48,584 nt of DNA, taken from IMG/VR virus record IMGVR_UViG_3300032334_001302, positions 1 through 48,584 of that record; one strand, written 5' to 3'. The position numbers and the translations under genes are program-made. The notes under the pieces were generated by a model that saw only the letters and a program-made list of their open reading frames with translations, searched no databases and had not been told where the DNA came from. Positions within the stretch are counted from its first letter, which is position 1. Each line of letters starts with the position of its first letter. The DNA comes from a virus. This document shows, piece after piece, positions 1 through 48,584 of the stretch.

Positions 1-444
1 ATCACCTGCATGTATTCCCATAGCAATGGCACAATCTTTACCTGTTTGTTCAGCAATTGATAAAGCAGCTGCTTGAATAATTGAGCTAAAAATTTTATTA
101 CGATTAGGAACTACAGTTGCTTTCATATTATCTTCAGCATAGTGTCCTTCAGGAACATCATCACCACCCTTTACTAAAGCAGAGTTAAGTAATTTGTCTA
201 ATCCTTTCAGTGTAATTACTTGATGTTTTACTTTAGCATAGTATTGTTCATCCTCATAACGAGAATGAGCATTCAAATACTTTACTAATTCTTTAGCACG
301 CTGTAATTCTACATTGTGTTTTTGTCCATAATCAAAGGAAAGAGCACAAACCTCATATCCATTAGCCAATAAGTGTAATAATAAAGTACTAGAATCCATC
401 CCCCCTGATAGACTAAGTACTGCTTGTTTTGGGTGTTTTTTCAT
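1..444 (-). CDS. queC: 7-cyano-7-deazaguanine synthase (QueC), 3' end outside window
   Basis: QueC converts 7-carboxy-7-deazaguanine to preQ0 with ATP and ammonia. The 148 visible residues show the PP-loop ATP-binding signature SGGMDSS (residues 13-19), then SFDYGQKHNVEL and VVPNRN, all typical of QueC. The C-terminal part, where the family's zinc-binding cysteines lie, is beyond the window edge. The ATG follows the stop of an inserted GIY-YIG gene by only four bases. The start MKKHPKQAVLSLSGG repeats a relic found 750 bases upstream. With the DpdA-like gene nearby, the likely role is supplying a deazaguanine base for phage DNA. Identification is from motifs and is strong; the modification role is inferred. 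Confidence 0.93.
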   Translation of the reverse strand, partial: MKKHPKQAVLSLSGGMDSSTLLLHLLANGYEVCALSFDYGQKHNVELQRAKELVKYLNAHSRYEDEQYYAKVKHQVITLKGLDKLLNSALVKGGDDVPEGHYAEDNMKATVVPNRNKIFSSIIQAAALSIAEQTGKDCAIAMGIHAGD

Positions 445-448
445 AACG

Positions 449-1156
449 TTAATATAAATAATCTTTTTTTAGTTTCCAAATATAATTTAAGTAAGGTTTA
501 TTTCTTTTTATAGCTCCTTGGATTCCTTTATAACCTGCTTTATATACTTCACCATATGAAATCCATTCTTTTATAAAATTTCCTTTTAAATCTAATTGAA
601 TTATACCTTGTCCTTTTGATTTACTAATATTATTATTTCTTTCTTCAGTATAAATTTTATGCTTCCAAGAAGAAATATCTCTATTTGTAAGTTTTTCTTT
701 TATTTTTTGTTTTGATTCTTCTGATCTAGGGGATTTACATTTCCATGTTTTATCTTTAGTACCTCCCCCAACCATGTTAGAAGTATCTTGTACTATCCAA
801 GTTTTTCCTTTAGTAGTACTTTTTCCCTTCATTTTATCTGATTGTTCTTTTTTCCAATTTTCAGTGTGGTTTAAAGGTCCAAAGGGTTTATTGGTTTTAT
901 TATAGTAAAGGGGATTAGTAGCAGCATTAAATTTTTCTAACCAAAAGATTTCTTTTGCATTTAATAAAGAAATATCTTCTACATATTCTAAAATTTCAAG
1001 TTCAGTTTCTTTATATTTTTTTAAATCTTCTTTATATTCTTTGCCGCTACCTTTATAATACTTGTTTCCTCCTTTATGTTTACCCACATAAAATTTTTCA
1101 GTAGCTATTATCTTTCGTCGATAGATATATGGTTTATTAAAATCTATATTATTCAT
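449..1156 (-). CDS. GIY-YIG homing endonuclease inserted at the start of queC
   Basis: The 235-residue protein starts with a GIY-YIG nuclease domain: PYIYRRKI, then FYVGKHKGG about ten residues on, then YYKGSGK and a Glu in the EIFWLEKF helix (residues about 9-90). Short basic NUMOD-like stretches follow, and the last 45 residues (IQLDLKGNFIKEW to YLNYIWK) resemble an IENR1/NUMOD helix-turn-helix DNA-binding repeat. This is the modular layout of free-standing phage homing endonucleases such as the Seg/I-Tev relatives. Its ATG lies just behind an AATATTTATAA promoter-like motif, so it seems to carry its own promoter. It separates a 12-codon relic of queC from the working queC. Fold call is firm; target site is inferred from the insertion. 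Confidence 0.88.
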   Translation of the reverse strand: MNNIDFNKPYIYRRKIIATEKFYVGKHKGGNKYYKGSGKEYKEDLKKYKETELEILEYVEDISLLNAKEIFWLEKFNAATNPLYYNKTNKPFGPLNHTENWKKEQSDKMKGKSTTKGKTWIVQDTSNMVGGGTKDKTWKCKSPRSEESKQKIKEKLTNRDISSWKHKIYTEERNNNISKSKGQGIIQLDLKGNFIKEWISYGEVYKAGYKGIQGAIKRNKPYLNYIWKLKKDYLY

Positions 1157-1160
1157 TTAT

Positions 1161-1170
1161 TATAAATATT
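1161..1170 (-). promoter_or_regulatory. late-promoter-like motif before the GIY-YIG gene
   Basis: In gene sense it reads AATATTTATA, ending five bases before the ATG. It is the same element found in front of many structural genes in the window. If it is a -10 box the transcript would be almost leaderless. Confidence 0.5.
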
Positions 1171-1191
1171 ATAAATTTAAAAACTGTCACG

Positions 1192-1233
1192 TCATATCCC
1201 TCCACTTAATGATAATACTGCTTGTTTATTCAT
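1192..1233 (-). pseudogene. relic of the original queC start
   Basis: Read on the minus strand this encodes MNKQAVLSLSGGI followed by TGA. The residues QAVLSLSGG are identical to those at the start of the working queC 750 bases downstream, where the reading frame continues into MDSS. Its ATG overlaps the stop of the 45-residue gene as ATGA, the arrangement expected for an original, translationally coupled queC start. Homology ends exactly at the Gly-Gly of the PP-loop, where the GIY-YIG segment begins. I read it as the left-over 5' end of queC after insertion of the endonuclease gene. Confidence 0.85.
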
Positions 1234-1367
1234 AGTTTTGTTTTATTTACTAATCTACGTAATTGTTCTAAATTAGACAAGCTTAAGCGAAAACGATTTT
1301 CCCAAAGTGCATCTAATAATTTTTTAATTTCAGCCTCGTAAGCTGGATTGATATCTATTGGACTCAT
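1230..1367 (-). CDS. small unknown protein, 45 aa, coupled to its neighbours
   Basis: I do not recognise it. It has 45 residues (MSPIDINPAYEAEI...), probably helical and charged, with no Cys and no membrane segment. Its ATG overlaps the stop of the upstream 82-residue gene as ATGA. Its own TGA overlaps the ATG of the queC relic in the same way. This double coupling makes it likely to be a real gene and shows that it formed an operon with queC before the endonuclease arrived. Confidence 0.7.
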   Translation of the reverse strand: MSPIDINPAYEAEIKKLLDALWENRFRLSLSNLEQLRRLVNKTKL

Positions 1368-1612
1368 AGGAAAAGACCAACAATTTTTTCTATATCAATT
1401 TCCATTTCCCCAAAATTACTTTGACCAGTACTAAAATAACCAATCAACCAATTTTCAGGATACATCATAATCTTTCCCTTGTATTTAGGGGTAGTTACTT
1501 CTTTAGTTTTAACGGGGATTCTAGAGGCACTAGCTGCTCTAAATACTTGATTTCCCAAATCGCTACCTGCGGGCTTACCTAGGTAGTCGTACAATGACAT
1601 AAATTTTTCCAT
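1364..1612 (-). CDS. small unknown protein, 82 aa
   Basis: Unrecognised. The sequence starts MEKFMSLYDYLGKPAGSDLG; the second Met (MSLYDYLGK) is also a possible start. The middle is basic (KTKEVTTPKYKGKI) and the C-terminus is WLIGYFSTGQSNFGEMEIDIEK. No signal peptide or membrane helix is visible. It lies in a tight run of small genes between the DpdA-like gene and queC, three bases behind the 51-residue gene and overlapping the 45-residue gene by four bases. A role near base modification can only be guessed from position. Confidence 0.75.
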   Translation of the reverse strand: MEKFMSLYDYLGKPAGSDLGNQVFRAASASRIPVKTKEVTTPKYKGKIMMYPENWLIGYFSTGQSNFGEMEIDIEKIVGLFL

Positions 1613-1615
1613 ATT

Positions 1616-1771
1616 TTATTTTTTAATTTCTTTATAATACAAAAACATAAATATAGCTAATGATAATTGATTCATACCAAGAGTATAATGACTCAAAATA
1701 ACATTCATAATAGCACAAGCTACATTCCCTCCAATCGTAACGGGTAAACCGTATTTAATAATTTTATCCAT
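1616..1771 (-). CDS. small hydrophobic protein, 51 aa
   Basis: A 51-residue reading frame starting MDKIIKYGLPVTIGG and ending FYYKEIKK-like (FMFLYYKEIKK). Residues about 8-28 and 33-46 are hydrophobic and could form one or two membrane helices, with lysines at both ends. It begins five bases after the stop of the DpdA-like gene and ends three bases before the 82-residue gene, so the spacing suits an operon member. Function unknown; coding status rests on ATG start, spacing and amino-acid composition. Confidence 0.6.
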   Translation of the reverse strand: MDKIIKYGLPVTIGGNVACAIMNVILSHYTLGMNQLSLAIFMFLYYKEIKK

Positions 1772-1776
1772 ATATT

Positions 1777-2553
1777 TTATTTTAGTAGTTTTCTAAACAT
1801 TCGTAAATTCCAATCTAACAAATTATAATCTAAATCTGTTGTATAAAAATGATCATTCATATTGGCTTTCGGTTTTTCTGTTAAGCCATTGTGGCCGTAC
1901 TGAATACCATCTAGAGTAGCCATAATAGGGTTTGATGTATCAATTGTTTCTATAAAAGGCATATCTTTATACCAACTAAATTCTTGTGGTACCTGACATC
2001 CTAATAAATGTACTCTATCATTTTTAGATATTAAATCCATACTGTACATTCTACTTATTACTTGAACACGACCTAATGCTTTAGCGATATTTTTATTAGG
2101 ATGTGAACTGTGGTCTAAATAATACTCAGCTCCATAAGAAAATGCAATCTTTTTATAACCCAAGTCTTTGTATGTTTGATAACACAAAACAGCATCTAAA
2201 AAGTTTTGAGCTTGTACAACTGCTACTTTAGTAACGCCTTTAGGCAATTTAATTTGAGCCCATTTTCTAGCATTAACAATAGAGGCGTTTGTATCTTGCC
2301 AAACATCAGGAATAATGAATTCATTTGGTTTTAATTCGTTAACCCAATGTAATAAGCCTGAATCGTGGTACGCTTCGCCAAGTTCATGGAGGGAGTTGTC
2401 TAAAATAATATAACGACCTTGTTGTTTGGCTTTCATAAAGAAATCAACATAGTCTTTATCTTTATCTAATAAATGAACTAATGCGTAATCATAGTCGCAA
2501 AATTCAATACTATCCTCTAATAAACATAAAGGAACTTCATGGGATAATTTCAT
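1777..2553 (-). CDS. dpdA: DpdA-like deazaguanine DNA transglycosylase (TGT superfamily)
   Basis: DpdA enzymes exchange guanine in DNA for a 7-deazaguanine made by the Que pathway. The 258-residue protein has features I associate with phage DpdA proteins: LDNSLHELGE (residues 51-60, Asp52), IPDVWQD (81-87, Asp83), VAVVQAQ (110-116), VHLLGC (181-186) and IDTSNP (204-209). These fit the substrate and catalytic Asp positions of a TIM-barrel TGT. It lacks the RNA-binding PUA region of archaeal TGTs. The ATG chosen follows an AATATTTATT promoter-like motif; a TTG 36 bases upstream is the alternative. QueC lies in the same operon direction, supporting the call. Family assignment is from memory of motifs, moderately sure. 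Confidence 0.68.
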   Translation of the reverse strand: MKLSHEVPLCLLEDSIEFCDYDYALVHLLDKDKDYVDFFMKAKQQGRYIILDNSLHELGEAYHDSGLLHWVNELKPNEFIIPDVWQDTNASIVNARKWAQIKLPKGVTKVAVVQAQNFLDAVLCYQTYKDLGYKKIAFSYGAEYYLDHSSHPNKNIAKALGRVQVISRMYSMDLISKNDRVHLLGCQVPQEFSWYKDMPFIETIDTSNPIMATLDGIQYGHNGLTEKPKANMNDHFYTTDLDYNLLDWNLRMFRKLLK

Positions 2554-2567
2554 AACTGGAATATAAT

Positions 2568-2577
2568 AATAAATATT
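2568..2577 (-). promoter_or_regulatory. late-promoter-like motif before the DpdA-like gene
   Basis: Gene-sense AATATTTATT, ending 14 bases before the preferred ATG. It differs from the consensus AATATTTATA only in the last base. It would overlap the coding sequence if the upstream TTG were the true start. Confidence 0.35.
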
Positions 2578-2589
2578 TAATTTCCCCAA

Positions 2590-3102
2590 TTAAAATACGG
2601 GAATAGGTTTGATTTTTGGTAAATTTCTTGATTCTCTATACGCCTCTAAAAACTCAGGTATGGTTCCCTCGAACGATTCAAACATATCTTTGATATGTTC
2701 TTCAGTACCACCAAAATTCGTTTTAACATCTTTAACAAATGCAACCCAACGATTAAGCTCATCACGTTCAGCATCATTCAGCAAACGTTTGCGACGTTGC
2801 CAATACAGTTTTGTAATTTGACGTTCTTGCCAGTCAATATTTTCATAAGAACCGGAATAATTGGCTTTATATTTGTCTATTTCCTGTTTTTCGAACCAAA
2901 ACTCGTATTCTCGTTGTTTGTAATAAGGAGTAACATCATAGTCACCATTTTTGACCTTATCCCAAATAGAGGCCATCTTAGACAATGTTTTGTGTTCTTG
3001 ATAACGTCTCCACCAAAAAAACTTGTTGTAAGTTTTGTTTGGTTTTGGGGGGGTTGGGTCATAAGTGGATTTCCACTTTAGACAATCTTCAACCATGCTC
3101 AT
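2590..3102 (-). CDS. unknown protein, 170 aa
   Basis: Unrecognised. It is rich in Trp, Tyr and charged residues (KFFWWRRYQEHK near residue 27; WQERQITKLYWQRRKR near 90-105) and Pro-rich near residues 16-22. It has no obvious membrane helix and looks like a soluble helical protein. Its ATG overlaps the stop of the 76-residue gene as ATGA, and its stop is close to the DpdA-like gene. Position suggests an accessory operon of small early genes. Confidence 0.72.
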   Translation of the reverse strand: MSMVEDCLKWKSTYDPTPPKPNKTYNKFFWWRRYQEHKTLSKMASIWDKVKNGDYDVTPYYKQREYEFWFEKQEIDKYKANYSGSYENIDWQERQITKLYWQRRKRLLNDAERDELNRWVAFVKDVKTNFGGTEEHIKDMFESFEGTIPEFLEAYRESRNLPKIKPIPVF

Positions 3103-3329
3103 ATACCTTGCTCCCTTCTTAAATCATAATCTTCTTTATCTGCCTCAGAATACACATTGATATTCAAATAACGACCATTACCAAGATCATTTAAACATTG
3201 AAATGCTTCTTCGGGGTCCCACTCTTTACAAAACTCATATTCCTCTTGGTTAAGGATTTCAGTAAACGACATAATTACGTTGTAACGTTCTAACTCTTGT
3301 TCTGCTTGATAAATTTCTTCGATGTTCAT
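3099..3329 (-). CDS. small acidic unknown protein, 76 aa
   Basis: Unrecognised acidic protein, MNIEEIYQAEQELERYN at the N-terminus and EADKEDYDLRREQGI at the C-terminus. It is the first gene of a coupled pair, overlapping the 170-residue gene by four bases. A GTTCGTATATT element lies about 20 bases upstream of its ATG and may be its promoter. Small acidic phage proteins are often inhibitors of host factors, but nothing here shows that directly. Confidence 0.72.
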   Translation of the reverse strand: MNIEEIYQAEQELERYNVIMSFTEILNQEEYEFCKEWDPEEAFQCLNDLGNGRYLNINVYSEADKEDYDLRREQGI

Positions 3330-3350
3330 AACCTTTATTTCTATGTCGTC

Positions 3351-3361
3351 AATATACGAAC
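3351..3361 (-). promoter_or_regulatory. GTTCGTATATT element, possible non-late promoter
   Basis: The 11-base string GTTCGTATATT (gene sense) stands 21 bases before the ATG of the 76-residue gene. The same string occurs before and inside the DNA polymerase gene. It differs from the AATATTTATA element of late genes, so it could mark another temporal class. Confidence 0.35.
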
Positions 3362-3396
3362 AATCTTTCGGGGAGCCAAATCTCCTCGCAAAGTTT

Positions 3397-4560
3397 TTAA
3401 AAATAAGTTATTGTGTTATCGTCGTCTTTATTATTAGATTTTAAAAATATTTTTAATTTCTTAATTTCTTCCAATACTGCCTCTTTTTTAAAGAACTCAG
3501 GAGAACTAATATCTTTACTTAAAGCTTCTATTTTATCAATAGCTGCTTCTACTTCTAGTTCACGTTCATTATCTTCATCCTCAATTATCCAATCATTTTC
3601 TGGTTCTTCAATATCTTCTGTTAAATCAGCTTCTAACCATTCTAAATCTTCCTCTGTTAATTTATCTTGATGTTGGTAAATCTTATATTCTTTTATTTTA
3701 TCATCTAAGCTATCATATGCCTCTACTACGTTCCTCATATCTTCTACTTTTTCCTCTAGTGGTGTTTCTACACGTCTAGTAAGTTGGGCAAAAGCAAAAT
3801 TAGCGGCTATAACTAAAGCAATAGCAAGTGGATCAAATACAAATATAATAACTAATAACAAATAATTAATGATACGGTCCATACCAATTCCCGTTAATCC
3901 TGAAAGATATTTAAGTGGGCCTAATTCACTTGCTGTAGTTGAGTTTGTTTTAATAGCAAGAATTTTATTTTCAATAGAAAATATAGAATCATTTACTATA
4001 TCTACTTTACTTGATAATTTATCATCTGATTGAGATGCTTTGTCTAATTGTTTTATACTTGCATTATTAGATCTTACAACTAAATTACCGTTTTTATCAG
4101 TATATTGAGTAGTAGAACCTTTAGATAAACTTCCTCTTAAATCGGATAATGATTGTTTTTCTTTAAGTATATTGTCTCTAGTTCCCTCATATAACTTCTT
4201 TTTTGTTTCTAAAGTAGTAATTTGTTGAGTGGTTACTTGGTCTTTATTAGCTGTTTCTTGGTAGGCACTACTAAGGAAACCATAAATACCCATTGATGTA
4301 ATTAAAATTAAAATACTTACAGCTACTATTAAATAAATCTTTAATGCTCTATTTAACTTATCCCAATATTGATACAATAAAGAAGCAATAACTAATTTAG
4401 ATACTTCTAAAGAAGCAGCCATAACCCCTACAGCAAAAGCAGCTCCAGCAAATAACTTCATTAAACCACTTACTGAATAGAAGGCGGCTGAAGCACTTAC
4501 TGATAGAGCTGATAGAGCTATAATGAAAGGAAATATCCTTTCTTTAATTTTTTCAAACAT
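3397..4560 (-). CDS. membrane protein with coiled-coil and acidic tail, 387 aa
   Basis: Unrecognised integral membrane protein. Hydrophobic helices lie near residues 10-30, 34-58, 76-98 and 232-258. Between the third and fourth is a polar, partly coiled-coil segment (about 103-218, Lys/Gln/Ser rich). The C-terminal 110 residues are strongly acidic (EDEDNERELEVEAAIDK) and would face the cytoplasm if the loop is periplasmic. It follows a terminator-like hairpin behind the 69-residue gene. A role in the host envelope such as exclusion of other phages or lysis timing is possible but not shown by any motif. Confidence 0.8.
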   Translation of the reverse strand: MFEKIKERIFPFIIALSALSVSASAAFYSVSGLMKLFAGAAFAVGVMAASLEVSKLVIASLLYQYWDKLNRALKIYLIVAVSILILITSMGIYGFLSSAYQETANKDQVTTQQITTLETKKKLYEGTRDNILKEKQSLSDLRGSLSKGSTTQYTDKNGNLVVRSNNASIKQLDKASQSDDKLSSKVDIVNDSIFSIENKILAIKTNSTTASELGPLKYLSGLTGIGMDRIINYLLLVIIFVFDPLAIALVIAANFAFAQLTRRVETPLEEKVEDMRNVVEAYDSLDDKIKEYKIYQHQDKLTEEDLEWLEADLTEDIEEPENDWIIEDEDNERELEVEAAIDKIEALSKDISSPEFFKKEAVLEEIKKLKIFLKSNNKDDDNTITYF

Positions 4561-4577
4561 AATTTAAAAATTAAGCT

Positions 4578-4601
4578 GGTGAGAGCTTATTTGCTCTCAC
4601 C
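4578..4601 (-). terminator. hairpin over the stop of the 69-aa gene
   Basis: GGTGAGAGC pairs perfectly with GCTCTCACC across a six-base loop (AAATAA in gene sense). The stem contains the last codons and stop of the 69-residue gene. In gene sense it is followed by AGCTTAATTTTT, a weak T-tract. It looks like a terminator or attenuator between that gene and the membrane protein. Confidence 0.6.
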
Positions 4602-4796
4602 TGTGCTTTTTTTCTTTTTGTAGTACTTACGTTTTGGTTTTGTTTTAGGAGCAGGAGCTTCTTGAGTAGCTACCAGTTCTTGAACTGTAGGTTCAACTAC
4701 TACAGGAGCCGGAGCTTCAACTACTACTGGAGCCGGAGCTTCAACCACTTTACTTTCACCGAAAATTAAGTTTCTGAGTTTTTGGATTATATTCAT
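4587..4796 (-). CDS. small protein with PAPVVVE repeats and a Lys-rich tail, 69 aa
   Basis: The N-terminus (MNIIQKLRNLIFGESK) is an amphipathic helix. It is followed by two near-identical VVEAPAPVV units and a third degenerate one, then a basic tail KPKRKYYKKKKSTGESK. The Ala/Pro/Val linker with a lysine tail recalls histone-H1-like or DNA-coating tails, but no family is recognised. It sits 12 bases behind the ribonucleotide reductase gene and ends in a hairpin, so it is probably the last gene of the replication operon. Confidence 0.72.
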   Translation of the reverse strand: MNIIQKLRNLIFGESKVVEAPAPVVVEAPAPVVVEPTVQELVATQEAPAPKTKPKRKYYKKKKSTGESK

Positions 4797-4808
4797 AGTT
4801 TTTATTTT

Positions 4809-6665
4809 TTATACGATTTCGCACGCACCTGAAGCACAAGCAACGCTTTCCATTAGGGCTGTGTTATCATCCATTTCGATTACTTTTGTTAAATCTATAG
4901 AATGTAGTGAAGAAACAGCTGTTTCAAATTGTTCCTTTGTAATAGTAGAAAAAGGTGCCTGTACATAGGTTCCCAAGTCTTCCGGAAGAACAGATAATGC
5001 TGTGAAATATTCTTTATTTTCATAAAGCCATTCTCCAACTGCAGGCCATTCATCTTGTTTAAGAGTTACTGTAGCTGATACGTTATGCATATTAGCACCT
5101 TTTCTATGACCCGGTTTAATCCAGTTTTTGTTAATTGTTTTAATACGTTCTAACATATCCATAGCTGATTCTTTACGTGTAATAGAACCTTCTGGAGCAC
5201 GTTGAGGAACAGAAACAATTGATTGTAATGTTGGTTTGAAGAAATCATCTTCCAACATTTCTGGATGGTACATGTTTAAGTAAGAATATAAAGCTTCATT
5301 TTTACCTAAACGAATTCTACGTAAGTAAAAATCATCATGCCAAGCATGGATACCTGAGCTAGTACCTAATACTAAACTTGTAGTACCTGAGGGTTTAACT
5401 GTAGTAACACGAGCTGCTTTATTAATACCTAATACTTTAGCTACACGTTCGTTTTCTTCAACAGCTACTTTAGCTGCCTCTTTTATATTTAATTTAAACA
5501 CAGCACCTGAAGCAATACCTGTCATTCCAATACCTAACAATGCTTCTTTTTCGGTTGTTTTTCTCCAAACATCTCTCAAGTAATGGAAATCAGTATAAGA
5601 GGCTTGTAGTGTACCAATAAATGCTGCTGCTTTAGCTCGTGCATTGTATTCCTCTTGCGTCTCAATATCGCTAGCGTTAATTTCACACAAGTTACAGAAT
5701 TGATTAGCTTTTAAGTTAATTTCAGCACAAGGATTTGTTCCAGCATCTTTATCGTTTGTGAATAAAAATCCAGGTTCACCACTATTAGATGCCTCAATTT
5801 TAGCCCACAATCCCATAAATGTTTCTTTATCAATCAAATTACGAAGCAATACTGCTGAGTTATTAGCACGGCCACGTTGTGGGTTATTTTCCCACCAATT
5901 ACCAAACTTACAAGTTAACATATCCTCATCATGTAAATTGAACAAAGCAATAAGAGCGGCTCTACGAATACCACCTGATAATACAGCATCAGCTAAGTGA
6001 CAAATAATATCGTGACACTCAACAGTTGTTAATTTCTCACCATCATTTTTACGATCCAAAATCGCTTGCATATGAATTAAAGCAATTTTTAATGGTTCAG
6101 GACCTGGTGCTTTACCACCAACTGTAATCAATGAAGCACCTTTAGCTCTAATGTCTCTAAAGTCAAATAGAGGAGCGGTTGATGTTTGTCCAAAGTATGC
6201 TTTAGTCAACATACGAACGGCATCAGCCCATCCTTCAATAGAATCACCTACTAAATAACGCTTTGATTTCAAAGGTTTTCTAATTTCGGGTAGTTGTTCA
6301 ACATGATGTGATTGAACAGAATATCCTACTCCACAACCTGATAACAATAAGAACATAATTTCAGAAAATGCTCTAAAGTCATCAATTGGTAAGTAAGAAC
6401 AGTTAAAAATACGAGCATTGTTTATTTCAATTGGTTTACCGGCAAACTGCATGGAACGCATTGATGGTAATACCTTTTTGTCATAAACATACTGGTAAGC
6501 GGCTTCAATTTCTTCAGCCAATTGTGGAAACTTTTTTAAGTGCATTTCCTTGTTTCGAGTTACTAGCTCGTCCCATGTTTCTCTCCTGTTTTTTTCAGGT
6601 ACGAATTTCGCGTATTTGAGGTGGGTAGTAATTTCAGACAAAATTTGTGATTCTGTGGTTAGCAT
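4809..6665 (-). CDS. class II (adenosylcobalamin-dependent) ribonucleotide reductase
   Basis: Reduces ribonucleotides to deoxyribonucleotides for phage DNA synthesis. The 618-residue chain resembles the monomeric RTPR type: FNCSY (Cys89, first redox Cys), the finger-loop NPCAEI (311-316, thiyl Cys313 and Glu315), FCNLCE (323-328, second redox Cys), and a C-terminal CASGACEIV pair for re-reduction. No small radical-generating subunit gene is present in the window, fitting a B12 enzyme. It is shorter than the lactobacillus enzyme (about 740 residues). It lies 15 bases behind the helicase gene in the replication operon. Class is inferred from motifs; substrate level (NTP or NDP) is not resolved. 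Confidence 0.87.
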   Translation of the reverse strand: MLTTESQILSEITTHLKYAKFVPEKNRRETWDELVTRNKEMHLKKFPQLAEEIEAAYQYVYDKKVLPSMRSMQFAGKPIEINNARIFNCSYLPIDDFRAFSEIMFLLLSGCGVGYSVQSHHVEQLPEIRKPLKSKRYLVGDSIEGWADAVRMLTKAYFGQTSTAPLFDFRDIRAKGASLITVGGKAPGPEPLKIALIHMQAILDRKNDGEKLTTVECHDIICHLADAVLSGGIRRAALIALFNLHDEDMLTCKFGNWWENNPQRGRANNSAVLLRNLIDKETFMGLWAKIEASNSGEPGFLFTNDKDAGTNPCAEINLKANQFCNLCEINASDIETQEEYNARAKAAAFIGTLQASYTDFHYLRDVWRKTTEKEALLGIGMTGIASGAVFKLNIKEAAKVAVEENERVAKVLGINKAARVTTVKPSGTTSLVLGTSSGIHAWHDDFYLRRIRLGKNEALYSYLNMYHPEMLEDDFFKPTLQSIVSVPQRAPEGSITRKESAMDMLERIKTINKNWIKPGHRKGANMHNVSATVTLKQDEWPAVGEWLYENKEYFTALSVLPEDLGTYVQAPFSTITKEQFETAVSSLHSIDLTKVIEMDDNTALMESVACASGACEIV

Positions 6666-6680
6666 TTGTGTTTTAGTAAT

Positions 6681-8045
6681 TTAGTTAGATAGTTCGAAAA
6701 ATTTTTGTTTAATAAGGGCTTTGTCTACGGAATCAATATTTCCAAATCTGGTACTTTGTTGCTGTGATACTACTTGGTCATCGTCTTCTTCAATATGGGC
6801 TGATACATCAAAGTGTCCTGTTGATGTATCTACTTTGACAGAATAGGTCATGCCGTCCATTCCGTATCGATTTTTCATAATGTGAAATCTTCCTGTCCCA
6901 TTTACTTTATCTTGACGTTTCCTTGATAAGGATATAGCAACATCGGTAACCATCATTTTATCATAGCTACCTGCTGCTTTATCACCTTCAATAATATCAT
7001 CTTTTGCACCAGCTCGGTTTACTTGAGATACTGACCAAATAGGTAGTTTTAATTCTCTAGCAAGTCCTTTAGTACTAATATAAATATCATCTATCTCGTC
7101 CTTACGCTCACCATTCTTTCTTTTTGAACGAAGAAGGTCAACATAGTCAATCAAAATTAAATCTGGTTTAAAATCTAGGTCAATACATTTTTTAACATGT
7201 GATTCAATCGTGGAAATTGTTGCTTTTCCTGTAGGAAACTCTTTAATAATAAGTTGGCCTTCTAATTGAGGAATAATTTCTTCAACTTTATTTTTATGTT
7301 TAGTAATATCACCTACTGGAATATTGGTAAAATAAGCATCATAACGTCTGCCTACATAATCAGCTCCTAACTCAAGTGTATAGTGTAAAACATTATAACC
7401 TAATTTAACAGCATAACCACCTAAAGCAACTAATGACCAAGATTTACCACCTCCAGGACTACCAAAAATCAATCCAAAGTCACCATCACCTAATCCACCT
7501 TGTAATAATTCATTAAAGGGCTCAAATGGTGTAGGTACTACTACTCTGTGATTTTCTCTGTAGCGTGACTCAGTGTCTTTATTGTACTCGTGTCCAAGGT
7601 TTTTGTCTTGACCCGCTTTTAATGCGTTATCAACAATTGTTCTGATGGAATCATAGTCTCCCGCGTTTAAGAAGTCTACGCTCGTTAACAACGCTTTTTT
7701 AAGCTGTTGGTTTTTACAAAAATTACTAAATTCTTCCTCTACGTACTTAAGATCCTCGTCTGATGATTTGTAGGCCTCACGTAATTGTTCTTTAATTGAT
7801 ACTTGTAATACCTCATTGTCAATCTTTTTAAGTTCTACTTTAAGAACATCCATTGTAGGACAAGTATGGTATTTTTGGTAATACTTTAGGATTTCTTTAA
7901 TAACCCATTTTTGGGATTGAGAATCAAAATATTCTTCACTTAACACATCCTGAATGTTAAGAAGAAATTCTTTATGGGTAAGTAATGATGATATTACTTT
8001 AATTTGGAATCCCACACCATATTGGGAAAGTGAATTTAATGTCAT
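6681..8045 (-). CDS. replicative DNA helicase, DnaB/gp41 type
   Basis: A RecA-fold hexameric helicase that unwinds the phage fork. The first 165 residues are a helical N-terminal domain like those of DnaB and T4 gp41. Walker A is GSPGGGKS (195-202), Walker B lies in LILIDYVDLLRS (about 295-306), and the downstream SVSQVNR and GSYDKMMVTDVAISLSRKR match DnaB H3/H4 motifs. At 454 residues it is close to gp41. Only four bases separate it from the upstream nuclease gene. The separate primase is not in the window. Call is firm. Confidence 0.9.
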   Translation of the reverse strand: MTLNSLSQYGVGFQIKVISSLLTHKEFLLNIQDVLSEEYFDSQSQKWVIKEILKYYQKYHTCPTMDVLKVELKKIDNEVLQVSIKEQLREAYKSSDEDLKYVEEEFSNFCKNQQLKKALLTSVDFLNAGDYDSIRTIVDNALKAGQDKNLGHEYNKDTESRYRENHRVVVPTPFEPFNELLQGGLGDGDFGLIFGSPGGGKSWSLVALGGYAVKLGYNVLHYTLELGADYVGRRYDAYFTNIPVGDITKHKNKVEEIIPQLEGQLIIKEFPTGKATISTIESHVKKCIDLDFKPDLILIDYVDLLRSKRKNGERKDEIDDIYISTKGLARELKLPIWSVSQVNRAGAKDDIIEGDKAAGSYDKMMVTDVAISLSRKRQDKVNGTGRFHIMKNRYGMDGMTYSVKVDTSTGHFDVSAHIEEDDDQVVSQQQSTRFGNIDSVDKALIKQKFFELSN

Positions 8046-8049
8046 AACT

Positions 8050-9087
8050 TTATTTTGTAAAACTGTTTAATACTTTATATGTGTCGTTAATTGTAAATTC
8101 TGGATTTTTAATCATATGACCTATTCCATCCTCATTGTAAAGTAATAAAAAAGCTTGGGTATTCAAAGTTGGGGTTGATTCTTCTACAAGATCTTCAATG
8201 TATTCTTTTTCAATATCATCCATTAACGGATTACCTAAATCCATAATACGGAAATTATTTTCTAAGCGTTCCATATCAAATACTACTCTTGAGTATACAA
8301 CGTGTTCTTTATGTTTTTGAGCACTTATTTCAATAATGTCTTGAAATGTTAATACACGTTCTGCCAACTCAGGAAACTTTTTAAGTAACCCTTTTTCACC
8401 TAATCCCTTTACACCAGCTACTTTATCTGATTGGTCACCTAATAATGTTTTATATAAAATAAAATTCTCAGCTAATACACCAAATTTTTCTTTTACTAAA
8501 TTCTTGGTGTAATATTCTTTATCTCCAGGACGGAAAAGTATAACTTTATCGTCTACTAATTGAACAAAATCCTTATCGTTGGATACTATGAAAACCTGAG
8601 AATTGTGTTTATTAGGCAATATATTACTTAAATATGCGATTATATCATCGGCCTCCACCTTATCTAAACTCAATGTTTTAACTGGTAGACATTTTAGGTA
8701 ATGGATTAACCTTACAATTTGATCGATTTTAGAATCATGTTCATCCTCTAATGAATCAAAGGAATCCCAGTTTGTAATACGAACCAAGTTACGGCCTGAT
8801 TTATATTCGGGTAATAAATTTTTTCTGTTTACTGATGAACCTGTACCATCAAATACTACATAAACAGAGGTTGGTTTGATTTGGTTAATTAATGAATTTA
8901 AAGAACGAATAAAACCTCCTAAACCGCCAATGTGAACACCTTGTTCATTTACAAAGTTCATCATTGCAAAGTTCCTAAAAAACAAATTTAGCCCATCAAT
9001 CAACAATACTCGATCATGGGGATTAGCAAAACCTTCTTCTTGCTTATCCATTTGGTTTAGGAGGTTTAATAGTTCGTTCTTGTTCAT
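8050..9087 (-). CDS. 5'-3' exonuclease / flap endonuclease (RNase H-like FEN)
   Basis: Removes RNA primers and flaps during lagging-strand repair. The 345 residues show the metal-binding acidic motifs of the FEN family: LLIDGLNLFFRNF near the N-terminus, VEADDIIAYLS and VSNDKDFVQLV in the middle, followed by the helix-hairpin-helix stretch LLGDQSDKVAGVKGLGEKG. The family-A polymerase encoded elsewhere in the window lacks such a domain, so this protein supplies it in trans. It is preceded by a 38-base leader and followed after four bases by the helicase. The call is firm. Confidence 0.88.
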   Translation of the reverse strand: MNKNELLNLLNQMDKQEEGFANPHDRVLLIDGLNLFFRNFAMMNFVNEQGVHIGGLGGFIRSLNSLINQIKPTSVYVVFDGTGSSVNRKNLLPEYKSGRNLVRITNWDSFDSLEDEHDSKIDQIVRLIHYLKCLPVKTLSLDKVEADDIIAYLSNILPNKHNSQVFIVSNDKDFVQLVDDKVILFRPGDKEYYTKNLVKEKFGVLAENFILYKTLLGDQSDKVAGVKGLGEKGLLKKFPELAERVLTFQDIIEISAQKHKEHVVYSRVVFDMERLENNFRIMDLGNPLMDDIEKEYIEDLVEESTPTLNTQAFLLLYNEDGIGHMIKNPEFTINDTYKVLNSFTK

Positions 9088-9125
9088 ACGATTGGAATAT
9101 AATAAATCTCTTTGACTAAACCTAA

Positions 9126-10211
9126 TTAATCAGGTTCTTGTTCAAAAATATTCATTGAGCTTTCCAATACATCCTCTTCCTCGTAGATATCGAAATCCAT
9201 TCCACCTAAAATCTTACTCCATTCTGCAGCATGATCATCTTTATAGGTTTTGATTTCTTTATCAGTATCATTAATAAAACCGTGTGGGGTCATAATAATT
9301 TTACCTCGAGTTGTAATACCATTAATGTGGTTTTTATCAATTTGAATGTTAGTACGCTTAGCGAATTCAACTTGTTTACCATCTTTAATAGCTTTAATCT
9401 TACTGGTACCAGCATTTGAAACATTACCAAAAGTAATTACAAACGTAGCATCAAACCACATAGCAAATCCACCTTTATTCATCAACTTAGGTTGACCCAT
9501 AGGTACTTCAGCTTTTGCTGTCCAAACCTTATTTACACATACTAATGTATTAGTGTAACGTGAGGATTCTTTACGTGATAATGTAATTTTTTGGTTTACG
9601 TTGTTGCCAAATTGTGTACTCATTGCACCAGCATTCCATTCGTTATTGTTTTTATTAGAACGAACTGATAGATCACAAGGTACTGAACCAATTGAGTCCC
9701 AAAGGAACAACAAGTCGTACGGTAAGTTACCTTTTTTCTGTTCGTCTACTAAATCCAAAATAAATGCTGCTACGTCTTCAATTGTGTTTAGAGTTTCCCT
9801 ATCTACATAAAGGAAAAATCCACTGTAATTTCCAACCTCACCTGTTTCCTCGTTTACTTGAGTGTTTACTTGTAAACCCATTTGTGTTGCGTGTTCCCAA
9901 TTCCATTTCATCTCAGTAATAATAAATACTGGTAATACACCTGCTTTTTGGGCAGAAACTGCTGCCTCAATTAGAGCGGTTGTTTTACCTGTATCACTAT
10001 GTCCACGAAGTAGAACAATGTGCCCGGTAGGAATACCAGGCACACTTGTTACTTCTTGAAATGCAGGACTAAGGGGAATCCACTTCTGTTCTTTAAACTT
10101 AACGTTACCATTAAGCAATTTCTTCTCCTTAAATTTATCTAAATTGAAATTAGACTTAATTTCTGCGGAGACAGCAGCCGTTAGCGATTCGCTTTTCTTA
10201 GTTCTAGCCAT
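9126..10211 (-). CDS. uvsX: UvsX/RecA-like recombinase
   Basis: Forms filaments on single-stranded DNA and drives strand exchange for recombination-dependent replication. Walker A is GHSDTGKTT (residues 70-78). Walker B is in LLFLWDSIGSVPCD, and the QNKITLSRKES-like region (VNQKITLSRKESSRY) and the KGGFAMWFDATFVITFG strand follow the RecA core order. The 361-residue length and short acidic C-terminus fit T4-type UvsX rather than host RecA. It begins 13 bases behind the SSB gene, so the two are probably co-transcribed and act together. Confidence 0.88.
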   Translation of the reverse strand: MARTKKSESLTAAVSAEIKSNFNLDKFKEKKLLNGNVKFKEQKWIPLSPAFQEVTSVPGIPTGHIVLLRGHSDTGKTTALIEAAVSAQKAGVLPVFIITEMKWNWEHATQMGLQVNTQVNEETGEVGNYSGFFLYVDRETLNTIEDVAAFILDLVDEQKKGNLPYDLLFLWDSIGSVPCDLSVRSNKNNNEWNAGAMSTQFGNNVNQKITLSRKESSRYTNTLVCVNKVWTAKAEVPMGQPKLMNKGGFAMWFDATFVITFGNVSNAGTSKIKAIKDGKQVEFAKRTNIQIDKNHINGITTRGKIIMTPHGFINDTDKEIKTYKDDHAAEWSKILGGMDFDIYEEEDVLESSMNIFEQEPD

Positions 10212-10224
10212 AAATTTAATTTAA

Positions 10225-11070
10225 TTAGAAAGGTAGATCGTTGTCGTCCTCGTCGTCAAACAAAGCATCAAATTTTTCTGCTTTACTTGCTTTAGTTGTT
10301 GCAGGAGTTTTCAAGGCATAATTTTTAACAGGAGCTGCTTCTAATTCTGCTTCTACTTCATCCTCATCATCAATAATAGCACCTTCTTCTGGTTCCTCAG
10401 GTGACAACCAAGCTTGCAATGTTTCTTTAACTGACTCGTAAGTACTCTTACGTTGAATTTCTAACAATACAGGTTGTTCTGCAAGGAAAGTTTCAATTTG
10501 AGAAGCATCAGCAGTCAAAGGAGTAGTTTTAGGTTTAATCCTGATAGATGTTTTTAGACCGATACGACCACCAATATCACCTTTAATAGCTTCAACTGTA
10601 AAGTCTCTACCTTCATTAATGTCTGTGTAATCGCCATAATCTTCATCTTCAGCAATACCTAAAAGCTGCATGTAGATTTCTTTACCAAATTCCCAAAGGC
10701 GTACACCTTTTTCTTCCTCACCACGTACAATAACCGGAGCAAAAATTCTCATTTTTGGGTCCAATTTTTTAGCCAATACCCAGTTTTCTCGGTCGTTGGT
10801 AGTACGTAATTGTTTAGCAAATTCTACGATTGGGTCTTTTTCACCCCAGTTAGTTAAGGCGTAGATAGGAAATTTCGAAAATCCATAGTGTACAAAAACC
10901 TCTTGAAATGGGTTTTTAGGATCAAGTTTGGAAGGTACAATACGAATTTGATACTTACCTTCTTGTTTTGGTTTCCAGTAAACTTTTGTGTAATCGATTT
11001 TTTCTTTCTTGCCTGTGTTGTTCGTCGACTGTAGTGTGTTTAGTCGCTGTTTGATAGCTGATATGTCCAT
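10225..11070 (-). CDS. gp32: gp32-like single-stranded DNA-binding protein
   Basis: Coats single-stranded DNA at the fork. The order is a basic N-terminal arm (LNTLQ, then KKEKIDYTKVYWKPKQEGKY), an OB-fold core, and an acidic tail. The core YQIRIVPSKLDPKNPF and WVLAKKLDPKMRIFAPVIV match the gp32 pattern seen in T4-like phages. It contains no cysteine, so T4's zinc site is absent. The tail ends DDEDDNDLPF, much like the DDDIPF tip of bacterial SSB that recruits partner proteins. It is the first gene of the replication operon SSB-UvsX-FEN-helicase-RNR. Confidence 0.82.
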   Translation of the reverse strand: MDISAIKQRLNTLQSTNNTGKKEKIDYTKVYWKPKQEGKYQIRIVPSKLDPKNPFQEVFVHYGFSKFPIYALTNWGEKDPIVEFAKQLRTTNDRENWVLAKKLDPKMRIFAPVIVRGEEEKGVRLWEFGKEIYMQLLGIAEDEDYGDYTDINEGRDFTVEAIKGDIGGRIGLKTSIRIKPKTTPLTADASQIETFLAEQPVLLEIQRKSTYESVKETLQAWLSPEEPEEGAIIDDEDEVEAELEAAPVKNYALKTPATTKASKAEKFDALFDDEDDNDLPF

Positions 11071-11123
11071 GATTTTTATTAGTTTATAAGATTAATATAA
11101 TAAGAGGAGATTAATAAACCAAG

Positions 11124-11669
11124 TTAAAGTTTATATTTCCAAAAAAATCCTCCTGAAGTTTTGGTTCTATTTTTTAGTACATTATTTATTGCTTTTTCAT
11201 TTATTCCCAATATTATAGCTGCTTCTCGACAGCATGAAAATTCTTGAATTAAATTGTTTTGTTTATCTAATTGAAGGATTGGAATTCTTTTACCTGGTCT
11301 AGGGTTTGAAAAACCTTGTTTATTTACTCTAGGTTTCCTCATTTTTTGTCTTGCTTCTTCAGATTTAGGAACTTTCATCTTTTGTCTAGTTTCTTCAGTA
11401 TGAAATTGAGGTCCACCTCCACCATTGTTTTTATTTATTACTTCAAATCCCCAATGTTTAAATTGTTCTATCCAATAGCTTTCAAAAAATTTCCATTCAT
11501 GTTTATAGTTATAAAATATAATATCTATAACATCATATGTAATGTTTTTTCCAAATTTGCTATTATGATAATGTTTGCGGTATTTAGGAATATTTGCTTT
11601 TCCTATATAAACTTTATTAGGATTGTTATCTATATTAGTAATAAGATAAATATATGTAATATGTATCAC
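11124..11669 (-). CDS. GIY-YIG homing endonuclease with GTG start
   Basis: The nuclease domain shows ITYIYLITN and KVYIGKANIPKYRKHYHN, then a Glu in FFESYWIEQFK. NUMOD3-like basic repeats follow (TEETRQKMK, SEEARQKMRKPR). The C-terminus, from PILQLDKQNNLIQEF to GGFFWKYK, is an IENR1-type DNA-binding module. There is no ATG near enough to include the first strand; GTG at the 5' end does so and follows an AATATTTATAA motif. It lies upstream of the SSB gene. The short length (181 residues) is normal for compact phage GIY-YIG enzymes. Confidence 0.85.
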   Translation of the reverse strand: MIHITYIYLITNIDNNPNKVYIGKANIPKYRKHYHNSKFGKNITYDVIDIIFYNYKHEWKFFESYWIEQFKHWGFEVINKNNGGGGPQFHTEETRQKMKVPKSEEARQKMRKPRVNKQGFSNPRPGKRIPILQLDKQNNLIQEFSCCREAAIILGINEKAINNVLKNRTKTSGGFFWKYKL

Positions 11670-11692
11670 TGTAATTTATAATTTTGGTCGAT

Positions 11693-11702
11693 TATAAATA
11701 TT
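11693..11702 (-). promoter_or_regulatory. late-promoter-like motif before the GIY-YIG gene
   Basis: Gene-sense AATATTTATA followed by ATCGACC, 23 bases before the GTG. The extension AATCG is shared with the motif in front of the HNH gene near 13.9 kb, suggesting the two endonuclease cassettes have related promoters. Confidence 0.5.
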
Positions 11703-11711
11703 ACAGAATTT

Positions 11712-11731
11712 GAGCCCTTTTACAAGGGCTC
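11712..11731. terminator. hairpin behind the 113-aa frame
   Basis: GAGCCC pairs with GGGCTC around an eight-base loop. The T-rich flank (TTTATTTTT) is on the plus strand; in gene sense the stem is followed by AAATTCTG, a poor T-tract. It lies 8 bases after a minus-strand stop and before the next promoter-like motif, so it probably ends that transcript or blocks antisense transcription. Confidence 0.45.
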
Positions 11732-11738
11732 TTTATTT

Positions 11739-12035
11739 TTATACTAAATTATTTATTAAGTTCTGCATCTCTTCATCTGCAGGTCCACTATAACTAAAAG
11801 TATATGTTCCTTTTAAGCTTTTATCATCATAATAATCATTATTAGGTACTAACTTAAAGTCTAAATTCGGGTAATTGTTTTCAATATACTTTATTTTATC
11901 TTCTATTTCAGGAGTAAGTTTTTGAATTAAAATATTGCCTGAGGTTCTAGTTTCTTCTTCATTTAATCTAGATTGAGTGGTAATTTTATTTTCTATTAAC
12001 CACTGTTTAGCGTCAAAGTTGTCTGCTTTTTTCAT
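11739..12035 (-). CDS. unknown protein, about 98 aa
   Basis: Unrecognised. I start it at the ATG giving MKKADNFDAKQWLIENK, because the 15 codons further upstream overlap a promoter-like motif and begin with TTG. It contains a polar helix (NKITTQSRLNEEETRTSG) and ends in a segment with Tyr and acidic residues (GPADEEMQNLINNLV). It lies between two GIY-YIG genes. No function can be read from it. Confidence 0.65.
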   Translation of the reverse strand: MKKADNFDAKQWLIENKITTQSRLNEEETRTSGNILIQKLTPEIEDKIKYIENNYPNLDFKLVPNNDYYDDKSLKGTYTFSYSGPADEEMQNLINNLV

Positions 12036-12067
12036 TTTTTTATATTGTTTTATATTGTTTTTATAAT

Positions 12068-12077
12068 CATAAATATA
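12068..12077 (-). promoter_or_regulatory. late-promoter-like motif before the 98-aa gene
   Basis: Gene-sense TATATTTATG followed by ATTATAA, about 32 bases before the preferred ATG. It differs from the consensus AATATTTATA at its first and last bases. Confidence 0.35.
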
Positions 12078-12110
12078 CAAAAGGAAATTTGGATTTCCAA
12101 ATGACGTTTT

Positions 12111-12794
12111 TTAAATTTTTTGTTCTTTCCAAATAAACCCATATGCTGTTTTTTGTTTACCTTTTAAACAACAAGTAATCCCACTGCTATTTATACTTTT
12201 TCCAAAAAATAAATAAGCATCAGTGATTGATTTCCATTCTTTAATGAAATTTCCCTCAAAATTATATTGGAAAACGGGTTTTTGGGAATTAGGTTTAGAA
12301 ACTCTCATATTTAATTTCCCCTGTTCTGATCTAGGTTTTCTCATGTTTTGCTTAGCTTCTTCTGACTTAGGTTTTCTTAGTTTCTCTTTTTCTTCTTCAG
12401 ACATAATATATCCTTCTTTTCTACCTACATCCCATGTAATAACTCTATTTTTAAAAATTTCTTGGTGTTTTTGTTTTTGTTCCTTATTCCAAGGGCCTGA
12501 TTTTCCTAAATCATAAAGATTATTAAATAATACTTTATTGTAATTACCTTCTACTTGATCTAAATAATATTGTTTCCAAAATGTTTCTTTATTATCAAGT
12601 TGATTTAAAGAACATTCTTCAATAATTTCTTTTTTATGATTGTCAAAACCATATTTTTCATAAGAATGTTTTAGTTTAGGACCTATACCAGCATAATTTT
12701 TATGTTCATTCCATCTTTTAATAATATTAATAGATTGACCTATATATATTTTTCCAGAAGGGGATGATATTTTATATATGCCTTGTTTTTTCAA
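12111..12794 (-). CDS. GIY-YIG homing endonuclease, TTG start coupled to upstream gene
   Basis: GIY-YIG domain with KQGIYKISS and KIYIGQSINIIKRWNEHK at the very N-terminus, then a Glu in ETFWKQYYL. Three tandem NUMOD3-like units follow (SEEEKEKLRKPK, SEEAKQNMRKPR, SEQGKLNMR). An IENR1-like C-terminal module runs from PVFQYNFEGNF to GFIWKEQK. An in-frame stop lies two codons upstream, and the only start that keeps the domain is TTG, which overlaps the previous gene's stop as TTGA. The gene therefore seems to be translated by coupling, not from its own promoter. Confidence 0.83.
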   Translation of the reverse strand: MKKQGIYKISSPSGKIYIGQSINIIKRWNEHKNYAGIGPKLKHSYEKYGFDNHKKEIIEECSLNQLDNKETFWKQYYLDQVEGNYNKVLFNNLYDLGKSGPWNKEQKQKHQEIFKNRVITWDVGRKEGYIMSEEEKEKLRKPKSEEAKQNMRKPRSEQGKLNMRVSKPNSQKPVFQYNFEGNFIKEWKSITDAYLFFGKSINSSGITCCLKGKQKTAYGFIWKEQKI

Positions 12795-13267
12795 GGTAAA
12801 TCAATAATTTTATGGATTTTTGTTTTTAATTGTTTAAAATCTCCATGATTAGTAATTAATATACTGTTTCTATAATGTTGCCAATCAATTCTAAAATTTG
12901 TATCAACTACACCACCATTTAAACTTTTAATTAATTCATTTAAAGCATTCACAGTATATAAGACATTAAAATCTTTCTTTCTATGAACTAAAATAGTGTT
13001 TATCGGAATACCCTCAACATTGCCTTGCTCCACGTTGTATGTAACAACGTACTCGTCTGTACTTTTTACATAAAGTACAAACATCTTATTATACATGATT
13101 GTATATGCCCTAGTTAAATCACTAATTAGTGTTTCTAGTCCTTCGAGTGAGGTAAAAGTACAAAACAATTTATTATTGAGCATATCTGTATTTGTGTAGA
13201 AATCGAAATCATATCGATTATCTATATCATACGTATTGGGACTTTCATCATAATTTAAGGTTTTCAT
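12791..13267 (-). CDS. conserved-looking unknown protein, 158 aa
   Basis: Unrecognised soluble protein. Notable stretches are FDFYTNTDMLNNKLFCTF, YTIMYNKMFVLYVKSTDEY and FRIDWQHYRNSILITNHGD. It sits between an HNH gene, whose stop overlaps its ATG as ATGA, and a GIY-YIG gene, whose TTG overlaps its stop. The polymerase gene is upstream of the HNH gene, so before the endonucleases invaded it was probably adjacent to DNA polymerase and may belong to replication. Confidence 0.72.
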   Translation of the reverse strand: MKTLNYDESPNTYDIDNRYDFDFYTNTDMLNNKLFCTFTSLEGLETLISDLTRAYTIMYNKMFVLYVKSTDEYVVTYNVEQGNVEGIPINTILVHRKKDFNVLYTVNALNELIKSLNGGVVDTNFRIDWQHYRNSILITNHGDFKQLKTKIHKIIDLP

Positions 13268-13914
13268 AACTTATTTTTATATTTGGTTTTTATATATTTT
13301 AAAATTGATTGTTTATATTCATTACTTACTTTATTACAATAGGAATTTGATTTTGTTTTATTAATATGTTCATCAATATAATGTAAATTTTCTAAACTAA
13401 AAAGTATACTTACTGGTGTTTCATCTATAAACCAACTTAAGGGTATTTTATGATCTAATTGTTGGTTTAAAAGCGGAGTACCTATTTTTTCTTCAAATTG
13501 AGTAAAATTATATCCTAAAAGTTCTTCTGTTTTTAAATTTTTTTCTAAACCTTTTCTTTTTAACCACCACCAAATCTGTATTCTTAATCTATAGACATTA
13601 GTGTTTTTTTCCCTCCATTGTTTATAATATTCTTTTTGTTTTTCAACATTATTTTTTCTGTATTCTAAATAGTATTCGGGATTGGTTTTGTGGTAGGAAG
13701 GTTTTAGTTTGTTTTTTTCTGAAATTGTTTCTTTATTAATATTGTAATATTTACTGGTTTGGGCTTTAATTTTATCTATATTATTTGTATATCTATTTTT
13801 ATTTCTGTTACTACAACAAACTTTACATCTATTATTTAAACCATCTTTAAAATTTTTATTTTTATTAAAATACTCATTGGTTTTTTCTATTTTACACTCA
13901 CAGCAAATTTTCAT
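13264..13914 (-). CDS. HNH homing endonuclease
   Basis: About 216 residues from the ATG giving MKICCECKIEKTNEYF. The N-terminus holds paired Cys motifs (CCEC and CKVCC) typical of a zinc-knuckle preceding phage HNH nucleases. The HNH core lies near the C-terminus: LDHKIPLSWF, then LENLHYIDEHINKTKSN. I reject the further upstream ATG because an AATATTTATAATCG motif lies inside that stretch, directly before the chosen ATG. It lies between the polymerase gene and the 158-residue gene, which it overlaps by four bases. Confidence 0.82.
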   Translation of the reverse strand: MKICCECKIEKTNEYFNKNKNFKDGLNNRCKVCCSNRNKNRYTNNIDKIKAQTSKYYNINKETISEKNKLKPSYHKTNPEYYLEYRKNNVEKQKEYYKQWREKNTNVYRLRIQIWWWLKRKGLEKNLKTEELLGYNFTQFEEKIGTPLLNQQLDHKIPLSWFIDETPVSILFSLENLHYIDEHINKTKSNSYCNKVSNEYKQSILKYIKTKYKNKL

Positions 13915-13919
13915 ACGAT

Positions 13920-13929
13920 TATAAATATT
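13920..13929 (-). promoter_or_regulatory. late-promoter-like motif before the HNH gene
   Basis: Gene-sense AATATTTATA, followed by ATCGT and then ATG. The six-base distance to the start codon would give an essentially leaderless mRNA. Confidence 0.5.
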
Positions 13930-13948
13930 ATAAGATGTACAAAAGAAC

Positions 13949-15238
13949 TTATTCTTCTGTAAAATCGTATGTTTTTCCATAACTTGTTTTTGTCTGTAAC
14001 CTGTATTTATTAAATATTTGTTTTATCTCGTTTTCTATATTTTCCTCACCCTCACCTAGTTCAAATAAAAACGAATCGTACGTATATAATACAATTTTTG
14101 TTTTCCGCCCTCGTAATAGCTTATGTATATCCATCAATATACGAACATTCATTGCGGACTCCACGTTTTGAAGCATGTAATTGAACAGTTTCTGTGGATT
14201 CATATTTTCCAGTTTATCCTTTTTAAAGCAATAACCCGAAATCGGCACAATAACTTCACCCGAGTTATTAAACTCATTCCAGTTATTGTCAATAAATTTC
14301 TTTACTTGTTGAAAAAATTCAAGGTGCTCATACTCTTTAAACACGCCTCCATAGAGTTGCTTGAACGTAAGTTCTTTGGCTTCTTTGTAGCTCGTGCCAT
14401 AGAGGTCCGCGAAGGTTTGGTGGACATCTGTAGTGCCAAAATCAAAGGCAACCATACGACTAGCGAGATGAGGATGATATGCACTAATATCGAGCTCCAT
14501 AAACCCATGACTCGATATGAAGCTTCTCCTTGAGCCATTTTCTTTGTTTATTGCTGCGAAATTAACGCCATTAAAAGAGTTACTTGGTCTACGTGTTGTT
14601 GTAGCCAAATTGTAACTGGTATAGATTCTATCATTACCAATTGAATAAAATTCATTGTTAAGTTCATAGTGTTTATCAAATTCATATTTGTTTATATTTA
14701 ATCCGTTTTTTTCTATCCCAAAAAATGCTAATACTACCTTATTGTTATAAAAATCAAAATATGGTGGTAATTCCTTAGGTATTACATTACGAGCTTGTTG
14801 ATAAATATGTTCGCATTTTTGGTAGTGCTTACTTAGGGGAATTAATTTATTAACCTTTGGATAATCCGTATGGTGAGAATAAAAGTAATTATGTGCTTGT
14901 GTTTCGGTTTGTATATACGTAGGATTTAGGATGGATAGGTCGCACAAGCTTTTAATAGGAAAATAATACAATGCTGTCTTCTTATCACGCACCCACACTT
15001 TATTTATTTTTTGTAGTAACGCGTCTATAGCCGTTTTATACAGCGAGAATGTCTCGCTATGGTCAACGCATAACATATAACCTTTTGTGTCGTTAAACGG
15101 TCTTATATACACTAAAGACACGTCATTTAAAGCGGGATGTATGTTATCGTGTAGTGGAATAATCTCAATAAACGCTTCCGTTATTGTTTTATGAGTTAAA
15201 TACTCAAGTGATTCTTCCGTCTCTATTATCCAAAACAT
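13949..15238 (-). CDS. short family-A DNA polymerase
   Basis: Template-directed DNA synthesis. From MFWIIETEES the protein has about 429 residues, much shorter than Klenow-type enzymes (about 600). Polymerase motifs are in order: TTTRRPSN with VNFAAINK (214-232, the TGRLSS/NLQNIP equivalent), motif A LDISAYHPHLASR (249-261, Asp250), motif B KELTFKQLYGG (288-298) and motif C YTYDSFLFE (385-393, Asp388, with Tyr replacing the usual His). The first 150 residues stand where a 3'-5' exonuclease domain should be, but I cannot find its DxE motif. The start overlaps the previous gene; ATGs 16 codons upstream are possible. Confidence 0.82.
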   Translation of the reverse strand: MFWIIETEESLEYLTHKTITEAFIEIIPLHDNIHPALNDVSLVYIRPFNDTKGYMLCVDHSETFSLYKTAIDALLQKINKVWVRDKKTALYYFPIKSLCDLSILNPTYIQTETQAHNYFYSHHTDYPKVNKLIPLSKHYQKCEHIYQQARNVIPKELPPYFDFYNNKVVLAFFGIEKNGLNINKYEFDKHYELNNEFYSIGNDRIYTSYNLATTTRRPSNSFNGVNFAAINKENGSRRSFISSHGFMELDISAYHPHLASRMVAFDFGTTDVHQTFADLYGTSYKEAKELTFKQLYGGVFKEYEHLEFFQQVKKFIDNNWNEFNNSGEVIVPISGYCFKKDKLENMNPQKLFNYMLQNVESAMNVRILMDIHKLLRGRKTKIVLYTYDSFLFELGEGEENIENEIKQIFNKYRLQTKTSYGKTYDFTEE

Positions 15239-15887
15239 AACCTTGATTTGCTCCATTAATATACGAACCAGATGTTGTAGTTCCAACCTCAGGTTGATAA
15301 TATTTTAAGAAATCTAGTTTTAAATACTCATTTAACCCAAAAAATTTATTTTTAAATACAACTAATTCGGTTGCATTTTTATTTACTTGAGCTACTTGTT
15401 GTTTATCTCCTGTCAACTGCCAATCAATAAAAAATGGTTGATACAATTGCCATAGTATTTGAGAGTCTTTAGCTAATAACTTATCAAATTGTTCTTGGTT
15501 TATTTCAATATATTGGTATTCATTTGTTTTTTTACAAAAGAATCTTCTAAATTCCCCTGCCTGGTAGTCTGGTTGGGTTGGGATAAGAGGATTATATAAT
15601 GGAATAAAGGATGGTGGGGGTGTTGGTTTATTTGTTATGTAACTATATATAGGATCTATTACTATAACAGCAGATTCTGTGGATGTTGATATATTAGTAA
15701 CAGTAATATCTGCTTCTATAGAAGTTAATTCTTCATTAGGTCTATCATCTTGGTTTCTTCCAGTAAAATATTTTCCTGTTGAAACTTTAAAGTAATACCC
15801 AATATATTCTTGTTTATTATTAACATAGGCAAATTCCTTACCGTTAGTATATAGATTAGGGGTGATTTGAGATTTTGGAAAATACAT
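15204..15887 (-). CDS. probable tail/baseplate-associated protein, 227 aa
   Basis: Unrecognised by name, but the opening (FPKSQITPNLYTNGKEF, then YIGYYFKVSTGKYFTGRN) is a pattern I associate with structural proteins beside the baseplate genes of T4-like Bacteroidetes phages. The middle is Pro-rich (NKPTPPPSFIPLYNP). The C-terminus reaches 35 bases into the polymerase gene. It follows the big hub protein by three bases, so it belongs to the tail operon, and the polymerase may be read through from here. Function is inferred from position only. Confidence 0.65.
   Translation of the reverse strand: MYFPKSQITPNLYTNGKEFAYVNNKQEYIGYYFKVSTGKYFTGRNQDDRPNEELTSIEADITVTNISTSTESAVIVIDPIYSYITNKPTPPPSFIPLYNPLIPTQPDYQAGEFRRFFCKKTNEYQYIEINQEQFDKLLAKDSQILWQLYQPFFIDWQLTGDKQQVAQVNKNATELVVFKNKFFGLNEYLKLDFLKYYQPEVGTTTSGSYINGANQGYVLDNRDGRIT
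15258..15268 (-). promoter_or_regulatory. GTTCGTATATT element before DNA polymerase
   Basis: Gene-sense GTTCGTATATT, 20 bases before the chosen polymerase ATG and inside the end of the 227-residue gene. It is identical to the element before the 76-residue gene, consistent with a promoter for replication genes embedded in the tail operon. Confidence 0.35.
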
Positions 15888-15890
15888 ATT

Positions 15891-18800
15891 TTATGCTATT
15901 ATTTCAGGTAAGTTTTTAACAAAGAAATCTACTTTACCTAAACCTTCTTGAAAAATATCTCCATTAGTACTAGTTCCTAATCCAGCATTAAATCTTACAT
16001 AAGTAAAATTAGATGCTTCTTGTGTTTGAGGTTTAACTAATGAATTTTTACTATTTAGAAAAAACAAAGCAGTAAAGTGAGCTGCTATTTTATATATTCC
16101 TCCATCTTCCTGGTTTAATAGATCAGGGTTAGTTACTATATCTACTTTTCCGACTTTAGAGCCATATTTAATATAAAGTTTATTATATGTTTCATAACTA
16201 CCTTTAAAGGTTAGTTGATTAAAACCTCTTCCTCTATATTTGTACCCATCTCCAGGTGTAGTATTTCCATATAATCCTTTTGGATTTTTTTTACCAACCC
16301 CATAAATAAGATCATAAAATTTTACATTATTTTTAGCTAAAGTTTCTAATTCGGTTGCTTTATTAGGTGGGTAGTAATTTTTTCCTCCTAACCATCCCCA
16401 TATAGAAACTAACCTACTGTATTTTGTACCTCCATAACCAAATTCATTTTTAGGTATAAAACCGGATTCTTTTGAAACCACACCTAAAATAGATCTAGCT
16501 TCTATATCAGCAAACCCATATGATATTAAAGTATCATATAAATAAATAGCATTATTTTTTTGTTTTTGACTTAAATTTCCCCATGTAGTACCGTTAGTGG
16601 GTTGTGTACCTCTACTTGCATTTCTAGATGCTTGAGAAATAGCACTTTGACCAATTGATGAACCATATGGATTTTTAGGAATAGCCATTGACTCTAAAGT
16701 AGTAATCCATTGATTACCATCAATAGTATTTGAAATACCTTTAATGATAAATTCTAGTGAATTTGGATAATTGGAAGGCAAATACTCAGTATCAATAATA
16801 TATTTTTGATAAACTTTCATTCCCGAAAGTCCATCCATTGTTACTGATAAATCAAAGGGTAAAAATCCAGCATTTGGAGAGGCAGCGTTCGGATTCTTTA
16901 ATTTACCATCAGCCTCTTTTTCTAGTATTGCTCCTTGAGTTTGTTTTGCTTGATCATATTCAAAAAGGGTAGTAATAGTATTTGAAAAAGCATGCATTGC
17001 TTCCCAATTTAATTTTGGGTAACTAATCCCATTATAAGAACCTATTTCTTTTAAAAATGTATTAAAATCATTTATAGGACCAGCATAATCTTGTTCAAGT
17101 GAAGAGGATGAAGGAACTTGAGTTTTATTTTCTCCTGGAGTTGAAAGATCGGGTTTGAACCTGTCTTTTAGGCCATTATTCATTCTTGAAAGAGCTGTTG
17201 CATCTTGACCAACAACATAACCATTTTGTGTAGCACCTACTGTAATCATAGTTGCTAGATTTGATGGAATAGTTGTTGTAAAATTTAGGTCCCTAATAAA
17301 TCCACCTGTTGAGGTTCCATTTTTATCAAAATAGTATCCTTGGACATCAAATTTTGCTAATTTTGTAGATTTTTTTAAACCATCTAAAATACTATCTTTA
17401 TTAGGAAGAACAACCTCATCTAAAATTTTAATTTCATTGGTTTCAGAATCTACTACAGGAGCTAACTTATTAAAACCCCCAGTAGATGTATTCCATCCAT
17501 TACATAAACATTCTAATAAATCAAACAATGAAACTTTATTATCTTTAGCATTTTTTAAACTTTCCATTTGTTGCAAAATCCAAGACATACTAAAATAAGC
17601 ATTCATTATGTAACCATAACGATTATCACCTACTTTGAAAGTAAATTGATCGGCATCATTAGCAAATACTGAATAATTTTTATCTGCGAAATTATATTGA
17701 GTACGAAATAAACATACACCCGGATTAGCACTTATTTGTCTTCCTAATAAATAAATTATATTTTCCTTAACGTTATTGTTTATTTTTAATAATTTTATTT
17801 GAGTTGTAATACCAGCATTACCTGTGTCTACATTATATATAAGATTTTTTTCAATCCACTTTAAAAACCAACCAAATTTAATATAATATTGTGTAATACT
17901 AGATTTACCTTCATAAATTTGTTTAAAAAAAGCAACATTACTAGTAGAATCCCCTCCATTATATTCTAAATCAGGTTCAATAAGTACAGATATTCCATCT
18001 TTACCACTACCTAAAGGAGATAATAATTGTTGATATTTATAAAACATTTTACCAACATCATGAATATTAGCAAAATCTTTAATTACTGTTTCGGGGGTGG
18101 GTGTAGGTGCTGAACCGGTAATAGGGGTTGTTGGGGTATTTGTGCTGCCAACAGGTAAAAGAGCATTTGTTTTAAGTGATTCGATTACATCACCCATACT
18201 AATTATTTTTAAAGTAATTTCATATGTTAACTCTTTGGTAAAATTCCAGGAAAAGTTAACTACTTTACCTATAAGAGCATCGTAATTACCACAAGAAGCT
18301 AATCTTTTGTCTTGAATAATTTGACTATAAGTGTTATAGTCTATTTTACCTAATAAAAAATCATCAGCTAAACTATAAGGATTATCAACTATATACTTAT
18401 TATCATTATCAAAATAAGAACTATTACCCCATTCCAATAACATAGAAAATCCTAAACGCATATACAACAAATCAATAATATCAAACTGTTGTCTGTTATT
18501 TGCTTGAATTTTTACTTCAGCTGTTTTTAATGAACCACGAGTTTCAGTTTTAATAGATGCTGATTTAATGCCAGGCATAGGACGTAAACCATAATCAGTT
18601 CCTCCCATTCCATAAGCATAATAATTTGAAGTATTTGGAATAGGTCTTCCACCAATAGTATTTAAACCATCCCAAACCCCATATCGTTGATATGTTTCTA
18701 ATCTGCCTTTATCAGGAGATTCATTTGTAGTACCATTAAATAAAACATATTCTTGAGCTAAGTTAGAACCACCAACCCCAAACCCACCTCTAATGTTATT

Positions 18801-18962
18801 ATCTATTAAATCAACAGATGATACTAATTTTACCCAACCAGTTCTGGCTTCTAAATAGGATAATTCTTCATTAGTTCTATTTACAGAACCATATACTTTT
18901 TGACGTTGGTCAATTTGTTTGATTATAACTTCGTTAAAACCTTCTCCTACTATATTAGACAT
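15891..18962 (-). CDS. baseplate hub / tail lysozyme-type protein, 1023 aa
   Basis: Large protein at the end of the tail operon. Roughly the last 235 residues form a lysozyme/GH19-chitinase-like domain: SILGVVSKESGFIP carries a candidate catalytic Glu, and YRGRGFNQLTFKGSYE matches the conserved YRGRG.QLT motif of GH19-related endolysins. A Ser/Gly/Thr linker (about residues 775-795) separates it from the N-terminal part, which includes an aromatic, structural-looking region (AYGMGGTDYGLRPMPG). T4 makes its hub from gp27 and the lysozyme gp5; here both roles may be in one chain. It likely helps the tail tip cross peptidoglycan. Confidence 0.75.
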   Translation of the reverse strand: MSNIVGEGFNEVIIKQIDQRQKVYGSVNRTNEELSYLEARTGWVKLVSSVDLIDNNIRGGFGVGGSNLAQEYVLFNGTTNESPDKGRLETYQRYGVWDGLNTIGGRPIPNTSNYYAYGMGGTDYGLRPMPGIKSASIKTETRGSLKTAEVKIQANNRQQFDIIDLLYMRLGFSMLLEWGNSSYFDNDNKYIVDNPYSLADDFLLGKIDYNTYSQIIQDKRLASCGNYDALIGKVVNFSWNFTKELTYEITLKIISMGDVIESLKTNALLPVGSTNTPTTPITGSAPTPTPETVIKDFANIHDVGKMFYKYQQLLSPLGSGKDGISVLIEPDLEYNGGDSTSNVAFFKQIYEGKSSITQYYIKFGWFLKWIEKNLIYNVDTGNAGITTQIKLLKINNNVKENIIYLLGRQISANPGVCLFRTQYNFADKNYSVFANDADQFTFKVGDNRYGYIMNAYFSMSWILQQMESLKNAKDNKVSLFDLLECLCNGWNTSTGGFNKLAPVVDSETNEIKILDEVVLPNKDSILDGLKKSTKLAKFDVQGYYFDKNGTSTGGFIRDLNFTTTIPSNLATMITVGATQNGYVVGQDATALSRMNNGLKDRFKPDLSTPGENKTQVPSSSSLEQDYAGPINDFNTFLKEIGSYNGISYPKLNWEAMHAFSNTITTLFEYDQAKQTQGAILEKEADGKLKNPNAASPNAGFLPFDLSVTMDGLSGMKVYQKYIIDTEYLPSNYPNSLEFIIKGISNTIDGNQWITTLESMAIPKNPYGSSIGQSAISQASRNASRGTQPTNGTTWGNLSQKQKNNAIYLYDTLISYGFADIEARSILGVVSKESGFIPKNEFGYGGTKYSRLVSIWGWLGGKNYYPPNKATELETLAKNNVKFYDLIYGVGKKNPKGLYGNTTPGDGYKYRGRGFNQLTFKGSYETYNKLYIKYGSKVGKVDIVTNPDLLNQEDGGIYKIAAHFTALFFLNSKNSLVKPQTQEASNFTYVRFNAGLGTSTNGDIFQEGLGKVDFFVKNLPEIIA

Positions 18963-18964
18963 AA

Positions 18965-19288
18965 TTAGGCGTTTATTGCGTTAAAGTTTCTTATTATATT
19001 AGTATAATTTGAAGGAATACGAATCTGGATTCCTTCAGGTATTACTAGACTATTTTGTGGTAAACTTACTAATGTTCCTGCTCCTGCATTGCCTGTATTT
19101 GCTATAGAAATGACCCACCATAAAGAACTATCACCATAATATTGTTGTGCTAAAACATCAAAACGATCTCCTTGAGTAGTGTAAACGTAAATGTCGTTTG
19201 GAGATAAAGGTACCTCAGGATAACGAGAAGTTACATAGACATCTTTTCCATTAATTTTTGTTTTTGGTATGTTTTGATATCTGTTCAT
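18965..19288 (-). CDS. LysM-like baseplate wedge protein (gp53-like), 107 aa
   Basis: Small tail protein with a LysM-like segment: DIYVYTTQGDRFDVLAQQYY, then DSSLWWVISIANTG and LVIPEGIQIRIP. The order 'promise of low spacing, D..LA..YYGD..LWW.I...N' is the hallmark of gp53-type baseplate proteins and the short LysM tail proteins of contractile phages. Its ATG overlaps the upstream stop by one base (TAATG), so it is coupled to the 583-residue gene. The role is assembly of baseplate wedges or hub. Confidence 0.72.
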   Translation of the reverse strand: MNRYQNIPKTKINGKDVYVTSRYPEVPLSPNDIYVYTTQGDRFDVLAQQYYGDSSLWWVISIANTGNAGAGTLVSLPQNSLVIPEGIQIRIPSNYTNIIRNFNAINA

Positions 19289-21039
19289 TAACTATTATAA
19301 TTTGTTTGATTAGCATTAGTTCCATTAGCTAAAGCTATAAAACGTTCAGGACCATCAGTTATTGTCATACCAGTACCTGCCCCTTGAGTATTAACAGCAT
19401 TAGTGCTAAAAGTATTATCTTGAAGTTGTGGTTTGAATTGTTGGATGGGGGTAAAGCTGAATCCAGATACTCGAATAATATGAGGTAATTCTTTAACTGA
19501 ACCGTCTTGTCCACTAATGGCACCTATTCCAATTTCCCAAGGTGTATCCTCTTGAATATCATAAGTTAAACTAGTTATAAATCCAGGTTGTTCATATAAG
19601 TAACCTCCAATTGTTAATTGTACTAAATTACCTCTCATATAACCATTAGGACTATAATCTGGTGCTAATGTTGAGGCAAGATAATTTAATTTTTTATACA
19701 TTGGAATAAGTTCCTCTTTTGATTGAGCAGCTACGGTCCACGATAATGAAATTTGTCTAGTAAACCCACCATAGGTGTAAAAATTTTCACCTCTACCTAA
19801 ATATTGAAAAGAATTCCAACTAGCATTATATGAATCCGATATAGGACCCAAAAATGCTCTAAAATGCATAAATGTTTTAAAATTAGGTTGATCATTATCT
19901 ATAACAGCAATTCTAAATTTACATAAATCATTTACTGGATTATTTCCATCATTGTCTTCTCTTAAAACGGTTTCGCTTCTATATACTGGAATGGATGTAA
20001 TTTTGTCTAAGCCTGTATTATATGAACCTAAGTTTGTGTTTACTGAGCCATAATAAGAATCTCCATCAGGTGTAGTAACTCCATCGGAATAAACAGCATA
20101 GCTTTTACCTGAACGTTGTCCTGGATCTCCTAGATTTACTCTATTTTCTATGTTTGCTCTGCTATAGTCAGGAGCATAAGGTGTAGCTCCACTTTCTAAA
20201 GCACGATCTTTATTTATTCCTTCTAAATTTCTTCTTAATACTGCTCTAAAATCTTGAGCTTTAGGTGAACCAATACCAAAGTCTTCAATTGCTTTTGGTT
20301 GCGATTCTAACAACTCAGAACTATAAGCAAAATCATTTTGACCTACTGATGTTGCTGAAGTAGTGAAACTAGTAGCTCTTGGAGAAAATGTTAATGGAGT
20401 TTGAGATGTTAGAGAATATCTTATACCTGTGTTTCCTACTCCTAATCTAGAGCCAGGACCACCAGTATAAGTCATTACGTTTATTCCGTTATTAAGAACT
20501 ACTTTATTACCATCAAAATTAATAGATCTTCCTTGATATGAACCTCTTAATAGTTCGGCTAGTCTGTTTTCTTCTACTGGTTGGGATGGTTTAACTTTAA
20601 CACCGTATAAGTTTATGTTATTAGCATAAGCTCCTGTGTCTGCAAACGGGTTAATGCCTTGTTTGTTTAAATGGTTACCAAACGCTATTAGACCGGCTTC
20701 TGCTAATGTGTTTAGTGGAGAATATATACCCTCATTTAAAACACCACTTGTTTGAGTACGAACAGCTGTACGGGACAACAACTGTTGTTTTGCTATAAAA
20801 AGTAATCCGTTTGGTGATTTAGTATCAGCAAACATTTTACCTAAACGTTTAATATCCTCTAAAGAATCTGTTATAGCATTAACTCCACCTCTTAATAAAA
20901 AATCAGTTGTACCTATATTAGGACCTATCCTATCAGGAATGTCTGTGGTAATATATGGTTGTCCACTATTAGCACCTCCAGTCCTGTCGTTCCCATATCT
21001 TAGGGACTTAAGGTCAGTTTTTAGGTTTATTAAGCCCAT
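19288..21039 (-). CDS. baseplate / tail-tube initiator protein, 583 aa
   Basis: Probable structural protein of the baseplate-tube junction. The C-terminal third is globular (FMHFRAFLGPISDSYNASW, RISLSWTVAAQS-like, then NYLASTLAPDYSPNGYMRG and YEQPGFITSLTYDIQ). This type of segment is seen in tube-initiator proteins of the gp48/gp54 kind and in LysM-linked tail proteins. The first 300 residues are Gly/Asn/Thr rich and of unknown fold. It is coupled by one-base overlaps (TAATG) to genes on both sides. Exact T4 equivalent uncertain. Confidence 0.6.
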   Translation of the reverse strand: MGLINLKTDLKSLRYGNDRTGGANSGQPYITTDIPDRIGPNIGTTDFLLRGGVNAITDSLEDIKRLGKMFADTKSPNGLLFIAKQQLLSRTAVRTQTSGVLNEGIYSPLNTLAEAGLIAFGNHLNKQGINPFADTGAYANNINLYGVKVKPSQPVEENRLAELLRGSYQGRSINFDGNKVVLNNGINVMTYTGGPGSRLGVGNTGIRYSLTSQTPLTFSPRATSFTTSATSVGQNDFAYSSELLESQPKAIEDFGIGSPKAQDFRAVLRRNLEGINKDRALESGATPYAPDYSRANIENRVNLGDPGQRSGKSYAVYSDGVTTPDGDSYYGSVNTNLGSYNTGLDKITSIPVYRSETVLREDNDGNNPVNDLCKFRIAVIDNDQPNFKTFMHFRAFLGPISDSYNASWNSFQYLGRGENFYTYGGFTRQISLSWTVAAQSKEELIPMYKKLNYLASTLAPDYSPNGYMRGNLVQLTIGGYLYEQPGFITSLTYDIQEDTPWEIGIGAISGQDGSVKELPHIIRVSGFSFTPIQQFKPQLQDNTFSTNAVNTQGAGTGMTITDGPERFIALANGTNANQTNYNS

Positions 21040-21374
21040 TATTTAGGTAAGTTATCTAAATAAGGTAATTTTCCATTTACTTTAGGTGTTAAACCATTTA
21101 AATCTAATTGAGAAACAGCTAAATCAGTAGCATAATTTGATTTTTTATCATAAATTTTAGGTTGTTTACCATCTAAATCTAATTGTGATTTTGCTAAATC
21201 TGTTAAATAATTTGATTGTTGGTCATAAGCTAAGGGTTGTTTACCATCTAAATCTAAATTAGAGGTAGCTAATCCTTTCTGGTATTGAGAAGTACCATTA
21301 TATTTTGTAGGTGTACTTCCATCAAATGATGTTAATTGTGAACCTGCTGTTTGTAATTTATCTAATAGTCCCAT
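21039..21374 (-). CDS. repeat protein of the baseplate operon, 111 aa
   Basis: Consists largely of three to four imperfect 24-residue repeats with the core SNY.TDLA.SQLDLDGKQP. The first is degenerate (SQYQKGLATSNLDLDGKQP) and the last ends in LNGLTPKVNGK. Each unit looks like a short helix followed by a turn. It lies between the tape measure and the 583-residue protein, and its stop overlaps the next ATG. No family recognised. A tail-associated linker or assembly role is plausible from position. Confidence 0.7.
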   Translation of the reverse strand: MGLLDKLQTAGSQLTSFDGSTPTKYNGTSQYQKGLATSNLDLDGKQPLAYDQQSNYLTDLAKSQLDLDGKQPKIYDKKSNYATDLAVSQLDLNGLTPKVNGKLPYLDNLPK

Positions 21375-21387
21375 AGTTGTATTTTGT

Positions 21388-21397
21388 TATAAATATT
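21388..21397 (-). promoter_or_regulatory. late-promoter-like motif of the baseplate operon
   Basis: Gene-sense AATATTTATA followed by ACAAAAT, 13 bases before the ATG of the 111-residue gene. The extension ACAAAA is shared with the motif in front of the tape measure. Confidence 0.5.
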
Positions 21398-21401
21398 AAA
21401 G

Positions 21402-23810
21402 TTATTGAACTCTGTAAGTGCTTACATTCATTGCTGTACCTACTTTAGTTCCATCTAAGTATACATTTCCCCCTTGTTTAATAGTAGTTATAAGTTCATC
21501 TAATTTGGCATAAAATTTATCAAGGGGAATTACTGCTTCTGCTCCAGCTTCACCAACAATTGCTCTAGTAGAACTAGTAACAATACCTCCTGTAGCCATC
21601 TTTTTAGGAGGTGCAACTTCTGAACTTTTCTTAACATCTCTAGCCATCAAAGCAGCATCTATGCCTATTGAAGCTGCAGTACCAGCCCCTGGAATTGTAC
21701 CTGCTAATCCGGAAGCTACTTCTCCAGCTGCTCCTAATAAGTCTCCATCAGCTAAACGACTTAAACCAAATCCAATTCCGGCTAAGGCACCAATTATTGG
21801 AATTTTTTTAAGTAAAGATTTACCTAATGTTTTAGTACCTGCTTTTGCTACTGATTTTGCTGCTGTAGCTGATCCTGCCTTAACTGCTGCTTGCGCTGCT
21901 GCTCCTGATACTGTTTTACCAGTTGCTTTCATAGTAGCGGTAAGAACTTTTTCTGATGACTTAGCTCCAATACCTAAATATTTAGCTACACTTTTAGAAG
22001 CTCCTGATAGTCCTTGGAATATTTTTAGTAATCCCTTAAATTGCCTAACAATGGAAATAACACCTAATGTACCTAAAATAGCAGCAAATGCTGTTGCGTG
22101 ATTATTAATGAATCCAAATACTTTATTAACTACATCTAATAAAGGTGCTAATTTATTAAAAGCTTCAACTGTTTTTTGAGCTGCTAAAGCTTGCATTTCT
22201 GCTATACTTTTATTATCTAATTGAGTAATTTTTTCATCACTACCTAATTTATTAATGATTTTTTGTCTTATTACCTCAGCATCAGCAAATTTACCTTGTT
22301 TTTCTAATGCTTTTACTTGTTCATATTCTTTTTTTACTGCTGTATCTAAATCTTTAGCATTAGAAGCACCAAATGCAGATAGGGCTTTTTGTTCTAAAAG
22401 CATTTCAGACATATCTTCACGACTCATTCCTAAAGATTTAGCAATAGCTTCTTGTTGGATTCGGTTCATTTTACCGAATTTTTCCTGAGTAATGTTTTGT
22501 TTAGTTAATTCTTTAGATAAACCAGCCAAATCATTATTTAAAGCTAATCTTCTAGCATCTTCTAAATTTAATTCTTGGCCTGTTAATAATTCGGCTTCCA
22601 TCTCAGCAGCAATAGAAGATTCAAAATTTAATAAACTATCTGCTATTTTATCAACTTGACCTAAAGATAAACCAAGTTTTTTAGATTCAATAACCGCTTG
22701 TGCTAAATTTTTTCCTGTTCCTAATGTAGATATTTTTACAGATGCACTAGCGTTAGCAACATCTTTAGTAATAGCTTTATAATCAATTGATGTTTTATTT
22801 AAAGCATTACTTAATACAACTCTACCTCGTATATCATTACCTAATTTTTTAGCATCTTGACCTGTTGCTAGTGTAAATTTAGCAAATTTAGCAGATTCAT
22901 CAGCTGATAGTCCTAAAAATTTCTGTTGTAGTGCTATTTCTTCAGTAAGTTCAGGTGCTAATTTTCCAACAGCACCCATACTTTGGGCAAAACCCATAGT
23001 ATATTGTTCTAATTCTTTAGCAGTAAAAGAACCCTTACCTAAAGAAAAAGATAAATTAATAAACTCTTGATCTAAATCTCTAGCTTCTTGTTTACTAAGA
23101 TTTAAATTTCTAGCTAATGAAGTTGTACGTTCAGAAAGATCATTAACTCCTTTTATAGCAAACCCAATTCCTAAAGCTCCTAAACCTTTTACACCTAAAT
23201 TTGCTAACTCTTTGGCTCCAGCTTTAAAAGCACTTCCACCCTCAGAAGCGGCAGCACGAGCAGCATCGGATGCTTTTTGAAAATCTTTTAATACATTACT
23301 AATGACAGGTATGTCTTTAGTAAGATCAGCCATCCCATCAAAAAATCTCGTTTGATTATTTAACTTTTCAAACTGATTTGTGATTTTTTCTGCTGATTTT
23401 GCTTGTTCACGTAATTTATCAGCACCATCTTCATAGGCTCTAGCTACTTTATATGCTTCTTTTGCTTGGGCTTTAGAAAAAAAAACGGATTCTTGTCTTA
23501 ATCGTGTTGCTTTGGCTTCTAACTTAGTAGCTTCTTCAGTAGCTTTACGGACTTTTTCCTGAAATGATGCTTGTTGTTTTTTAGAGGCTAGTGTTTTAGA
23601 ATCAACTTTAGAGATAGAGTCACCTAAGGCATTGGCTGCACTAAATCCTTCTTTAAATGCTTTTACACTTTCTCCCGTTAATTCACTAACTTTTTGTAAT
23701 GAAGAATTAATACTTTTACCGATAGAATCTAAATCATTAACTAAACCAATTGATTCTGATCTAATTTTTTTGATTTCTCCTTCGTTTAATTCTCCTACTT
23801 TTTTAGCCAT
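21402..23810 (-). CDS. tail tape measure protein, 802 aa
   Basis: Sets tail length and is carried inside the tube. Residues 1-200 are coiled-coil (Lys/Glu/Ala heptads such as KVRKATEEATKLEAKATRL). A central alpha-helical region contains AAAILGTLGVISIV, and an Ala/Gly-rich hydrophobic segment lies near residues 680-750 (IPIIGALAGIGFGLSRL). The C-terminal motif MATGGIVTSSTRAIVGEAG, then AVIPLDKF, is the GGIV/GEAGPEAVIPL signature of many tape measures. It follows the chaperone pair, as expected. Confidence 0.87.
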   Translation of the reverse strand: MAKKVGELNEGEIKKIRSESIGLVNDLDSIGKSINSSLQKVSELTGESVKAFKEGFSAANALGDSISKVDSKTLASKKQQASFQEKVRKATEEATKLEAKATRLRQESVFFSKAQAKEAYKVARAYEDGADKLREQAKSAEKITNQFEKLNNQTRFFDGMADLTKDIPVISNVLKDFQKASDAARAAASEGGSAFKAGAKELANLGVKGLGALGIGFAIKGVNDLSERTTSLARNLNLSKQEARDLDQEFINLSFSLGKGSFTAKELEQYTMGFAQSMGAVGKLAPELTEEIALQQKFLGLSADESAKFAKFTLATGQDAKKLGNDIRGRVVLSNALNKTSIDYKAITKDVANASASVKISTLGTGKNLAQAVIESKKLGLSLGQVDKIADSLLNFESSIAAEMEAELLTGQELNLEDARRLALNNDLAGLSKELTKQNITQEKFGKMNRIQQEAIAKSLGMSREDMSEMLLEQKALSAFGASNAKDLDTAVKKEYEQVKALEKQGKFADAEVIRQKIINKLGSDEKITQLDNKSIAEMQALAAQKTVEAFNKLAPLLDVVNKVFGFINNHATAFAAILGTLGVISIVRQFKGLLKIFQGLSGASKSVAKYLGIGAKSSEKVLTATMKATGKTVSGAAAQAAVKAGSATAAKSVAKAGTKTLGKSLLKKIPIIGALAGIGFGLSRLADGDLLGAAGEVASGLAGTIPGAGTAASIGIDAALMARDVKKSSEVAPPKKMATGGIVTSSTRAIVGEAGAEAVIPLDKFYAKLDELITTIKQGGNVYLDGTKVGTAMNVSTYRVQ

Positions 23811-23826
23811 TAGTTAAATGTTTTGT

Positions 23827-23836
23827 TATAAATATT
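23827..23836 (-). promoter_or_regulatory. late-promoter-like motif before the tape measure gene
   Basis: Gene-sense AATATTTATA followed by ACAAAAC, 16 bases before the ATG. It starts four bases behind a terminator-like hairpin, so termination and re-initiation are directly adjacent. Confidence 0.5.
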
Positions 23837-23840
23837 AAAA

Positions 23841-23860
23841 GGCATCATTTTTTAGATGCC
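23841..23860 (-). terminator. terminator hairpin over the stop of the chaperone extension
   Basis: GGCATC pairs with GATGCC around an eight-base A/T loop, followed in gene sense by TTTTAATATTT. The stem contains the last codons and TGA of the gp51-like frame, which supports that frame being translated and ending here. Confidence 0.6.
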
Positions 23861-24114
23861 TTTGTAATATAAGATGGAGGTGTAATTGGTTTTGAAGTTC
23901 CTGCTGATTTTAAAGCATTAATAGATTCTTGAACTACATCTGATTTATTTTGATCATTAGAATTTTCATAAAATTCATTTATTTTATTAAATGTAAAATT
24001 TCGTAACCAAATAGGCATATTATATATAGTTTCCCATGTATAACCACCTTTACCATGAAATACTATATCATGTATTTGGTTAAAAACTGATAGTCTATAA
24101 TTAGGCGTCAGGCC
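23845..24114 (-). CDS. gp51: gp51-like chaperone segment, expressed by +1 (or -2) frameshift
   Basis: An 89-codon open frame directly downstream of and overlapping the end of the gp26-like gene, with no ATG, GTG or TTG near its beginning. It encodes GLTPNYRLSVFNQIHDIVF, then GGYTWETIYNMPIWLRNFTF and a polar tail. The IHEIVY.G.GGY...YNMPIWLR pattern is one I know from short gp51/tail-chaperone proteins of T4-like phages, and T4 has gene 51 right after gene 26. Entering this frame from the gp26 frame at the T7 run by a +1 (or -2) slip would give a 332-residue fusion, like the G-GT chaperones of lambda. A CTG start at codon 2 is the alternative. Confidence 0.7.
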   Translation of the reverse strand, partial: GLTPNYRLSVFNQIHDIVFHGKGGYTWETIYNMPIWLRNFTFNKINEFYENSNDQNKSDVVQESINALKSAGTSKPITPPSYITKASKK

Positions 24115-24844
24115 AAAAAAAGTTAATCCCTATTGGTAGATCAGCATCCTCCTCTATACCTTCTGAGTTGGTAAGGATAATTTTTGTATTTATATCAGGC
24201 GATATTTCATTATAATATGAACGGAATGCTCTAGCATCTTTAGCTAAGAAATAGTTGTTAACAAATTCGCGAATATCTTTTTTATCTGTTGAACCATTAA
24301 CTGATGTAATGATATGGGCTAATCGTACAGTAACTTCACTTGTTAAATCTTTATTAATTTTCTGAAGTCCTTTAATTTCTTCATCAATTTTTTTCTCATC
24401 GCTATGAGTCAAAAGTTTAAAAGTAACTGTGTTTTGAGTATGTGGAAGTATAAAACTAAATTCGTTTAAATTAGATTTTGTATAATCTGGGTGATGGGGT
24501 TTTGGTTCTAATTTACTTAGGTCTATATTTTGATTAACACCATCATATTCAAACTCATACGATGCTCCGTATGATAAAACACGTGCCGCTAACATAATAG
24601 CATTCTTATCACCTACTAATAAATCATCATAATTTATTTTAGTAATAATTAAAGATTGAAGTAATTTATCAATTACTGTTCCTTGTTTAATGTAATTCTG
24701 ATTGGTTAAAATATCTTCTTCCTTAGCGGTCATATATTTCATTTCAATTTTACCTTCTTTAAGAGCACTTCCCTCAGGATAAAATTTACCTTTGGATGGT
24801 AATTCTACAGTTTCTGTAGGTAATTTAAATCTATTTTCTTCCAT
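24101..24844 (-). CDS. gp26: gp26-like baseplate hub assembly / tape-measure chaperone, 247 aa
   Basis: Starts MEENRFKLPTETVELPSKGK, followed by FYPEGSALKEGKIEMKYMTA and KEEDILTN. This N-terminal pattern (ELPSKG..YPEGS.L..G.iEMKYMTAKEEDIL) is characteristic of gp26-family proteins of T4-like phages. It folds as a mixed alpha/beta domain followed by a charged helical part (THSDEKKIDEEIKGLQ). The product ends INFFWPDA; a T7 run in the last codons allows a slip into the downstream gp51-like frame. It sits between tube and tape measure, the usual place of tape-measure chaperones. Confidence 0.8.
   Translation of the reverse strand: MEENRFKLPTETVELPSKGKFYPEGSALKEGKIEMKYMTAKEEDILTNQNYIKQGTVIDKLLQSLIITKINYDDLLVGDKNAIMLAARVLSYGASYEFEYDGVNQNIDLSKLEPKPHHPDYTKSNLNEFSFILPHTQNTVTFKLLTHSDEKKIDEEIKGLQKINKDLTSEVTVRLAHIITSVNGSTDKKDIREFVNNYFLAKDARAFRSYYNEISPDINTKIILTNSEGIEEDADLPIGINFFWPDA
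24115..24121 (-). promoter_or_regulatory. candidate frameshift site (T7 run)
   Basis: In gene sense AAC TTT TTT TGG near the end of the gp26-like gene. A +1 slip after the second TTT continues as GGC CTG ACG CCT into an 89-codon open frame. A -1 slip would reach TGA within three codons, so +1 or -2 is required. Confidence 0.6.
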
Positions 24845-24875
24845 AATTTTTATTTGTTATAACTTTGTTGTCCCG

Positions 24876-24885
24876 TATAAATATT
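24876..24885 (-). promoter_or_regulatory. late-promoter-like motif of the gp26-like gene
   Basis: Gene-sense AATATTTATA followed by CGGGAC, 31 bases before the ATG and about 13 bases after a terminator stem. Confidence 0.5.
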
Positions 24886-24898
24886 AACAGAAAAAAGA

Positions 24899-24919
24899 AG
24901 CTCGCAAAAAATGCGAGCT
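24899..24919 (-). terminator. terminator behind the tail tube gene
   Basis: Gene-sense AGCTCGCA, loop of five T, TGCGAGCT, then TCTTTTTTC. A perfect eight-base-pair stem with a T-tract, 31 bases after the tube gene's stop. Termination here fits the high, separate expression expected for tube protein. Confidence 0.82.
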
Positions 24920-24950
24920 CTTTCAATAGTAATTTTAATTTTAATTTTAA

Positions 24951-25439
24951 TTAGAAATTCAATATACAGTAATCTGGTTGAACTGTCATTGTTAAATTAA
25001 CTGCTGTATCTGTTGTATCCCAGTTGTAATCACCAAAATTAGCTTCAGTAATTAAGGCACCTTTGATAATCCATTCTGAAACGATATCACCTACAGGTCC
25101 TAATACGTCGAATGTTAAGTCTTTCTTATAGAAATCGCTATAACCATCACGTCCAGTTACTGATTCGTGGTGTAAACGTACCCATTCCATTACTGCCTGA
25201 GCACCTGAAGGAGTGATAGGGTCAAATAATGTGAACTGGATAGTACCCCAAGTGGTTTTACCTTTCACAAAACGTTGTACGTTAATATGGTTTAAAGGAA
25301 CGGTACCTTGGGTTAACGTGACTGCACCAACACCTTTGATCTCATACGCTGGTATACCGTCAATATACATAATGAATCGGTTAGCCTGCTTTGGTTCAAA
25401 AGCTGTAAAGAAAATCTCATTAGGGTCTAATACTGCCAT
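24951..25439 (-). CDS. gp19: tail tube protein (gp19-like), 162 aa
   Basis: Forms the inner tube of the contractile tail. At 162 residues it matches T4 gp19 (163). Telling segments are FEPKQANRFIMYIDGIPAYE near the N-terminus, NVQRFVKGK, ITPSGAQAVMEWVRLHHES in the middle, and ITEANFGDYNWDTTDTAVNL near the end, as in gp19 and related Hcp-fold tube proteins. It has its own terminator and lies between the GIY-YIG insertion behind the sheath gene and the chaperone genes, matching the usual sheath-tube order. A long, AT-rich 5' leader follows the terminator of the upstream endonuclease gene. Confidence 0.9.
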   Translation of the reverse strand: MAVLDPNEIFFTAFEPKQANRFIMYIDGIPAYEIKGVGAVTLTQGTVPLNHINVQRFVKGKTTWGTIQFTLFDPITPSGAQAVMEWVRLHHESVTGRDGYSDFYKKDLTFDVLGPVGDIVSEWIIKGALITEANFGDYNWDTTDTAVNLTMTVQPDYCILNF

Positions 25440-25484
25440 GTTTTATTTATTTAGTTTGTTTAAAGGTTTATTTGTTTATCATTG

Positions 25485-25494
25485 ATACATATAT
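25485..25494 (-). promoter_or_regulatory. promoter-like motif of the tail tube gene
   Basis: Gene-sense CATATATGTAT, a variant of the late motif (CATATGTATA before the amidinotransferase and HNH genes). It lies about 45 bases before the ATG. This is the only candidate in the 100-base gap. Confidence 0.35.
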
Positions 25495-25512
25495 GAAATG
25501 AAAGAAAAATTA

Positions 25513-25530
25513 AAGAATTTTTGAATTCTT
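25513..25530 (-). terminator. terminator behind the GIY-YIG gene near the tube gene
   Basis: Gene-sense AAGAATT, short loop, AATTCTT, then TAATTTTTC. The stem is AT-rich but perfect and sits 11 bases after the endonuclease stop. Confidence 0.55.
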
Positions 25531-25541
25531 ATTTCTATTTC

Positions 25542-26237
25542 CTACTTATAAACCCATTTAAAATTATAAGCTGTTTTAGAAAGACCAGTTAAACAACAAC
25601 TTATATTAGATCTCTTAAATTTAGGATTACTTTTAGAAGCTTCATCTATACTTTTAAATTCTTGAATAATATTATTTTCTTTATCTAACTGTATTACAGG
25701 TTTATATTTTTTATTTAAGAATGATTGAGGTTGATTTTTACCTAATTTTCCTTGTTTTATTTTTTCACAATGATCTTTTGATAATTTTACACCTTTTTTT
25801 ATTTGGCTTATTTTATTACCAAATCCTTCTGGTTTAGGTTTTCCTTTATTAGCTTTACTAAGTTTATCTTTACGTTCTTGATTTATACTTAATATAGGTT
25901 TTAATTTACCTTTATTACCTTTTCCTATTTTTTCAGTTACATATTTGTATTTTTCCTCATTTAAATTTTTATTATACCACCCAGAGGTTTTACTTCTTAT
26001 GTTGTAAAAATTTTTTGATTTAACAGCATCAAAATAATTAATCCAATATTCTTCACGTTCTCCTAAATTTTCTTTAGTACATATTTCTAATATTTCTTTT
26101 TGAAAATTTTCTTTACCATATTTTTTAATATCTTCTATAAGTAAAGCCCCAGAACCTAAGTAATTTGGATCATTATGAGAATCTTTACCAATATACTTTT
26201 TATTATTTAATAAATTCTTAGTTATGTATATTATCAT
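25542..26237 (-). CDS. GIY-YIG homing endonuclease between sheath and tube genes
   Basis: Nuclease domain at the extreme N-terminus: MIIYITKNL, KKYIGKDSHNDPNYLGSG, and a Glu in EREEYWINYF. Basic NUMOD3-like repeats follow (NKGKPKPEGFGNK, SKDHCEKIKQGK). A C-terminal IENR1-like module runs from PVIQLDKENNIIQEF to AYNFKWVYK. Its ATG follows the sheath terminator by a few bases and its promoter-like motif lies inside that terminator's loop. This looks like a self-contained mobile cassette that has landed between two highly conserved structural genes. Confidence 0.85.
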   Translation of the reverse strand: MIIYITKNLLNNKKYIGKDSHNDPNYLGSGALLIEDIKKYGKENFQKEILEICTKENLGEREEYWINYFDAVKSKNFYNIRSKTSGWYNKNLNEEKYKYVTEKIGKGNKGKLKPILSINQERKDKLSKANKGKPKPEGFGNKISQIKKGVKLSKDHCEKIKQGKLGKNQPQSFLNKKYKPVIQLDKENNIIQEFKSIDEASKSNPKFKRSNISCCLTGLSKTAYNFKWVYK

Positions 26238-26242
26238 AAAAA

Positions 26243-26280
26243 AATCCCCTCGTTTTATTATAAATATGTACGAGGGGATT
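26243..26280 (-). terminator. sheath terminator with a promoter-like motif in its loop
   Basis: In gene sense AATCCCCTCGT pairs perfectly with ACGAGGGGATT (11 base pairs) around a 16-base loop, followed by T7 up to the endonuclease ATG. The loop contains CATATTTATAATAAA, a good match to the late-promoter-like element. The arrangement can end the sheath transcript and start the endonuclease transcript within about 40 bases. Confidence 0.78.
26259..26268 (-). promoter_or_regulatory. late-promoter-like motif inside the sheath terminator loop
   Basis: Gene-sense CATATTTATA, entirely within the unpaired loop of the terminator hairpin and 21 bases before the endonuclease ATG. Confidence 0.45.
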
Positions 26281-26315
26281 AAAATTCAATGTTTTACTTA
26301 AAGAATAATTAAAAT

Positions 26316-28070
26316 TTATGCAGGAAAGACGGCTCCTGTAGGTAAGATGTTGAAGTTCAAGTAAATGAATTCAGCAGTCTTAGTAGGTTGGATATAAATC
26401 TGACCAACTAATTGATTTCTGTCAATTACATCTGGAGTGTTGTTGCTTGAATCCATGATTACTTTGAAAGCATACAAACCTTGACGTTGTTGTACTGATT
26501 CTAAGTATGGATTAACTTGGTTCAAGAAGTTAGTACGAGTAGCTATAGTGTTTTGTTCAAACACTAAGTTATTAGCAACTTGACCTATGTAAGACTTAAG
26601 AGAAATCAATAGACGACGAACGTTTACACGATCCAAAGCACTTGCTTTAGTTTGTAATGTTTTTTGTCCGTAAACTACAACTCCAGTTCCAGGGAAAGTA
26701 GCAATTGGATTAACTTTATTTGTGTATAAAGTATCGCGGTTAGCTTGAGATAATTTCTTTTCAGCTCTTACCGCACTGCTTAATCCACCTCTGTTAATAC
26801 CAGCTGGTGCAAACCAAGGCTCAGATACTGAATCGTTATAAGCAAATACACCACCGATTAAAGTAGAGGCAGGAACCCAAACTAATTGAGCAGAATCTGG
26901 ATCAACTGTTTGAACCCAAGGCCAGTATGAAGCGGCGTATGAAGTATTTTTAGCGTTTGAAGCATTAATTACTTCTGTAATGCTTGAACTGAAAGGTACT
27001 AAATCAGCTACGTAAATATTATCACCACGATTCATTGTGTTGTTGATAATAGTAGTAACTTGAGAAGAACCTAAAGCAGCAGCGTTAGCAAACAAACCTG
27101 GAGTCATTAATACGTTAAAGCGATAATCATCAGTATTAGCTAACAAGTTAATCATATTATCGTAGCTTGAGCTTAACAAACCTTGAATGTTTGTAGAACT
27201 TAACACGATGTTATTATAATAAGTAGCTCCAGCTCCAAATAAATTTCCAGAAGCACCAGCAAATGATCCTGAAGAATTTACAGGAATAGATGCTGTGTAT
27301 TGAGATTTTGCAATACCTGTGTTATCAAAATACAATGGAGTAGGAGTTTTAACTGCACTCACATAAACATATTTTGAAGCATTAGGGAAATCACCAGTTA
27401 TAGTGATTTGGTTATCTGTTGAATTATAAGCTTTAACTTGGTTACCAATTATTCTAGATACATAGTTTGGAGCTGTTGGGTCCATAGACAAGTTAGTCCA
27501 AGTTTCTAAAGTAATTGGATTGTTTGTATTATCATCACCTTCACGAATAATTAAACTAAAAGTTCCTGATGCTGTATCGTTGTTAGCAATCTGCCATCTG
27601 ATGTTATTTTGTGAACCAGAAGCATTTAAAGATCCACTTGCGTCTAATGAACAAGAACTGTTCATAATAGTACCTTGTGAAATAGTATTTAATACAATTG
27701 ATTCTGAGTTGTTAAGACTTAAGATACCACTTCCGTTTGGAGTTGGACTTACTGCAGCTGAGGCAGAAGTAAAAGCTGATGAAAAAGTACCACTAACTAC
27801 CCTAGCTACCAATAATGATTCTCCACCATTGTTAAAATAGTTAAAAGCAGCAATTGATGTAAAATAAGTATAAACTAGGCTTCCACTAATAAAAGTTGAA
27901 CCAAATTTATTCTTATAATCGCTGTATGAGGTAACAACTGTAGGTGTTTCTACAGGACCTAGTGGTGTTGGACCAATAATAGCGGCCCCTACAGTTATAG
28001 GTTGTTGCGTAATAAACGACTGATCATTCTCAATCGAAAGTACGCCAGGTGATGTTAGTGTTGATGCCAT
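26316..28070 (-). CDS. gp18: tail sheath protein (gp18-like), 584 aa
   Basis: Contractile sheath subunit. The N-terminus STLTSPGVLSIENDQSF, then VGAAIIGPTPLGPVETPTVV and SYSDYKNKFGS, is the classic sheath signature. The C-terminus contains NVRRLLISLKSYIGQ, FEQNTIATRTNFLNQVNPYL and QLVGQIYIQPTKTAEFIYLNF, the conserved handshake/core domain. At 584 residues it is somewhat shorter than T4 gp18 (659), probably in the outer insertion domains. Upstream lies an interrupted palindrome around the promoter-like motif; downstream is a strong terminator. Confidence 0.93.
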   Translation of the reverse strand: MASTLTSPGVLSIENDQSFITQQPITVGAAIIGPTPLGPVETPTVVTSYSDYKNKFGSTFISGSLVYTYFTSIAAFNYFNNGGESLLVARVVSGTFSSAFTSASAAVSPTPNGSGILSLNNSESIVLNTISQGTIMNSSCSLDASGSLNASGSQNNIRWQIANNDTASGTFSLIIREGDDNTNNPITLETWTNLSMDPTAPNYVSRIIGNQVKAYNSTDNQITITGDFPNASKYVYVSAVKTPTPLYFDNTGIAKSQYTASIPVNSSGSFAGASGNLFGAGATYYNNIVLSSTNIQGLLSSSYDNMINLLANTDDYRFNVLMTPGLFANAAALGSSQVTTIINNTMNRGDNIYVADLVPFSSSITEVINASNAKNTSYAASYWPWVQTVDPDSAQLVWVPASTLIGGVFAYNDSVSEPWFAPAGINRGGLSSAVRAEKKLSQANRDTLYTNKVNPIATFPGTGVVVYGQKTLQTKASALDRVNVRRLLISLKSYIGQVANNLVFEQNTIATRTNFLNQVNPYLESVQQRQGLYAFKVIMDSSNNTPDVIDRNQLVGQIYIQPTKTAEFIYLNFNILPTGAVFPA

Positions 28071-28096
28071 GTTTCTAAAAGTTTGTTGGTTTTATT

Positions 28097-28114
28097 CTAT
28101 GATAAATATCATAG
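28097..28114 (-). promoter_or_regulatory. palindromic promoter-like element of the sheath gene
   Basis: Eight-base arms CTATGATA and TATCATAG flank two bases. The element contains the late motif as GATATTTATC in gene sense. It is 27 bases before the sheath ATG. The symmetry could bind a dimeric regulator, or form a hairpin ending the upstream transcript. Confidence 0.5.
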
Positions 28115-28127
28115 AAGGTGTTAAAAA

Positions 28128-28379
28128 TTAATCAGCAATAGTAATTTCTCCCTTATCTAAGTCAATGGTACCATTACCATATTTAGATTGGAGTTCATTA
28201 CTTATTGTGGCTTCAGAATTTCTAACTTCAACCAAAAGGTTAATTAGATTTTCTTTTTGTAATTCTAATTCTTGAATTCTCATTTCGATAAAACCAAAAT
28301 CAGCCATTAACTGTTCTCTTTTTGTTTGTAAATCCTTAATTGATTGGATTTCTTCTTGTTCTAAAACTTTAGTTTCCAT
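28128..28379 (-). CDS. small coiled-coil protein, 83 aa
   Basis: Acidic, predicted mostly helical: VLEQEEIQSIKDLQTKREQL, IEMRIQELELQKENLINLLV. The heptad-like spacing of Leu/Ile suggests a coiled coil. The short C-terminal part (YGNGTIDLDKGEITIAD) looks like a beta-hairpin. It lies between the fibre gene and the sheath gene. Proteins of this type occur as small virion or fibre-assembly factors, but I do not recognise it. Confidence 0.72.
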   Translation of the reverse strand: METKVLEQEEIQSIKDLQTKREQLMADFGFIEMRIQELELQKENLINLLVEVRNSEATISNELQSKYGNGTIDLDKGEITIAD

Positions 28380-28397
28380 ATGTTATTTTTTGTTGTT

Positions 28398-29180
28398 TTA
28401 AATATAAGTAGCTATAAAAGTAAAATTTGTGTTGGCTATATTACTTACAAAAGTAATACTAGTAGGGCTGTTTAAAGTTGCACTTACAGTAGCACCTGAT
28501 TGTGAAGGAGCTATACCTATAAATAGGTTTTGATTTAGTGTTTTACCTGTTAAATCAAGTGGTGAAGTTGTTACTATACTAGTGTATGGGGGTGTCCCTC
28601 CAGTCTGACTGGCTCCTGCAAATATTTTTAATGTACCTGCAACAGCTACTGCCGAACCACTTGAAATATAATAACCGGATGTTTGGCTTGAAGTAAGGGC
28701 AAAATTAGCAGTACTAGATGAGATTGCTTGTGATGCTGAAGTAGCAAAAGAAGCAGTTCCGTTTACACTACCTGATAATGAACCTGTAATAGAGGTAAAT
28801 TTACCAACAGAACCAGAAATTACAATCCCACCTGTTCCTCCTAATACATTGGTTGATGGATTATAGTATGGACCGTTTGTTCCATCAGATGCTAATTGAT
28901 AATAATTATCTAAAGCACCTGTATTATTTTTAAATACTAAAGTATAATTTGTATCTGTTGAATTATTAGAGGCAATATATACTGTTGAAGATGAAAGTGC
29001 ATTTATTGAGTTTTGGAAGACTCCACTACCTGTGGTTGCACCTGTAAATGTAAATGATCCTGATATTGAAATAGCATAACCCTCAATACCAGTAAAGGCA
29101 TCGATGCTTTGTGATACATCCGCGGCTTGAACAATATTGCCGTTTAATATATTAGTTTTAGATAAGGTTTTTAATGCCAT
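28398..29180 (-). CDS. fibre-like structural protein, 260 aa
   Basis: Rich in Ser, Thr, Gly and Ala with beta-strand periodicity: ISGSFTFTGATTGSG, ITGSLSGSVNGTASFATSAS. The GSVNGTASFATSASQAISSS part matches the S-A-S-Y-A type repeats of the larger fibre proteins upstream. The N-terminus (MALKTLSKTNILNGNIVQAA) is unlike those of the other fibre genes. It is part of the fibre module and probably a short tail or baseplate decoration. Receptor function is inferred. Confidence 0.68.
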   Translation of the reverse strand: MALKTLSKTNILNGNIVQAADVSQSIDAFTGIEGYAISISGSFTFTGATTGSGVFQNSINALSSSTVYIASNNSTDTNYTLVFKNNTGALDNYYQLASDGTNGPYYNPSTNVLGGTGGIVISGSVGKFTSITGSLSGSVNGTASFATSASQAISSSTANFALTSSQTSGYYISSGSAVAVAGTLKIFAGASQTGGTPPYTSIVTTSPLDLTGKTLNQNLFIGIAPSQSGATVSATLNSPTSITFVSNIANTNFTFIATYI

Positions 29181-29184
29181 ATAT

Positions 29185-29194
29185 TATAAATATT
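29185..29194 (-). promoter_or_regulatory. late-promoter-like motif of the 260-aa fibre gene
   Basis: Gene-sense AATATTTATA, then ATAT and ATG: only four bases to the start codon, the tightest spacing of the set. Confidence 0.5.
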
Positions 29195-29219
29195 ATATAA
29201 TGTTTTAAGAAAAATTTTA

Positions 29220-29546
29220 TTATATTCTTGGTATTTCAGTAATATTAAAAGTAGAACCTGTAGACATAGATTCTAAAGAACCAGTAATTTGTTCTGTTGC
29301 AAATAGTAAAAATTTATTTACTACGTTATTTCCAGAATTATTTAAAGATGCGGAATAATTATCTACATAAAAAGGAAAACAAGCAATAGAATTTGAACCA
29401 GATATAAAAGAATCTTTAGAGTAATACATAAAACAATCCACTGCTGTATCTGTATTGCTTATTGGTAAATGTAATACTAAACGAAAATAAGGATTGGTGT
29501 AAGTTCCGTAGTTGTAAGTAAAATCTGAGGTTGATTGAATTGCCAT
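29220..29546 (-). CDS. unknown virion-module protein, 108 aa
   Basis: Unrecognised. Starts MAIQSTSDFTYNYGTYTNPY and contains FRLVLHLPISNTDTAVDCF and PFYVDNYSASLNN. The aromatic and beta-rich composition suggests a small structural protein of the fibre or baseplate. It has its own promoter-like motif, which suggests a real, separately expressed gene. Confidence 0.68.
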   Translation of the reverse strand: MAIQSTSDFTYNYGTYTNPYFRLVLHLPISNTDTAVDCFMYYSKDSFISGSNSIACFPFYVDNYSASLNNSGNNVVNKFLLFATEQITGSLESMSTGSTFNITEIPRI

Positions 29547-29559
29547 AATTGTATTCTGT

Positions 29560-29569
29560 TATAAATATG
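29560..29569 (-). promoter_or_regulatory. late-promoter-like motif of the 108-aa gene
   Basis: Gene-sense CATATTTATA followed by ACAGAATAC, 13 bases before the ATG. Confidence 0.48.
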
Positions 29570-29579
29570 TTAAACTGGT

Positions 29580-30200
29580 CTAATTCACTATAAAATATGA
29601 AAAAGCAGCAGTATCTGTAGCTATTGTTGATGATACTGTAAATGCTACACCTGGGTTAATATTTGTAATTCTTAAATTACCATTTAATGTTCCTGCTGAT
29701 GTTGGTGTTACAAAAATTAATGAGTTAGCTGTTACAGTAGTATTATTTACTAAAACAGAACCGGCTGTTAAAACAGCAGATCCTACTCTTGTATTTGAGC
29801 CGGAAGGCATTAATAATGAGCCTGTAATTATTAATGAATCTGTTATTGAAACACTTTGCGTTAATGGATTAACATAGGAAGCTGTTGAAGCGTTTAAAGC
29901 ATATGATGCACTTGTTACTGAACCCTGTAGAAAAGAGGCTGTTAAAGCATATGAGCTACTTAAAGCATATGAAGCACTAGTTGAATTAAAAGCATAAGAT
30001 GAGCTTAAAGCATATGAACTACTTACAACACTTCCTAATAATACAGAGGCTGTAGCAGCGTATGAAGAACTTAAAGCATTTGTAGCATAAGAACCTGTTC
30101 CTAAAAAAGAACCGGTGAAAGAACCTGTAAATGAGGATGCAGTTACGTTTAATAATAACGCACTGGATCCGGAAGTAATTATTTTTTTCCAGCTTGGCAT
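29580..30200 (-). CDS. fibre protein with SxSYAL repeats, 206 aa
   Basis: N-terminus MPSWKKIITSGSSALL closely matches that of the 390-residue fibre protein (MASWKKVIVSGSDAVL), probably a shared virion attachment or assembly segment. Residues about 35-110 are repeats of SSSYALSSSYA type. The segment SSSYAATASVLLGSVVSSSY is identical in the 1614-residue adhesin, and the DNA there is nearly identical too. The C-terminus is a beta-rich head. It is probably a short fibre whose shaft recombines with that of the large adhesin. Confidence 0.75.
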   Translation of the reverse strand: MPSWKKIITSGSSALLLNVTASSFTGSFTGSFLGTGSYATNALSSSYAATASVLLGSVVSSSYALSSSYAFNSTSASYALSSSYALTASFLQGSVTSASYALNASTASYVNPLTQSVSITDSLIITGSLLMPSGSNTRVGSAVLTAGSVLVNNTTVTANSLIFVTPTSAGTLNGNLRITNINPGVAFTVSSTIATDTAAFSYFIVN

Positions 30201-30266
30201 AAATTTTTATTACTGTTGGTTATCAGAATTGTCTGACCCACTTCCCTTTCGGACCTATAATATACT

Positions 30267-30276
30267 AATAAATATT
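30267..30276 (-). promoter_or_regulatory. late-promoter-like motif of the 206-aa fibre gene
   Basis: Gene-sense AATATTTATT, overlapping the stop of the upstream 74-residue gene and 66 bases before the ATG. This is the longest leader of the set. Confidence 0.38.
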
Positions 30277-30499
30277 AAGGAGTAGTTTTCTTTGCTCTTT
30301 CTTTCTTTTGTAGAGCAACAAGTTGTTCTAATTTTTCTGCTTCTTCCATTTTGATATTCATTTCAATTTGGAAAAGTTGTTCATCAAGTTTGTCTTGAAG
30401 ATTTGCAACAAATTTAGCTGATTTACCTTGAATCTGAATGATGTCAAGGGATTGACGTAAGAGTCCAAACTCATCTTTACTTAATTCTATCGGATACAT
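30275..30499 (-). CDS. small coiled-coil protein, 74 aa
   Basis: Helical and charged: PIELSKDEFGLLRQSLDIIQ, then EQLFQIEMNIKMEEAEKLEQ and a basic end QKKERAKKTTP. It follows the 61-residue gene by four bases. Probably a small assembly or virion factor in the fibre module. Unrecognised. Confidence 0.68.
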   Translation of the reverse strand: MYPIELSKDEFGLLRQSLDIIQIQGKSAKFVANLQDKLDEQLFQIEMNIKMEEAEKLEQLVALQKKERAKKTTP

Positions 30500-30503
30500 A
30501 ATT

Positions 30504-30689
30504 TTATTTATCCAAAGATATGTACTGTTGTTGTAACTTCAAAACTAAATTATATAGACTTTCTAAAGAATCGCCCTGAAAGGAAGATTGTTTGATTAAA
30601 GAAAATAAAAATTCAATTTCTTGTTTTGTTAAAACACTAGGATCAGTAGCGGGTTTAGTTGGTTGAATGAATTTATCAATAAGTGACAT
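30504..30689 (-). CDS. small unknown protein, 61 aa
   Basis: Starts MSLIDKFIQPTKPATDPS and continues with a helical C-terminal half (LTKQEIEFLFSLIKQSSFQG). It is the first of two tightly spaced small genes behind a fibre gene. The N-terminal helix plus Pro-rich linker recalls the 69-residue protein in layout only. Function unknown. Confidence 0.66.
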   Translation of the reverse strand: MSLIDKFIQPTKPATDPSVLTKQEIEFLFSLIKQSSFQGDSLESLYNLVLKLQQQYISLDK

Positions 30690-30706
30690 AACTGTTAAAT
30701 ATTATT

Positions 30707-31879
30707 TTATGAATAAATGAATATATCTTGAGTTGAGCTGTTTACGTAAATATTACCATATCCTGTTGTACTACCACCCCAAGTTGGAGCTGTAGAAGGA
30801 GCACCGGCCGCTGTTGTAGCTGTTACAACATATTCGTTAGCGGTTACTGAAGAAACTCCAGAGGCAACATCATAAGCTACAGCAAATCTACCGTAAGTAC
30901 CTGTTGAACCTGCTGTACCCGCCTCTAAGAAAATAGCAGAACCAGATCCGGCTGCATTATAAGCAACAATAATACCACCATCTGTTAATGATGTAGAACC
31001 AGAGGCTAATAATACGAATTTATCAGCAACTAAAAGACTGGTTGTGTTTTGGAACGAGGCAGTACCTGCTACTGTTAAGTTTCCTGTTAATGTTGTATCA
31101 CCTGTTACTGTTAAGTTACCTGTAGTTGATAATGTATTAAAGAAACCAACTTGACCTTGAACAGCACCATTACTATTAGGTCCTGAAGGTGATAAAGTAC
31201 CGGCCTGAATATAACCTGTAGGGGCAAATATGTTTGTACCAGCATTAATTATATTTCCATTTAAATTACCTGAAGATGAAATTGCTGATCCTGTAATATT
31301 TGTGGATGTTAGAGAAGATAATCCTGCTATTGTGGTTGCTGTAGCACCCAAAGGAATTGATGTACTACCAACAGTTACAGCACTATTAACTAACTTAGAG
31401 TTAATAATAGAACCGGAAACAATATTTGCTGTTACTGAGGCTCCTGTCGTAACAATAAAATCAACTTCAGGACTGTCTACGAAATTAGCTGCTGAAAAAA
31501 TTGCTGATTTTGAACCAGAAATAAAGTAAGCAGAACCTGTATCTACCATAATGGTAGTAGCTGCTCCACTTGATTTAGTTAAACCCGAACCTGTAATTTG
31601 AGATAAAAAATCTGCTAAAAATATTTTCTGTAGAGCTGCTGATCCTGATACTACAATCGGCTGGTCAGAAATTGCTGTTATAGTACCTGGGATGTTCAAA
31701 CCAGTGGCTGTAATACCAGTTATGTTGGTACCATCTCCAGCAAACGATCCTGTAAAAGAACCAGTTAACTTAGTTGTTGTTAACTGACTTGTAGAGGTAA
31801 TTACCTGAAAAGTTCCAACATTTACTTGATTTAAAACAGCATCACTCCCCGATACTATTACTTTTTTCCAACTTGCCAT
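30707..31879 (-). CDS. fibre/tail-appendage protein, 390 aa
   Basis: Begins MASWKKVIVSGSDAVLNQV, paralogous to the start of the 206-residue fibre protein. The middle is Thr/Ser/Gly-rich beta structure (TGSFTGSFAGDGTNITGITA; LTVTGDTTLTGNLTVAGTAS). The C-terminal end has EYVVTATTAAGAPSTAPTW. The repeated TGNLTV.G..TLTGNLTV units are typical of beta-helical shafts of phage fibres. Likely a side fibre or baseplate appendage. Partner and receptor are unknown. Confidence 0.74.
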   Translation of the reverse strand: MASWKKVIVSGSDAVLNQVNVGTFQVITSTSQLTTTKLTGSFTGSFAGDGTNITGITATGLNIPGTITAISDQPIVVSGSAALQKIFLADFLSQITGSGLTKSSGAATTIMVDTGSAYFISGSKSAIFSAANFVDSPEVDFIVTTGASVTANIVSGSIINSKLVNSAVTVGSTSIPLGATATTIAGLSSLTSTNITGSAISSSGNLNGNIINAGTNIFAPTGYIQAGTLSPSGPNSNGAVQGQVGFFNTLSTTGNLTVTGDTTLTGNLTVAGTASFQNTTSLLVADKFVLLASGSTSLTDGGIIVAYNAAGSGSAIFLEAGTAGSTGTYGRFAVAYDVASGVSSVTANEYVVTATTAAGAPSTAPTWGGSTTGYGNIYVNSSTQDIFIYS

Positions 31880-31898
31880 TGTTTAATTAATTATTTAT

Positions 31899-31908
31899 TA
31901 TACATATT
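31899..31908 (-). promoter_or_regulatory. late-promoter-like motif of the 390-aa fibre gene
   Basis: Gene-sense AATATGTATA followed by ATAAATAAT, 19 bases before the ATG; it overlaps the stop of the upstream fibre gene. Confidence 0.42.
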
Positions 31909-33376
31909 ATAATCCGAAAAAGAAATCACCCGAAGACGAAACAAATATACCACCATTTACCGGGGGAGGTGCGGAACTTTGGGTAACTAACACTAAAACT
32001 TTGTTAGTGTCAATTTTAAGTAAATCCACTGATGCCGATGATACAGAAAAAAAGTTAGGAGTACCTAAATTAACCGAAGCTGATATAGAACCTGTAGATA
32101 TAAAAGTAGCATTTCCTGAGGTTCCAGGTAAAGATGAGGTAACAAATAAAGCATTACTAACAGCATCATATAATACAGTTCTTACGTTTGCTGAAGGTGA
32201 ATAAGGTAAAGCAAATGAGGGAACTTGAAAAGTAGGGGCATTAATGTTTAACACCGAAGTATTAATATCAACTAATGTAGCATTACTTATTAAAAAATTA
32301 CCATATACTCCTGTAGATCCTGTTAATGATGTTGAACCCGAAACTACAAGAGATTGTGTTAATGGGTTTACATAAGAGGCGGTTCGTGCAAAAAATGCTA
32401 AAAATGACATTGAAGCATAAGATGCAGAAGTAGCGAAAGAACTATTTATACTGTAAGAGGCAGTAGTAGCAAAAGATGCAGATAACGCATAAGATGATGA
32501 AAAAGCATTTGATGCAAAAGAAGCAGAATTAGCGTTTAAAGCAAAAGATGCAGTTATTGCAAAAGAAGCAGTATTAGTAAAAGAAGCAGAATTAGCGTTT
32601 AGAGCAAAAGATGCAGTAGTTGCAAAAGAGGAAGAAACTGCTGTTAAGGCATAAGATGCTGATTGGGCTAAAGATACATAAGAGGCTGTTATAGCATTTA
32701 CTGCATTACTTGCCCAAGAGGCTGTACCTAATAGAGAGCCTGTAAATCCATTTAAAGAGGAAACTGATCCTGTAAAACTAGTAGAACCACTTATCAGCAT
32801 GGAACCCGTTAATTTAACAGTAGTGCCATTAAAATTAAAAATAGAAGAACCATCTAAAACTCCAGCATTGTTATACTGAATTGAATTATATGGACCTCCA
32901 GGAGTTGATCCTCCACCTCCACCCCCACCAAAAGCAGAAGAGGCAGTAATATATAATTGACCCGTTGTATTATTAAAAGTAACAACAAAGTTTTGGGCTG
33001 TGGTTTGGTTTATTAAACCAGTAAATACAACATTACCTGTAGAGGATAATGATCCTGTTACACCTAAAGAACCAGTAATTAAAGCACTACCTGTATAAGG
33101 GAAAGCAGGTATACTGTTTAATGAATAAGAGGCAGTAGCTGAATATGAAGAACTTAAAGCTTGAGATGCACTTACGGCATAAGAGGCGGAAGTTGCTGTA
33201 CCTCCTCCAGCAGTTAAAGCTATAACTCCTTCGTCATTAACTGTTAAAACTTTGTTTTTATAGCCTGTGGTGACCTCAGTAAGATTGTCGGTATTAAACG
33301 CTATAGGACGGTCAAAATACCCTCTACCTTGACCAGGTTTATCCAGTCTATTATTAATAGTAGTATTATTAGCCAT
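31907..33376 (-). CDS. fibre protein with SASYA repeats, 489 aa
   Basis: N-terminus NNTTINNRLDKPGQGRGYFD is unique. Residues about 65-95 and 225-330 are tandem SASYAL/SASFAL repeats, for example TASFALNANSASFTNTASFA. Between lie beta-rich spacers with a GGGGGGSTPGG linker. The C-terminus is a compact head with alternating hydrophobics. It belongs to the same recombining family as the large adhesin. Probably a tail fibre; chaperone and receptor unknown. Confidence 0.75.
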   Translation of the reverse strand: MANNTTINNRLDKPGQGRGYFDRPIAFNTDNLTEVTTGYKNKVLTVNDEGVIALTAGGGTATSASYAVSASQALSSSYSATASYSLNSIPAFPYTGSALITGSLGVTGSLSSTGNVVFTGLINQTTAQNFVVTFNNTTGQLYITASSAFGGGGGGGSTPGGPYNSIQYNNAGVLDGSSIFNFNGTTVKLTGSMLISGSTSFTGSVSSLNGFTGSLLGTASWASNAVNAITASYVSLAQSASYALTAVSSSFATTASFALNANSASFTNTASFAITASFALNANSASFASNAFSSSYALSASFATTASYSINSSFATSASYASMSFLAFFARTASYVNPLTQSLVVSGSTSLTGSTGVYGNFLISNATLVDINTSVLNINAPTFQVPSFALPYSPSANVRTVLYDAVSNALFVTSSLPGTSGNATFISTGSISASVNLGTPNFFSVSSASVDLLKIDTNKVLVLVTQSSAPPPVNGGIFVSSSGDFFFGL

Positions 33377-33394
33377 TCCCTAGTAACATTTTAT

Positions 33395-33404
33395 TATAAA
33401 TATT
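33395..33404 (-). promoter_or_regulatory. late-promoter-like motif of the 489-aa fibre gene
   Basis: Gene-sense AATATTTATA followed by ATAAAATG, 18 bases before the ATG, immediately after the stop of the large adhesin gene. Confidence 0.5.
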
Positions 33405-33407
33405 AGA

Positions 33408-36400
33408 TTAATATAAAGCATTCCATACTGATCCATCCCAAAAAAATGGTTTTGCAGGTACTGAAGAAGATACTGCAAATGAACCTGTAGGTATATTTAC
33501 TGTTGGTAGTGGTGATTGAGGTTGTAATGTAAATATAGCAGCAGATCCTGTTACACTTAAACTACCTGATATCGATGTAATAGATCCACTAACTGTTATT
33601 CTTTGGTTTCCTTGACCATCTGCAATTATAATTCTATTGTTGTAAGCTCCATCAGGTAAAACAATATTACCTCCTACTATAGTGTTGTTTGAACCAGAAA
33701 TACCAGATCCAGATACATTGTTATATCCAATAACTGTATTATTTGAACCTGATCTAAAACTCTGCATTGTATTATAACCGATAGAAACGTTGTTAGATCC
33801 GGTTATTTGCTGTAAAGACTGGTAGCCAATAGTTGTATTATTTGAGGCTAAGGTAGCAGAGCTTGATACCATTGCTGATGTTCCTATGGCTAGGTTACCA
33901 TTTGCTGTAGTTATGGTTCCTAAAGCATTAGCACCAATTGCTAAATTAAAGTCACCTGTTGTAATTTTACCTAAGGTATTTGCTCCTATTGCAATACTAT
34001 CTTGAGCACCTGAACCTGATACCATTGCTTGGTACCCAATGGCGATATTGTTATTTACTGTGGTTAAGAATTTTAATGCTTCAAACCCAATAGCAATGTT
34101 ATTATCACCTGATGTAACGTTTGCCCCGGCATCTGTTCCTATAAAAATAGAGGCAGCAGCTCCAGTTGCTAATTTACCGGCTCTTAAACCTATTGCTATA
34201 TTATTAAGTTGTGTAGTATTTGAAAATAAAGCCTCAGTACCTATAGCAATATTATTATCACCTGTAGTTGTAGCATATGAGGCAGAGTTACCAATTGCTA
34301 TGTTATTGGTTAATGAAGTAGTACCTGCGGTAAATACATCATATCCAATTCCTATATTATTATTTGAACCATTTGTAGTAACTAAAGGCATTATGTTATT
34401 ACCTAAAGCTATGTTTCTAAAAGTTGAAGTTGCAGATATTAATGAACCCGATCCTATTGCTATAAGATTTTGACCTGATGTACCAGTACCTGAAAGTGTT
34501 AATAATGCATTTGGGTCTCCTATTACTAAATTAGTTGCTCTACTGCCTGATCCTTCACTTATGTAAACACTGTTTATACCATTTGTAGAATTTATTGTAT
34601 TCAGGTTTGCAATAGATGAGCTAATAGTCCCGTTTACAATTACTGAACCGGATACTAAAAATGAACCAGTAAGTGGATTTGAAGTTATACCTGTTAATGT
34701 AGTCCCGTTTCCAAAATAAGAGGATGCTGATACTGATCCTGTCACATTAAAGTAAGTGGAATCTAGGTAGGTTGTATTGAATCCTTTTGATAAACCACTA
34801 TATGGGGTTGATGAAAATTTTAAGTCTACAAGTCTTGGTGTTATAGTATCTCCAAAAGGTCCATAAGGAATTGATCCAGTTACATTTGATATGAAGGTAA
34901 GGTAGTGGTTATTTACATCAGGTACATAGTAACTAGGATTATCTATGGGAGTAACCTCAGATCCTCCATTAAAATAAAATATGGTGGGTTGGCCTGCTAA
35001 GGTGTAAAAATTTACAAGATTTGGATTATCATATATGTAATTACCAATATTAACAAAATTAGTTCCTGAGGAAGTGGGTGTTAAAGTTAATGTATTCCCT
35101 CGTAATAGTAAATTACTTCCTGTTATAGGACCATTTACATCTAAACTACCTGATATACCTGCAGAACCAGTGAATGGGAATGCTGATCCACTACCTCCTC
35201 CTCCTGAACCTGTGTTAACAGTAATAGGGAATGTTGAACCATCACCTTTGGTAAAAGTAATTGTATTTAAATTAACAGAGGCAGTAGTTAATAAAGAACC
35301 AGTGTTTGTGCTTCCACCTCCTCCATTTAATGCAAATGAAGCAGTTAAAGCGTATGAGCTCGATACAGCGTTTTGAACATAAGATGCGCTTTGTGCTAAA
35401 GTTATAAATGATGCTGTTAGAGCGTAACTTGCTGATAATGCTTGATTTGAATATGAAGAAGTTGTTGTTAATAAATCTTGATTTGGATTATACCTTAAAC
35501 CTCCATCTACTTGAACATAACCTGGACCTGATGTATCAATGAATAGTACATTATGTTGTAAGTTTTGTGTTGATATACTGGTTGATACTTGCTGTGTTAT
35601 TGAAGAAGTAAGTGAGTATGATGCGCTAACGGCGATTGAAGATGTTAAGGCATAACTTGAACTTAATGCTTGGTTTGAATATGATGAAGTACCTATTACA
35701 GAACCAGTGAATGATCCTGTAAATGAACCTGTAAAACTTCCAGTACTGTAAGAAGAAGTAAAAGTATTTATAGAACTTGTAAAGCTATTAAAACTACTAG
35801 TTGTTACAAAAGATCCGGTATTAATAGTTGTTCCTGCATTTAATGCAAAAGATGCTGTAGTTGCAAATGATGAACTTACTGCATTTAAAACGTAAGAGGC
35901 TGTTTGTGCATTTTGAACGTAGGATGCAGTTGTTGCGTATGAACTACTTAGGGCATATGATGCACTTGTTACTGAGCCTTGTAGAAAAGAGGCTGTTAAG
36001 GCATAAGAGCTACTTAGAGCATAGGAACTACTTACAACACTTCCTAATAATACAGAAGCTGTAGCAGCGTATGAAGAACTTAAAGAATCTGCAGCATAAC
36101 TTGCTGTTCCTAAAACTGAGCCTGTGAATGAACCGGTAAATGAACCTGTAGTGTTTGTAGGAGCAAATGAAGCACTTAGAGCATATGATGCACTTGTTAT
36201 ATTACCTGAACCGCTGAATGAGCCTGTGATTCCTCCGGTTACTGTTAATGAACCTGTAATGGATTGTGAACCTGAACTATTTAATACTCTGGTCCAACCT
36301 TGGTATGAACCGGAATTATAGTAATAAATACCCTCTGTGGCCGATGCTGTAATGTAGGTTTGTAAACCTTGGGCTGGAGAGGATATGTTTGAGGTAAGGT

Positions 36401-38252
36401 TTGTGCGGGGAGGTAGGAAACCTTTAGTAGTGGATTGAATATCCATTAAAGCAGAGGTATTTGCACTTGTTCCACCAACAACAACAGCACCTTGAGTAGT
36501 AGTACCATTATGCGCCAATACTACAAGTCCTTGTTCTGCTATTCCATTATTTAATCCTCCATAAATTCTTACAGGGCCTCCTTTAGCACTATAAGAAGTA
36601 TTTGTCATATCAGCACCTGCAATATCTAAGAATGATGTTGAATCTGAACCACCTTGTTCTTTTTTAATCAGAAAAGATTTTGCACTTGGTTGAGTAAATG
36701 TAATACCATTATTTACCGCTAAGAAACGCATACTACTTCCATCTACTGAAATAACACCGCTACCTGCGGTAGTTCCACCTATACTAAAATTATAACTGCT
36801 ATTATATGTAATTGCATTTGGATATTGTAAATTTAAAGTTCCAGCATTAATAGTTCCTTGTGAGCTATTACCAACGCTCAAACTACCTGCATCTGTAAGA
36901 GATAACATCGTTGTCCCCGCACTATTCTGTACTAGTAGAGATGTAGTAGAAGAAGTAGCACCTGATCCTTTAACTAATAAACTATTAGTTGCTGAACCTG
37001 TTACTGTTAAGTTGCCTGAGAATCTACCTGATCCAGAAACATCTAATTTAAAACCTGCATCTGTAGTGGTATTTAATCCTAGATTACCGTTAGCAAAAAA
37101 TAAATTTTGTACTGTTGATCCTAAGTTAAACTGTATTTGATTTGAATTAGCTCCACTAGATCCATTTATTAATATGTTGGCTTGTGAAGTTGACCCACCG
37201 TATATGATTACCCTTCCTGAACCTCCGCTAGGGTTTTGAATTGTCAATACGTTTGGGTTAGCAGAAGCAGTATAGTTACCAAGTATTAAAGTTGTTGCTC
37301 TTGCTGTTCCATTTACATCTAAATTGTAAGCTGGGGTAGGAGTATTAATACCCACATATGATCCACTATAAACAAATCCACTATCTGCTCCTAAAACACT
37401 ACCACTATTATAAACTACTTGAGTAGTTGTACCTGGGGCCGCTACTGAACCTGTAAATGATCCTGTAATTCCGTTATAAAAAGTAGCAGCACCCGAAACA
37501 TTTAAAGGACCTGTTAAAATATTAACAGTACCGTACATTGTTTGAGTATCGTTTGCCGCATCACCAAACTGGTTTGAACCAGAAGAATAAATAACAGAGG
37601 CCGATTCTATAGTAACATCCAAGTAACTTATAGAGGCAGTACCTGTAACTCTTATGTTTGAGGCAGTAATTGCTATACCACTAGCCACGTTAGTAGCAAA
37701 AGAACTTGATAGAGCGTATGAGCTACTTAAAGCATATGAACTACTTAGAGCATAAGATGAACTAAGAGCATAAGAGCTACTTAGGGCGTATGAAGAACTT
37801 AAAGCGTAAGATCCACTTAAAGCATAAGATGAACTTCTAGCATATGAGGCACTAATTGCTTGAGAGGCACTTGTAGCATAAGAGGCAGTACCAAACAATG
37901 AACCTGTAAAAGAAGATGCATTTATTGAACCCGAAACAGATACTGAACCTGAAAATACTGAGTTACCATAAACTATTAAAACAGGTCCATTAGAACCTGA
38001 TATAATTAAAGAACCAGTAATTTCTGCTGAACCCGAGTAAGGAAAACCTACTACACTTACTGTTACTCCATTACCTCCACCAAGAGATCCCGTAGAAACA
38101 TTAAGAGATCCTGTAAAGTTTATAAAAGGAACATTAGATAAAACTAATGAACTACTATAGTATATATTAACGGATTGTCCTCCACCACCACTATTTGTAT
38201 TTGGGTCAAATACGCCAACAGGAACCTGATCTAAGAATCTTACTTGAGCCAT
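33408..38252 (-). CDS. giant tail fibre / trimeric-adhesin-like protein, 1614 aa
   Basis: Largest gene of the window. Residues about 127-184 are tandem SSSYAL hexapeptides. More SxSYA repeats occur near 700-960. Spacer domains are beta-rich (TGSFTGSFTGS repeats), and a DUF-like head begins near 1080. Residues about 1254-1549 carry more than a dozen repeats of NNIAIG..A / GxxNxAIG type, the signature of YadA-like trimeric-adhesin head domains. The C-terminus ends in a small Trp-containing cap (PAKPFFWDGSVWNAL). It most likely recognises the host surface. The YadA-like part is a left-handed beta-roll by family knowledge; receptor unknown. Confidence 0.8.
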   Translation of the reverse strand: MAQVRFLDQVPVGVFDPNTNSGGGGQSVNIYYSSSLVLSNVPFINFTGSLNVSTGSLGGGNGVTVSVVGFPYSGSAEITGSLIISGSNGPVLIVYGNSVFSGSVSVSGSINASSFTGSLFGTASYATSASQAISASYARSSSYALSGSYALSSSYALSSSYALSSSYALSSSYALSSSYALSSSFATNVASGIAITASNIRVTGTASISYLDVTIESASVIYSSGSNQFGDAANDTQTMYGTVNILTGPLNVSGAATFYNGITGSFTGSVAAPGTTTQVVYNSGSVLGADSGFVYSGSYVGINTPTPAYNLDVNGTARATTLILGNYTASANPNVLTIQNPSGGSGRVIIYGGSTSQANILINGSSGANSNQIQFNLGSTVQNLFFANGNLGLNTTTDAGFKLDVSGSGRFSGNLTVTGSATNSLLVKGSGATSSTTSLLVQNSAGTTMLSLTDAGSLSVGNSSQGTINAGTLNLQYPNAITYNSSYNFSIGGTTAGSGVISVDGSSMRFLAVNNGITFTQPSAKSFLIKKEQGGSDSTSFLDIAGADMTNTSYSAKGGPVRIYGGLNNGIAEQGLVVLAHNGTTTQGAVVVGGTSANTSALMDIQSTTKGFLPPRTNLTSNISSPAQGLQTYITASATEGIYYYNSGSYQGWTRVLNSSGSQSITGSLTVTGGITGSFSGSGNITSASYALSASFAPTNTTGSFTGSFTGSVLGTASYAADSLSSSYAATASVLLGSVVSSSYALSSSYALTASFLQGSVTSASYALSSSYATTASYVQNAQTASYVLNAVSSSFATTASFALNAGTTINTGSFVTTSSFNSFTSSINTFTSSYSTGSFTGSFTGSFTGSVIGTSSYSNQALSSSYALTSSIAVSASYSLTSSITQQVSTSISTQNLQHNVLFIDTSGPGYVQVDGGLRYNPNQDLLTTTSSYSNQALSASYALTASFITLAQSASYVQNAVSSSYALTASFALNGGGGSTNTGSLLTTASVNLNTITFTKGDGSTFPITVNTGSGGGGSGSAFPFTGSAGISGSLDVNGPITGSNLLLRGNTLTLTPTSSGTNFVNIGNYIYDNPNLVNFYTLAGQPTIFYFNGGSEVTPIDNPSYYVPDVNNHYLTFISNVTGSIPYGPFGDTITPRLVDLKFSSTPYSGLSKGFNTTYLDSTYFNVTGSVSASSYFGNGTTLTGITSNPLTGSFLVSGSVIVNGTISSSIANLNTINSTNGINSVYISEGSGSRATNLVIGDPNALLTLSGTGTSGQNLIAIGSGSLISATSTFRNIALGNNIMPLVTTNGSNNNIGIGYDVFTAGTTSLTNNIAIGNSASYATTTGDNNIAIGTEALFSNTTQLNNIAIGLRAGKLATGAAASIFIGTDAGANVTSGDNNIAIGFEALKFLTTVNNNIAIGYQAMVSGSGAQDSIAIGANTLGKITTGDFNLAIGANALGTITTANGNLAIGTSAMVSSSATLASNNTTIGYQSLQQITGSNNVSIGYNTMQSFRSGSNNTVIGYNNVSGSGISGSNNTIVGGNIVLPDGAYNNRIIIADGQGNQRITVSGSITSISGSLSVTGSAAIFTLQPQSPLPTVNIPTGSFAVSSSVPAKPFFWDGSVWNALY
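33605..34490 (-). repeat. coding repeats for YadA-like head units
   Basis: The DNA encodes successive units with the core N-x-AIG (NNIAIG, LNNIAIG, NLAIG), spaced about 20-25 residues, within the large adhesin. The repetition is at protein level; the codons vary. Confidence 0.7.
37701..37872 (-). repeat. tandem 18-base repeats encoding SSSYAL
   Basis: About eight to nine units of 18 bases with the gene-sense core of TAYGCTCTWAGTAGY type, each encoding Y-A-L-S-S-S. Units vary only at synonymous positions, so the peptide is preserved while the DNA has drifted. Similar but more degenerate units occur in the three other fibre genes. Confidence 0.8.
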
Positions 38253-38263
38253 AATTTATCTAA

Positions 38264-38273
38264 TATAAATATC
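38264..38273 (-). promoter_or_regulatory. late-promoter-like motif of the giant fibre gene
   Basis: Gene-sense GATATTTATA followed by TTAGATAAATT and ATG, 11 bases between motif and start. Confidence 0.5.
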
Positions 38274-38276
38274 AAA

Positions 38277-39218
38277 TTATCCAATTGCTGTTGATCTGTT
38301 TTTAGTTTCTTTATCAGAAGCTGATTCAACTACTACTCTATCGCCTACTACGTTACTTTCGAAGAAGTCTGGTGTGTCTACTGTTTCAACAGAGAATATG
38401 ATTTTGGTTTTATTTGAAAATTTCTGTAATGATGTTATATCTTTTTGTAATATATCAGGTATAATATACCCGTTTAATTTAATATCGAAAGTACTTCTTA
38501 CAATACGCTCATCTCTGTCTGCTAACTCGGTTTGGAAACCAAACGAATCAATCATAGATTTAAACTGATAACGTTGAGGATCTCCCCAATAGGCATCAGA
38601 GGCATATTCCATAGCCTCTACTATCTTGTTTAGTTGTTCTACGTAATAAGTAAACACAACACAAGTATAACTTACAGTAACATAATCAGGCATAATAACA
38701 GCATAGTATTCCTGTTGTGGAATCCTGTTGTTTAATACCTTAAAATTATCGTAAGCATTTCTTAGAGTATATTTTTTAGTAAATACTTGTAAAAGGTTGG
38801 GTTGATTGGCATCTAGTTTGTTAGCTATCTGTCTATTTTTGTCTATACTGTTACGCTTAAACATAATCAACGGGGCCTGTATTTTTCCATTTTGATCCCT
38901 ATAATACCCGTCTTTTTGAAATGATTTCCATTTTTCTTGAGAACCATAAACAATAGGGACAGGTAATCTCTGTCCGTTTTGTATGATAGAGGGTTGTATT
39001 ACGTTTTGAAAATAATAAAAAACAGCCTCATCTATGTCCTGTAGTCCTACACTAAAAGGTTTAGTAGTATCTCCTTTAAAAGATGTATTTAAAGCTCTAT
39101 TGTTAGTAGGATTTGGATTAAAACTATTAGGATTACCAGCTTGTGGGTTGGTAGGAACATGCTGTTCGTTAGACAGCTGTTTTTGGGTTTTTGGTATAGG
39201 TTTTCTAACTTGAGCCAT
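38277..39218 (-). CDS. gp15: tail sheath stabiliser / completion protein (gp15-like), 313 aa
   Basis: Caps the tail and joins it to the neck. After a Pro/Asn-rich N-terminus (residues 1-55), the core pattern is gp15-like: VPIVYGSQEKWKSFQ, APLIMFKRNSIDKNR, VSYTCVVFTYYVEQLNKIVE, and ERIVRSTFDIKLNGYIIPD. This order (PI.YGS.E / P.I...... / FTxY...... / R....F...GYI.P) matches T4 gp15. The downstream half is charged and ends in ETKNRSTAIG. It is coupled by TAATG to the gp14-like gene. Confidence 0.78.
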   Translation of the reverse strand: MAQVRKPIPKTQKQLSNEQHVPTNPQAGNPNSFNPNPTNNRALNTSFKGDTTKPFSVGLQDIDEAVFYYFQNVIQPSIIQNGQRLPVPIVYGSQEKWKSFQKDGYYRDQNGKIQAPLIMFKRNSIDKNRQIANKLDANQPNLLQVFTKKYTLRNAYDNFKVLNNRIPQQEYYAVIMPDYVTVSYTCVVFTYYVEQLNKIVEAMEYASDAYWGDPQRYQFKSMIDSFGFQTELADRDERIVRSTFDIKLNGYIIPDILQKDITSLQKFSNKTKIIFSVETVDTPDFFESNVVGDRVVVESASDKETKNRSTAIG

Positions 39219-39802
39219 TACATTCTTGAATTAACTAAATTCAGACGATCACTTGGAACGTAGTGACAATCACATCTTACTTCCACATTATAACCAAACT
39301 GACTTAATCCAGGATTTAAAGGATTGTTTCCATTATCATCAGTATAAGGATAGTCAGGATCTTTACCTACATAGAATTGTGTAGCATTAGTATTATCTAC
39401 TTCCCAATAACCGTTTTGATATTGTATTACATCGCCTACCTCTGGGTGGATACTAGCTCCGTACTGGATAAAAGGTTGTTGATATGTACCAAATCCTCCT
39501 TGGTTAGCTTCATTTAATTTACTTAATAAATCATCACGTAAGAATCTAAAAGTCATAGTCCAACTAAAATCAACCCCTAAATCACTTGTAGGGGCTTCTT
39601 GAGGACCAACCTCTATTAAAGAAAATAACATAACAGGATCAGCATAGTTTCTACCCTCAGATGCCTCACCATACATGTTTGATTTTGTAGCACCTATTTT
39701 ATATTTGTAGTAAATAACCTCTTGAGATATAATGCTCCCCATCAACTCTCTGTTGACCCTTCTGAACATTGAAATATCGCGAGCACCACCATAAAGAGCC
39801 AT
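39218..39802 (-). CDS. gp14: neck protein (gp14-like), 194 aa
   Basis: Head-completion/neck component. It starts ALYGGARDISMFRRVNRELM and has KIGATKSNMYGEASEGRNY, FSWTMTFRFLRDDLL, and IQYQNGYWEVDNTNATQF. The 'TK.N.YGEA..K.Y..p' and 'F.W...FRFLRDDL' patterns are typical of gp14-type neck proteins of T4-like phages. Its ATG follows the gp13-like gene by two bases and its stop overlaps the gp15-like start, giving the expected 13-14-15 order. Confidence 0.8.
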   Translation of the reverse strand: MALYGGARDISMFRRVNRELMGSIISQEVIYYKYKIGATKSNMYGEASEGRNYADPVMLFSLIEVGPQEAPTSDLGVDFSWTMTFRFLRDDLLSKLNEANQGGFGTYQQPFIQYGASIHPEVGDVIQYQNGYWEVDNTNATQFYVGKDPDYPYTDDNGNNPLNPGLSQFGYNVEVRCDCHYVPSDRLNLVNSRM

Positions 39803-39804
39803 AA

Positions 39805-41025
39805 TTATCCTATAAAAATTGTCATTGGTACATTATTAATTTCAGCAACACGAGCTACAGATTCTGCTTGTCTTCTTTCAAGCAAAGCTTGACGAGAGGT
39901 TTGATCAAAGTATTCTCGTAGTCTTATAATTAAAGCATCTTTTTCTGTAGCGGCCGAGGACACTAAATTATCTCCATTTAAAGTTACTTCTGCTCCTGGA
40001 ATAGGAATAGTTGAGTATTTGTTTCTTACTAGCCCTAAAGCATCTTTTGCTCTAGCTAAAGTATATTCAAAAATCCAAGCTCTACCTATAGAATTAATCT
40101 TAGAGTAAATTGGATTTTGATAAGGAACGTTTGATGTGTTTACAATCTTGTTAGTACCGTTTGCTACAACAGAATCTAATCTGTCTTGTATCTTAATGAA
40201 ATCAAATACTAAATAAATACCATAATCTAATCCACCTTCAAATCCATCTTCACCAAAAGCACCTGTACCAGGTACTGGGAATACAGAAATAATATTGTTT
40301 ATGATATTAAAGGAATAGTTAGATAAAGTTACTTGGTTCATCATCTCAATGGCTTGCATGTTTTGCATAGTAAAACTTGTAGGCATCATCAAATAAGTAG
40401 CAGAACCATATCCAAATCCATATAAACCAGCGGCAGGAACACCTCCTAAACCACCTTGTCCAGCTAATAAAGCAGGAGAATATAATTGACTGATTGCTGG
40501 GGGAGATTGATAATAAACGTTTTTAATCTCAATACCACCTACAATTCCTTCATCCTCAGCCCACTTAGCTAAATCATAGCGTTGTTGCCCAGGAGTTAAA
40601 GGTAATCTACCTTTTAACCAGTTTACATTACCTCCGGCTCCTGCTTCCTCACCATATTGTTGAGATAGTCTAACAATAGTGGCCATTGTAGGAGTAAATA
40701 TAGAGTTATTAACATTTAGGCTTGTAGAAGCTCCTTCTAAAGACAAGTAATTGTCTCGGGTTTGGAAAGCATATAATTCGTTTCCATAAATAGTAGTTGC
40801 CTCTTCAAATCCAGCCCAAAAATTAATATCTTGTAGTTCCACGTTTTCAATAGGATAACCTAAACGTAAAGCACAAAAGTTAGCTACTTTATTAGCATCG
40901 GTTTGGAATTGAGAATCGTTATCATAAAATCCAAAAGGTGTTGGTGGTGGCCAAACACCATTAGCATATGATGCTGAAACTTGAGCAAATGAAGATGAAC
41001 CAGGCCAAATAGGAATATTAGACAT
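39805..41025 (-). CDS. gp13: neck protein (gp13-like), 406 aa
   Basis: Neck component that seals the portal after packaging. Diagnostic stretches are VANFCALRLGYPIENVELQD and NFWAGFEEATTIYGNEL near the N-terminus, WLKGRLPLTPGQQRYDLAKW in the middle, and TLARAKDALGLVRNKYSTIP followed by an EKDALIIRLREYFD-type helix near the end. It is longer than T4 gp13 (309) owing to a Gly/Ala-rich stretch (GQGGLGGVPAAGLYGFGYGS). It leads the neck operon. Confidence 0.78.
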   Translation of the reverse strand: MSNIPIWPGSSSFAQVSASYANGVWPPPTPFGFYDNDSQFQTDANKVANFCALRLGYPIENVELQDINFWAGFEEATTIYGNELYAFQTRDNYLSLEGASTSLNVNNSIFTPTMATIVRLSQQYGEEAGAGGNVNWLKGRLPLTPGQQRYDLAKWAEDEGIVGGIEIKNVYYQSPPAISQLYSPALLAGQGGLGGVPAAGLYGFGYGSATYLMMPTSFTMQNMQAIEMMNQVTLSNYSFNIINNIISVFPVPGTGAFGEDGFEGGLDYGIYLVFDFIKIQDRLDSVVANGTNKIVNTSNVPYQNPIYSKINSIGRAWIFEYTLARAKDALGLVRNKYSTIPIPGAEVTLNGDNLVSSAATEKDALIIRLREYFDQTSRQALLERRQAESVARVAEINNVPMTIFIG

Positions 41026-41034
41026 ATTATTTTA

Positions 41035-41457
41035 TTAAGTGGTTACAATGTAATACTCTATACTTGCATCAGATCCTGAAGGTTGTGCTTTTACAGATTG
41101 TATGTCTTTAAAAGCAAATCCTGATTCGCTGCCAGTCATTTTACTAGTAGATAACATATAAGAGCTACCAGTAGCAATCAAATAACTCATTGCCTCGGAG
41201 GATGAAGATATAATTAATTTAACAGGAGCAACAGCTGAGTTGTTAGTTACTCTAACATATTGAATACTGCTTGTTACAAAAGTACCTGCACCAGGAGTTC
41301 CATCCATTCTAAAAAGGGTAGTAACTGAGCCTGTAGGGATACTTAAGATTCTATTATCAACGTAATTAACATTATTAATAGTTTGACTAACAGAAGATCC
41401 TACATCATCTCCGTTAAGTGTTAAAATTTCGAATATTTGAGAAGTAAAAGTTGCCAT
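41035..41457 (-). CDS. unknown beta-rich structural protein, 140 aa
   Basis: Unrecognised. Mostly short beta strands with Ser/Thr/Val, for example SVTTLFRMDGTPGAGTFVTS and VRVTNNSAVAPVKLIISSSS. It has its own late-promoter-like motif and leads into the neck genes, nine bases before gp13-like. A capsid decoration or neck accessory is plausible. No motif settles it. Confidence 0.72.
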   Translation of the reverse strand: MATFTSQIFEILTLNGDDVGSSVSQTINNVNYVDNRILSIPTGSVTTLFRMDGTPGAGTFVTSSIQYVRVTNNSAVAPVKLIISSSSEAMSYLIATGSSYMLSTSKMTGSESGFAFKDIQSVKAQPSGSDASIEYYIVTT

Positions 41458-41466
41458 GCCTTTTCA

Positions 41467-41476
41467 TATAAATATT
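41467..41476 (-). promoter_or_regulatory. late-promoter-like motif of the neck operon
   Basis: Gene-sense AATATTTATA followed by TGAAAAGGC and ATG, nine bases between motif and start. It overlaps no coding sequence. Confidence 0.5.
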
Positions 41477-41495
41477 GAAAAAGTATGGCTCTAAC

Positions 41496-42233
41496 TTACT
41501 TTTTGGAATTTCCGTTTGAACCAGTAGTATTTAGACTAATCCCCTGTTCATATGCATCGTTGTATAGATTAATTAAATCCTCTACTATTGGATCTCTGTG
41601 GTTTTGTTTTAGAGAAATAGCACAAAGGTTTTTAATCTTTTTAGCAGCAGAATATAAAAACTTAAATCCGGAATCGCGTTTTTGTTTTAAATCCACCTGG
41701 CCATCATCACCACAAATAATCATTTTTGATCCTTTACCAATACGGGTAACAATCATTTCCATTTGTTCGTGTGTTACGTTTTGAGCCTCATCTACAATTA
41801 CAACACTATTAACAAATGTTCTACCTCTCATAAACGATACAGGAACAATCTCTATTTTACCTTCTTTAATAAGTTCTTCTACTTTTACTTTATCGTAAAG
41901 TAAGAACATGTTTTGATAAATAGGTTGAACCCAAGGATCCATTTTTTCCCTTAAATCACCTGGTAAGAATCCTATTTCCTCTTTAGATACTGTTGGTCGG
42001 GTAATAATTACCTTTTCAACATCTCTCATAAATAGTTTTTCTAAACCAATCTGACAGGCAAGTAATGTTTTACCTGAACCTGCGGCTCCGGCTAACAATG
42101 TAATTGTACTTTCTAATATTTTAGCTTTAGCGGCTTTTTGTTCCTCGTTTAATTGGATTTTAAACTTAATAGGATTTTTTGGCTTACGCTTTTCTTGGAA
42201 GATATCATCTTCATGGGTTGGTTTTGTATTCAT
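41496..42233 (-). CDS. phoH: PhoH-like ATPase, 245 aa
   Basis: P-loop NTPase of the PhoH family, common in phages. Walker A is GAAGSGKT (residues 49-56) and Walker B is in SVVIVDEAQNVTHEQMEMI. The sensor stretch RIGKGSKMIICGDDGQVDL and PVSFMRGRTF are conserved PhoH features. The chosen ATG gives MNTKPTHEDD; an upstream alternative lies inside the PSD-like gene. The gene overlaps that gene by 23 bases, so the two are probably translated together. Biological role of PhoH in phages is not established; RNA metabolism is one proposal. Confidence 0.88.
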   Translation of the reverse strand: MNTKPTHEDDIFQEKRKPKNPIKFKIQLNEEQKAAKAKILESTITLLAGAAGSGKTLLACQIGLEKLFMRDVEKVIITRPTVSKEEIGFLPGDLREKMDPWVQPIYQNMFLLYDKVKVEELIKEGKIEIVPVSFMRGRTFVNSVVIVDEAQNVTHEQMEMIVTRIGKGSKMIICGDDGQVDLKQKRDSGFKFLYSAAKKIKNLCAISLKQNHRDPIVEDLINLYNDAYEQGISLNTTGSNGNSKK

Positions 42234-42948
42234 TGAAGTTAATTTTAACAATTTTGTCAAGGCCACCTTGAATATGCATGGCATCATCTAAACATAACTC
42301 GAAATCATATCTATCGTCTAATGGTAACACTAAATCTACTTGTGAACCCCATCTTATTAAAGAAAATCTTTCGTTTTGAGCAAAAACATCGTTTTGAGCC
42401 ATAGTAAATGGAGCAATAACGTTTACATCCTCGTCTGCAATTTGAATTAAGTAATAAGTATAATCTAAAGATGGTGAATAAATTTTATTCCACATCCGCT
42501 CGTTATACTTTAAGTACTCCATGTTTGCGGGGTTAATTTTTTTATTTAATATATCTTTTTCAACCGCCAACATTGGTTTGTTAGTCGATTGTATCGCGTC
42601 TAGTGGTTTATATGACAGCAGACCTCCGTAAGGTATACGATTGATGTGAACATCATAAAATGACATAAATATACCAATAACTAGTGAAGGTTTATTGTAC
42701 TCATCATCACCCATAACATCTTGAAGAGTATAATTCATACCCTTAATTTCAACTATAGGTTCAGAAGGATCTCTAATAAACTTTTGGTATAAAATTGTTC
42801 CATCAGCTGGAGAGTAAAAATGCTCATGGTCAATATAGTTTGGACGAATTGGGTCTCTAAAGAAAAATGTATTAGATAATTCCCCTACTGGCATCTTCTG
42901 AAGTTGTTTAACCTCAGTACTTATCCATTCTTGTAATGTTTGAGCCAT
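42211..42948 (-). CDS. psd: phosphatidylserine decarboxylase-like enzyme
   Basis: A pyruvoyl-dependent decarboxylase; family members convert phosphatidylserine to phosphatidylethanolamine. The family motifs are in order in 245 residues: SPADG (46-50, Asp49), IKGMNYTLQDVM (69-79), FMSFYDVHINRIPYGG (94-109, His101), KYNERMW (147-153) and FSLIRWGSQVDLVLP (195-209). Ser202 in WGSQ is where the chain would cleave itself to form the pyruvoyl group; the Asp-His-Ser triad is therefore complete. There is no membrane anchor, as in short bacterial PSDs. It overlaps the amidinotransferase by one base (TAATG) and PhoH by 23. Substrate is not proven and may be another serine lipid. Confidence 0.82.
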   Translation of the reverse strand: MAQTLQEWISTEVKQLQKMPVGELSNTFFFRDPIRPNYIDHEHFYSPADGTILYQKFIRDPSEPIVEIKGMNYTLQDVMGDDEYNKPSLVIGIFMSFYDVHINRIPYGGLLSYKPLDAIQSTNKPMLAVEKDILNKKINPANMEYLKYNERMWNKIYSPSLDYTYYLIQIADEDVNVIAPFTMAQNDVFAQNERFSLIRWGSQVDLVLPLDDRYDFELCLDDAMHIQGGLDKIVKINFNEYKTNP

Positions 42949-43862
42949 TATAATAAAGTTCTGTTATGGTCAACTCGGTTTAAGTGCATCATCATACAAG
43001 ATAACATAGCACCTGATTTCATGTATTCTGAAAGATTAAAGATAGCAGGTTCCATACCAGCATCACTACAAATCTTTTCTAATGTTTTGATTTTATGAAC
43101 CTCACCGGTATAATACTCGTGTGATTTTTTTAATTCGGAAATGTTTGAAGCACACATAATCATATTACCTAAACGAACTGAATTAGTTAATCCACATAAA
43201 GCATCATCAACATCAATATCAATAATTTCAGTATACTTTTCCATTTCATCTAATTCTTCCTCATCAAATAACTCAGCACAAACTAATGTCTGGTTATTGT
43301 TTAAAGCAAAAATAGAGCAATCCAAGTGATACAAATATTCATCAACCATAGCTACTTTAAGAATGTCCATATCATATTGTTCTTCCATCCATTCATATGC
43401 TTTGATGTTTGAACGGATACCATAACCACCAATATATTTGTTTCCATAAAGGTATTTTAAATCTGCCTCACCTTCCCATTTAAATGGAGAGATTGCTGTT
43501 TTATAACCCATTTGGTTAAAATATTTTTCTCCAACTAATTCTTCACCTCTACGAGGATCAGAAGTAAAATTAGATAAAATAATATGGTTTTCGTCTTTAA
43601 TATGAGGTAAATAAATACCTAAATTAGCTACATAAACTTGATCTTGAAAATTACCTTCCGAAGGTAATAAATTAACTACAGCACCACCAGCAACAAAATT
43701 ATACAAGTCCATAAACTGTTTGTATGCTTTAGGTTTATTAATTGCTAATTCATCATCTGTTAGTTCCTGCATCCAAATGTTATTTGGATCTGCTGTAGAT
43801 AATGAAAATGGAAAGTTCATAACAAAACTTTGGATTGGTAACTGACTTGGAGTCTCTTTCAT
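42948..43862 (-). CDS. amidinotransferase / DDAH-like guanidino-modifying enzyme, 304 aa
   Basis: Belongs to the superfamily of arginine deiminases, dimethylargininases and amidinotransferases, which attack a guanidino carbon with a Cys. I see the conserved parts: FQDQVYVANLGIYLPH (72-87), SDPRRGEE (101-108), the substrate loop KWEGEADLKYLYGN (128-141, Glu130), YLYHLDCSIF (176-185, His179) and GAMLSCMMMHLNR (284-296, Cys289). Thus the catalytic Cys-His-Glu set is present. The exact reaction (deiminase, methylargininase or transferase) cannot be read. Its stop overlaps the PSD-like start, so both are made together. It has a separate promoter-like motif behind the HNH terminator. Confidence 0.78.
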   Translation of the reverse strand: MKETPSQLPIQSFVMNFPFSLSTADPNNIWMQELTDDELAINKPKAYKQFMDLYNFVAGGAVVNLLPSEGNFQDQVYVANLGIYLPHIKDENHIILSNFTSDPRRGEELVGEKYFNQMGYKTAISPFKWEGEADLKYLYGNKYIGGYGIRSNIKAYEWMEEQYDMDILKVAMVDEYLYHLDCSIFALNNNQTLVCAELFDEEELDEMEKYTEIIDIDVDDALCGLTNSVRLGNMIMCASNISELKKSHEYYTGEVHKIKTLEKICSDAGMEPAIFNLSEYMKSGAMLSCMMMHLNRVDHNRTLL

Positions 43863-43888
43863 AAGTAACTAATTGTATAACGTTTTGG

Positions 43889-43898
43889 TATACATATG
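43889..43898 (-). promoter_or_regulatory. promoter-like motif of the amidinotransferase-PSD-PhoH operon
   Basis: Gene-sense CATATGTATA followed by CCAAAACG, 26 bases before the ATG. This variant with G in the centre is shared with the HNH gene next door. Confidence 0.42.
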
Positions 43899-43917
43899 GT
43901 GTAGGCCTATACTAGTT

Positions 43918-43941
43918 AAAAAAAGCCCCGATTTCTCGGGG
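43918..43941 (-). terminator. terminator behind the HNH gene
   Basis: Gene-sense CCCCGA, GAAA tetraloop, TCGGGG, C, then seven T. A compact, strong intrinsic terminator seven bases after the HNH stop. Confidence 0.88.
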
Positions 43942-43948
43942 AAAAATG

Positions 43949-44530
43949 TTAAATTTTATCACTTTTTTCCCTGTTTTGGGTTTTTTCTAGGGGTTGTGTA
44001 TTAAGATAATGAAAACATGCATATAAATTTTCTTCAATATTTAAGTCAAAAGAAGCTATAGGTTTAATATGATCTATTTCCCAATATTCTCCATAATTAT
44101 CCCAAGTCATTTCTGGTGAGAAATAAAATTCAAGATATTGAGTATATTCCTCCATGTTACACCCCAAATACTCTATAGTACGATCTTTTTTAAGTGTATT
44201 ATATAGTTTTAAAGCTTCGGATATTCGAGCTGATGTTACATGTTTTATTCTGAACCCAATATCTGTATGGTATTTATTTTTATTCCATTCTCTATAAAGT
44301 TCCTTTTTAGTATGATAGTGGTTTGTACAATATTGATTAAAATATTCTTTATTTTCTTTTCGGTAATCTTTATAGTAGTCTGTTCTAGATTCTTTACTAG
44401 TTTTATACCATGCATCACTTAAAGGTTTTAAACAAGATCTACAATATATATGTTTACCATCTTTAGTATCTTTTCTGTTATAAAACTCCGTAATGGGTTG
44501 TTCTATATTACATTTTTTACATTGTTTCAT
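43949..44530 (-). CDS. HNH homing endonuclease behind the capsid gene
   Basis: From the ATG giving MKQCKKCNIEQPITEFY the protein has 193 residues. An N-terminal zinc-knuckle (CKKC, YCRSC) is followed by basic helices (KYHTDIGFRIKHVTSARIS) and the HNH core: WEIDHIKPIASFDL with the DH pair and NTQPLEKTQNREKSDK at the end. I reject the upstream start because it would lie in the capsid terminator. Same architecture as the HNH gene near 13.5 kb, to which it is clearly related. It has promoter and terminator of its own. Confidence 0.85.
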   Translation of the reverse strand: MKQCKKCNIEQPITEFYNRKDTKDGKHIYCRSCLKPLSDAWYKTSKESRTDYYKDYRKENKEYFNQYCTNHYHTKKELYREWNKNKYHTDIGFRIKHVTSARISEALKLYNTLKKDRTIEYLGCNMEEYTQYLEFYFSPEMTWDNYGEYWEIDHIKPIASFDLNIEENLYACFHYLNTQPLEKTQNREKSDKI

Positions 44531-44554
44531 ATTGTCCAGAATATTCGTGTCCGT

Positions 44555-44564
44555 TATACATATG
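44555..44564 (-). promoter_or_regulatory. promoter-like motif of the HNH gene
   Basis: Gene-sense CATATGTATA followed by ACGGACACG, 24 bases before the chosen ATG and directly behind the T-tract of the capsid terminator. Confidence 0.42.
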
Positions 44565-44568
44565 AAAA

Positions 44569-44591
44569 AGAGCCGCAAAAATGCGGCTCTT
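44569..44591 (-). terminator. terminator behind the major capsid gene
   Basis: Gene-sense AAGAGCCGCA, loop TTT, TGCGGCTCTT with following T-run. A perfect stem of nine to ten base pairs 28 bases after the capsid stop. Strong termination suits the highest-expressed late gene. Confidence 0.85.
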
Positions 44592-44619
44592 AATCTTTTA
44601 CTTTTAAAAAAGTTTTATA

Positions 44620-46377
44620 TTAGATAGTGTTTAATCCACTAATATAAACGCGTCCATAAAACTCAGGGCGCAACATCTTCTTAGCGTAACGAGTTAACAA
44701 ACCTTTACGTGGTGTGAAGGTTTCTGGATCGTAAACTAGAGGAGTCATGATTAACGGAATGTAAGGAGCGAATACAGCACCTGTTTCCAAGAACTGAGAA
44801 CCTCTGTAACCCATAAGGATCAAGTTTTCAGTCATGTAAGGGTTCTTGTAAACTTTGTAACGACCGTTTACTGTACCGATTTTCTGTACACCGAAAGCAT
44901 ATTCCATTTGATCAGCCTCACCGTTTGAAGTAGAAGCGAATCCTGGGATTGATTCCAAGATAGTTGCTACTGTAGGAGAAGTAACTAAGAAATTAGCACC
45001 TCCACGTAAAGTCAACTGGTGGATCTTGTTAGACACCTTTTGGATCTTAGTTCCCAAAGTTTGGAACCATTGACCTTGAGTGTTGTAGAATCCAGAAGCA
45101 GCAGTAGCGAAGTTACCGTTTGAGTAAACAGTGTTGTTAATAGCAGACCAGTACTCAGTAGCAGCAGAAGCATCTTCAATCAACATATCCAAGATTTCCA
45201 AATCAATTTCCATTGAAATGTACTCAGACATGATGTTAGTCAATTCAGCTTCAGCATCGATGTTTTGGTAAGCAGCTAAATCTTGAGCGAATTCAGGAGT
45301 CCATACTGCCTTCAATTTCTTGGTTTTAGCAGTGATAGGCTGTGATTGCATTCTTACGTTGATCTCAGGGATAACGATCTGAGTAGCAGAAGCACTAGAA
45401 GGTAATGAGAAAGAACCAGAAGCTTCGAAATCACCACGACCTGAGAAGTTACCTGTAGTTACGTTGTCACCAGAAGTTACGTTCAAACCATCTTGAGAAG
45501 TTGCTTTTTCATAAGTTACTACGAATACAGAACCTGACTGAGGAGTTGAAGCAAAGTTAGCTGAACCAGTAAATACGAAGCTAATAGTGTTAGCAGTGTA
45601 GTTGTAGCTTGTGAAAGCAGGTACTAAAGTAGTAGTACCGAAGTTTGAACCTGAAGCAGCTACGAAACCACGAACTGCGTCTTGGTCAAAGCTAGGTAAA
45701 GTACTGTTAGATGCAGTAATAGTCATTTTGTACATTTGACCTGATGCTGCAGAAGCAGAATAGTTAGAATCAAAGTTACAGTCAGCCCATGAAGCAGATA
45801 CGATAGAACCAGTTCCAGCAGCAGTTCTAGTCAAAGTATTAGCTGTAGAAGCTGATATTTGGAAAGAAGCTGAGAAAGTGTTAGTAGCGTAAGTGAAACG
45901 TCCTGAAGGACCACCATACAAACCACCAGTTGCATCAACTGTAGAGAATGGGAACTGAGAAGCAGTGTTACGGTTACCATACAAAGAAGTACCAGCAGTG
46001 AAAGGAGTTTTCTCGTTACCATATTGGAAATCCAAGAAGAACACAAGTCCTGAAGGCATGTTCATTGGTTGAACTGAAACGAATTCTTTAGCTACGATAG
46101 TACCGAATACCTTACGAACTAAAGGTAATGCAATACCAGCCCAGTTTTCGCCTGTTCCGCCTGAAGTGTAAAATGAGTTAGAAGTGATTTGGTTTGATTC
46201 AGTTACCAACTGCTTGGCTTGGTTTTCCAACAATAATGACATATTGTTTTTATCAACCTCAACCAAACCTTCTAACAATCCGGTCTTAGACCATTTGCCA
46301 GCTAATTTAGTGGCATCGCTTTGCAAACTCTTCCAAGAGCCTGCTGCGCTTTCTAATAATTGTTGTACGTTTGACAT
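44620..46377 (-). CDS. gp23: major capsid protein (gp23-like), 585 aa
   Basis: Main shell subunit. GIALPLVRKVFGTIVAKEFV with SVQPMNMPSGLVFFLDFQYG (residues 81-120) matches the gp23 pattern 'VRR..P.LIA.D..GVQPM..PTG'. The region from PEINVRMQSQPITAKTKKLK to AELTNIMSEYISMEIDLEIL is the conserved E-loop/P-domain core. The C-terminus carries YKVYKNPYMTENLILMGYRG and APYIPLIMTPLVYDPETF. Residues 1-65 are a helical N-terminal segment probably removed by the gp21-like protease; LLEGLVE (34-40) offers candidate cut sites. A Ser-rich insertion lies near 150-320. The ATG is preceded by A11. Confidence 0.92.
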   Translation of the reverse strand: MSNVQQLLESAAGSWKSLQSDATKLAGKWSKTGLLEGLVEVDKNNMSLLLENQAKQLVTESNQITSNSFYTSGGTGENWAGIALPLVRKVFGTIVAKEFVSVQPMNMPSGLVFFLDFQYGNEKTPFTAGTSLYGNRNTASQFPFSTVDATGGLYGGPSGRFTYATNTFSASFQISASTANTLTRTAAGTGSIVSASWADCNFDSNYSASAASGQMYKMTITASNSTLPSFDQDAVRGFVAASGSNFGTTTLVPAFTSYNYTANTISFVFTGSANFASTPQSGSVFVVTYEKATSQDGLNVTSGDNVTTGNFSGRGDFEASGSFSLPSSASATQIVIPEINVRMQSQPITAKTKKLKAVWTPEFAQDLAAYQNIDAEAELTNIMSEYISMEIDLEILDMLIEDASAATEYWSAINNTVYSNGNFATAASGFYNTQGQWFQTLGTKIQKVSNKIHQLTLRGGANFLVTSPTVATILESIPGFASTSNGEADQMEYAFGVQKIGTVNGRYKVYKNPYMTENLILMGYRGSQFLETGAVFAPYIPLIMTPLVYDPETFTPRKGLLTRYAKKMLRPEFYGRVYISGLNTI

Positions 46378-46388
46378 TTTTTTTTTTT
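46378..46388 (-). promoter_or_regulatory. A11 tract directly before the capsid start codon
   Basis: In gene sense eleven A precede the ATG of the major capsid gene. No Shine-Dalgarno sequence is seen. A-rich leaders favour initiation in Bacteroidetes by family knowledge, so this may act as a translation enhancer. Confidence 0.5.
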
Positions 46389-46409
46389 GTTTTTGTGTTT
46401 AAGTTTTTG

Positions 46410-47630
46410 TTATTTTTTAATTCCTGCCAATGTCTGCCAACGGGCAAACTGGTCGTTTACTTCAAGAATTGGCTTTTTCTCAGCAACACCAGCAGCTCTA
46501 GAAGCAGATCCTCTTAACATTGATTCGTTAACAGTTTTCTTAGTTTCTTTCATACCTTCAGATAAGGTTTCGAATACTAATTTAGCTTCTTTTACGCTAG
46601 CGGCTTTATCAAAAGCGGCCAATACTTTTACTTTTTGACTTTCAGTCAAATTTTTAGCTTTGAAGATTTTGTTTGTGTAAAGTAATTTAGCGTTAAACAA
46701 ATTAACTTCTTGTAATTCAGTTTTGATAGTAGTTAATGCGTTGTAAGCCTCATCAAGTTCTTCTTTCATTTCTTTAAGTTTCTTCTTGTAGTCTTCAACT
46801 CCTTCTTCATCAGCAGTGTCTTTTTTATCACCACGTTTTGAAGCAGGTACATCACCTTTATTACCACCGTACTTTTTACGTTCGTTGATTTCAACTTCTT
46901 CTTCACTTTCCATACCTTCTTCACCTTCCATACCTTCATGACCACCTTCTAATTCTCCAGCGGCTACCATGTCGGCAATTACACCTTCAATGAAAGATTT
47001 AAGATCAGATTCGTCCATGTTTTCAATATCGATTTCTTCATCTTCTGAATCTTCGATACCGTCAGCATCTTCGTCTGTGTACTCTTCCTCTTCGTCAGCT
47101 TCAGCTACATTACCATGAGCTGTAGGACCTTGAGGGTTGTTAATAAGATCTTCTTCTTCATTCATTGCTTCTTTTTCACCAGCTTTCTTTCCCTTTTCGT
47201 ACTCGTAAGCGGCTTTACCTTCTTCCATGGCTGAATCTTCTTCTTCCATTTCATCCAGTTCTCTTAAAAGTGCATCTAAGTCCATTTCTTCATCTACTTG
47301 ACCACCACCCATTTTTTCAGTTTCATTATCACCATACTTGACAATTGATGATTTCTTTTTAGGGTAGTCGTCACTCCAATCATCAACACTTGTGTCGATT
47401 GATCCGTAGCCAGCATGTGATTTGTCAGATTCGTACATGTCCTTTTCTTTCATCTCGGTCATCTCTTTACCTTCATCCTCTTCATCCATTTCGGCTAACT
47501 TTGCAGCTAACTTTTCTTTCAAATAAGGGGTAAAAGCTTCTTCAAGAGCGGCTTTTGCATTGGCGATGGCAGTTTCCTTAACTGCTTTGGCATCGGCAAT
47601 GGCTTCTTTTAATAAATCTCTGTTTACCAT
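46410..47630 (-). CDS. gp22: prohead scaffold protein (gp22-like), 406 aa
   Basis: Forms the core on which the capsid assembles and is then degraded. Very acidic, with long Glu/Asp runs in residues 65-260, and helical at both ends. The C-terminal stretch LYTNKIFKAKNLTESQKVKV, then AFDKAASVKEAKLVFETLSE, is the conserved end of gp22-type scaffolds. The protein is longer than T4 gp22 (269) owing to the acidic middle. I chose the ATG giving MVNRDLLKEA; six codons upstream begin with TTG. It lies between protease and capsid genes as expected. Confidence 0.87.
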   Translation of the reverse strand: MVNRDLLKEAIADAKAVKETAIANAKAALEEAFTPYLKEKLAAKLAEMDEEDEGKEMTEMKEKDMYESDKSHAGYGSIDTSVDDWSDDYPKKKSSIVKYGDNETEKMGGGQVDEEMDLDALLRELDEMEEEDSAMEEGKAAYEYEKGKKAGEKEAMNEEEDLINNPQGPTAHGNVAEADEEEEYTDEDADGIEDSEDEEIDIENMDESDLKSFIEGVIADMVAAGELEGGHEGMEGEEGMESEEEVEINERKKYGGNKGDVPASKRGDKKDTADEEGVEDYKKKLKEMKEELDEAYNALTTIKTELQEVNLFNAKLLYTNKIFKAKNLTESQKVKVLAAFDKAASVKEAKLVFETLSEGMKETKKTVNESMLRGSASRAAGVAEKKPILEVNDQFARWQTLAGIKK

Positions 47631-47787
47631 TTTGTTTTTTGTCCTCAAATAATTTTTGTTGGAAATACGCTTATTGTTGACTAATGTCGAAGCGTAATAG
47701 AATATTTTCTTGATAATGCGATATAAGAAAACCGCATATTACGAATATACGTATGTGGGAATTTTTTAAAAATGCATAAATAAGAAA
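47631..47787 (-). promoter_or_regulatory. structured leader of the scaffold-capsid operon
   Basis: About 157 bases between the protease terminator and the scaffold ATG. It contains ACGTATATTCG near 47741-47751, similar to the GTTCGTATATT elements. A hairpin TACGCTT/AAGCGTA lies at 47666-47696 and a weaker one with TGCG/CGCA further upstream. No reading frame of note. The only long 5' leader of the head genes, it is likely the promoter and 5'-UTR of scaffold and capsid. Confidence 0.5.
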
Positions 47788-47807
47788 CCCTCCTTTTTAG
47801 GGGAGGG
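47788..47807 (-). terminator. terminator behind the prohead protease gene
   Basis: Gene-sense CCCTCC, eight-base loop, GGAGGG, then TTTCTTATTT. It lies 29 bases after the protease stop and separates it from the scaffold leader. Confidence 0.75.
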
Positions 47808-47836
47808 TCAGTCAAAGGATACTATCCTAAGAGGGG

Positions 47837-48442
47837 TTAAAATATTGGGCATGTGCCATTAGCACATAAAATTTCTGTTAATATAGAATTAACTTTAAGA
47901 TAAGAATTAGTTGGCATTTCTTTACCTTCTTTTACTAACTGCATATATGATCCTGGATTGGATGGAGTTGAAACAAAATCCCAACACAATAACTCAAAAT
48001 CATCTTGTACCTCTAAAGTACCTTCATTCATTTCTTTTAATGAACCCATCCCACGAGACGAAACACCTACTTGAACATTATTTTCAATAAGTGCTTTTAA
48101 GATATTACCAGATACTGTAGGTAAAATTTCAATCTTACCCATTACCTTATCTCCATTCCACCAAACTTCTCTAATAATGTGAGATACGTTTTTGAGGGAA
48201 ATAATAGTAGAATCCGGGTGATCTAATTCACCTGTTGCTCTATTTTCTTTAATAATTTGAGTATACTTATCAATTTCTTTTTCCCAAATTTCTCTAGGAT
48301 AATATCTACCATTACCATTTTTTACCTCGGCTGTAGCTAAAATACCTTCAACTAAGGGATTACCGGAAGGTGCCTTTAAACCTTCGGTAAGTTGCATTGG
48401 AGCAACTTTAAATGGTATAGTTTCAATTAAAACCTGTTTCAT
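47837..48442 (-). CDS. gp21: prohead core protease (gp21-like), 201 aa
   Basis: Serine protease that trims capsid and scaffold during head maturation. The catalytic elements of the gp21 family are visible: ATGELDHPDS (residues 69-78, His75), VGVSSRGMGS (125-134, Ser128 or Ser129) and FELLCWDFVSTPSNPG (149-164, Asp155). The N-terminal GILATAEVKNGNGRYYPREI strand is also typical. Its 201 residues are close to T4 gp21 (212). It begins one base after a small upstream gene and precedes scaffold and capsid, the standard T4 order. Confidence 0.9.
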   Translation of the reverse strand: MKQVLIETIPFKVAPMQLTEGLKAPSGNPLVEGILATAEVKNGNGRYYPREIWEKEIDKYTQIIKENRATGELDHPDSTIISLKNVSHIIREVWWNGDKVMGKIEILPTVSGNILKALIENNVQVGVSSRGMGSLKEMNEGTLEVQDDFELLCWDFVSTPSNPGSYMQLVKEGKEMPTNSYLKVNSILTEILCANGTCPIF

Positions 48443-48443
48443 A

Positions 48444-48578
48444 TTAATAAGACATCATATCGTCATCCTCATCAATCACTTCTTCTTTAGCTTTACCCGT
48501 CATTTTTTCATAGATTTTTTGGGTTTTTGCTTTATGTTTTTCAAGTTCTTTGATTTCTTTATTAAGGGTCTTAACCAT
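48444..48578 (-). CDS. small charged protein upstream of the protease (gp67/gp68-like), maybe partial
   Basis: From the ATG six bases inside the window the frame encodes 44 residues: MVKTLNKEIKELEKHKAKTQ, a Lys-rich helix, then an acidic end EEVIDEDDDMMSY. The frame stays open to the window edge, so a longer start is possible. In T4 the small prohead core proteins gp67 and gp68 lie between portal and gp21, and the charge pattern fits such a core protein. Assignment is by position. Confidence 0.55.
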   Translation of the reverse strand: MVKTLNKEIKELEKHKAKTQKIYEKMTGKAKEEVIDEDDDMMSY

Positions 48579-48584
48579 AGATTG

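What the first reader, a model, noticed from the sequence alone, without database searches (positions are those of the whole stretch)
442..1233. GIY-YIG gene inserted into queC, leaving a relic start and a synonymously recoded working start
The minus strand at 1192-1233 encodes MNKQAVLSLSGGI-stop. The working queC, starting at 444, repeats QAVLSLSGG. After an identical 12-base block (AAACAAGCAGTA) the next six codons encode the same LSLSGG with different codons: TTA TCA TTA AGT GGA GGG in the relic and CTT AGT CTA TCA GGG GGG in the working copy. The relic ATG still overlaps the upstream stop as ATGA, so it was the native start. The simplest reading is that the endonuclease cassette came with its own recoded 5' end of queC. 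That keeps the essential PP-loop while destroying the cleavage site, as if the element carried a built-in cure.
Basis: partly seen in the sequence, partly recalled or inferred. Interest (0 to 1): 0.88.

Follow-up and report, generated by a model that had tools for sequence, protein, structure and literature searches.

The report
Homing gene that replaces gene starts
A selfish DNA-cutting gene has inserted into the start of a phage gene (queC) and brought its own altered but intact copy of that start, leaving the original start behind as a relic; the same layout recurs in related phages with unrelated cutting genes and at another gene (thyA), so it looks like a natural version of an engineered "home-and-rescue" gene drive.

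Summary
Observation confirmed; interpretation largely supported, and broader than stated. The minus strand carries the native queC start as a 13-codon relic, then a homing-endonuclease ORF, then a complete queC start. Endonuclease-free L006 is colinear at 94.9% through the relic, and its intact queC has the relic's codons. The window's working queC differs from L006 and L002 at 23 of 28 early codons (20 synonymous), then returns to 93-97% identity: a foreign 5' tract of about 80 bp came with the endonuclease. The relic ends at the same base, GGAGGGAT|, in two further contigs with different flanks. An unrelated HNH/EndoVII-type family (12 unique loci) and a second GIY-YIG type occupy the same place, several with relics. 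The architecture recurs at thyA: 10 of 10 endonuclease-bearing starts have an altered motif against 8 of 60 without (p=1e-7), and six native relics remain. groEL and a DnaB-like helicase are suggestive. Cutting of the native start and resistance of the new one are inferred, not shown. Closest precedents: fungal mitochondrial endonuclease ORFs carrying a replacement gene end, and T4 mobA/gene 60. New variant of a known kind.

The parts
1230..1367 (-). 45-aa ORF directly upstream; its stop overlaps the native queC ATG (ATGA)
   Evidence: ORF list; same gene precedes intact queC in L006
1192..1233 (-). relic of the native queC start, MNKQAVLSLSGGI-stop; native sequence ends at GGAGGGAT (junction after base 1196)
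   Evidence: intact homologue in L006 and L011; same junction in L094 and L247
1157..1195 (-). leader of the cassette, containing ATATTTATAATAAA (1156-1169), a motif over-represented in the window and probably a phage promoter element
   Evidence: (20 sites against 7.7 expected; function inferred)
449..1156 (-). GIY-YIG-type homing endonuclease ORF, 235 aa
   Evidence: (phrog_314 homing endonuclease 9.5e-15; phrog_7168 2.1e-5)
1..444 (-). working queC (first 148 aa; runs off the window)
   Evidence: PF06508 QueC 3.6e-28
427..444 (-). new N-terminal extension of queC (MKKHPK in place of native MNK); other cassette-borne queC also start with extra residues (MNTNKK, MEKTKK, METKIKNPR)
340..417 (-). 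foreign (recoded) 5' tract of queC, about 26 codons including the PP-loop motif SGGMDSST; native-type sequence resumes near 339

Best explanation
The insert is a free-standing GIY-YIG-type homing endonuclease cassette that homes into the 5' end of queC and carries a replacement gene start. In a mixed infection the nuclease is proposed to cut native queC across the PP-loop codons (around GGAGGN|ATGGATAGYTCC). The broken genome is repaired from the cassette-bearing genome: the left homology arm is the upstream gene plus the relic, the right arm is the queC body beyond about codon 29. The recipient gains the endonuclease and a foreign, largely synonymous queC start that keeps the protein intact and is presumably not cut, while its own start is stranded as a relic. 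Shown by sequence: insertion point, relic identity, intact empty-site relatives, foreign tract with abrupt return to native sequence, recurrence at the same base in different flanks, recurrence with unrelated nuclease families and at thyA. Inferred: cutting, resistance, repair route, expression and function of the hybrid gene.
For: Empty sites: L006 is colinear with the window through the relic (94.9% over 896 of 900) and its queC continues natively; after about codon 29 the window is 93-97% identical to L006 and L002. The 28-codon tract differs from them at 20 synonymous and 3 non-synonymous codons with body identity 0.93-0.96, while endonuclease-free pairs of like body identity as a rule keep 5' identity of 0.9 or more. 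All four Ser codons switch between TCN and AGY. 5' discordance is stronger in HEG+ than HEG- queC loci (Mann-Whitney p 2e-6 to 3e-5; loci are not phylogenetically independent). The tract travels: nearest to the window's tract are L042 (GIY-YIG), L026 (no HEG) and L098 (HNH) at 86-87%, with bodies of 73-78%. The same junction GGAGGGAT| is seen in L094 and L247, each with its own local relic and upstream flank. HNH/EndoVII cassettes lie upstream of queC in 12 unique loci, relics in 6; a second GIY-YIG type with relic in L206. thyA: 10/10 HEG+ against 8/60 HEG- carry TRNG instead of DRTGTG (Fisher 1.1e-7); six relics match native starts at 81-90% but their own working start at only 58-67%. No Rfam hit, and queC is a complete open frame after the insert.
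Against: No cleavage or homing data exist, so resistance of the new start is inferred. HEG-free phages with tract-like starts exist (L026, L010, L013, L084-L093), and other HEG-free loci show discordant 5' ends (L046, L053), so start exchange also happens without an adjacent endonuclease. For most HNH loci no close HEG-free relative was found, and of nine HEG+ loci with body identity 0.78 or more to an HEG-free one, two (L109, L102) show no clear discordance. L100, L102, L204 and L252 lack a visible relic. The window ends inside queC. The AlphaFold model of the endonuclease was useless (pLDDT 36) and Pfam gave no GIY-YIG match for it.
Confidence: 0.85

Rival explanations
1. Ordinary free-standing HEG homing with co-conversion: the HEG happened to lie upstream of a naturally divergent queC allele, and the 5' tract is only a hitch-hiking flank, not selected as protection.
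For: Tracts look like anciently diverged natural alleles, and some are resident without HEG (L084-L093). Co-conversion of flanks is standard for T4 HEGs (PMC2988022).
Against: The tract is needed to restore the gene that the insertion severed. Seven of nine HEG+ queC loci with a testable relative (body identity 0.78 or more) carry a clearly divergent tract, in different backgrounds and with different nucleases, and thyA shows the same with a changed motif.
Confidence: 0.3
2. Tandem duplication of the queC start with later divergence of one copy.
For: Two copies of the start are present.
Against: The working copy's tract is closest to tracts in other, distant phages, not to the relic, and downstream queC is up to 97% native.
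Confidence: 0.02
3. Group I intron, intein or trans-spliced gene whose true start is the relic.
For: The relic start is in frame and overlaps the upstream stop as ATGA.
Against: Only 36 nt precede and 4 nt follow the endonuclease ORF, leaving no room for a ribozyme core outside it; no Rfam match; queC has its own ATG and a complete PP-loop.
Confidence: 0.02
4. Metagenome assembly chimera joining two queC alleles.
For: The window is a virus record from a metagenome collection.
Against: The same junction base and layout occur in independent contigs L094 and L247, and analogous ones in L206, L098, L099 and the thyA loci.
Confidence: 0.02

Closest known systems
Fungal mitochondrial mobile ORFs with a carried gene terminus (Allomyces macrogynus atp6; Glomus atp6, atp9, cox2, nad3; PMC3630166)
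   Same: An endonuclease ORF inserted in a conserved gene brings a divergent, protein-conserving copy of the severed end and displaces the native end; the native end matches close relatives, the inserted end does not.
   Different: There the C-terminal end is replaced, mostly by LAGLIDADG elements, in mitochondria; here the N-terminal end, by GIY-YIG and HNH/EndoVII types, in phages, with the same codons hit repeatedly.
[quoted passage not shown]
   Same: A mobile element carries a host gene fragment and causes fragment exchange.
   Different: They are introns and the fragment resembles the following exon; no intron here.
T4 mobA / gene 60 bypass cassette (as described in PMC5009743)
   Same: Phage HEG insertion into a conserved gene, with a linked change in that gene thought to protect it from the nuclease.
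   Different: The gene was split in two and protection is ascribed to a 50-nt non-coding insert; here the gene is restored whole by a replacement start.
T4 seg/mob intronless homing, e.g. SegF/gene 56, and the mobE split of Aeh1 nrdA (PMC2988022)
   Same: Free-standing GIY-YIG or HNH genes beside target genes, moved by double-strand-break repair with co-conversion.
   Different: T4 enzymes cut hundreds of bp or more from their gene, or the insertion splits the target; no displaced native start with a restored reading frame is described in the passages read.
Synthetic home-and-rescue gene drive HomeR (PMC7968924)
   Same: Works like it: a nuclease cassette targets a needed gene and carries a rescue version of it.
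   Different: Engineered CRISPR system in flies; this one is natural and its drive activity is untested.

Membership tests
Free-standing phage GIY-YIG homing endonuclease | Homology to known phage homing endonucleases | tested here: met
   phrog_314 homing endonuclease, 9.5e-15 over residues 1-232
Free-standing phage GIY-YIG homing endonuclease | GIY-YIG catalytic domain recognised by curated model or fold | tested here: inconclusive
   No Pfam GIY-YIG hit for the window protein; model pLDDT 36; no PDB match. YIYRRK...FYVGK is visible, and some thyA-linked relatives match PF01541 or SegE_GIY-YIG
Free-standing phage GIY-YIG homing endonuclease | Not inside a self-splicing intron or intein | tested here: met
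   No Rfam match; complete queC start follows
Free-standing phage GIY-YIG homing endonuclease | Site-specific cleavage of element-free alleles | not testable with these tools
   Only implied by repeated insertion at GGAGGGAT|
Mobile ORF carrying a replacement gene end (fungal mORF type) | Insert interrupts a conserved gene and leaves a displaced native end | tested here: met
   Relic matches intact starts of L006 and L011
Mobile ORF carrying a replacement gene end (fungal mORF type) | Element supplies a divergent end that keeps the protein | tested here: met
   20 synonymous and 3 non-synonymous of 28 codons, then native sequence
Mobile ORF carrying a replacement gene end (fungal mORF type) | Replaced end is the C-terminus | tested here: not met
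   The N-terminus is replaced, so it is a mirror-image variant, not a member of the described set
Group I intron | Conserved ribozyme core | tested here: not met
   No match in Rfam 15; only 36 nt and 4 nt flank the ORF
Home-and-rescue drive (functional analogy) | Rescue copy resistant to the nuclease | not testable with these tools
   Sequence divergence is consistent; no cleavage data

The most novel reading that the evidence does not exclude
Gene-start replacement is a general lifestyle of phage homing endonucleases: several unrelated nuclease families repeatedly invade catalytic-motif codons near the 5' ends of needed genes (queC PP-loop, thyA DRTGTGT, probably groEL and a DnaB-like helicase), each carrying a nuclease-proof start, so that natural home-and-rescue drives spread foreign gene starts through phage populations.
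Probability: 0.7. Interest if true: 0.82.

Novelty: new variant of a known kind. Interest (0 to 1): 0.72.

Why it matters
Homing endonucleases face a puzzle: the best targets are conserved codons of needed genes, where insertion would kill the gene. Replacing the severed start solves this and lets the element sit inside a coding sequence without splicing. It gives a natural counterpart to engineered rescue drives, with many independent natural designs to compare. It also explains why the first 30 codons of a phage gene can have a different history from the rest, and it yields paired native and replacement sites for direct cleavage tests.

Tried and rejected
Group I intron or other RNA element: no Rfam hit. 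AlphaFold model from four sequences: pLDDT 36, not used for fold search. PDB profile search: nothing. Scan of bacterial and archaeal genomes for the nuclease: no relative. Search of isolated phages for the nuclease: none; the HNH type only below 60% identity. A broad pattern scan for the junction gave many contigs that were not examined, besides those of L094 and L247. A first automatic search for duplicated starts had a coding error and was rerun; it found no convincing further case outside queC in the DNA then held. A first thyA endonuclease detector was too strict and was replaced. Paper searches for a phage precedent of start replacement found none, but only open-access papers are held. 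No more of the window's genome is available: the record is the 48.6-kb window itself.

Full report
WHAT IS THERE. On the minus strand the order is: 45-aa ORF (1367-1230); relic of the queC start (1233-1192, ATGA overlap); a 36-nt leader; 235-aa endonuclease ORF (1156-449); 4 nt; queC from 444 to the window edge. QueC is certain (PF06508, 3.6e-28). The 235-aa protein matches a PHROGs homing-endonuclease family (9.5e-15), but no Pfam family.

EMPTY SITES. A scan of viral contigs with the queC fragment gave 80 relatives. L006 is colinear with the window across the upstream genes and through the relic at 94.9% and has an uninterrupted queC whose start is the relic's sequence, ATGAATAAACAAGCAGTATTATCATTAAGTGGAGG. 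L002 and L005 also carry the relic's codon type. So the relic is the native start.

THE TRACT. Against L006 and L002 the window's queC differs at 23 of 28 codons (20 synonymous, 3 not) and then returns to 93-97% identity. All four Ser codons change box. Pairs of endonuclease-free loci with similar body identity as a rule keep 5' identity of 0.9 or more. The tract's closest relatives are L042 (GIY-YIG), L026 (none) and L098 (HNH), at 86-87%, though their queC bodies are only 73-78% like the window's. The tract therefore moves independently of the gene body. Over all loci, 5' discordance is greater with an endonuclease directly upstream (p 2e-6 to 3e-5); the loci are related, so the p-values are indicative only, and two of nine testable HEG+ loci show no clear discordance.

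RECURRENCE AT queC. GIY-YIG cassettes of the window's type lie directly upstream of queC in L094, L042, L247 and L252. In L094 and L247 a relic is visible and ends at the same base, GGAGGGAT|. The relic of L094 has its own local codon (TCG) and follows a different upstream gene, and further upstream its flank is 99% identical to HEG-free L182. A different family, HNH/EndoVII type (phrog_1035, 5.7e-20), lies upstream of queC in 12 unique loci, which are its closest members; six keep relics, cut earlier in the gene and variously decayed. L206 has a second GIY-YIG type with a relic, and L204 a second HNH type without one.

RECURRENCE ELSEWHERE. Searching with the GIY-YIG alignment led to other genes. 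At thyA the cassette follows relics such as MNNLDKTYTALLQDILDNG|FFRR* and precedes MNKLDLDYQNLLKDILENGIKKETRNGGT. In 70 unique thyA loci, 10 of 10 with an adjacent GIY-YIG gene have TRNG where natives have DRTGTG, against 8 of 60 without (Fisher 1.1e-7). Six relics match native starts at 81-90% but their own working starts at 58-67%, and 5' discordance is again higher (p 6e-5). Relics end at DNG|, KKDR|, DRTGT| or DRTGTGT|, that is just before or in the conserved motif. So at thyA the replacement start changes the protein as well as the codons. At groEL (possible relic MSKVIE*) and at a DnaB-like helicase (possible relic MTLSTL in L273) the evidence is short and only suggestive.

MECHANISM. 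Because the intact relic sits uncut beside the nuclease gene, and native-type queC resumes near codon 30, a recognition site that spares the cassette must span the insertion point and use bases in native codons about 13-30; this is inference. Homing would then use the upstream gene plus relic as left arm and the queC body as right arm, transferring nuclease and replacement start together. L030, with native codons to GGAGGAATGGA and then a tract almost identical to L042's, looks like a later loss of a cassette by recombination between relic and working copy, or a simple crossover with a cassette-bearing phage. HEG-free tract carriers (L026, and the other recoded type in L010 and L013) fit a cycle of gain and loss but do not prove it. 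The leader carries ATATTTATAATAAA, over-represented in the window (20 against 7.7), so the cassette may bring a promoter.

KNOWN KINDS. The nearest precedent is the fungal mitochondrial endonuclease ORF with a carried C-terminal end (PMC3630166). T4 mobA/gene 60 links an HEG insertion to a protective change in the same gene (PMC5009743), and T4 intronless homing supplies the transfer route (PMC2988022). The HomeR drive (PMC7968924) is the engineered analogue. N-terminal replacement in phages was not found in the papers searched, which is weak negative evidence.

VERDICT. Real, well supported historically, mechanistically untested. New variant of a known kind, with unexpected breadth.

Noticed in passing
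L262, L259, L261 and thyA loci among L316-L395: GIY-YIG genes directly upstream of phage thyA with displaced native thyA starts; working starts carry TRNG instead of the conserved DRTGTG motif.
   Followed up: yes
L254-L258, L260, L264 (groEL); L270, L273, L274 (DnaB-like helicase): Related GIY-YIG genes directly upstream of groEL and a DnaB-like helicase, some with short possible relics (MSKVIE*, MTLSTL).
   Followed up: partly
L030:2995-3090: queC start is a chimera: native up to the GIY-YIG insertion point, foreign tract afterwards, no endonuclease upstream; possible excision scar.
   Followed up: partly
L010, L013, L235, L242, L244 (queC start): Another recoded queC start type (CTTAGCTTATC...TCCTC) without endonuclease; in L010 it sits in a native upstream context.
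   Followed up: partly
window 25542-26237 (-): Second GIY-YIG gene between the presumed tail sheath and tail tube genes, preceded by a hairpin (CCCCTCGT...ACGAGGGG) with ATATTTATAATAAA in its loop; no relic seen.
   Followed up: partly
L091:530-560 and L204:2538-2572: Strong hairpins just before HNH endonuclease starts (z about -4), again with an A/T-rich promoter-like loop; perhaps expression control.
   Followed up: partly
window, 20 sites, e.g. 1156-1169 (-), 26254-26267 (-), 33390-33403 (-): ATATTTATAATAAA-like motif is over-represented (20 against 7.7 expected); likely a phage promoter element.
   Followed up: no
window about 11127-12371 (-): Peptide stretches resembling NUMOD3 repeats (KSEEARQKMRKPR), perhaps a further endonuclease or its remains.
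   Followed up: no

Follow-up and report, generated by a model that had tools for sequence, protein, structure and literature searches.

A homing endonuclease that appears to bring its own gene start to queC in a probable phage 7-deazaguanine operon

The window analysed here is the whole viral record of 48,584 bases, whose left end falls inside queC, and the features at this end are collected in Table 1. The genes listed there in a first-pass annotation of the same DNA (QueC, the 258-residue ORF and the small ORFs) are real, and its deazaguanine interpretation of the locus is partly supported. The short operon with small coupled genes that it described is present as far as these ORFs are concerned, but queC is interrupted by a homing endonuclease gene (HEG). 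The stretch also holds, besides this HEG for a protein of 235 aa, a second, truncated queC start upstream of the nuclease.

Table 1. Coordinates of the features at the queC end of the window
Feature	Position	Strand	Remarks
queC	1-444	-	148 aa, open at the left end of the window
queC, native-lineage part	1-337	-	Pfam QueC; nucleotide match to L004 and L008; max-chi2 side
Replacement queC 5' end (MKKHPKQAVLSLSGGMDSS...)	338-444	-	Other synonymous spelling, travels with the nuclease
Homing endonuclease gene, GIY-YIG type, 235 aa	449-1156	-	phrog_314
Element 5' end	1157-1195	-	Remnant-frame stop TGA (1192-1194) and HEG leader
Native queC 5' remnant (MNKQAVLSLSGG)	1196-1233	-	38 nt; left flank of the insertion
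45-aa ORF	1230-1367	-	TGA overlaps the old queC ATG (ATGA), likewise in uninterrupted relatives
82-aa ORF	1364-1612	-	Function unassigned; conserved in relatives
51-aa ORF	1616-1771	-	Function unassigned
DpdA-like transglycosylase, 258 aa	1777-2553	-	phrog_19058; fold model; DpdA 7ui4
170-aa ORF	2590-3102		Small coupled ORF

The earlier assignment of QueC holds, the truncated protein matching PF06508 at 3.6e-28 and TIGR00364 at 5e-27, the latter under the TIGR whole-protein cut-off as the protein is cut, and carrying the PP-loop SGGMDSS; full-length relatives match the profile at about 1e-38. Among 14 long relatives, folE was found in 12 and queD in 13, a few kb away on the 3' side of queC; in contig L005 a radical SAM gene, probably queE, lies between the two. 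These genes, which had been expected just left of the window, presumably lie beyond its left end, the window itself ending within queC. Since QueF (preQ1) is rare, exceeding its cut-off in one of the 14 relatives, the modification may end at preQ0 or at a base derived from it.

The 258-residue protein matches phrog_19058, a family of unassigned function, at 1.1e-42, and sequence searches against PDB and Pfam (including the Pfam TGT family) returned nothing useful, while the PADLOC DpdA matches were weak, so that fold comparison was needed. The AlphaFold model (pLDDT 93.9) bears out the suggestion that this protein is DpdA-like: the structure search that had been proposed gave, as its best 50 Foldseek matches, TGTs plus DpdA throughout (E of 7e-7 for TGT and 2.5e-5 for DpdA 7ui4), and the top VIA match is DpdA 7ui4 (Z 17.0, rmsd 3.1, 227 residues), with TGTs tied at 16.4-16.8. 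By the barrel fold predicted over most of its length, the protein would thus belong to the DpdA/TGT superfamily. D52 (LDNSLHE) and D205 (IDTSNP) are invariant in 51 homologs, and a weak profile match places D205 opposite IDSTTP of 7ui4. The Cys3-His zinc site of TGT proper is absent, no cysteine being found past residue 205, which makes the protein a TGT-fold relative rather than a canonical TGT. Its closest homolog in a characterised phage, KNV73_gp206 of immuto, is annotated as DpdA and is about 35% identical, as are homologs of the Campylobacter phages CP220, CPt10 and CP21 that are called hypothetical. Campylobacter phages were listed in 2019 with those that have the preQ0 pathway without DpdA, and yet DNA rich in dADG (PMC6884629), so the family of the 258-residue protein is a candidate for the inserting enzyme there.

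Taken together, the phage carries predicted genes for making a modified guanine and inserting it in its own DNA. The DpdA/QueC operon is a system of known kind, sharing with the described phage pathway (PMC6884629; Flavobacterium phage immuto; DpdA 7ui4) a TGT-fold protein together with QueC, and QueD, QueE and FolE in relatives; it differs in the short form of 258 residues, which falls in a phrog without function and has no Pfam TGT match at the sequence level.

The 235-residue protein is, by homology to known HEGs, a putative homing endonuclease, matching phrog_314 (homing endonuclease) at 9.5e-15 and also phrog_7168 (homing endonuclease). It is related (27%, E 2e-6) to the product of window positions 12111-12794, for which Pfam gives GIY-YIG and NUMOD1 matches. 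The 235-residue protein itself had no GIY-YIG match in Pfam, its sequence has the GIY-YIG motif-like IYRR...FYVGKH, and modelling of its fold gave a poor pLDDT of 39; the catalytic domain is therefore recognised weakly. A search for this protein in the phage record collection gave no match. The same HEG lies at queC in contigs L088 (82% in the alignment), L044 (79%), L317 (61%), L323 and L337. The two other HEGs of the window (12111-12794 and 25542-26237) have no duplicated or swapped neighbour.

Upstream of the nuclease, the remnant ends at the PP-loop, its last 26 nt being identical to the native alleles L284 and L043 and reaching an identity of 0.62 (26 nt) with the window's own downstream queC copy. 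The decapeptide KQAVLSLSGG is common to the remnant and the downstream queC, and is the window's only same-strand near-repeat of at least 8 residues, tail-fibre repeats and one chance pair aside. Empty alleles, with an uninterrupted queC at the position of the remnant and HEG, are found in L008, L009, L012 and L013. The insertion falls between queC codons 12 and 13, within the PP-loop motif (SGG|MDSS). The remnant and its flank match three different recipient lineages: the window, over 110 nt, is 95% identical to the uninterrupted L008, L088 is 95% identical to L010, and L317 is 89% identical to L152. The junction GGAGGGAT|ATGACGTGACAG is identical in L088, besides which an IMG/VR pattern scan found none, and, across different lineages, the cut in L317 and L337 falls at this point after SGG or no more than one codon away. 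An assembly artefact is unlikely as the source of the arrangement, because the independent contigs L088, L317 and L337 have the same layout. The alignments thus point to a single site that occurs both empty and occupied, with co-conversion of the flank.

The downstream queC is complete, has its own ATG, and differs synonymously at its 5' end: over the first 60 nt from KQAV, window and L008 share 35 of 60 nucleotides and all 20 amino acids. The best nucleotide matches of this replacement end are L028, L044 and L092 (84-88%), while the last 334 nt of queC are 96.7% identical to L004 and 93% to L008. The switch to the native lineage is abrupt, identity rising from 60% to 96% about 90 nt into queC, with a breakpoint 89-92 nt past the K of KQAV (max-chi2 71.7, p<=2e-4; sites favouring L004 versus L028 being 4:32 on the left and 64:4 on the right). 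When 5' identity was compared in 65 queC pairs with bodies at least 90% identical, four pairs fell below 0.80, each an HEG+ versus HEG- pair, and the rest were at least 0.815 (median 0.94), these being related sequences and not independent events.

A second nuclease family (HNH) occupies the same place, directly 5' of queC in all 13 contigs that carry an HNH HEG at least 73% identical, about half of them with a queC remnant. The PP-loop residue there shifts from M to L (129M/5L in HEG- versus 2M/9L in HNH+ sequences, Fisher 1.7e-9, counts again of related sequences rather than independent events). At groEL, too, GIY-YIG nucleases related to those of queC were found, with a remnant, ATGAGTAAAGTTATAGAAT, that equals the start of the empty allele; groEL 5' identity is 0.62-0.74 in HEG+/HEG- pairs, against 0.82 or more in each of the 84 concordant pairs. 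L395 and L397 were picked out by this statistic first and their HEG was found afterwards. The design is not universal among HEGs, a scan for duplicated peptides in 97 HEG loci giving 13 versus 7.1 expected, near background.

The aligned sequences themselves display an insertion, a remnant and a 5' swap whose breakpoint is sharp; the arrangement recurs in other lineages, at queC also with a second nuclease family, and has a counterpart at groEL. We consider it highly probable (roughly 85%) that a phage 7-deazaguanine DNA-modification operon (dpdA, queC and presumably queD, queE and folE) had its queC invaded by an HEG element, which stranded the native first 38 nt upstream and put its own recoded queC 5' end downstream. 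Counting against this are the HEG-queC loci that have no remnant, the HEG-type 5' end of L028, which has no HEG, the outcome of the duplicated-peptide scan and the weakly recognised catalytic domain of the nuclease. The nuclease would cut the uninterrupted queC of a co-infecting phage, and repair would copy the element, with the 5' remnant and upstream genes on one side and the downstream queC body on the other as homology arms; a crossover within the queC body would then yield a chimeric queC. The N-terminal protein sequence would thereby be preserved, with altered DNA where the cut presumably falls. Since the element supplies its own gene start, queC still reads intact, and the best reading of the element is a natural "home-and-rescue" unit with a presumably cleavage-resistant gene start.

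Other explanations were weighed against this invasion by a start-carrying element. The 5' spelling could have come first, with the HEG arriving later, if selection had acted on queC expression through codon choice or the structure of the start region, or if ordinary recombination had produced it. L028, which has the HEG-type 5' end without any HEG, is in favour and indicates that a swapped end does not depend on the nuclease being present, a state that may reflect HEG loss or the donor lineage. The sharp breakpoint, in place of scattered changes, and the independent discordance at groEL nevertheless make this order of events improbable. Even less credit can be given to an ordinary operon with an unrelated free-standing endonuclease between its genes, the short copy being a chance or old duplication. 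Free-standing HEGs in intergenic positions are a common feature of T4-like phages (PMC2988022) and the two further HEGs of the window come without such duplication, but this leaves aside the near-identity of remnant and flank to an uninterrupted allele, the recurring cut in different lineages, and the 5' identity that sets HEG+/HEG- pairs apart from most or all others.

The mini-ORF MNKQAVLSLSGGI, whose start and stop are kept in the window, L088, L317 and several HNH loci, might in turn be a regulatory leader peptide, retained by selection and more than a mere scar or homology arm. This is hardly likely, given that the remnant tracks the recipient lineage and ends differently among elements (VL, VV, SGG or SGGM), and that several HEG-queC loci (L166, L168, L172-L175 and L323) have no queC remnant. 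Finally, a self-splicing intron or intein joining the upstream piece, as 5' exon, to the downstream part was rejected as very improbable: group I introns often carry homing endonucleases and a site inside a conserved motif would suit one, but the downstream queC has its own ATG, lacks nothing and encodes the same residues, which means that a spliced product would carry SGG twice. Outside the HEG frame there are only about 40 nt and 4 nt, which leaves no room for an intron, and Rfam gave none at the gathering cut-off, nor at E<=5 in positions 1-2600.

The invading element at queC, as judged from its sequence, would fit the kind of end-replacing mobile ORF, with the 5' end replaced instead of the 3' end. 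Fungal mitochondrial mobile ORFs make gene hybrids in Allomyces atp6 and in Glomus atp6, atp9, cox2 and nad3 (PMC3630166), and share with it an endonuclease ORF in a conserved gene, a foreign replacement end, a stranded native end, and a nearly unchanged protein with divergent DNA. They are mitochondrial, replace the C-terminus and strand the native 3' end, whereas the phage element replaces the N-terminus and strands the native 5' start. Like the T4-type free-standing HEGs (seg, mob), it lies outside any intron and adjoins a conserved gene or lies within one, and with their intronless homing it shares the flank co-conversion and the convergence of different nuclease classes on one gene (PMC2988022). 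The HEGs of the reviewed T4 cases are found between genes or divide a gene in two, as mobE does in Aeh1 nrdA and mobA in gene 60 (PMC2988022); here, in contrast, the replacement 5' end keeps queC whole. In design, the element is analogous to the synthetic HomeR home-and-rescue drives, which combine a nuclease in its own target with a recoded target piece, although HomeR is an engineered CRISPR drive in insects and is unrelated to it (PMC7968924). No description of a phage counterpart of recoded-rescue gene drives was found in the open-access literature searched.

A homing nuclease in coding sequence is usually expected to require splicing or a split gene. By bringing the missing piece, the element would let free-standing phage nucleases settle in a coding site that is highly conserved and still not knock out the gene. 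It seems somewhat more probable than the contrary that a recurrent phage class of start-swapping homing elements exists. Its unrelated GIY-YIG and HNH nucleases would occupy the first few codons of conserved genes (queC, groEL), each accompanied by some 90-210 nt of cleavage-resistant 5' coding sequence. They would work as natural home-and-rescue drives and repeatedly exchange N-termini between lineages, the HNH form even changing a PP-loop residue (M to L). Such elements would explain mosaic 5' ends of phage genes, and queC is a telling target, as it is part of the pathway by which the phage would armour its DNA.

The queC/dpdA locus is a system of a known kind. The first-pass annotation had read it as an operon of queC and a DpdA-like gene; both are there, but the homing endonuclease gene (HEG) inside queC had gone unnoticed. 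QueC is borne out by its Pfam match, and the DpdA-like assignment of the 258-residue protein by its fold, modelled by AlphaFold from 51 homologs (pLDDT 93.9, pTM 0.90). In the structure search proposed with that annotation, tRNA-guanine transglycosylases (TGTs) and the DpdA structure 7ui4 fill the first 50 Foldseek PDB matches, and VIA-align places 7ui4 at the top (Z 17.0 over 227 residues) with TGTs level at 16.4-16.8; the modelled fold is clearly of TGT/DpdA type. The Pfam search matched no family to this protein, and its PHROG match is a family of unknown function. D52 and D205 are invariant in the 51 homologs, and a weak profile match sets D205 against the IDSTTP of 7ui4; since no cysteine lies C-terminal of D205, the canonical TGT zinc site is absent. 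A homolog from the Flavobacterium phage immuto (35% identical), annotated DpdA, adjoins FolE, QueE and QueD. The record ends within queC, so its left side is unreadable; the expectation of queD, queE and folE beyond queC is therefore supported through relatives, with FolE in 12/14 and QueD in 13/14 long relatives, and the order dpdA, small ORFs, queC, thioredoxin, queD, radical SAM (probable queE), further genes, folE in contig L005. QueF is rare in these relatives (1/14). Besides, a hypothetical protein of Campylobacter phage CP220, adjoining thymidylate kinase and an HD/AAA protein, is ~35% identical to the DpdA-like protein, with homologs also in CPt10, CP21 and others, a phage group reported without DpdA although dADG occurs in their DNA (PMC6884629).

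Coordinates of the features in the window and in compared contigs
Feature	Contig	Position	Strand	Remark
queC, truncated	window	1-444	minus	Pfam PF06508, 3.6e-28
HEG	window	449-1156	minus	PHROG homology; inside queC
DpdA-like protein, 258 aa	window	1777-2553	minus	fold; small ORFs between it and queC
GIY-YIG/NUMOD1 HEG	window	12111-12794	minus
GIY-YIG/NUMOD1 HEG	window	25542-26237	minus	directly follows tail sheath gene
queC with HEG-type 5' end, no HEG	L028	5992-6879
GIY-YIG HEG between groES and groEL, swapped groEL 5' end	L325	1501-3705		also L361-L364, L395, L397, L398, L437
aGGTTtgaaGTTCCatAACCTacaaatacCGGAACaaag motif, HNH HEG/queC spacer	L167	3660-3715		also L168-L174, L176
aGGTTtgaaGTTCCatAACCTacaaatacCGGAACaaag motif	L337	about 1930-1980
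Five clustered tRNA genes	L173	4615-6158		directly 3' of HNH-queC locus
DpdA-like homolog	CP220 NC_027997	54675-55451		L441 6001-6777

In the related contigs L008, L009, L012 and L013, a 45-aa ORF passes through an ATGA overlap directly into uninterrupted queC. In the window, the same ATGA leads into ATGAATAAACAAGCAGTATTATCATTAAGTGGAGGGAT, native queC codons 1-12. A stop codon closes this frame, and beyond the nuclease gene queC begins anew with a complete start, MKKHPKQAVLSLSGGMDSS; the insertion point lies within the PP-loop motif, between SGG and MDSS. Taken together with its flank (110 nt in all), this remnant shares 95% identity with L008, while the remnant's last 26 nt are just 62% identical to the window's own downstream queC. 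The catalytic domain of the nuclease was recognised solely through homology to other phage homing endonucleases; structure prediction gave no usable model, and an Rfam search found no intron at the locus. The window carries two more HEGs, at which no duplicated start of a neighbouring gene was found.

The alignments mark the downstream queC start as foreign. In the 60 nt that begin at KQAV, window and L008 are identical at 20/20 amino acids and 35/60 bases, and beyond this block DNA identity climbs to ~90% or more. The first 100 nt best match L028, L044 and L092 (84-88%), the remainder L004 (96.7%). Counted from the K of KQAV, the max-chi2 breakpoint falls after 89-92 nt, at about 337-340 of the window, with informative sites split 4:32 on its left and 64:4 on its right (chi2 71.7, permutation p<=2e-4). 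Among 65 queC pairs with body identity >=90%, counted over related metagenomic contigs and not as independent events, as are all counts here, 5' identity is below 0.80 in just four (window with L004, L007 and L008; L035 with L307), each pairing a copy with and a copy without HEG. At body identity >=0.85, the 13 discordant pairs span 0.59-0.83 and the concordant median is 0.90; the lowest concordant pair (0.64) includes L028. This L028 queC, 94% identical to L044 over the 5' block, may stem from a donor lineage or have lost its HEG.

The arrangement recurs. L088 shares the window's junction of GGAGGGAT with ATGACGTGACAG in a queC from another lineage, where the remnant is that lineage's own and the full queC differs from the window's; L317 (nuclease 61%), a third lineage, has the same cut point and the remnant MEKHVVISLSGGIL with stop, and L337 (nuclease 46%) the remnant MSKKHVVVSLSGGM with stop. 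The nuclease also lies directly 5' of queC in L044 and L323, and the remnant matched the local empty allele in every GIY-YIG case tested. More distant relatives (41%) sit between groES and groEL, where the remnant ATGAGTAAAGTTATAGAAT equals the groEL start found in L365 and L366, both empty alleles, and the complete groEL downstream of it starts differently. L395 and L397 were picked out by the pair statistic (5' 0.62, body 0.94) before a nuclease was shown upstream; in L395, identity jumps from ~60% to 90-100% about 210 nt into the gene. The 14 HEG-discordant groEL pairs have 5' identities of 0.62-0.74, the 84 concordant ones >=0.82 (median 0.99). A general scan of other HEGs for duplicated peptides gave no clear excess.

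An HNH-type nuclease unrelated to the window's (Pfam HNH 0.015, below cut-off; motif HIDHIIPLSS) lies directly 5' of queC in 13/13 contigs with nuclease identity >=73%, several loci showing shorter queC remnants that end at MNKQAVL, MAKHVVV or MKHVV. The PP-loop methionine is leucine in 9/11 HNH-linked queC genes versus 5/134 genes lacking a HEG. Right before queC, a short motif, aGGTTtgaaGTTCCatAACCTacaaatacCGGAACaaag, could form an H-type pseudoknot whose second stem varies (GTTCC/GGAAC, GCTCC/GGAGT, GCCCC/GGGGT); Rfam returned no family match, and its position suggests a candidate preQ-sensing leader. Five tRNA genes cluster beside one such locus (L173).

At the sequence level, these comparisons demonstrate insertion, a stranded native start, a swapped start, a sharp breakpoint and recurrence. 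The nuclease would cut an empty queC allele close to the codons of the PP-loop motif, the swapped start would resist cleavage, and the element would be copied by double-strand-break repair with co-conversion, as is known for phage HEGs (PMC2988022), the remnant possibly acting as left homology arm. Reviewed phage insertions into coding sequence, such as mobE in Aeh1 nrdA and mobA in gene 60, split the host gene (PMC2988022), whereas the window's queC keeps a complete downstream copy; the literature searched, mostly outside subscription journals, yielded no account of a phage element that replaces a gene's 5' end. Mitochondrial mobile ORFs are described in atp6 of Allomyces and in four genes of Glomus, where the protein stays nearly the same and the DNA has diverged (PMC3630166); these fungal elements act at gene 3' ends, and the queC element would be their mirror image at the 5' end.

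Follow-up and report, generated by a model that had tools for sequence, protein, structure and literature searches.

A probable programmed +1 frameshift at a poly-T site in the tail chaperone gene of T4-like phages

How would a T4-like phage translate an open frame that follows on from its tail chaperone gene in the +1 frame, and that has no ATG, GTG or TTG near its beginning? The question is raised by a virus record of 48,584 bases (IMG/VR IMGVR_UViG_3300032334_001302, analysed over its whole length and hereafter called the window) with T4-like head and tail genes on board, its gene set including a tail sheath, a tail tube, a major head protein, a UvsX-like recombinase and a DnaB-like helicase. 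Frameshifted tail chaperones are textbook knowledge, and on comparative sequence grounds we consider it likely that this gene gives rise to two chaperones, one short and one long, through a programmed +1 ribosomal frameshift.

The chaperone gene, its two frames and its protein family

The minus-strand gene order runs from the sheath through a GIY-YIG endonuclease, the tail tube and the chaperone gene to the tape measure, the chaperone being placed between tail tube and tape measure genes as is usual for G/GT-type chaperones. The GIY-YIG gene (25542-26237, minus strand) encodes a homing endonuclease, and its insertion separates the tail sheath gene from that of the tail tube. Since the related phage immuto infects Flavobacterium, we infer a Bacteroidota host for the phage of the window. 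The features on which the argument turns are the following (all on the minus strand).

24951..25439, minus: tail tube protein, gp19-like (PHROG_4542 tail tube, E 1.4e-22)
24101..24844, minus: TAC-N, gp26-like tail assembly chaperone, short 0-frame form, 247 aa (PHROG_150 'baseplate hub', E 1.3e-11)
24128..24130, minus: GGG codon, 9 nt upstream of the T-run, candidate stimulator (synonymous bias)
24122, minus: base 5' of the T-run, C (never T in +1 loci)
24115-24121, minus: T7 run, read from the sequence
24116..24121, minus: slip codons F242-F243, TTT TTT, the first six bases of T7 (no synonymous change in 103 representatives)
24113..24115, minus: TGG (Trp), the 0-frame codon after the slip codons, its first base being the last T of T7
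24110..24112, minus: CCT codon, read in two frames (CCT in 103/103 representatives)
24101..24103, minus: TAA, 0-frame stop of the short form
23845..24114, minus: TAC-C, +1-frame extension, 89 codons plus stop (TAC-N + TAC-C = TAC-NC, 332 aa)
21402..23810, minus: tape measure protein, 802 aa, expected client (from its position 3' of the chaperone and the annotation of the syntenic immuto gene)

The 247-aa open reading frame ends in AAC TTT TTT TGG CCT GAC GCC TAA, and the +1 frame is open from 24129 to 23848 (minus strand), with its TGA stop at 23847-23845. If reading passes to the +1 frame behind the second TTT, an uninterrupted 332-aa protein results; a -2 shift would give one of 333 aa. An earlier sequence-only reading had described this ORF end, the T7 run and an 89-codon +1 frame without a start codon, all of which are present in the sequence. 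It had also placed a terminator hairpin at the end of the extension, and a 9-bp terminator-like hairpin does lie over the stop codon (23838-23863, minus strand), 27 nt before the ATG of the tape measure gene. Similar hairpins are present in relatives, and by energy the structure there is clearly stronger than in shuffled sequences (mean MFE -12.5 vs -4.5 in 45 window-clade loci and -14.1 vs -6.0 in 52 loci of the Mel-JY01 clade), whereas by pair count it is no better than the control (46 vs 41 of 97). A second terminator-like hairpin with a T tract (24898-24920, minus strand) is found between the tail tube and chaperone genes, the latter thus being flanked by two such hairpins. The tape measure protein has PHROG matches in its C-terminal part only, labelled endolysin/peptidase.

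The short form matched PHROG_150 up to profile position 232 (E 1.3e-11, 45.4 bits) and the fused form up to position 265 of 282 (E 4.8e-13, 50.2 bits), while Pfam PF12322 (T4_baseplate) was matched by neither (short form at E up to 0.1, fused form at E up to 0.5). Both T4 gp26 and T4 gp51 match PHROG_150, the latter to position 280 of 282, and even pairwise BLASTP aligns the two with each other (E 2e-6); gp26 and gp51 are, as their sequences indicate, short and long paralogues of the chaperone family. The sequence-only reading held that T4 keeps genes 26 and 51 as adjacent separate genes: their adjacency stands (T4 112000-122000), with the amendment that they lie back to back, are divergently transcribed and paralogous, and that gp51 corresponds to a whole gp26-like protein plus extension.

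The same reading called the extension 'gp51-like', a label that would hold only by an indirect route. Profile comparison (hhalign) gave 97.2% for the extension against the extensions of phages with a -1 offset (see below), and 99.6% and 100% for the fused family against the -1-group fusions and the distant +1 fusions, respectively. Compared directly with T4 gp51, the fused family reached a negligible 0.1%, the -1-group extension 26.6%, and PHROG_634 was matched both by the KVP40 extension gene and by the C-terminus of gp51. Thus, the likeness would concern only the C-terminal domain of gp51 and appears by transitivity, through PHROG_150 and the -1 group.

For the short form, AlphaFold gave a model (pLDDT 89, pTM 0.85) with 48 matches in BFVD at E <=0.001. 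Several of these carry the name of a baseplate hub subunit or of a T4-like baseplate hub assembly protein, and the T4-type baseplate-hub protein of SP-15 was matched with a TM of 0.81. No significant match was found for the model in the PDB, where the HK97 tail assembly chaperone 2ob9 took rank 2 (probability 0.54, E 0.97).

Frame offset and slip site in relatives

Two sets of relatives were assembled from IMG/VR. The first search, with six peptides of which one (GINFFWPD) overlaps the slip site and may have biased that set only, matched at least 599 stretches, 80 relatives being kept among the matches listed; the second, with the protein of Microcystis phage Mel-JY01 and no query peptide on the slip site, likewise matched at least 599 stretches and added 80 more loci among the matches listed. 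The extension lies in the +1 frame in 78/80 loci of the first set (L070 and L078 leave the contig) and in 78/80 of the second (L141 and L170 leave the contig), i.e. in 156/160 environmental loci among the matches listed, the other four reaching contig ends. With SP-15 or RM378 as the query, a scan gave a single locus in either case, namely a copy of that phage itself at 100% identity.

Over the listed loci, immuto, Mel-JY01 and the window, the motif (TTTTTT|CTTTTT|TTTCTT)(TGG|TAC)CCT occurs exactly once in 162/163 sequences, and the sole miss (L170) is a contig that stops before the slip site. The 0-frame stop ends 18-42 nt past the slip-site start in 160 loci among the matches listed, and the extension measures 65-114 codons in all 155 loci in which it could be measured (also among the matches listed). 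Its other two frames hold stops in 97/97 and 95/97 loci. For the extension, dN/dS has a median of 0.44 (3184 pairs, many of them near saturation, maximum 2.04), which is only moderately low.

Considering that the break falls in a homopolymer, it could stem from a sequencing error, or the gene of the window could be decayed. We give this explanation practically no credence, as the same offset recurs in about 160 other assemblies among the matches listed and in isolates, and cultured Flavobacterium phage immuto, which has TTTCTTT in place of T7, keeps the +1 offset with an interrupted run and so speaks against a homopolymer miscall. The suggestion that resequencing might give T6, and hence a single continuous frame, falls with an offset common to that many independent assemblies. 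As to whether relatives keep the T run and the offset, a point that the sequence-only reading had raised, the offset is kept throughout these assemblies and the isolates, while the run is interrupted in five loci.

The same five loci bear on transcriptional slippage, by which the T7 run would give rise to a mixed mRNA population. The homopolymer at the junction invites this explanation; nevertheless, the loci with TTTCTTT retain the frame offset, the distant relatives GXN1 and LR756508 lack a long run, and seven Ts are short for such slippage, so that we regard it as very improbable.

Slightly less probable still is that the extension is an independently initiated gene that overlaps gp26 and starts at CTG or at another codon, as the sequence-only reading had allowed for CTG. 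A CTG stands near the beginning of the extension in the window and in 115/162 loci among the matches listed, some loci have an in-frame ATG or TTG upstream, and the Mel-JY01 record lists the extension as a separate CDS. Against this, the CTG is not conserved: extension codon 2 (which follows GGC or, in the TAC variants, ACC) reads CTG in 115, CTA in 25, CTT in 12 and CTC in 10 of the 162 loci among the matches listed, i.e. something other than CTG in 47. Moreover, 61/162 loci among the matches listed have no ATG, GTG or TTG anywhere from the upstream stop to extension codon 15, and an independent start leaves the lack of synonymous change at the F-F-P codons unaccounted for. Sequencing error, pseudogene and independent start were all rejected on the evidence of the relatives.

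This lack of synonymous change emerged from a codon analysis of 161 loci (L028, with a stop inside the gene, was dropped), from which 103 representatives below 85% nucleotide identity were kept. Of the 63 conserved degenerate codon columns 60 vary synonymously, and the three invariant ones are the F, F and P of the slip site. Among the representatives codon 1 is TTT in 101 and CTT in 2, codon 2 is TTT in 99 and CTT in 4, the next codon is TGG in 101 and TAC in 2, and CCT follows in all 103. Phenylalanine elsewhere in the chaperone gene is encoded by TTC in 151/862 cases, and TTC is found at codon 1 in 0/103. Part of the constraint on CCT is due to double coding, because the following +1 codon is always CTN. 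The slip site is kept at the nucleotide level beyond the need of the protein, as expected of G/GT-type chaperone genes.

A bias is also seen at the base before the T-run, which is C in 121, G in 34, A in 7 and T in none of the 162 +1 loci among the matches listed; over the representatives, T occurs there in 0/103 vs 40% at other third positions. The absence of T (0/162 among the matches listed) keeps out the -1 heptamer U UUU UUU.

Forward or backward slippage

Taken together, the offset, the homology, the many loci without a start of their own for the extension and the conservation of the site argue strongly for what the sequence-only reading had proposed, a programmed shift that gives a short and an extended tape-measure chaperone. 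That ribosomes slip here at all, that they do so towards +1, how often they do it and what the two products are for, we infer. The majority of ribosomes would read AAC UUU UUU UGG CCU GAC GCC UAA and release TAC-N (247 aa). In a minority, the peptidyl-tRNA-Phe on the UUU beside UGG (in some relatives a tRNA-Leu on CUU) would move one base forward along the U-run, and the shifted ribosomes would continue GGC CUG ACG ... to make TAC-NC (332 aa), which has one more domain at its C-terminus. If the two forms act as gpG and gpGT do in lambda, the tape measure protein would be coated by the N part, and tail tube subunits would be brought in by the C domain.

The same frame would be reached by a programmed -2 shift, in which tRNA-Phe goes back two bases on UUUUU and one more Phe is added (333 aa), as in phage Mu. 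On the T7 of the window clade both shifts are possible, perfect re-pairing being available to the -2 shift, and for the latter there is a precedent in the part of the recoding literature that treats phage Mu (PMC5009743). The sequences of more distant members are more discriminating. In GXN1 (GAA TTC TTT CGT) and LR756508 (AAC TTT CTA TTC) a Phe-tRNA can re-pair one base forward (UUC) and not two back, where mismatched pairing would be needed, which favours +1 over -2; the CTT variants (L064, L066, L074, L079 and immuto) would, for a -2 shift, need tRNA-Leu on UUC. The absence of TTC at codon 1 (0/103) points the other way, as if bases 4-6 of the site had to be UUU: it counts against a simple codon-2 +1 slip, which needs no such limit, and would be explained by a codon-1 slip or by -2 at codon 2. 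Weighing these, we deem the -2 shift unlikely. Thus, of the two directions that the sequence-only reading had put side by side, +1 is favoured as the more probable.

For the +1 shift, the simplest rule that fits the sequences of all +1 members would be that a peptidyl-tRNA on YUU re-pairs one base forward to UUU or UUC. It applies at codon 2 in nearly all of them and at codon 1 in LR756508, and in LIS04 codon 1 suits it better than codon 2. Counted against the +1 explanation is the A-site codon, which is UGG or UAC and, unlike at the RF2 site, no stop codon. How ribosomes shift forward on a U-run at a sense codon, when neither a stop nor a strong Shine-Dalgarno element is present, is poorly understood.

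The GGG upstream may be a weak Shine-Dalgarno-like stimulator, and we treat it as a candidate. Where window-clade loci encode Gly 9 nt upstream, they use GGG in 34/45 cases, vs 27/498 elsewhere in the gene (Fisher p 8e-28). Pairing with the anti-Shine-Dalgarno is only slightly above that of synonymous shuffles (-3.83 vs -3.45 in the window clade, -4.74 vs -3.81 in the Mel clade). A strong synonymous bias is seen in this clade over all nine bases before the T-run (24122-24130, minus strand; GGG NTT NNC), the next codon ending in T in 45/49 and C preceding the run in 46/49. A conserved downstream RNA structure was not found (z-score -1.31 in the window, no covarying pairs in the relatives).

Direction across the family and comparison with known systems

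The sequence-only reading had remarked that the direction is not the common -1, and the +1 frame of the extension in the environmental loci bears this out. Among named and other single genomes, +1 extensions are found in immuto, Mel-JY01, RM378, GXN1, SP-15, LIS04 and LR756508. Extensions in the -1 frame, after T TTT TTY, are found in 13 named phages (KVP40, Bellamy, C48C1 and ten jumbo-type) and in the uncultured LR756511. XacN1 and RAS14 have their extensions in the -1 frame, and a +1 reading for them was rejected. Of 94 further -1-type loci, a few of which are the same phages as the 13 named ones, 92 were scoreable, and 92/92 are -1 with T before TTT TTC.

In a tree of 48 short forms two changes are needed for the 31 +1 rows and a single +1 clade is unrejected (p-AU 0.188), the details being uncertain as several branches are long. 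LR756511, a 595-kb uncultured phage genome, is -1 at T TTT TTC, yet adjoins the +1 SP-15 group in the tree, which makes it a possible reversal of direction.

That a T precedes the run in every scoreable -1 locus and in no +1 locus suggests, at the level of sequence, a one-base direction switch, because a T there would make the -1 heptamer. We are inclined to think, with somewhat less assurance than we attach to the +1 shift, that the direction has flipped at one poly-U locus while both products were kept, the base 5' of the U-run acting as the switch. Shifting would be -1 on U UUU UUY (Kyanoviridae, KVP40, jumbo phages) and +1 on V UUU UUU UGG or close variants (phages of Flavobacterium, Rhodothermus, Microcystis, Bacillus and Listeria with their uncultured kin), with none in T4, which has two paralogous genes.

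Such a scheme would allow forward and backward slippage to be compared in nature at a single homologous site, would make a sharp prediction about one base, and would link the frameshifted chaperones of other phages to the two-gene arrangement of T4. An abundant, mostly uncultured phage group (at least 599 stretches matched), in which annotation loses the long chaperone, would join those with such a recoding signal. The public records of immuto, Mel-JY01, RM378 and SP-15 miss or mis-annotate the long form, the extension being absent, a fragment or a separate hypothetical protein; those of immuto, RM378 and SP-15 have no full-length long chaperone annotated.

Xu, Hendrix and Duda reportedly established in 2004 the conserved tail-assembly-chaperone frameshift, with gpG/gpGT of phage lambda; there the shift is -1, whereas in the window the target is the +1 frame. 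Vladimirov, Gautam and Davidson are said to have identified the T4-like chaperone genes in 2022, with frameshifting apparently conserved in several T4-like groups. As far as the literature searched goes, T4-like chaperone genes, partly frameshifted, are thus published, and the forward direction and its signature are new; no mention of a +1 shift in T4-type chaperones was found in that literature, although Vladimirov et al. 2022 may contain one. In the available excerpts, the authors of PRFect state, on Vladimirov et al. 2022, that some T4-like phages have a short and a long chaperone gene (PMC10885494), and the Adele paper cites the same work for poly-T -1 signals (PMC12846349).

The portion of Atkins et al. 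2016 at hand lists -1, -2 and +1 uses among tailed phages and presents T4 as an exception to tail-chaperone frameshifting (PMC5009743). T4 gp26 and gp51, the TAC-N and TAC-NC of T4, belong to the same family (PHROG_150) as the protein of the window, and differ in being made from two separate divergent genes. The chaperone genes of KVP40, Kyanoviridae and jumbo phages (T TTT TTC) have a homologous short protein and extension and a poly-U site at the same place; they differ from the window in being -1, in the T before the run (92/92 scoreable loci) and in having no TGG CCT motif.

Other shifts into the +1 frame resemble the site in part. The RF2 gene (prfB) shares the +1 target, and immuto-type sites (CUU UGG C) are close to that of RF2 (CUU UGA C), the chaperone site differing in its sense codon in the A site, in its lack of a strong Shine-Dalgarno element and in the gene concerned. 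An RF2 +1 site with a perfect Shine-Dalgarno-like element also occurs in Flavobacterium johnsoniae, where, in the excerpt of the report, its authors infer rRNA pairing despite an occluded anti-Shine-Dalgarno (PMC8710568). The -2 shift of phage Mu and the +1 shifts of Listeria phage PSA, whose tsh site is given as CCC_UGA in the accessible part of the source (PMC5009743), are likewise cases in which a phage recodes into the +1 frame, with a tail gene among those affected in PSA; their sites and proteins are other than those of the chaperone of the window.
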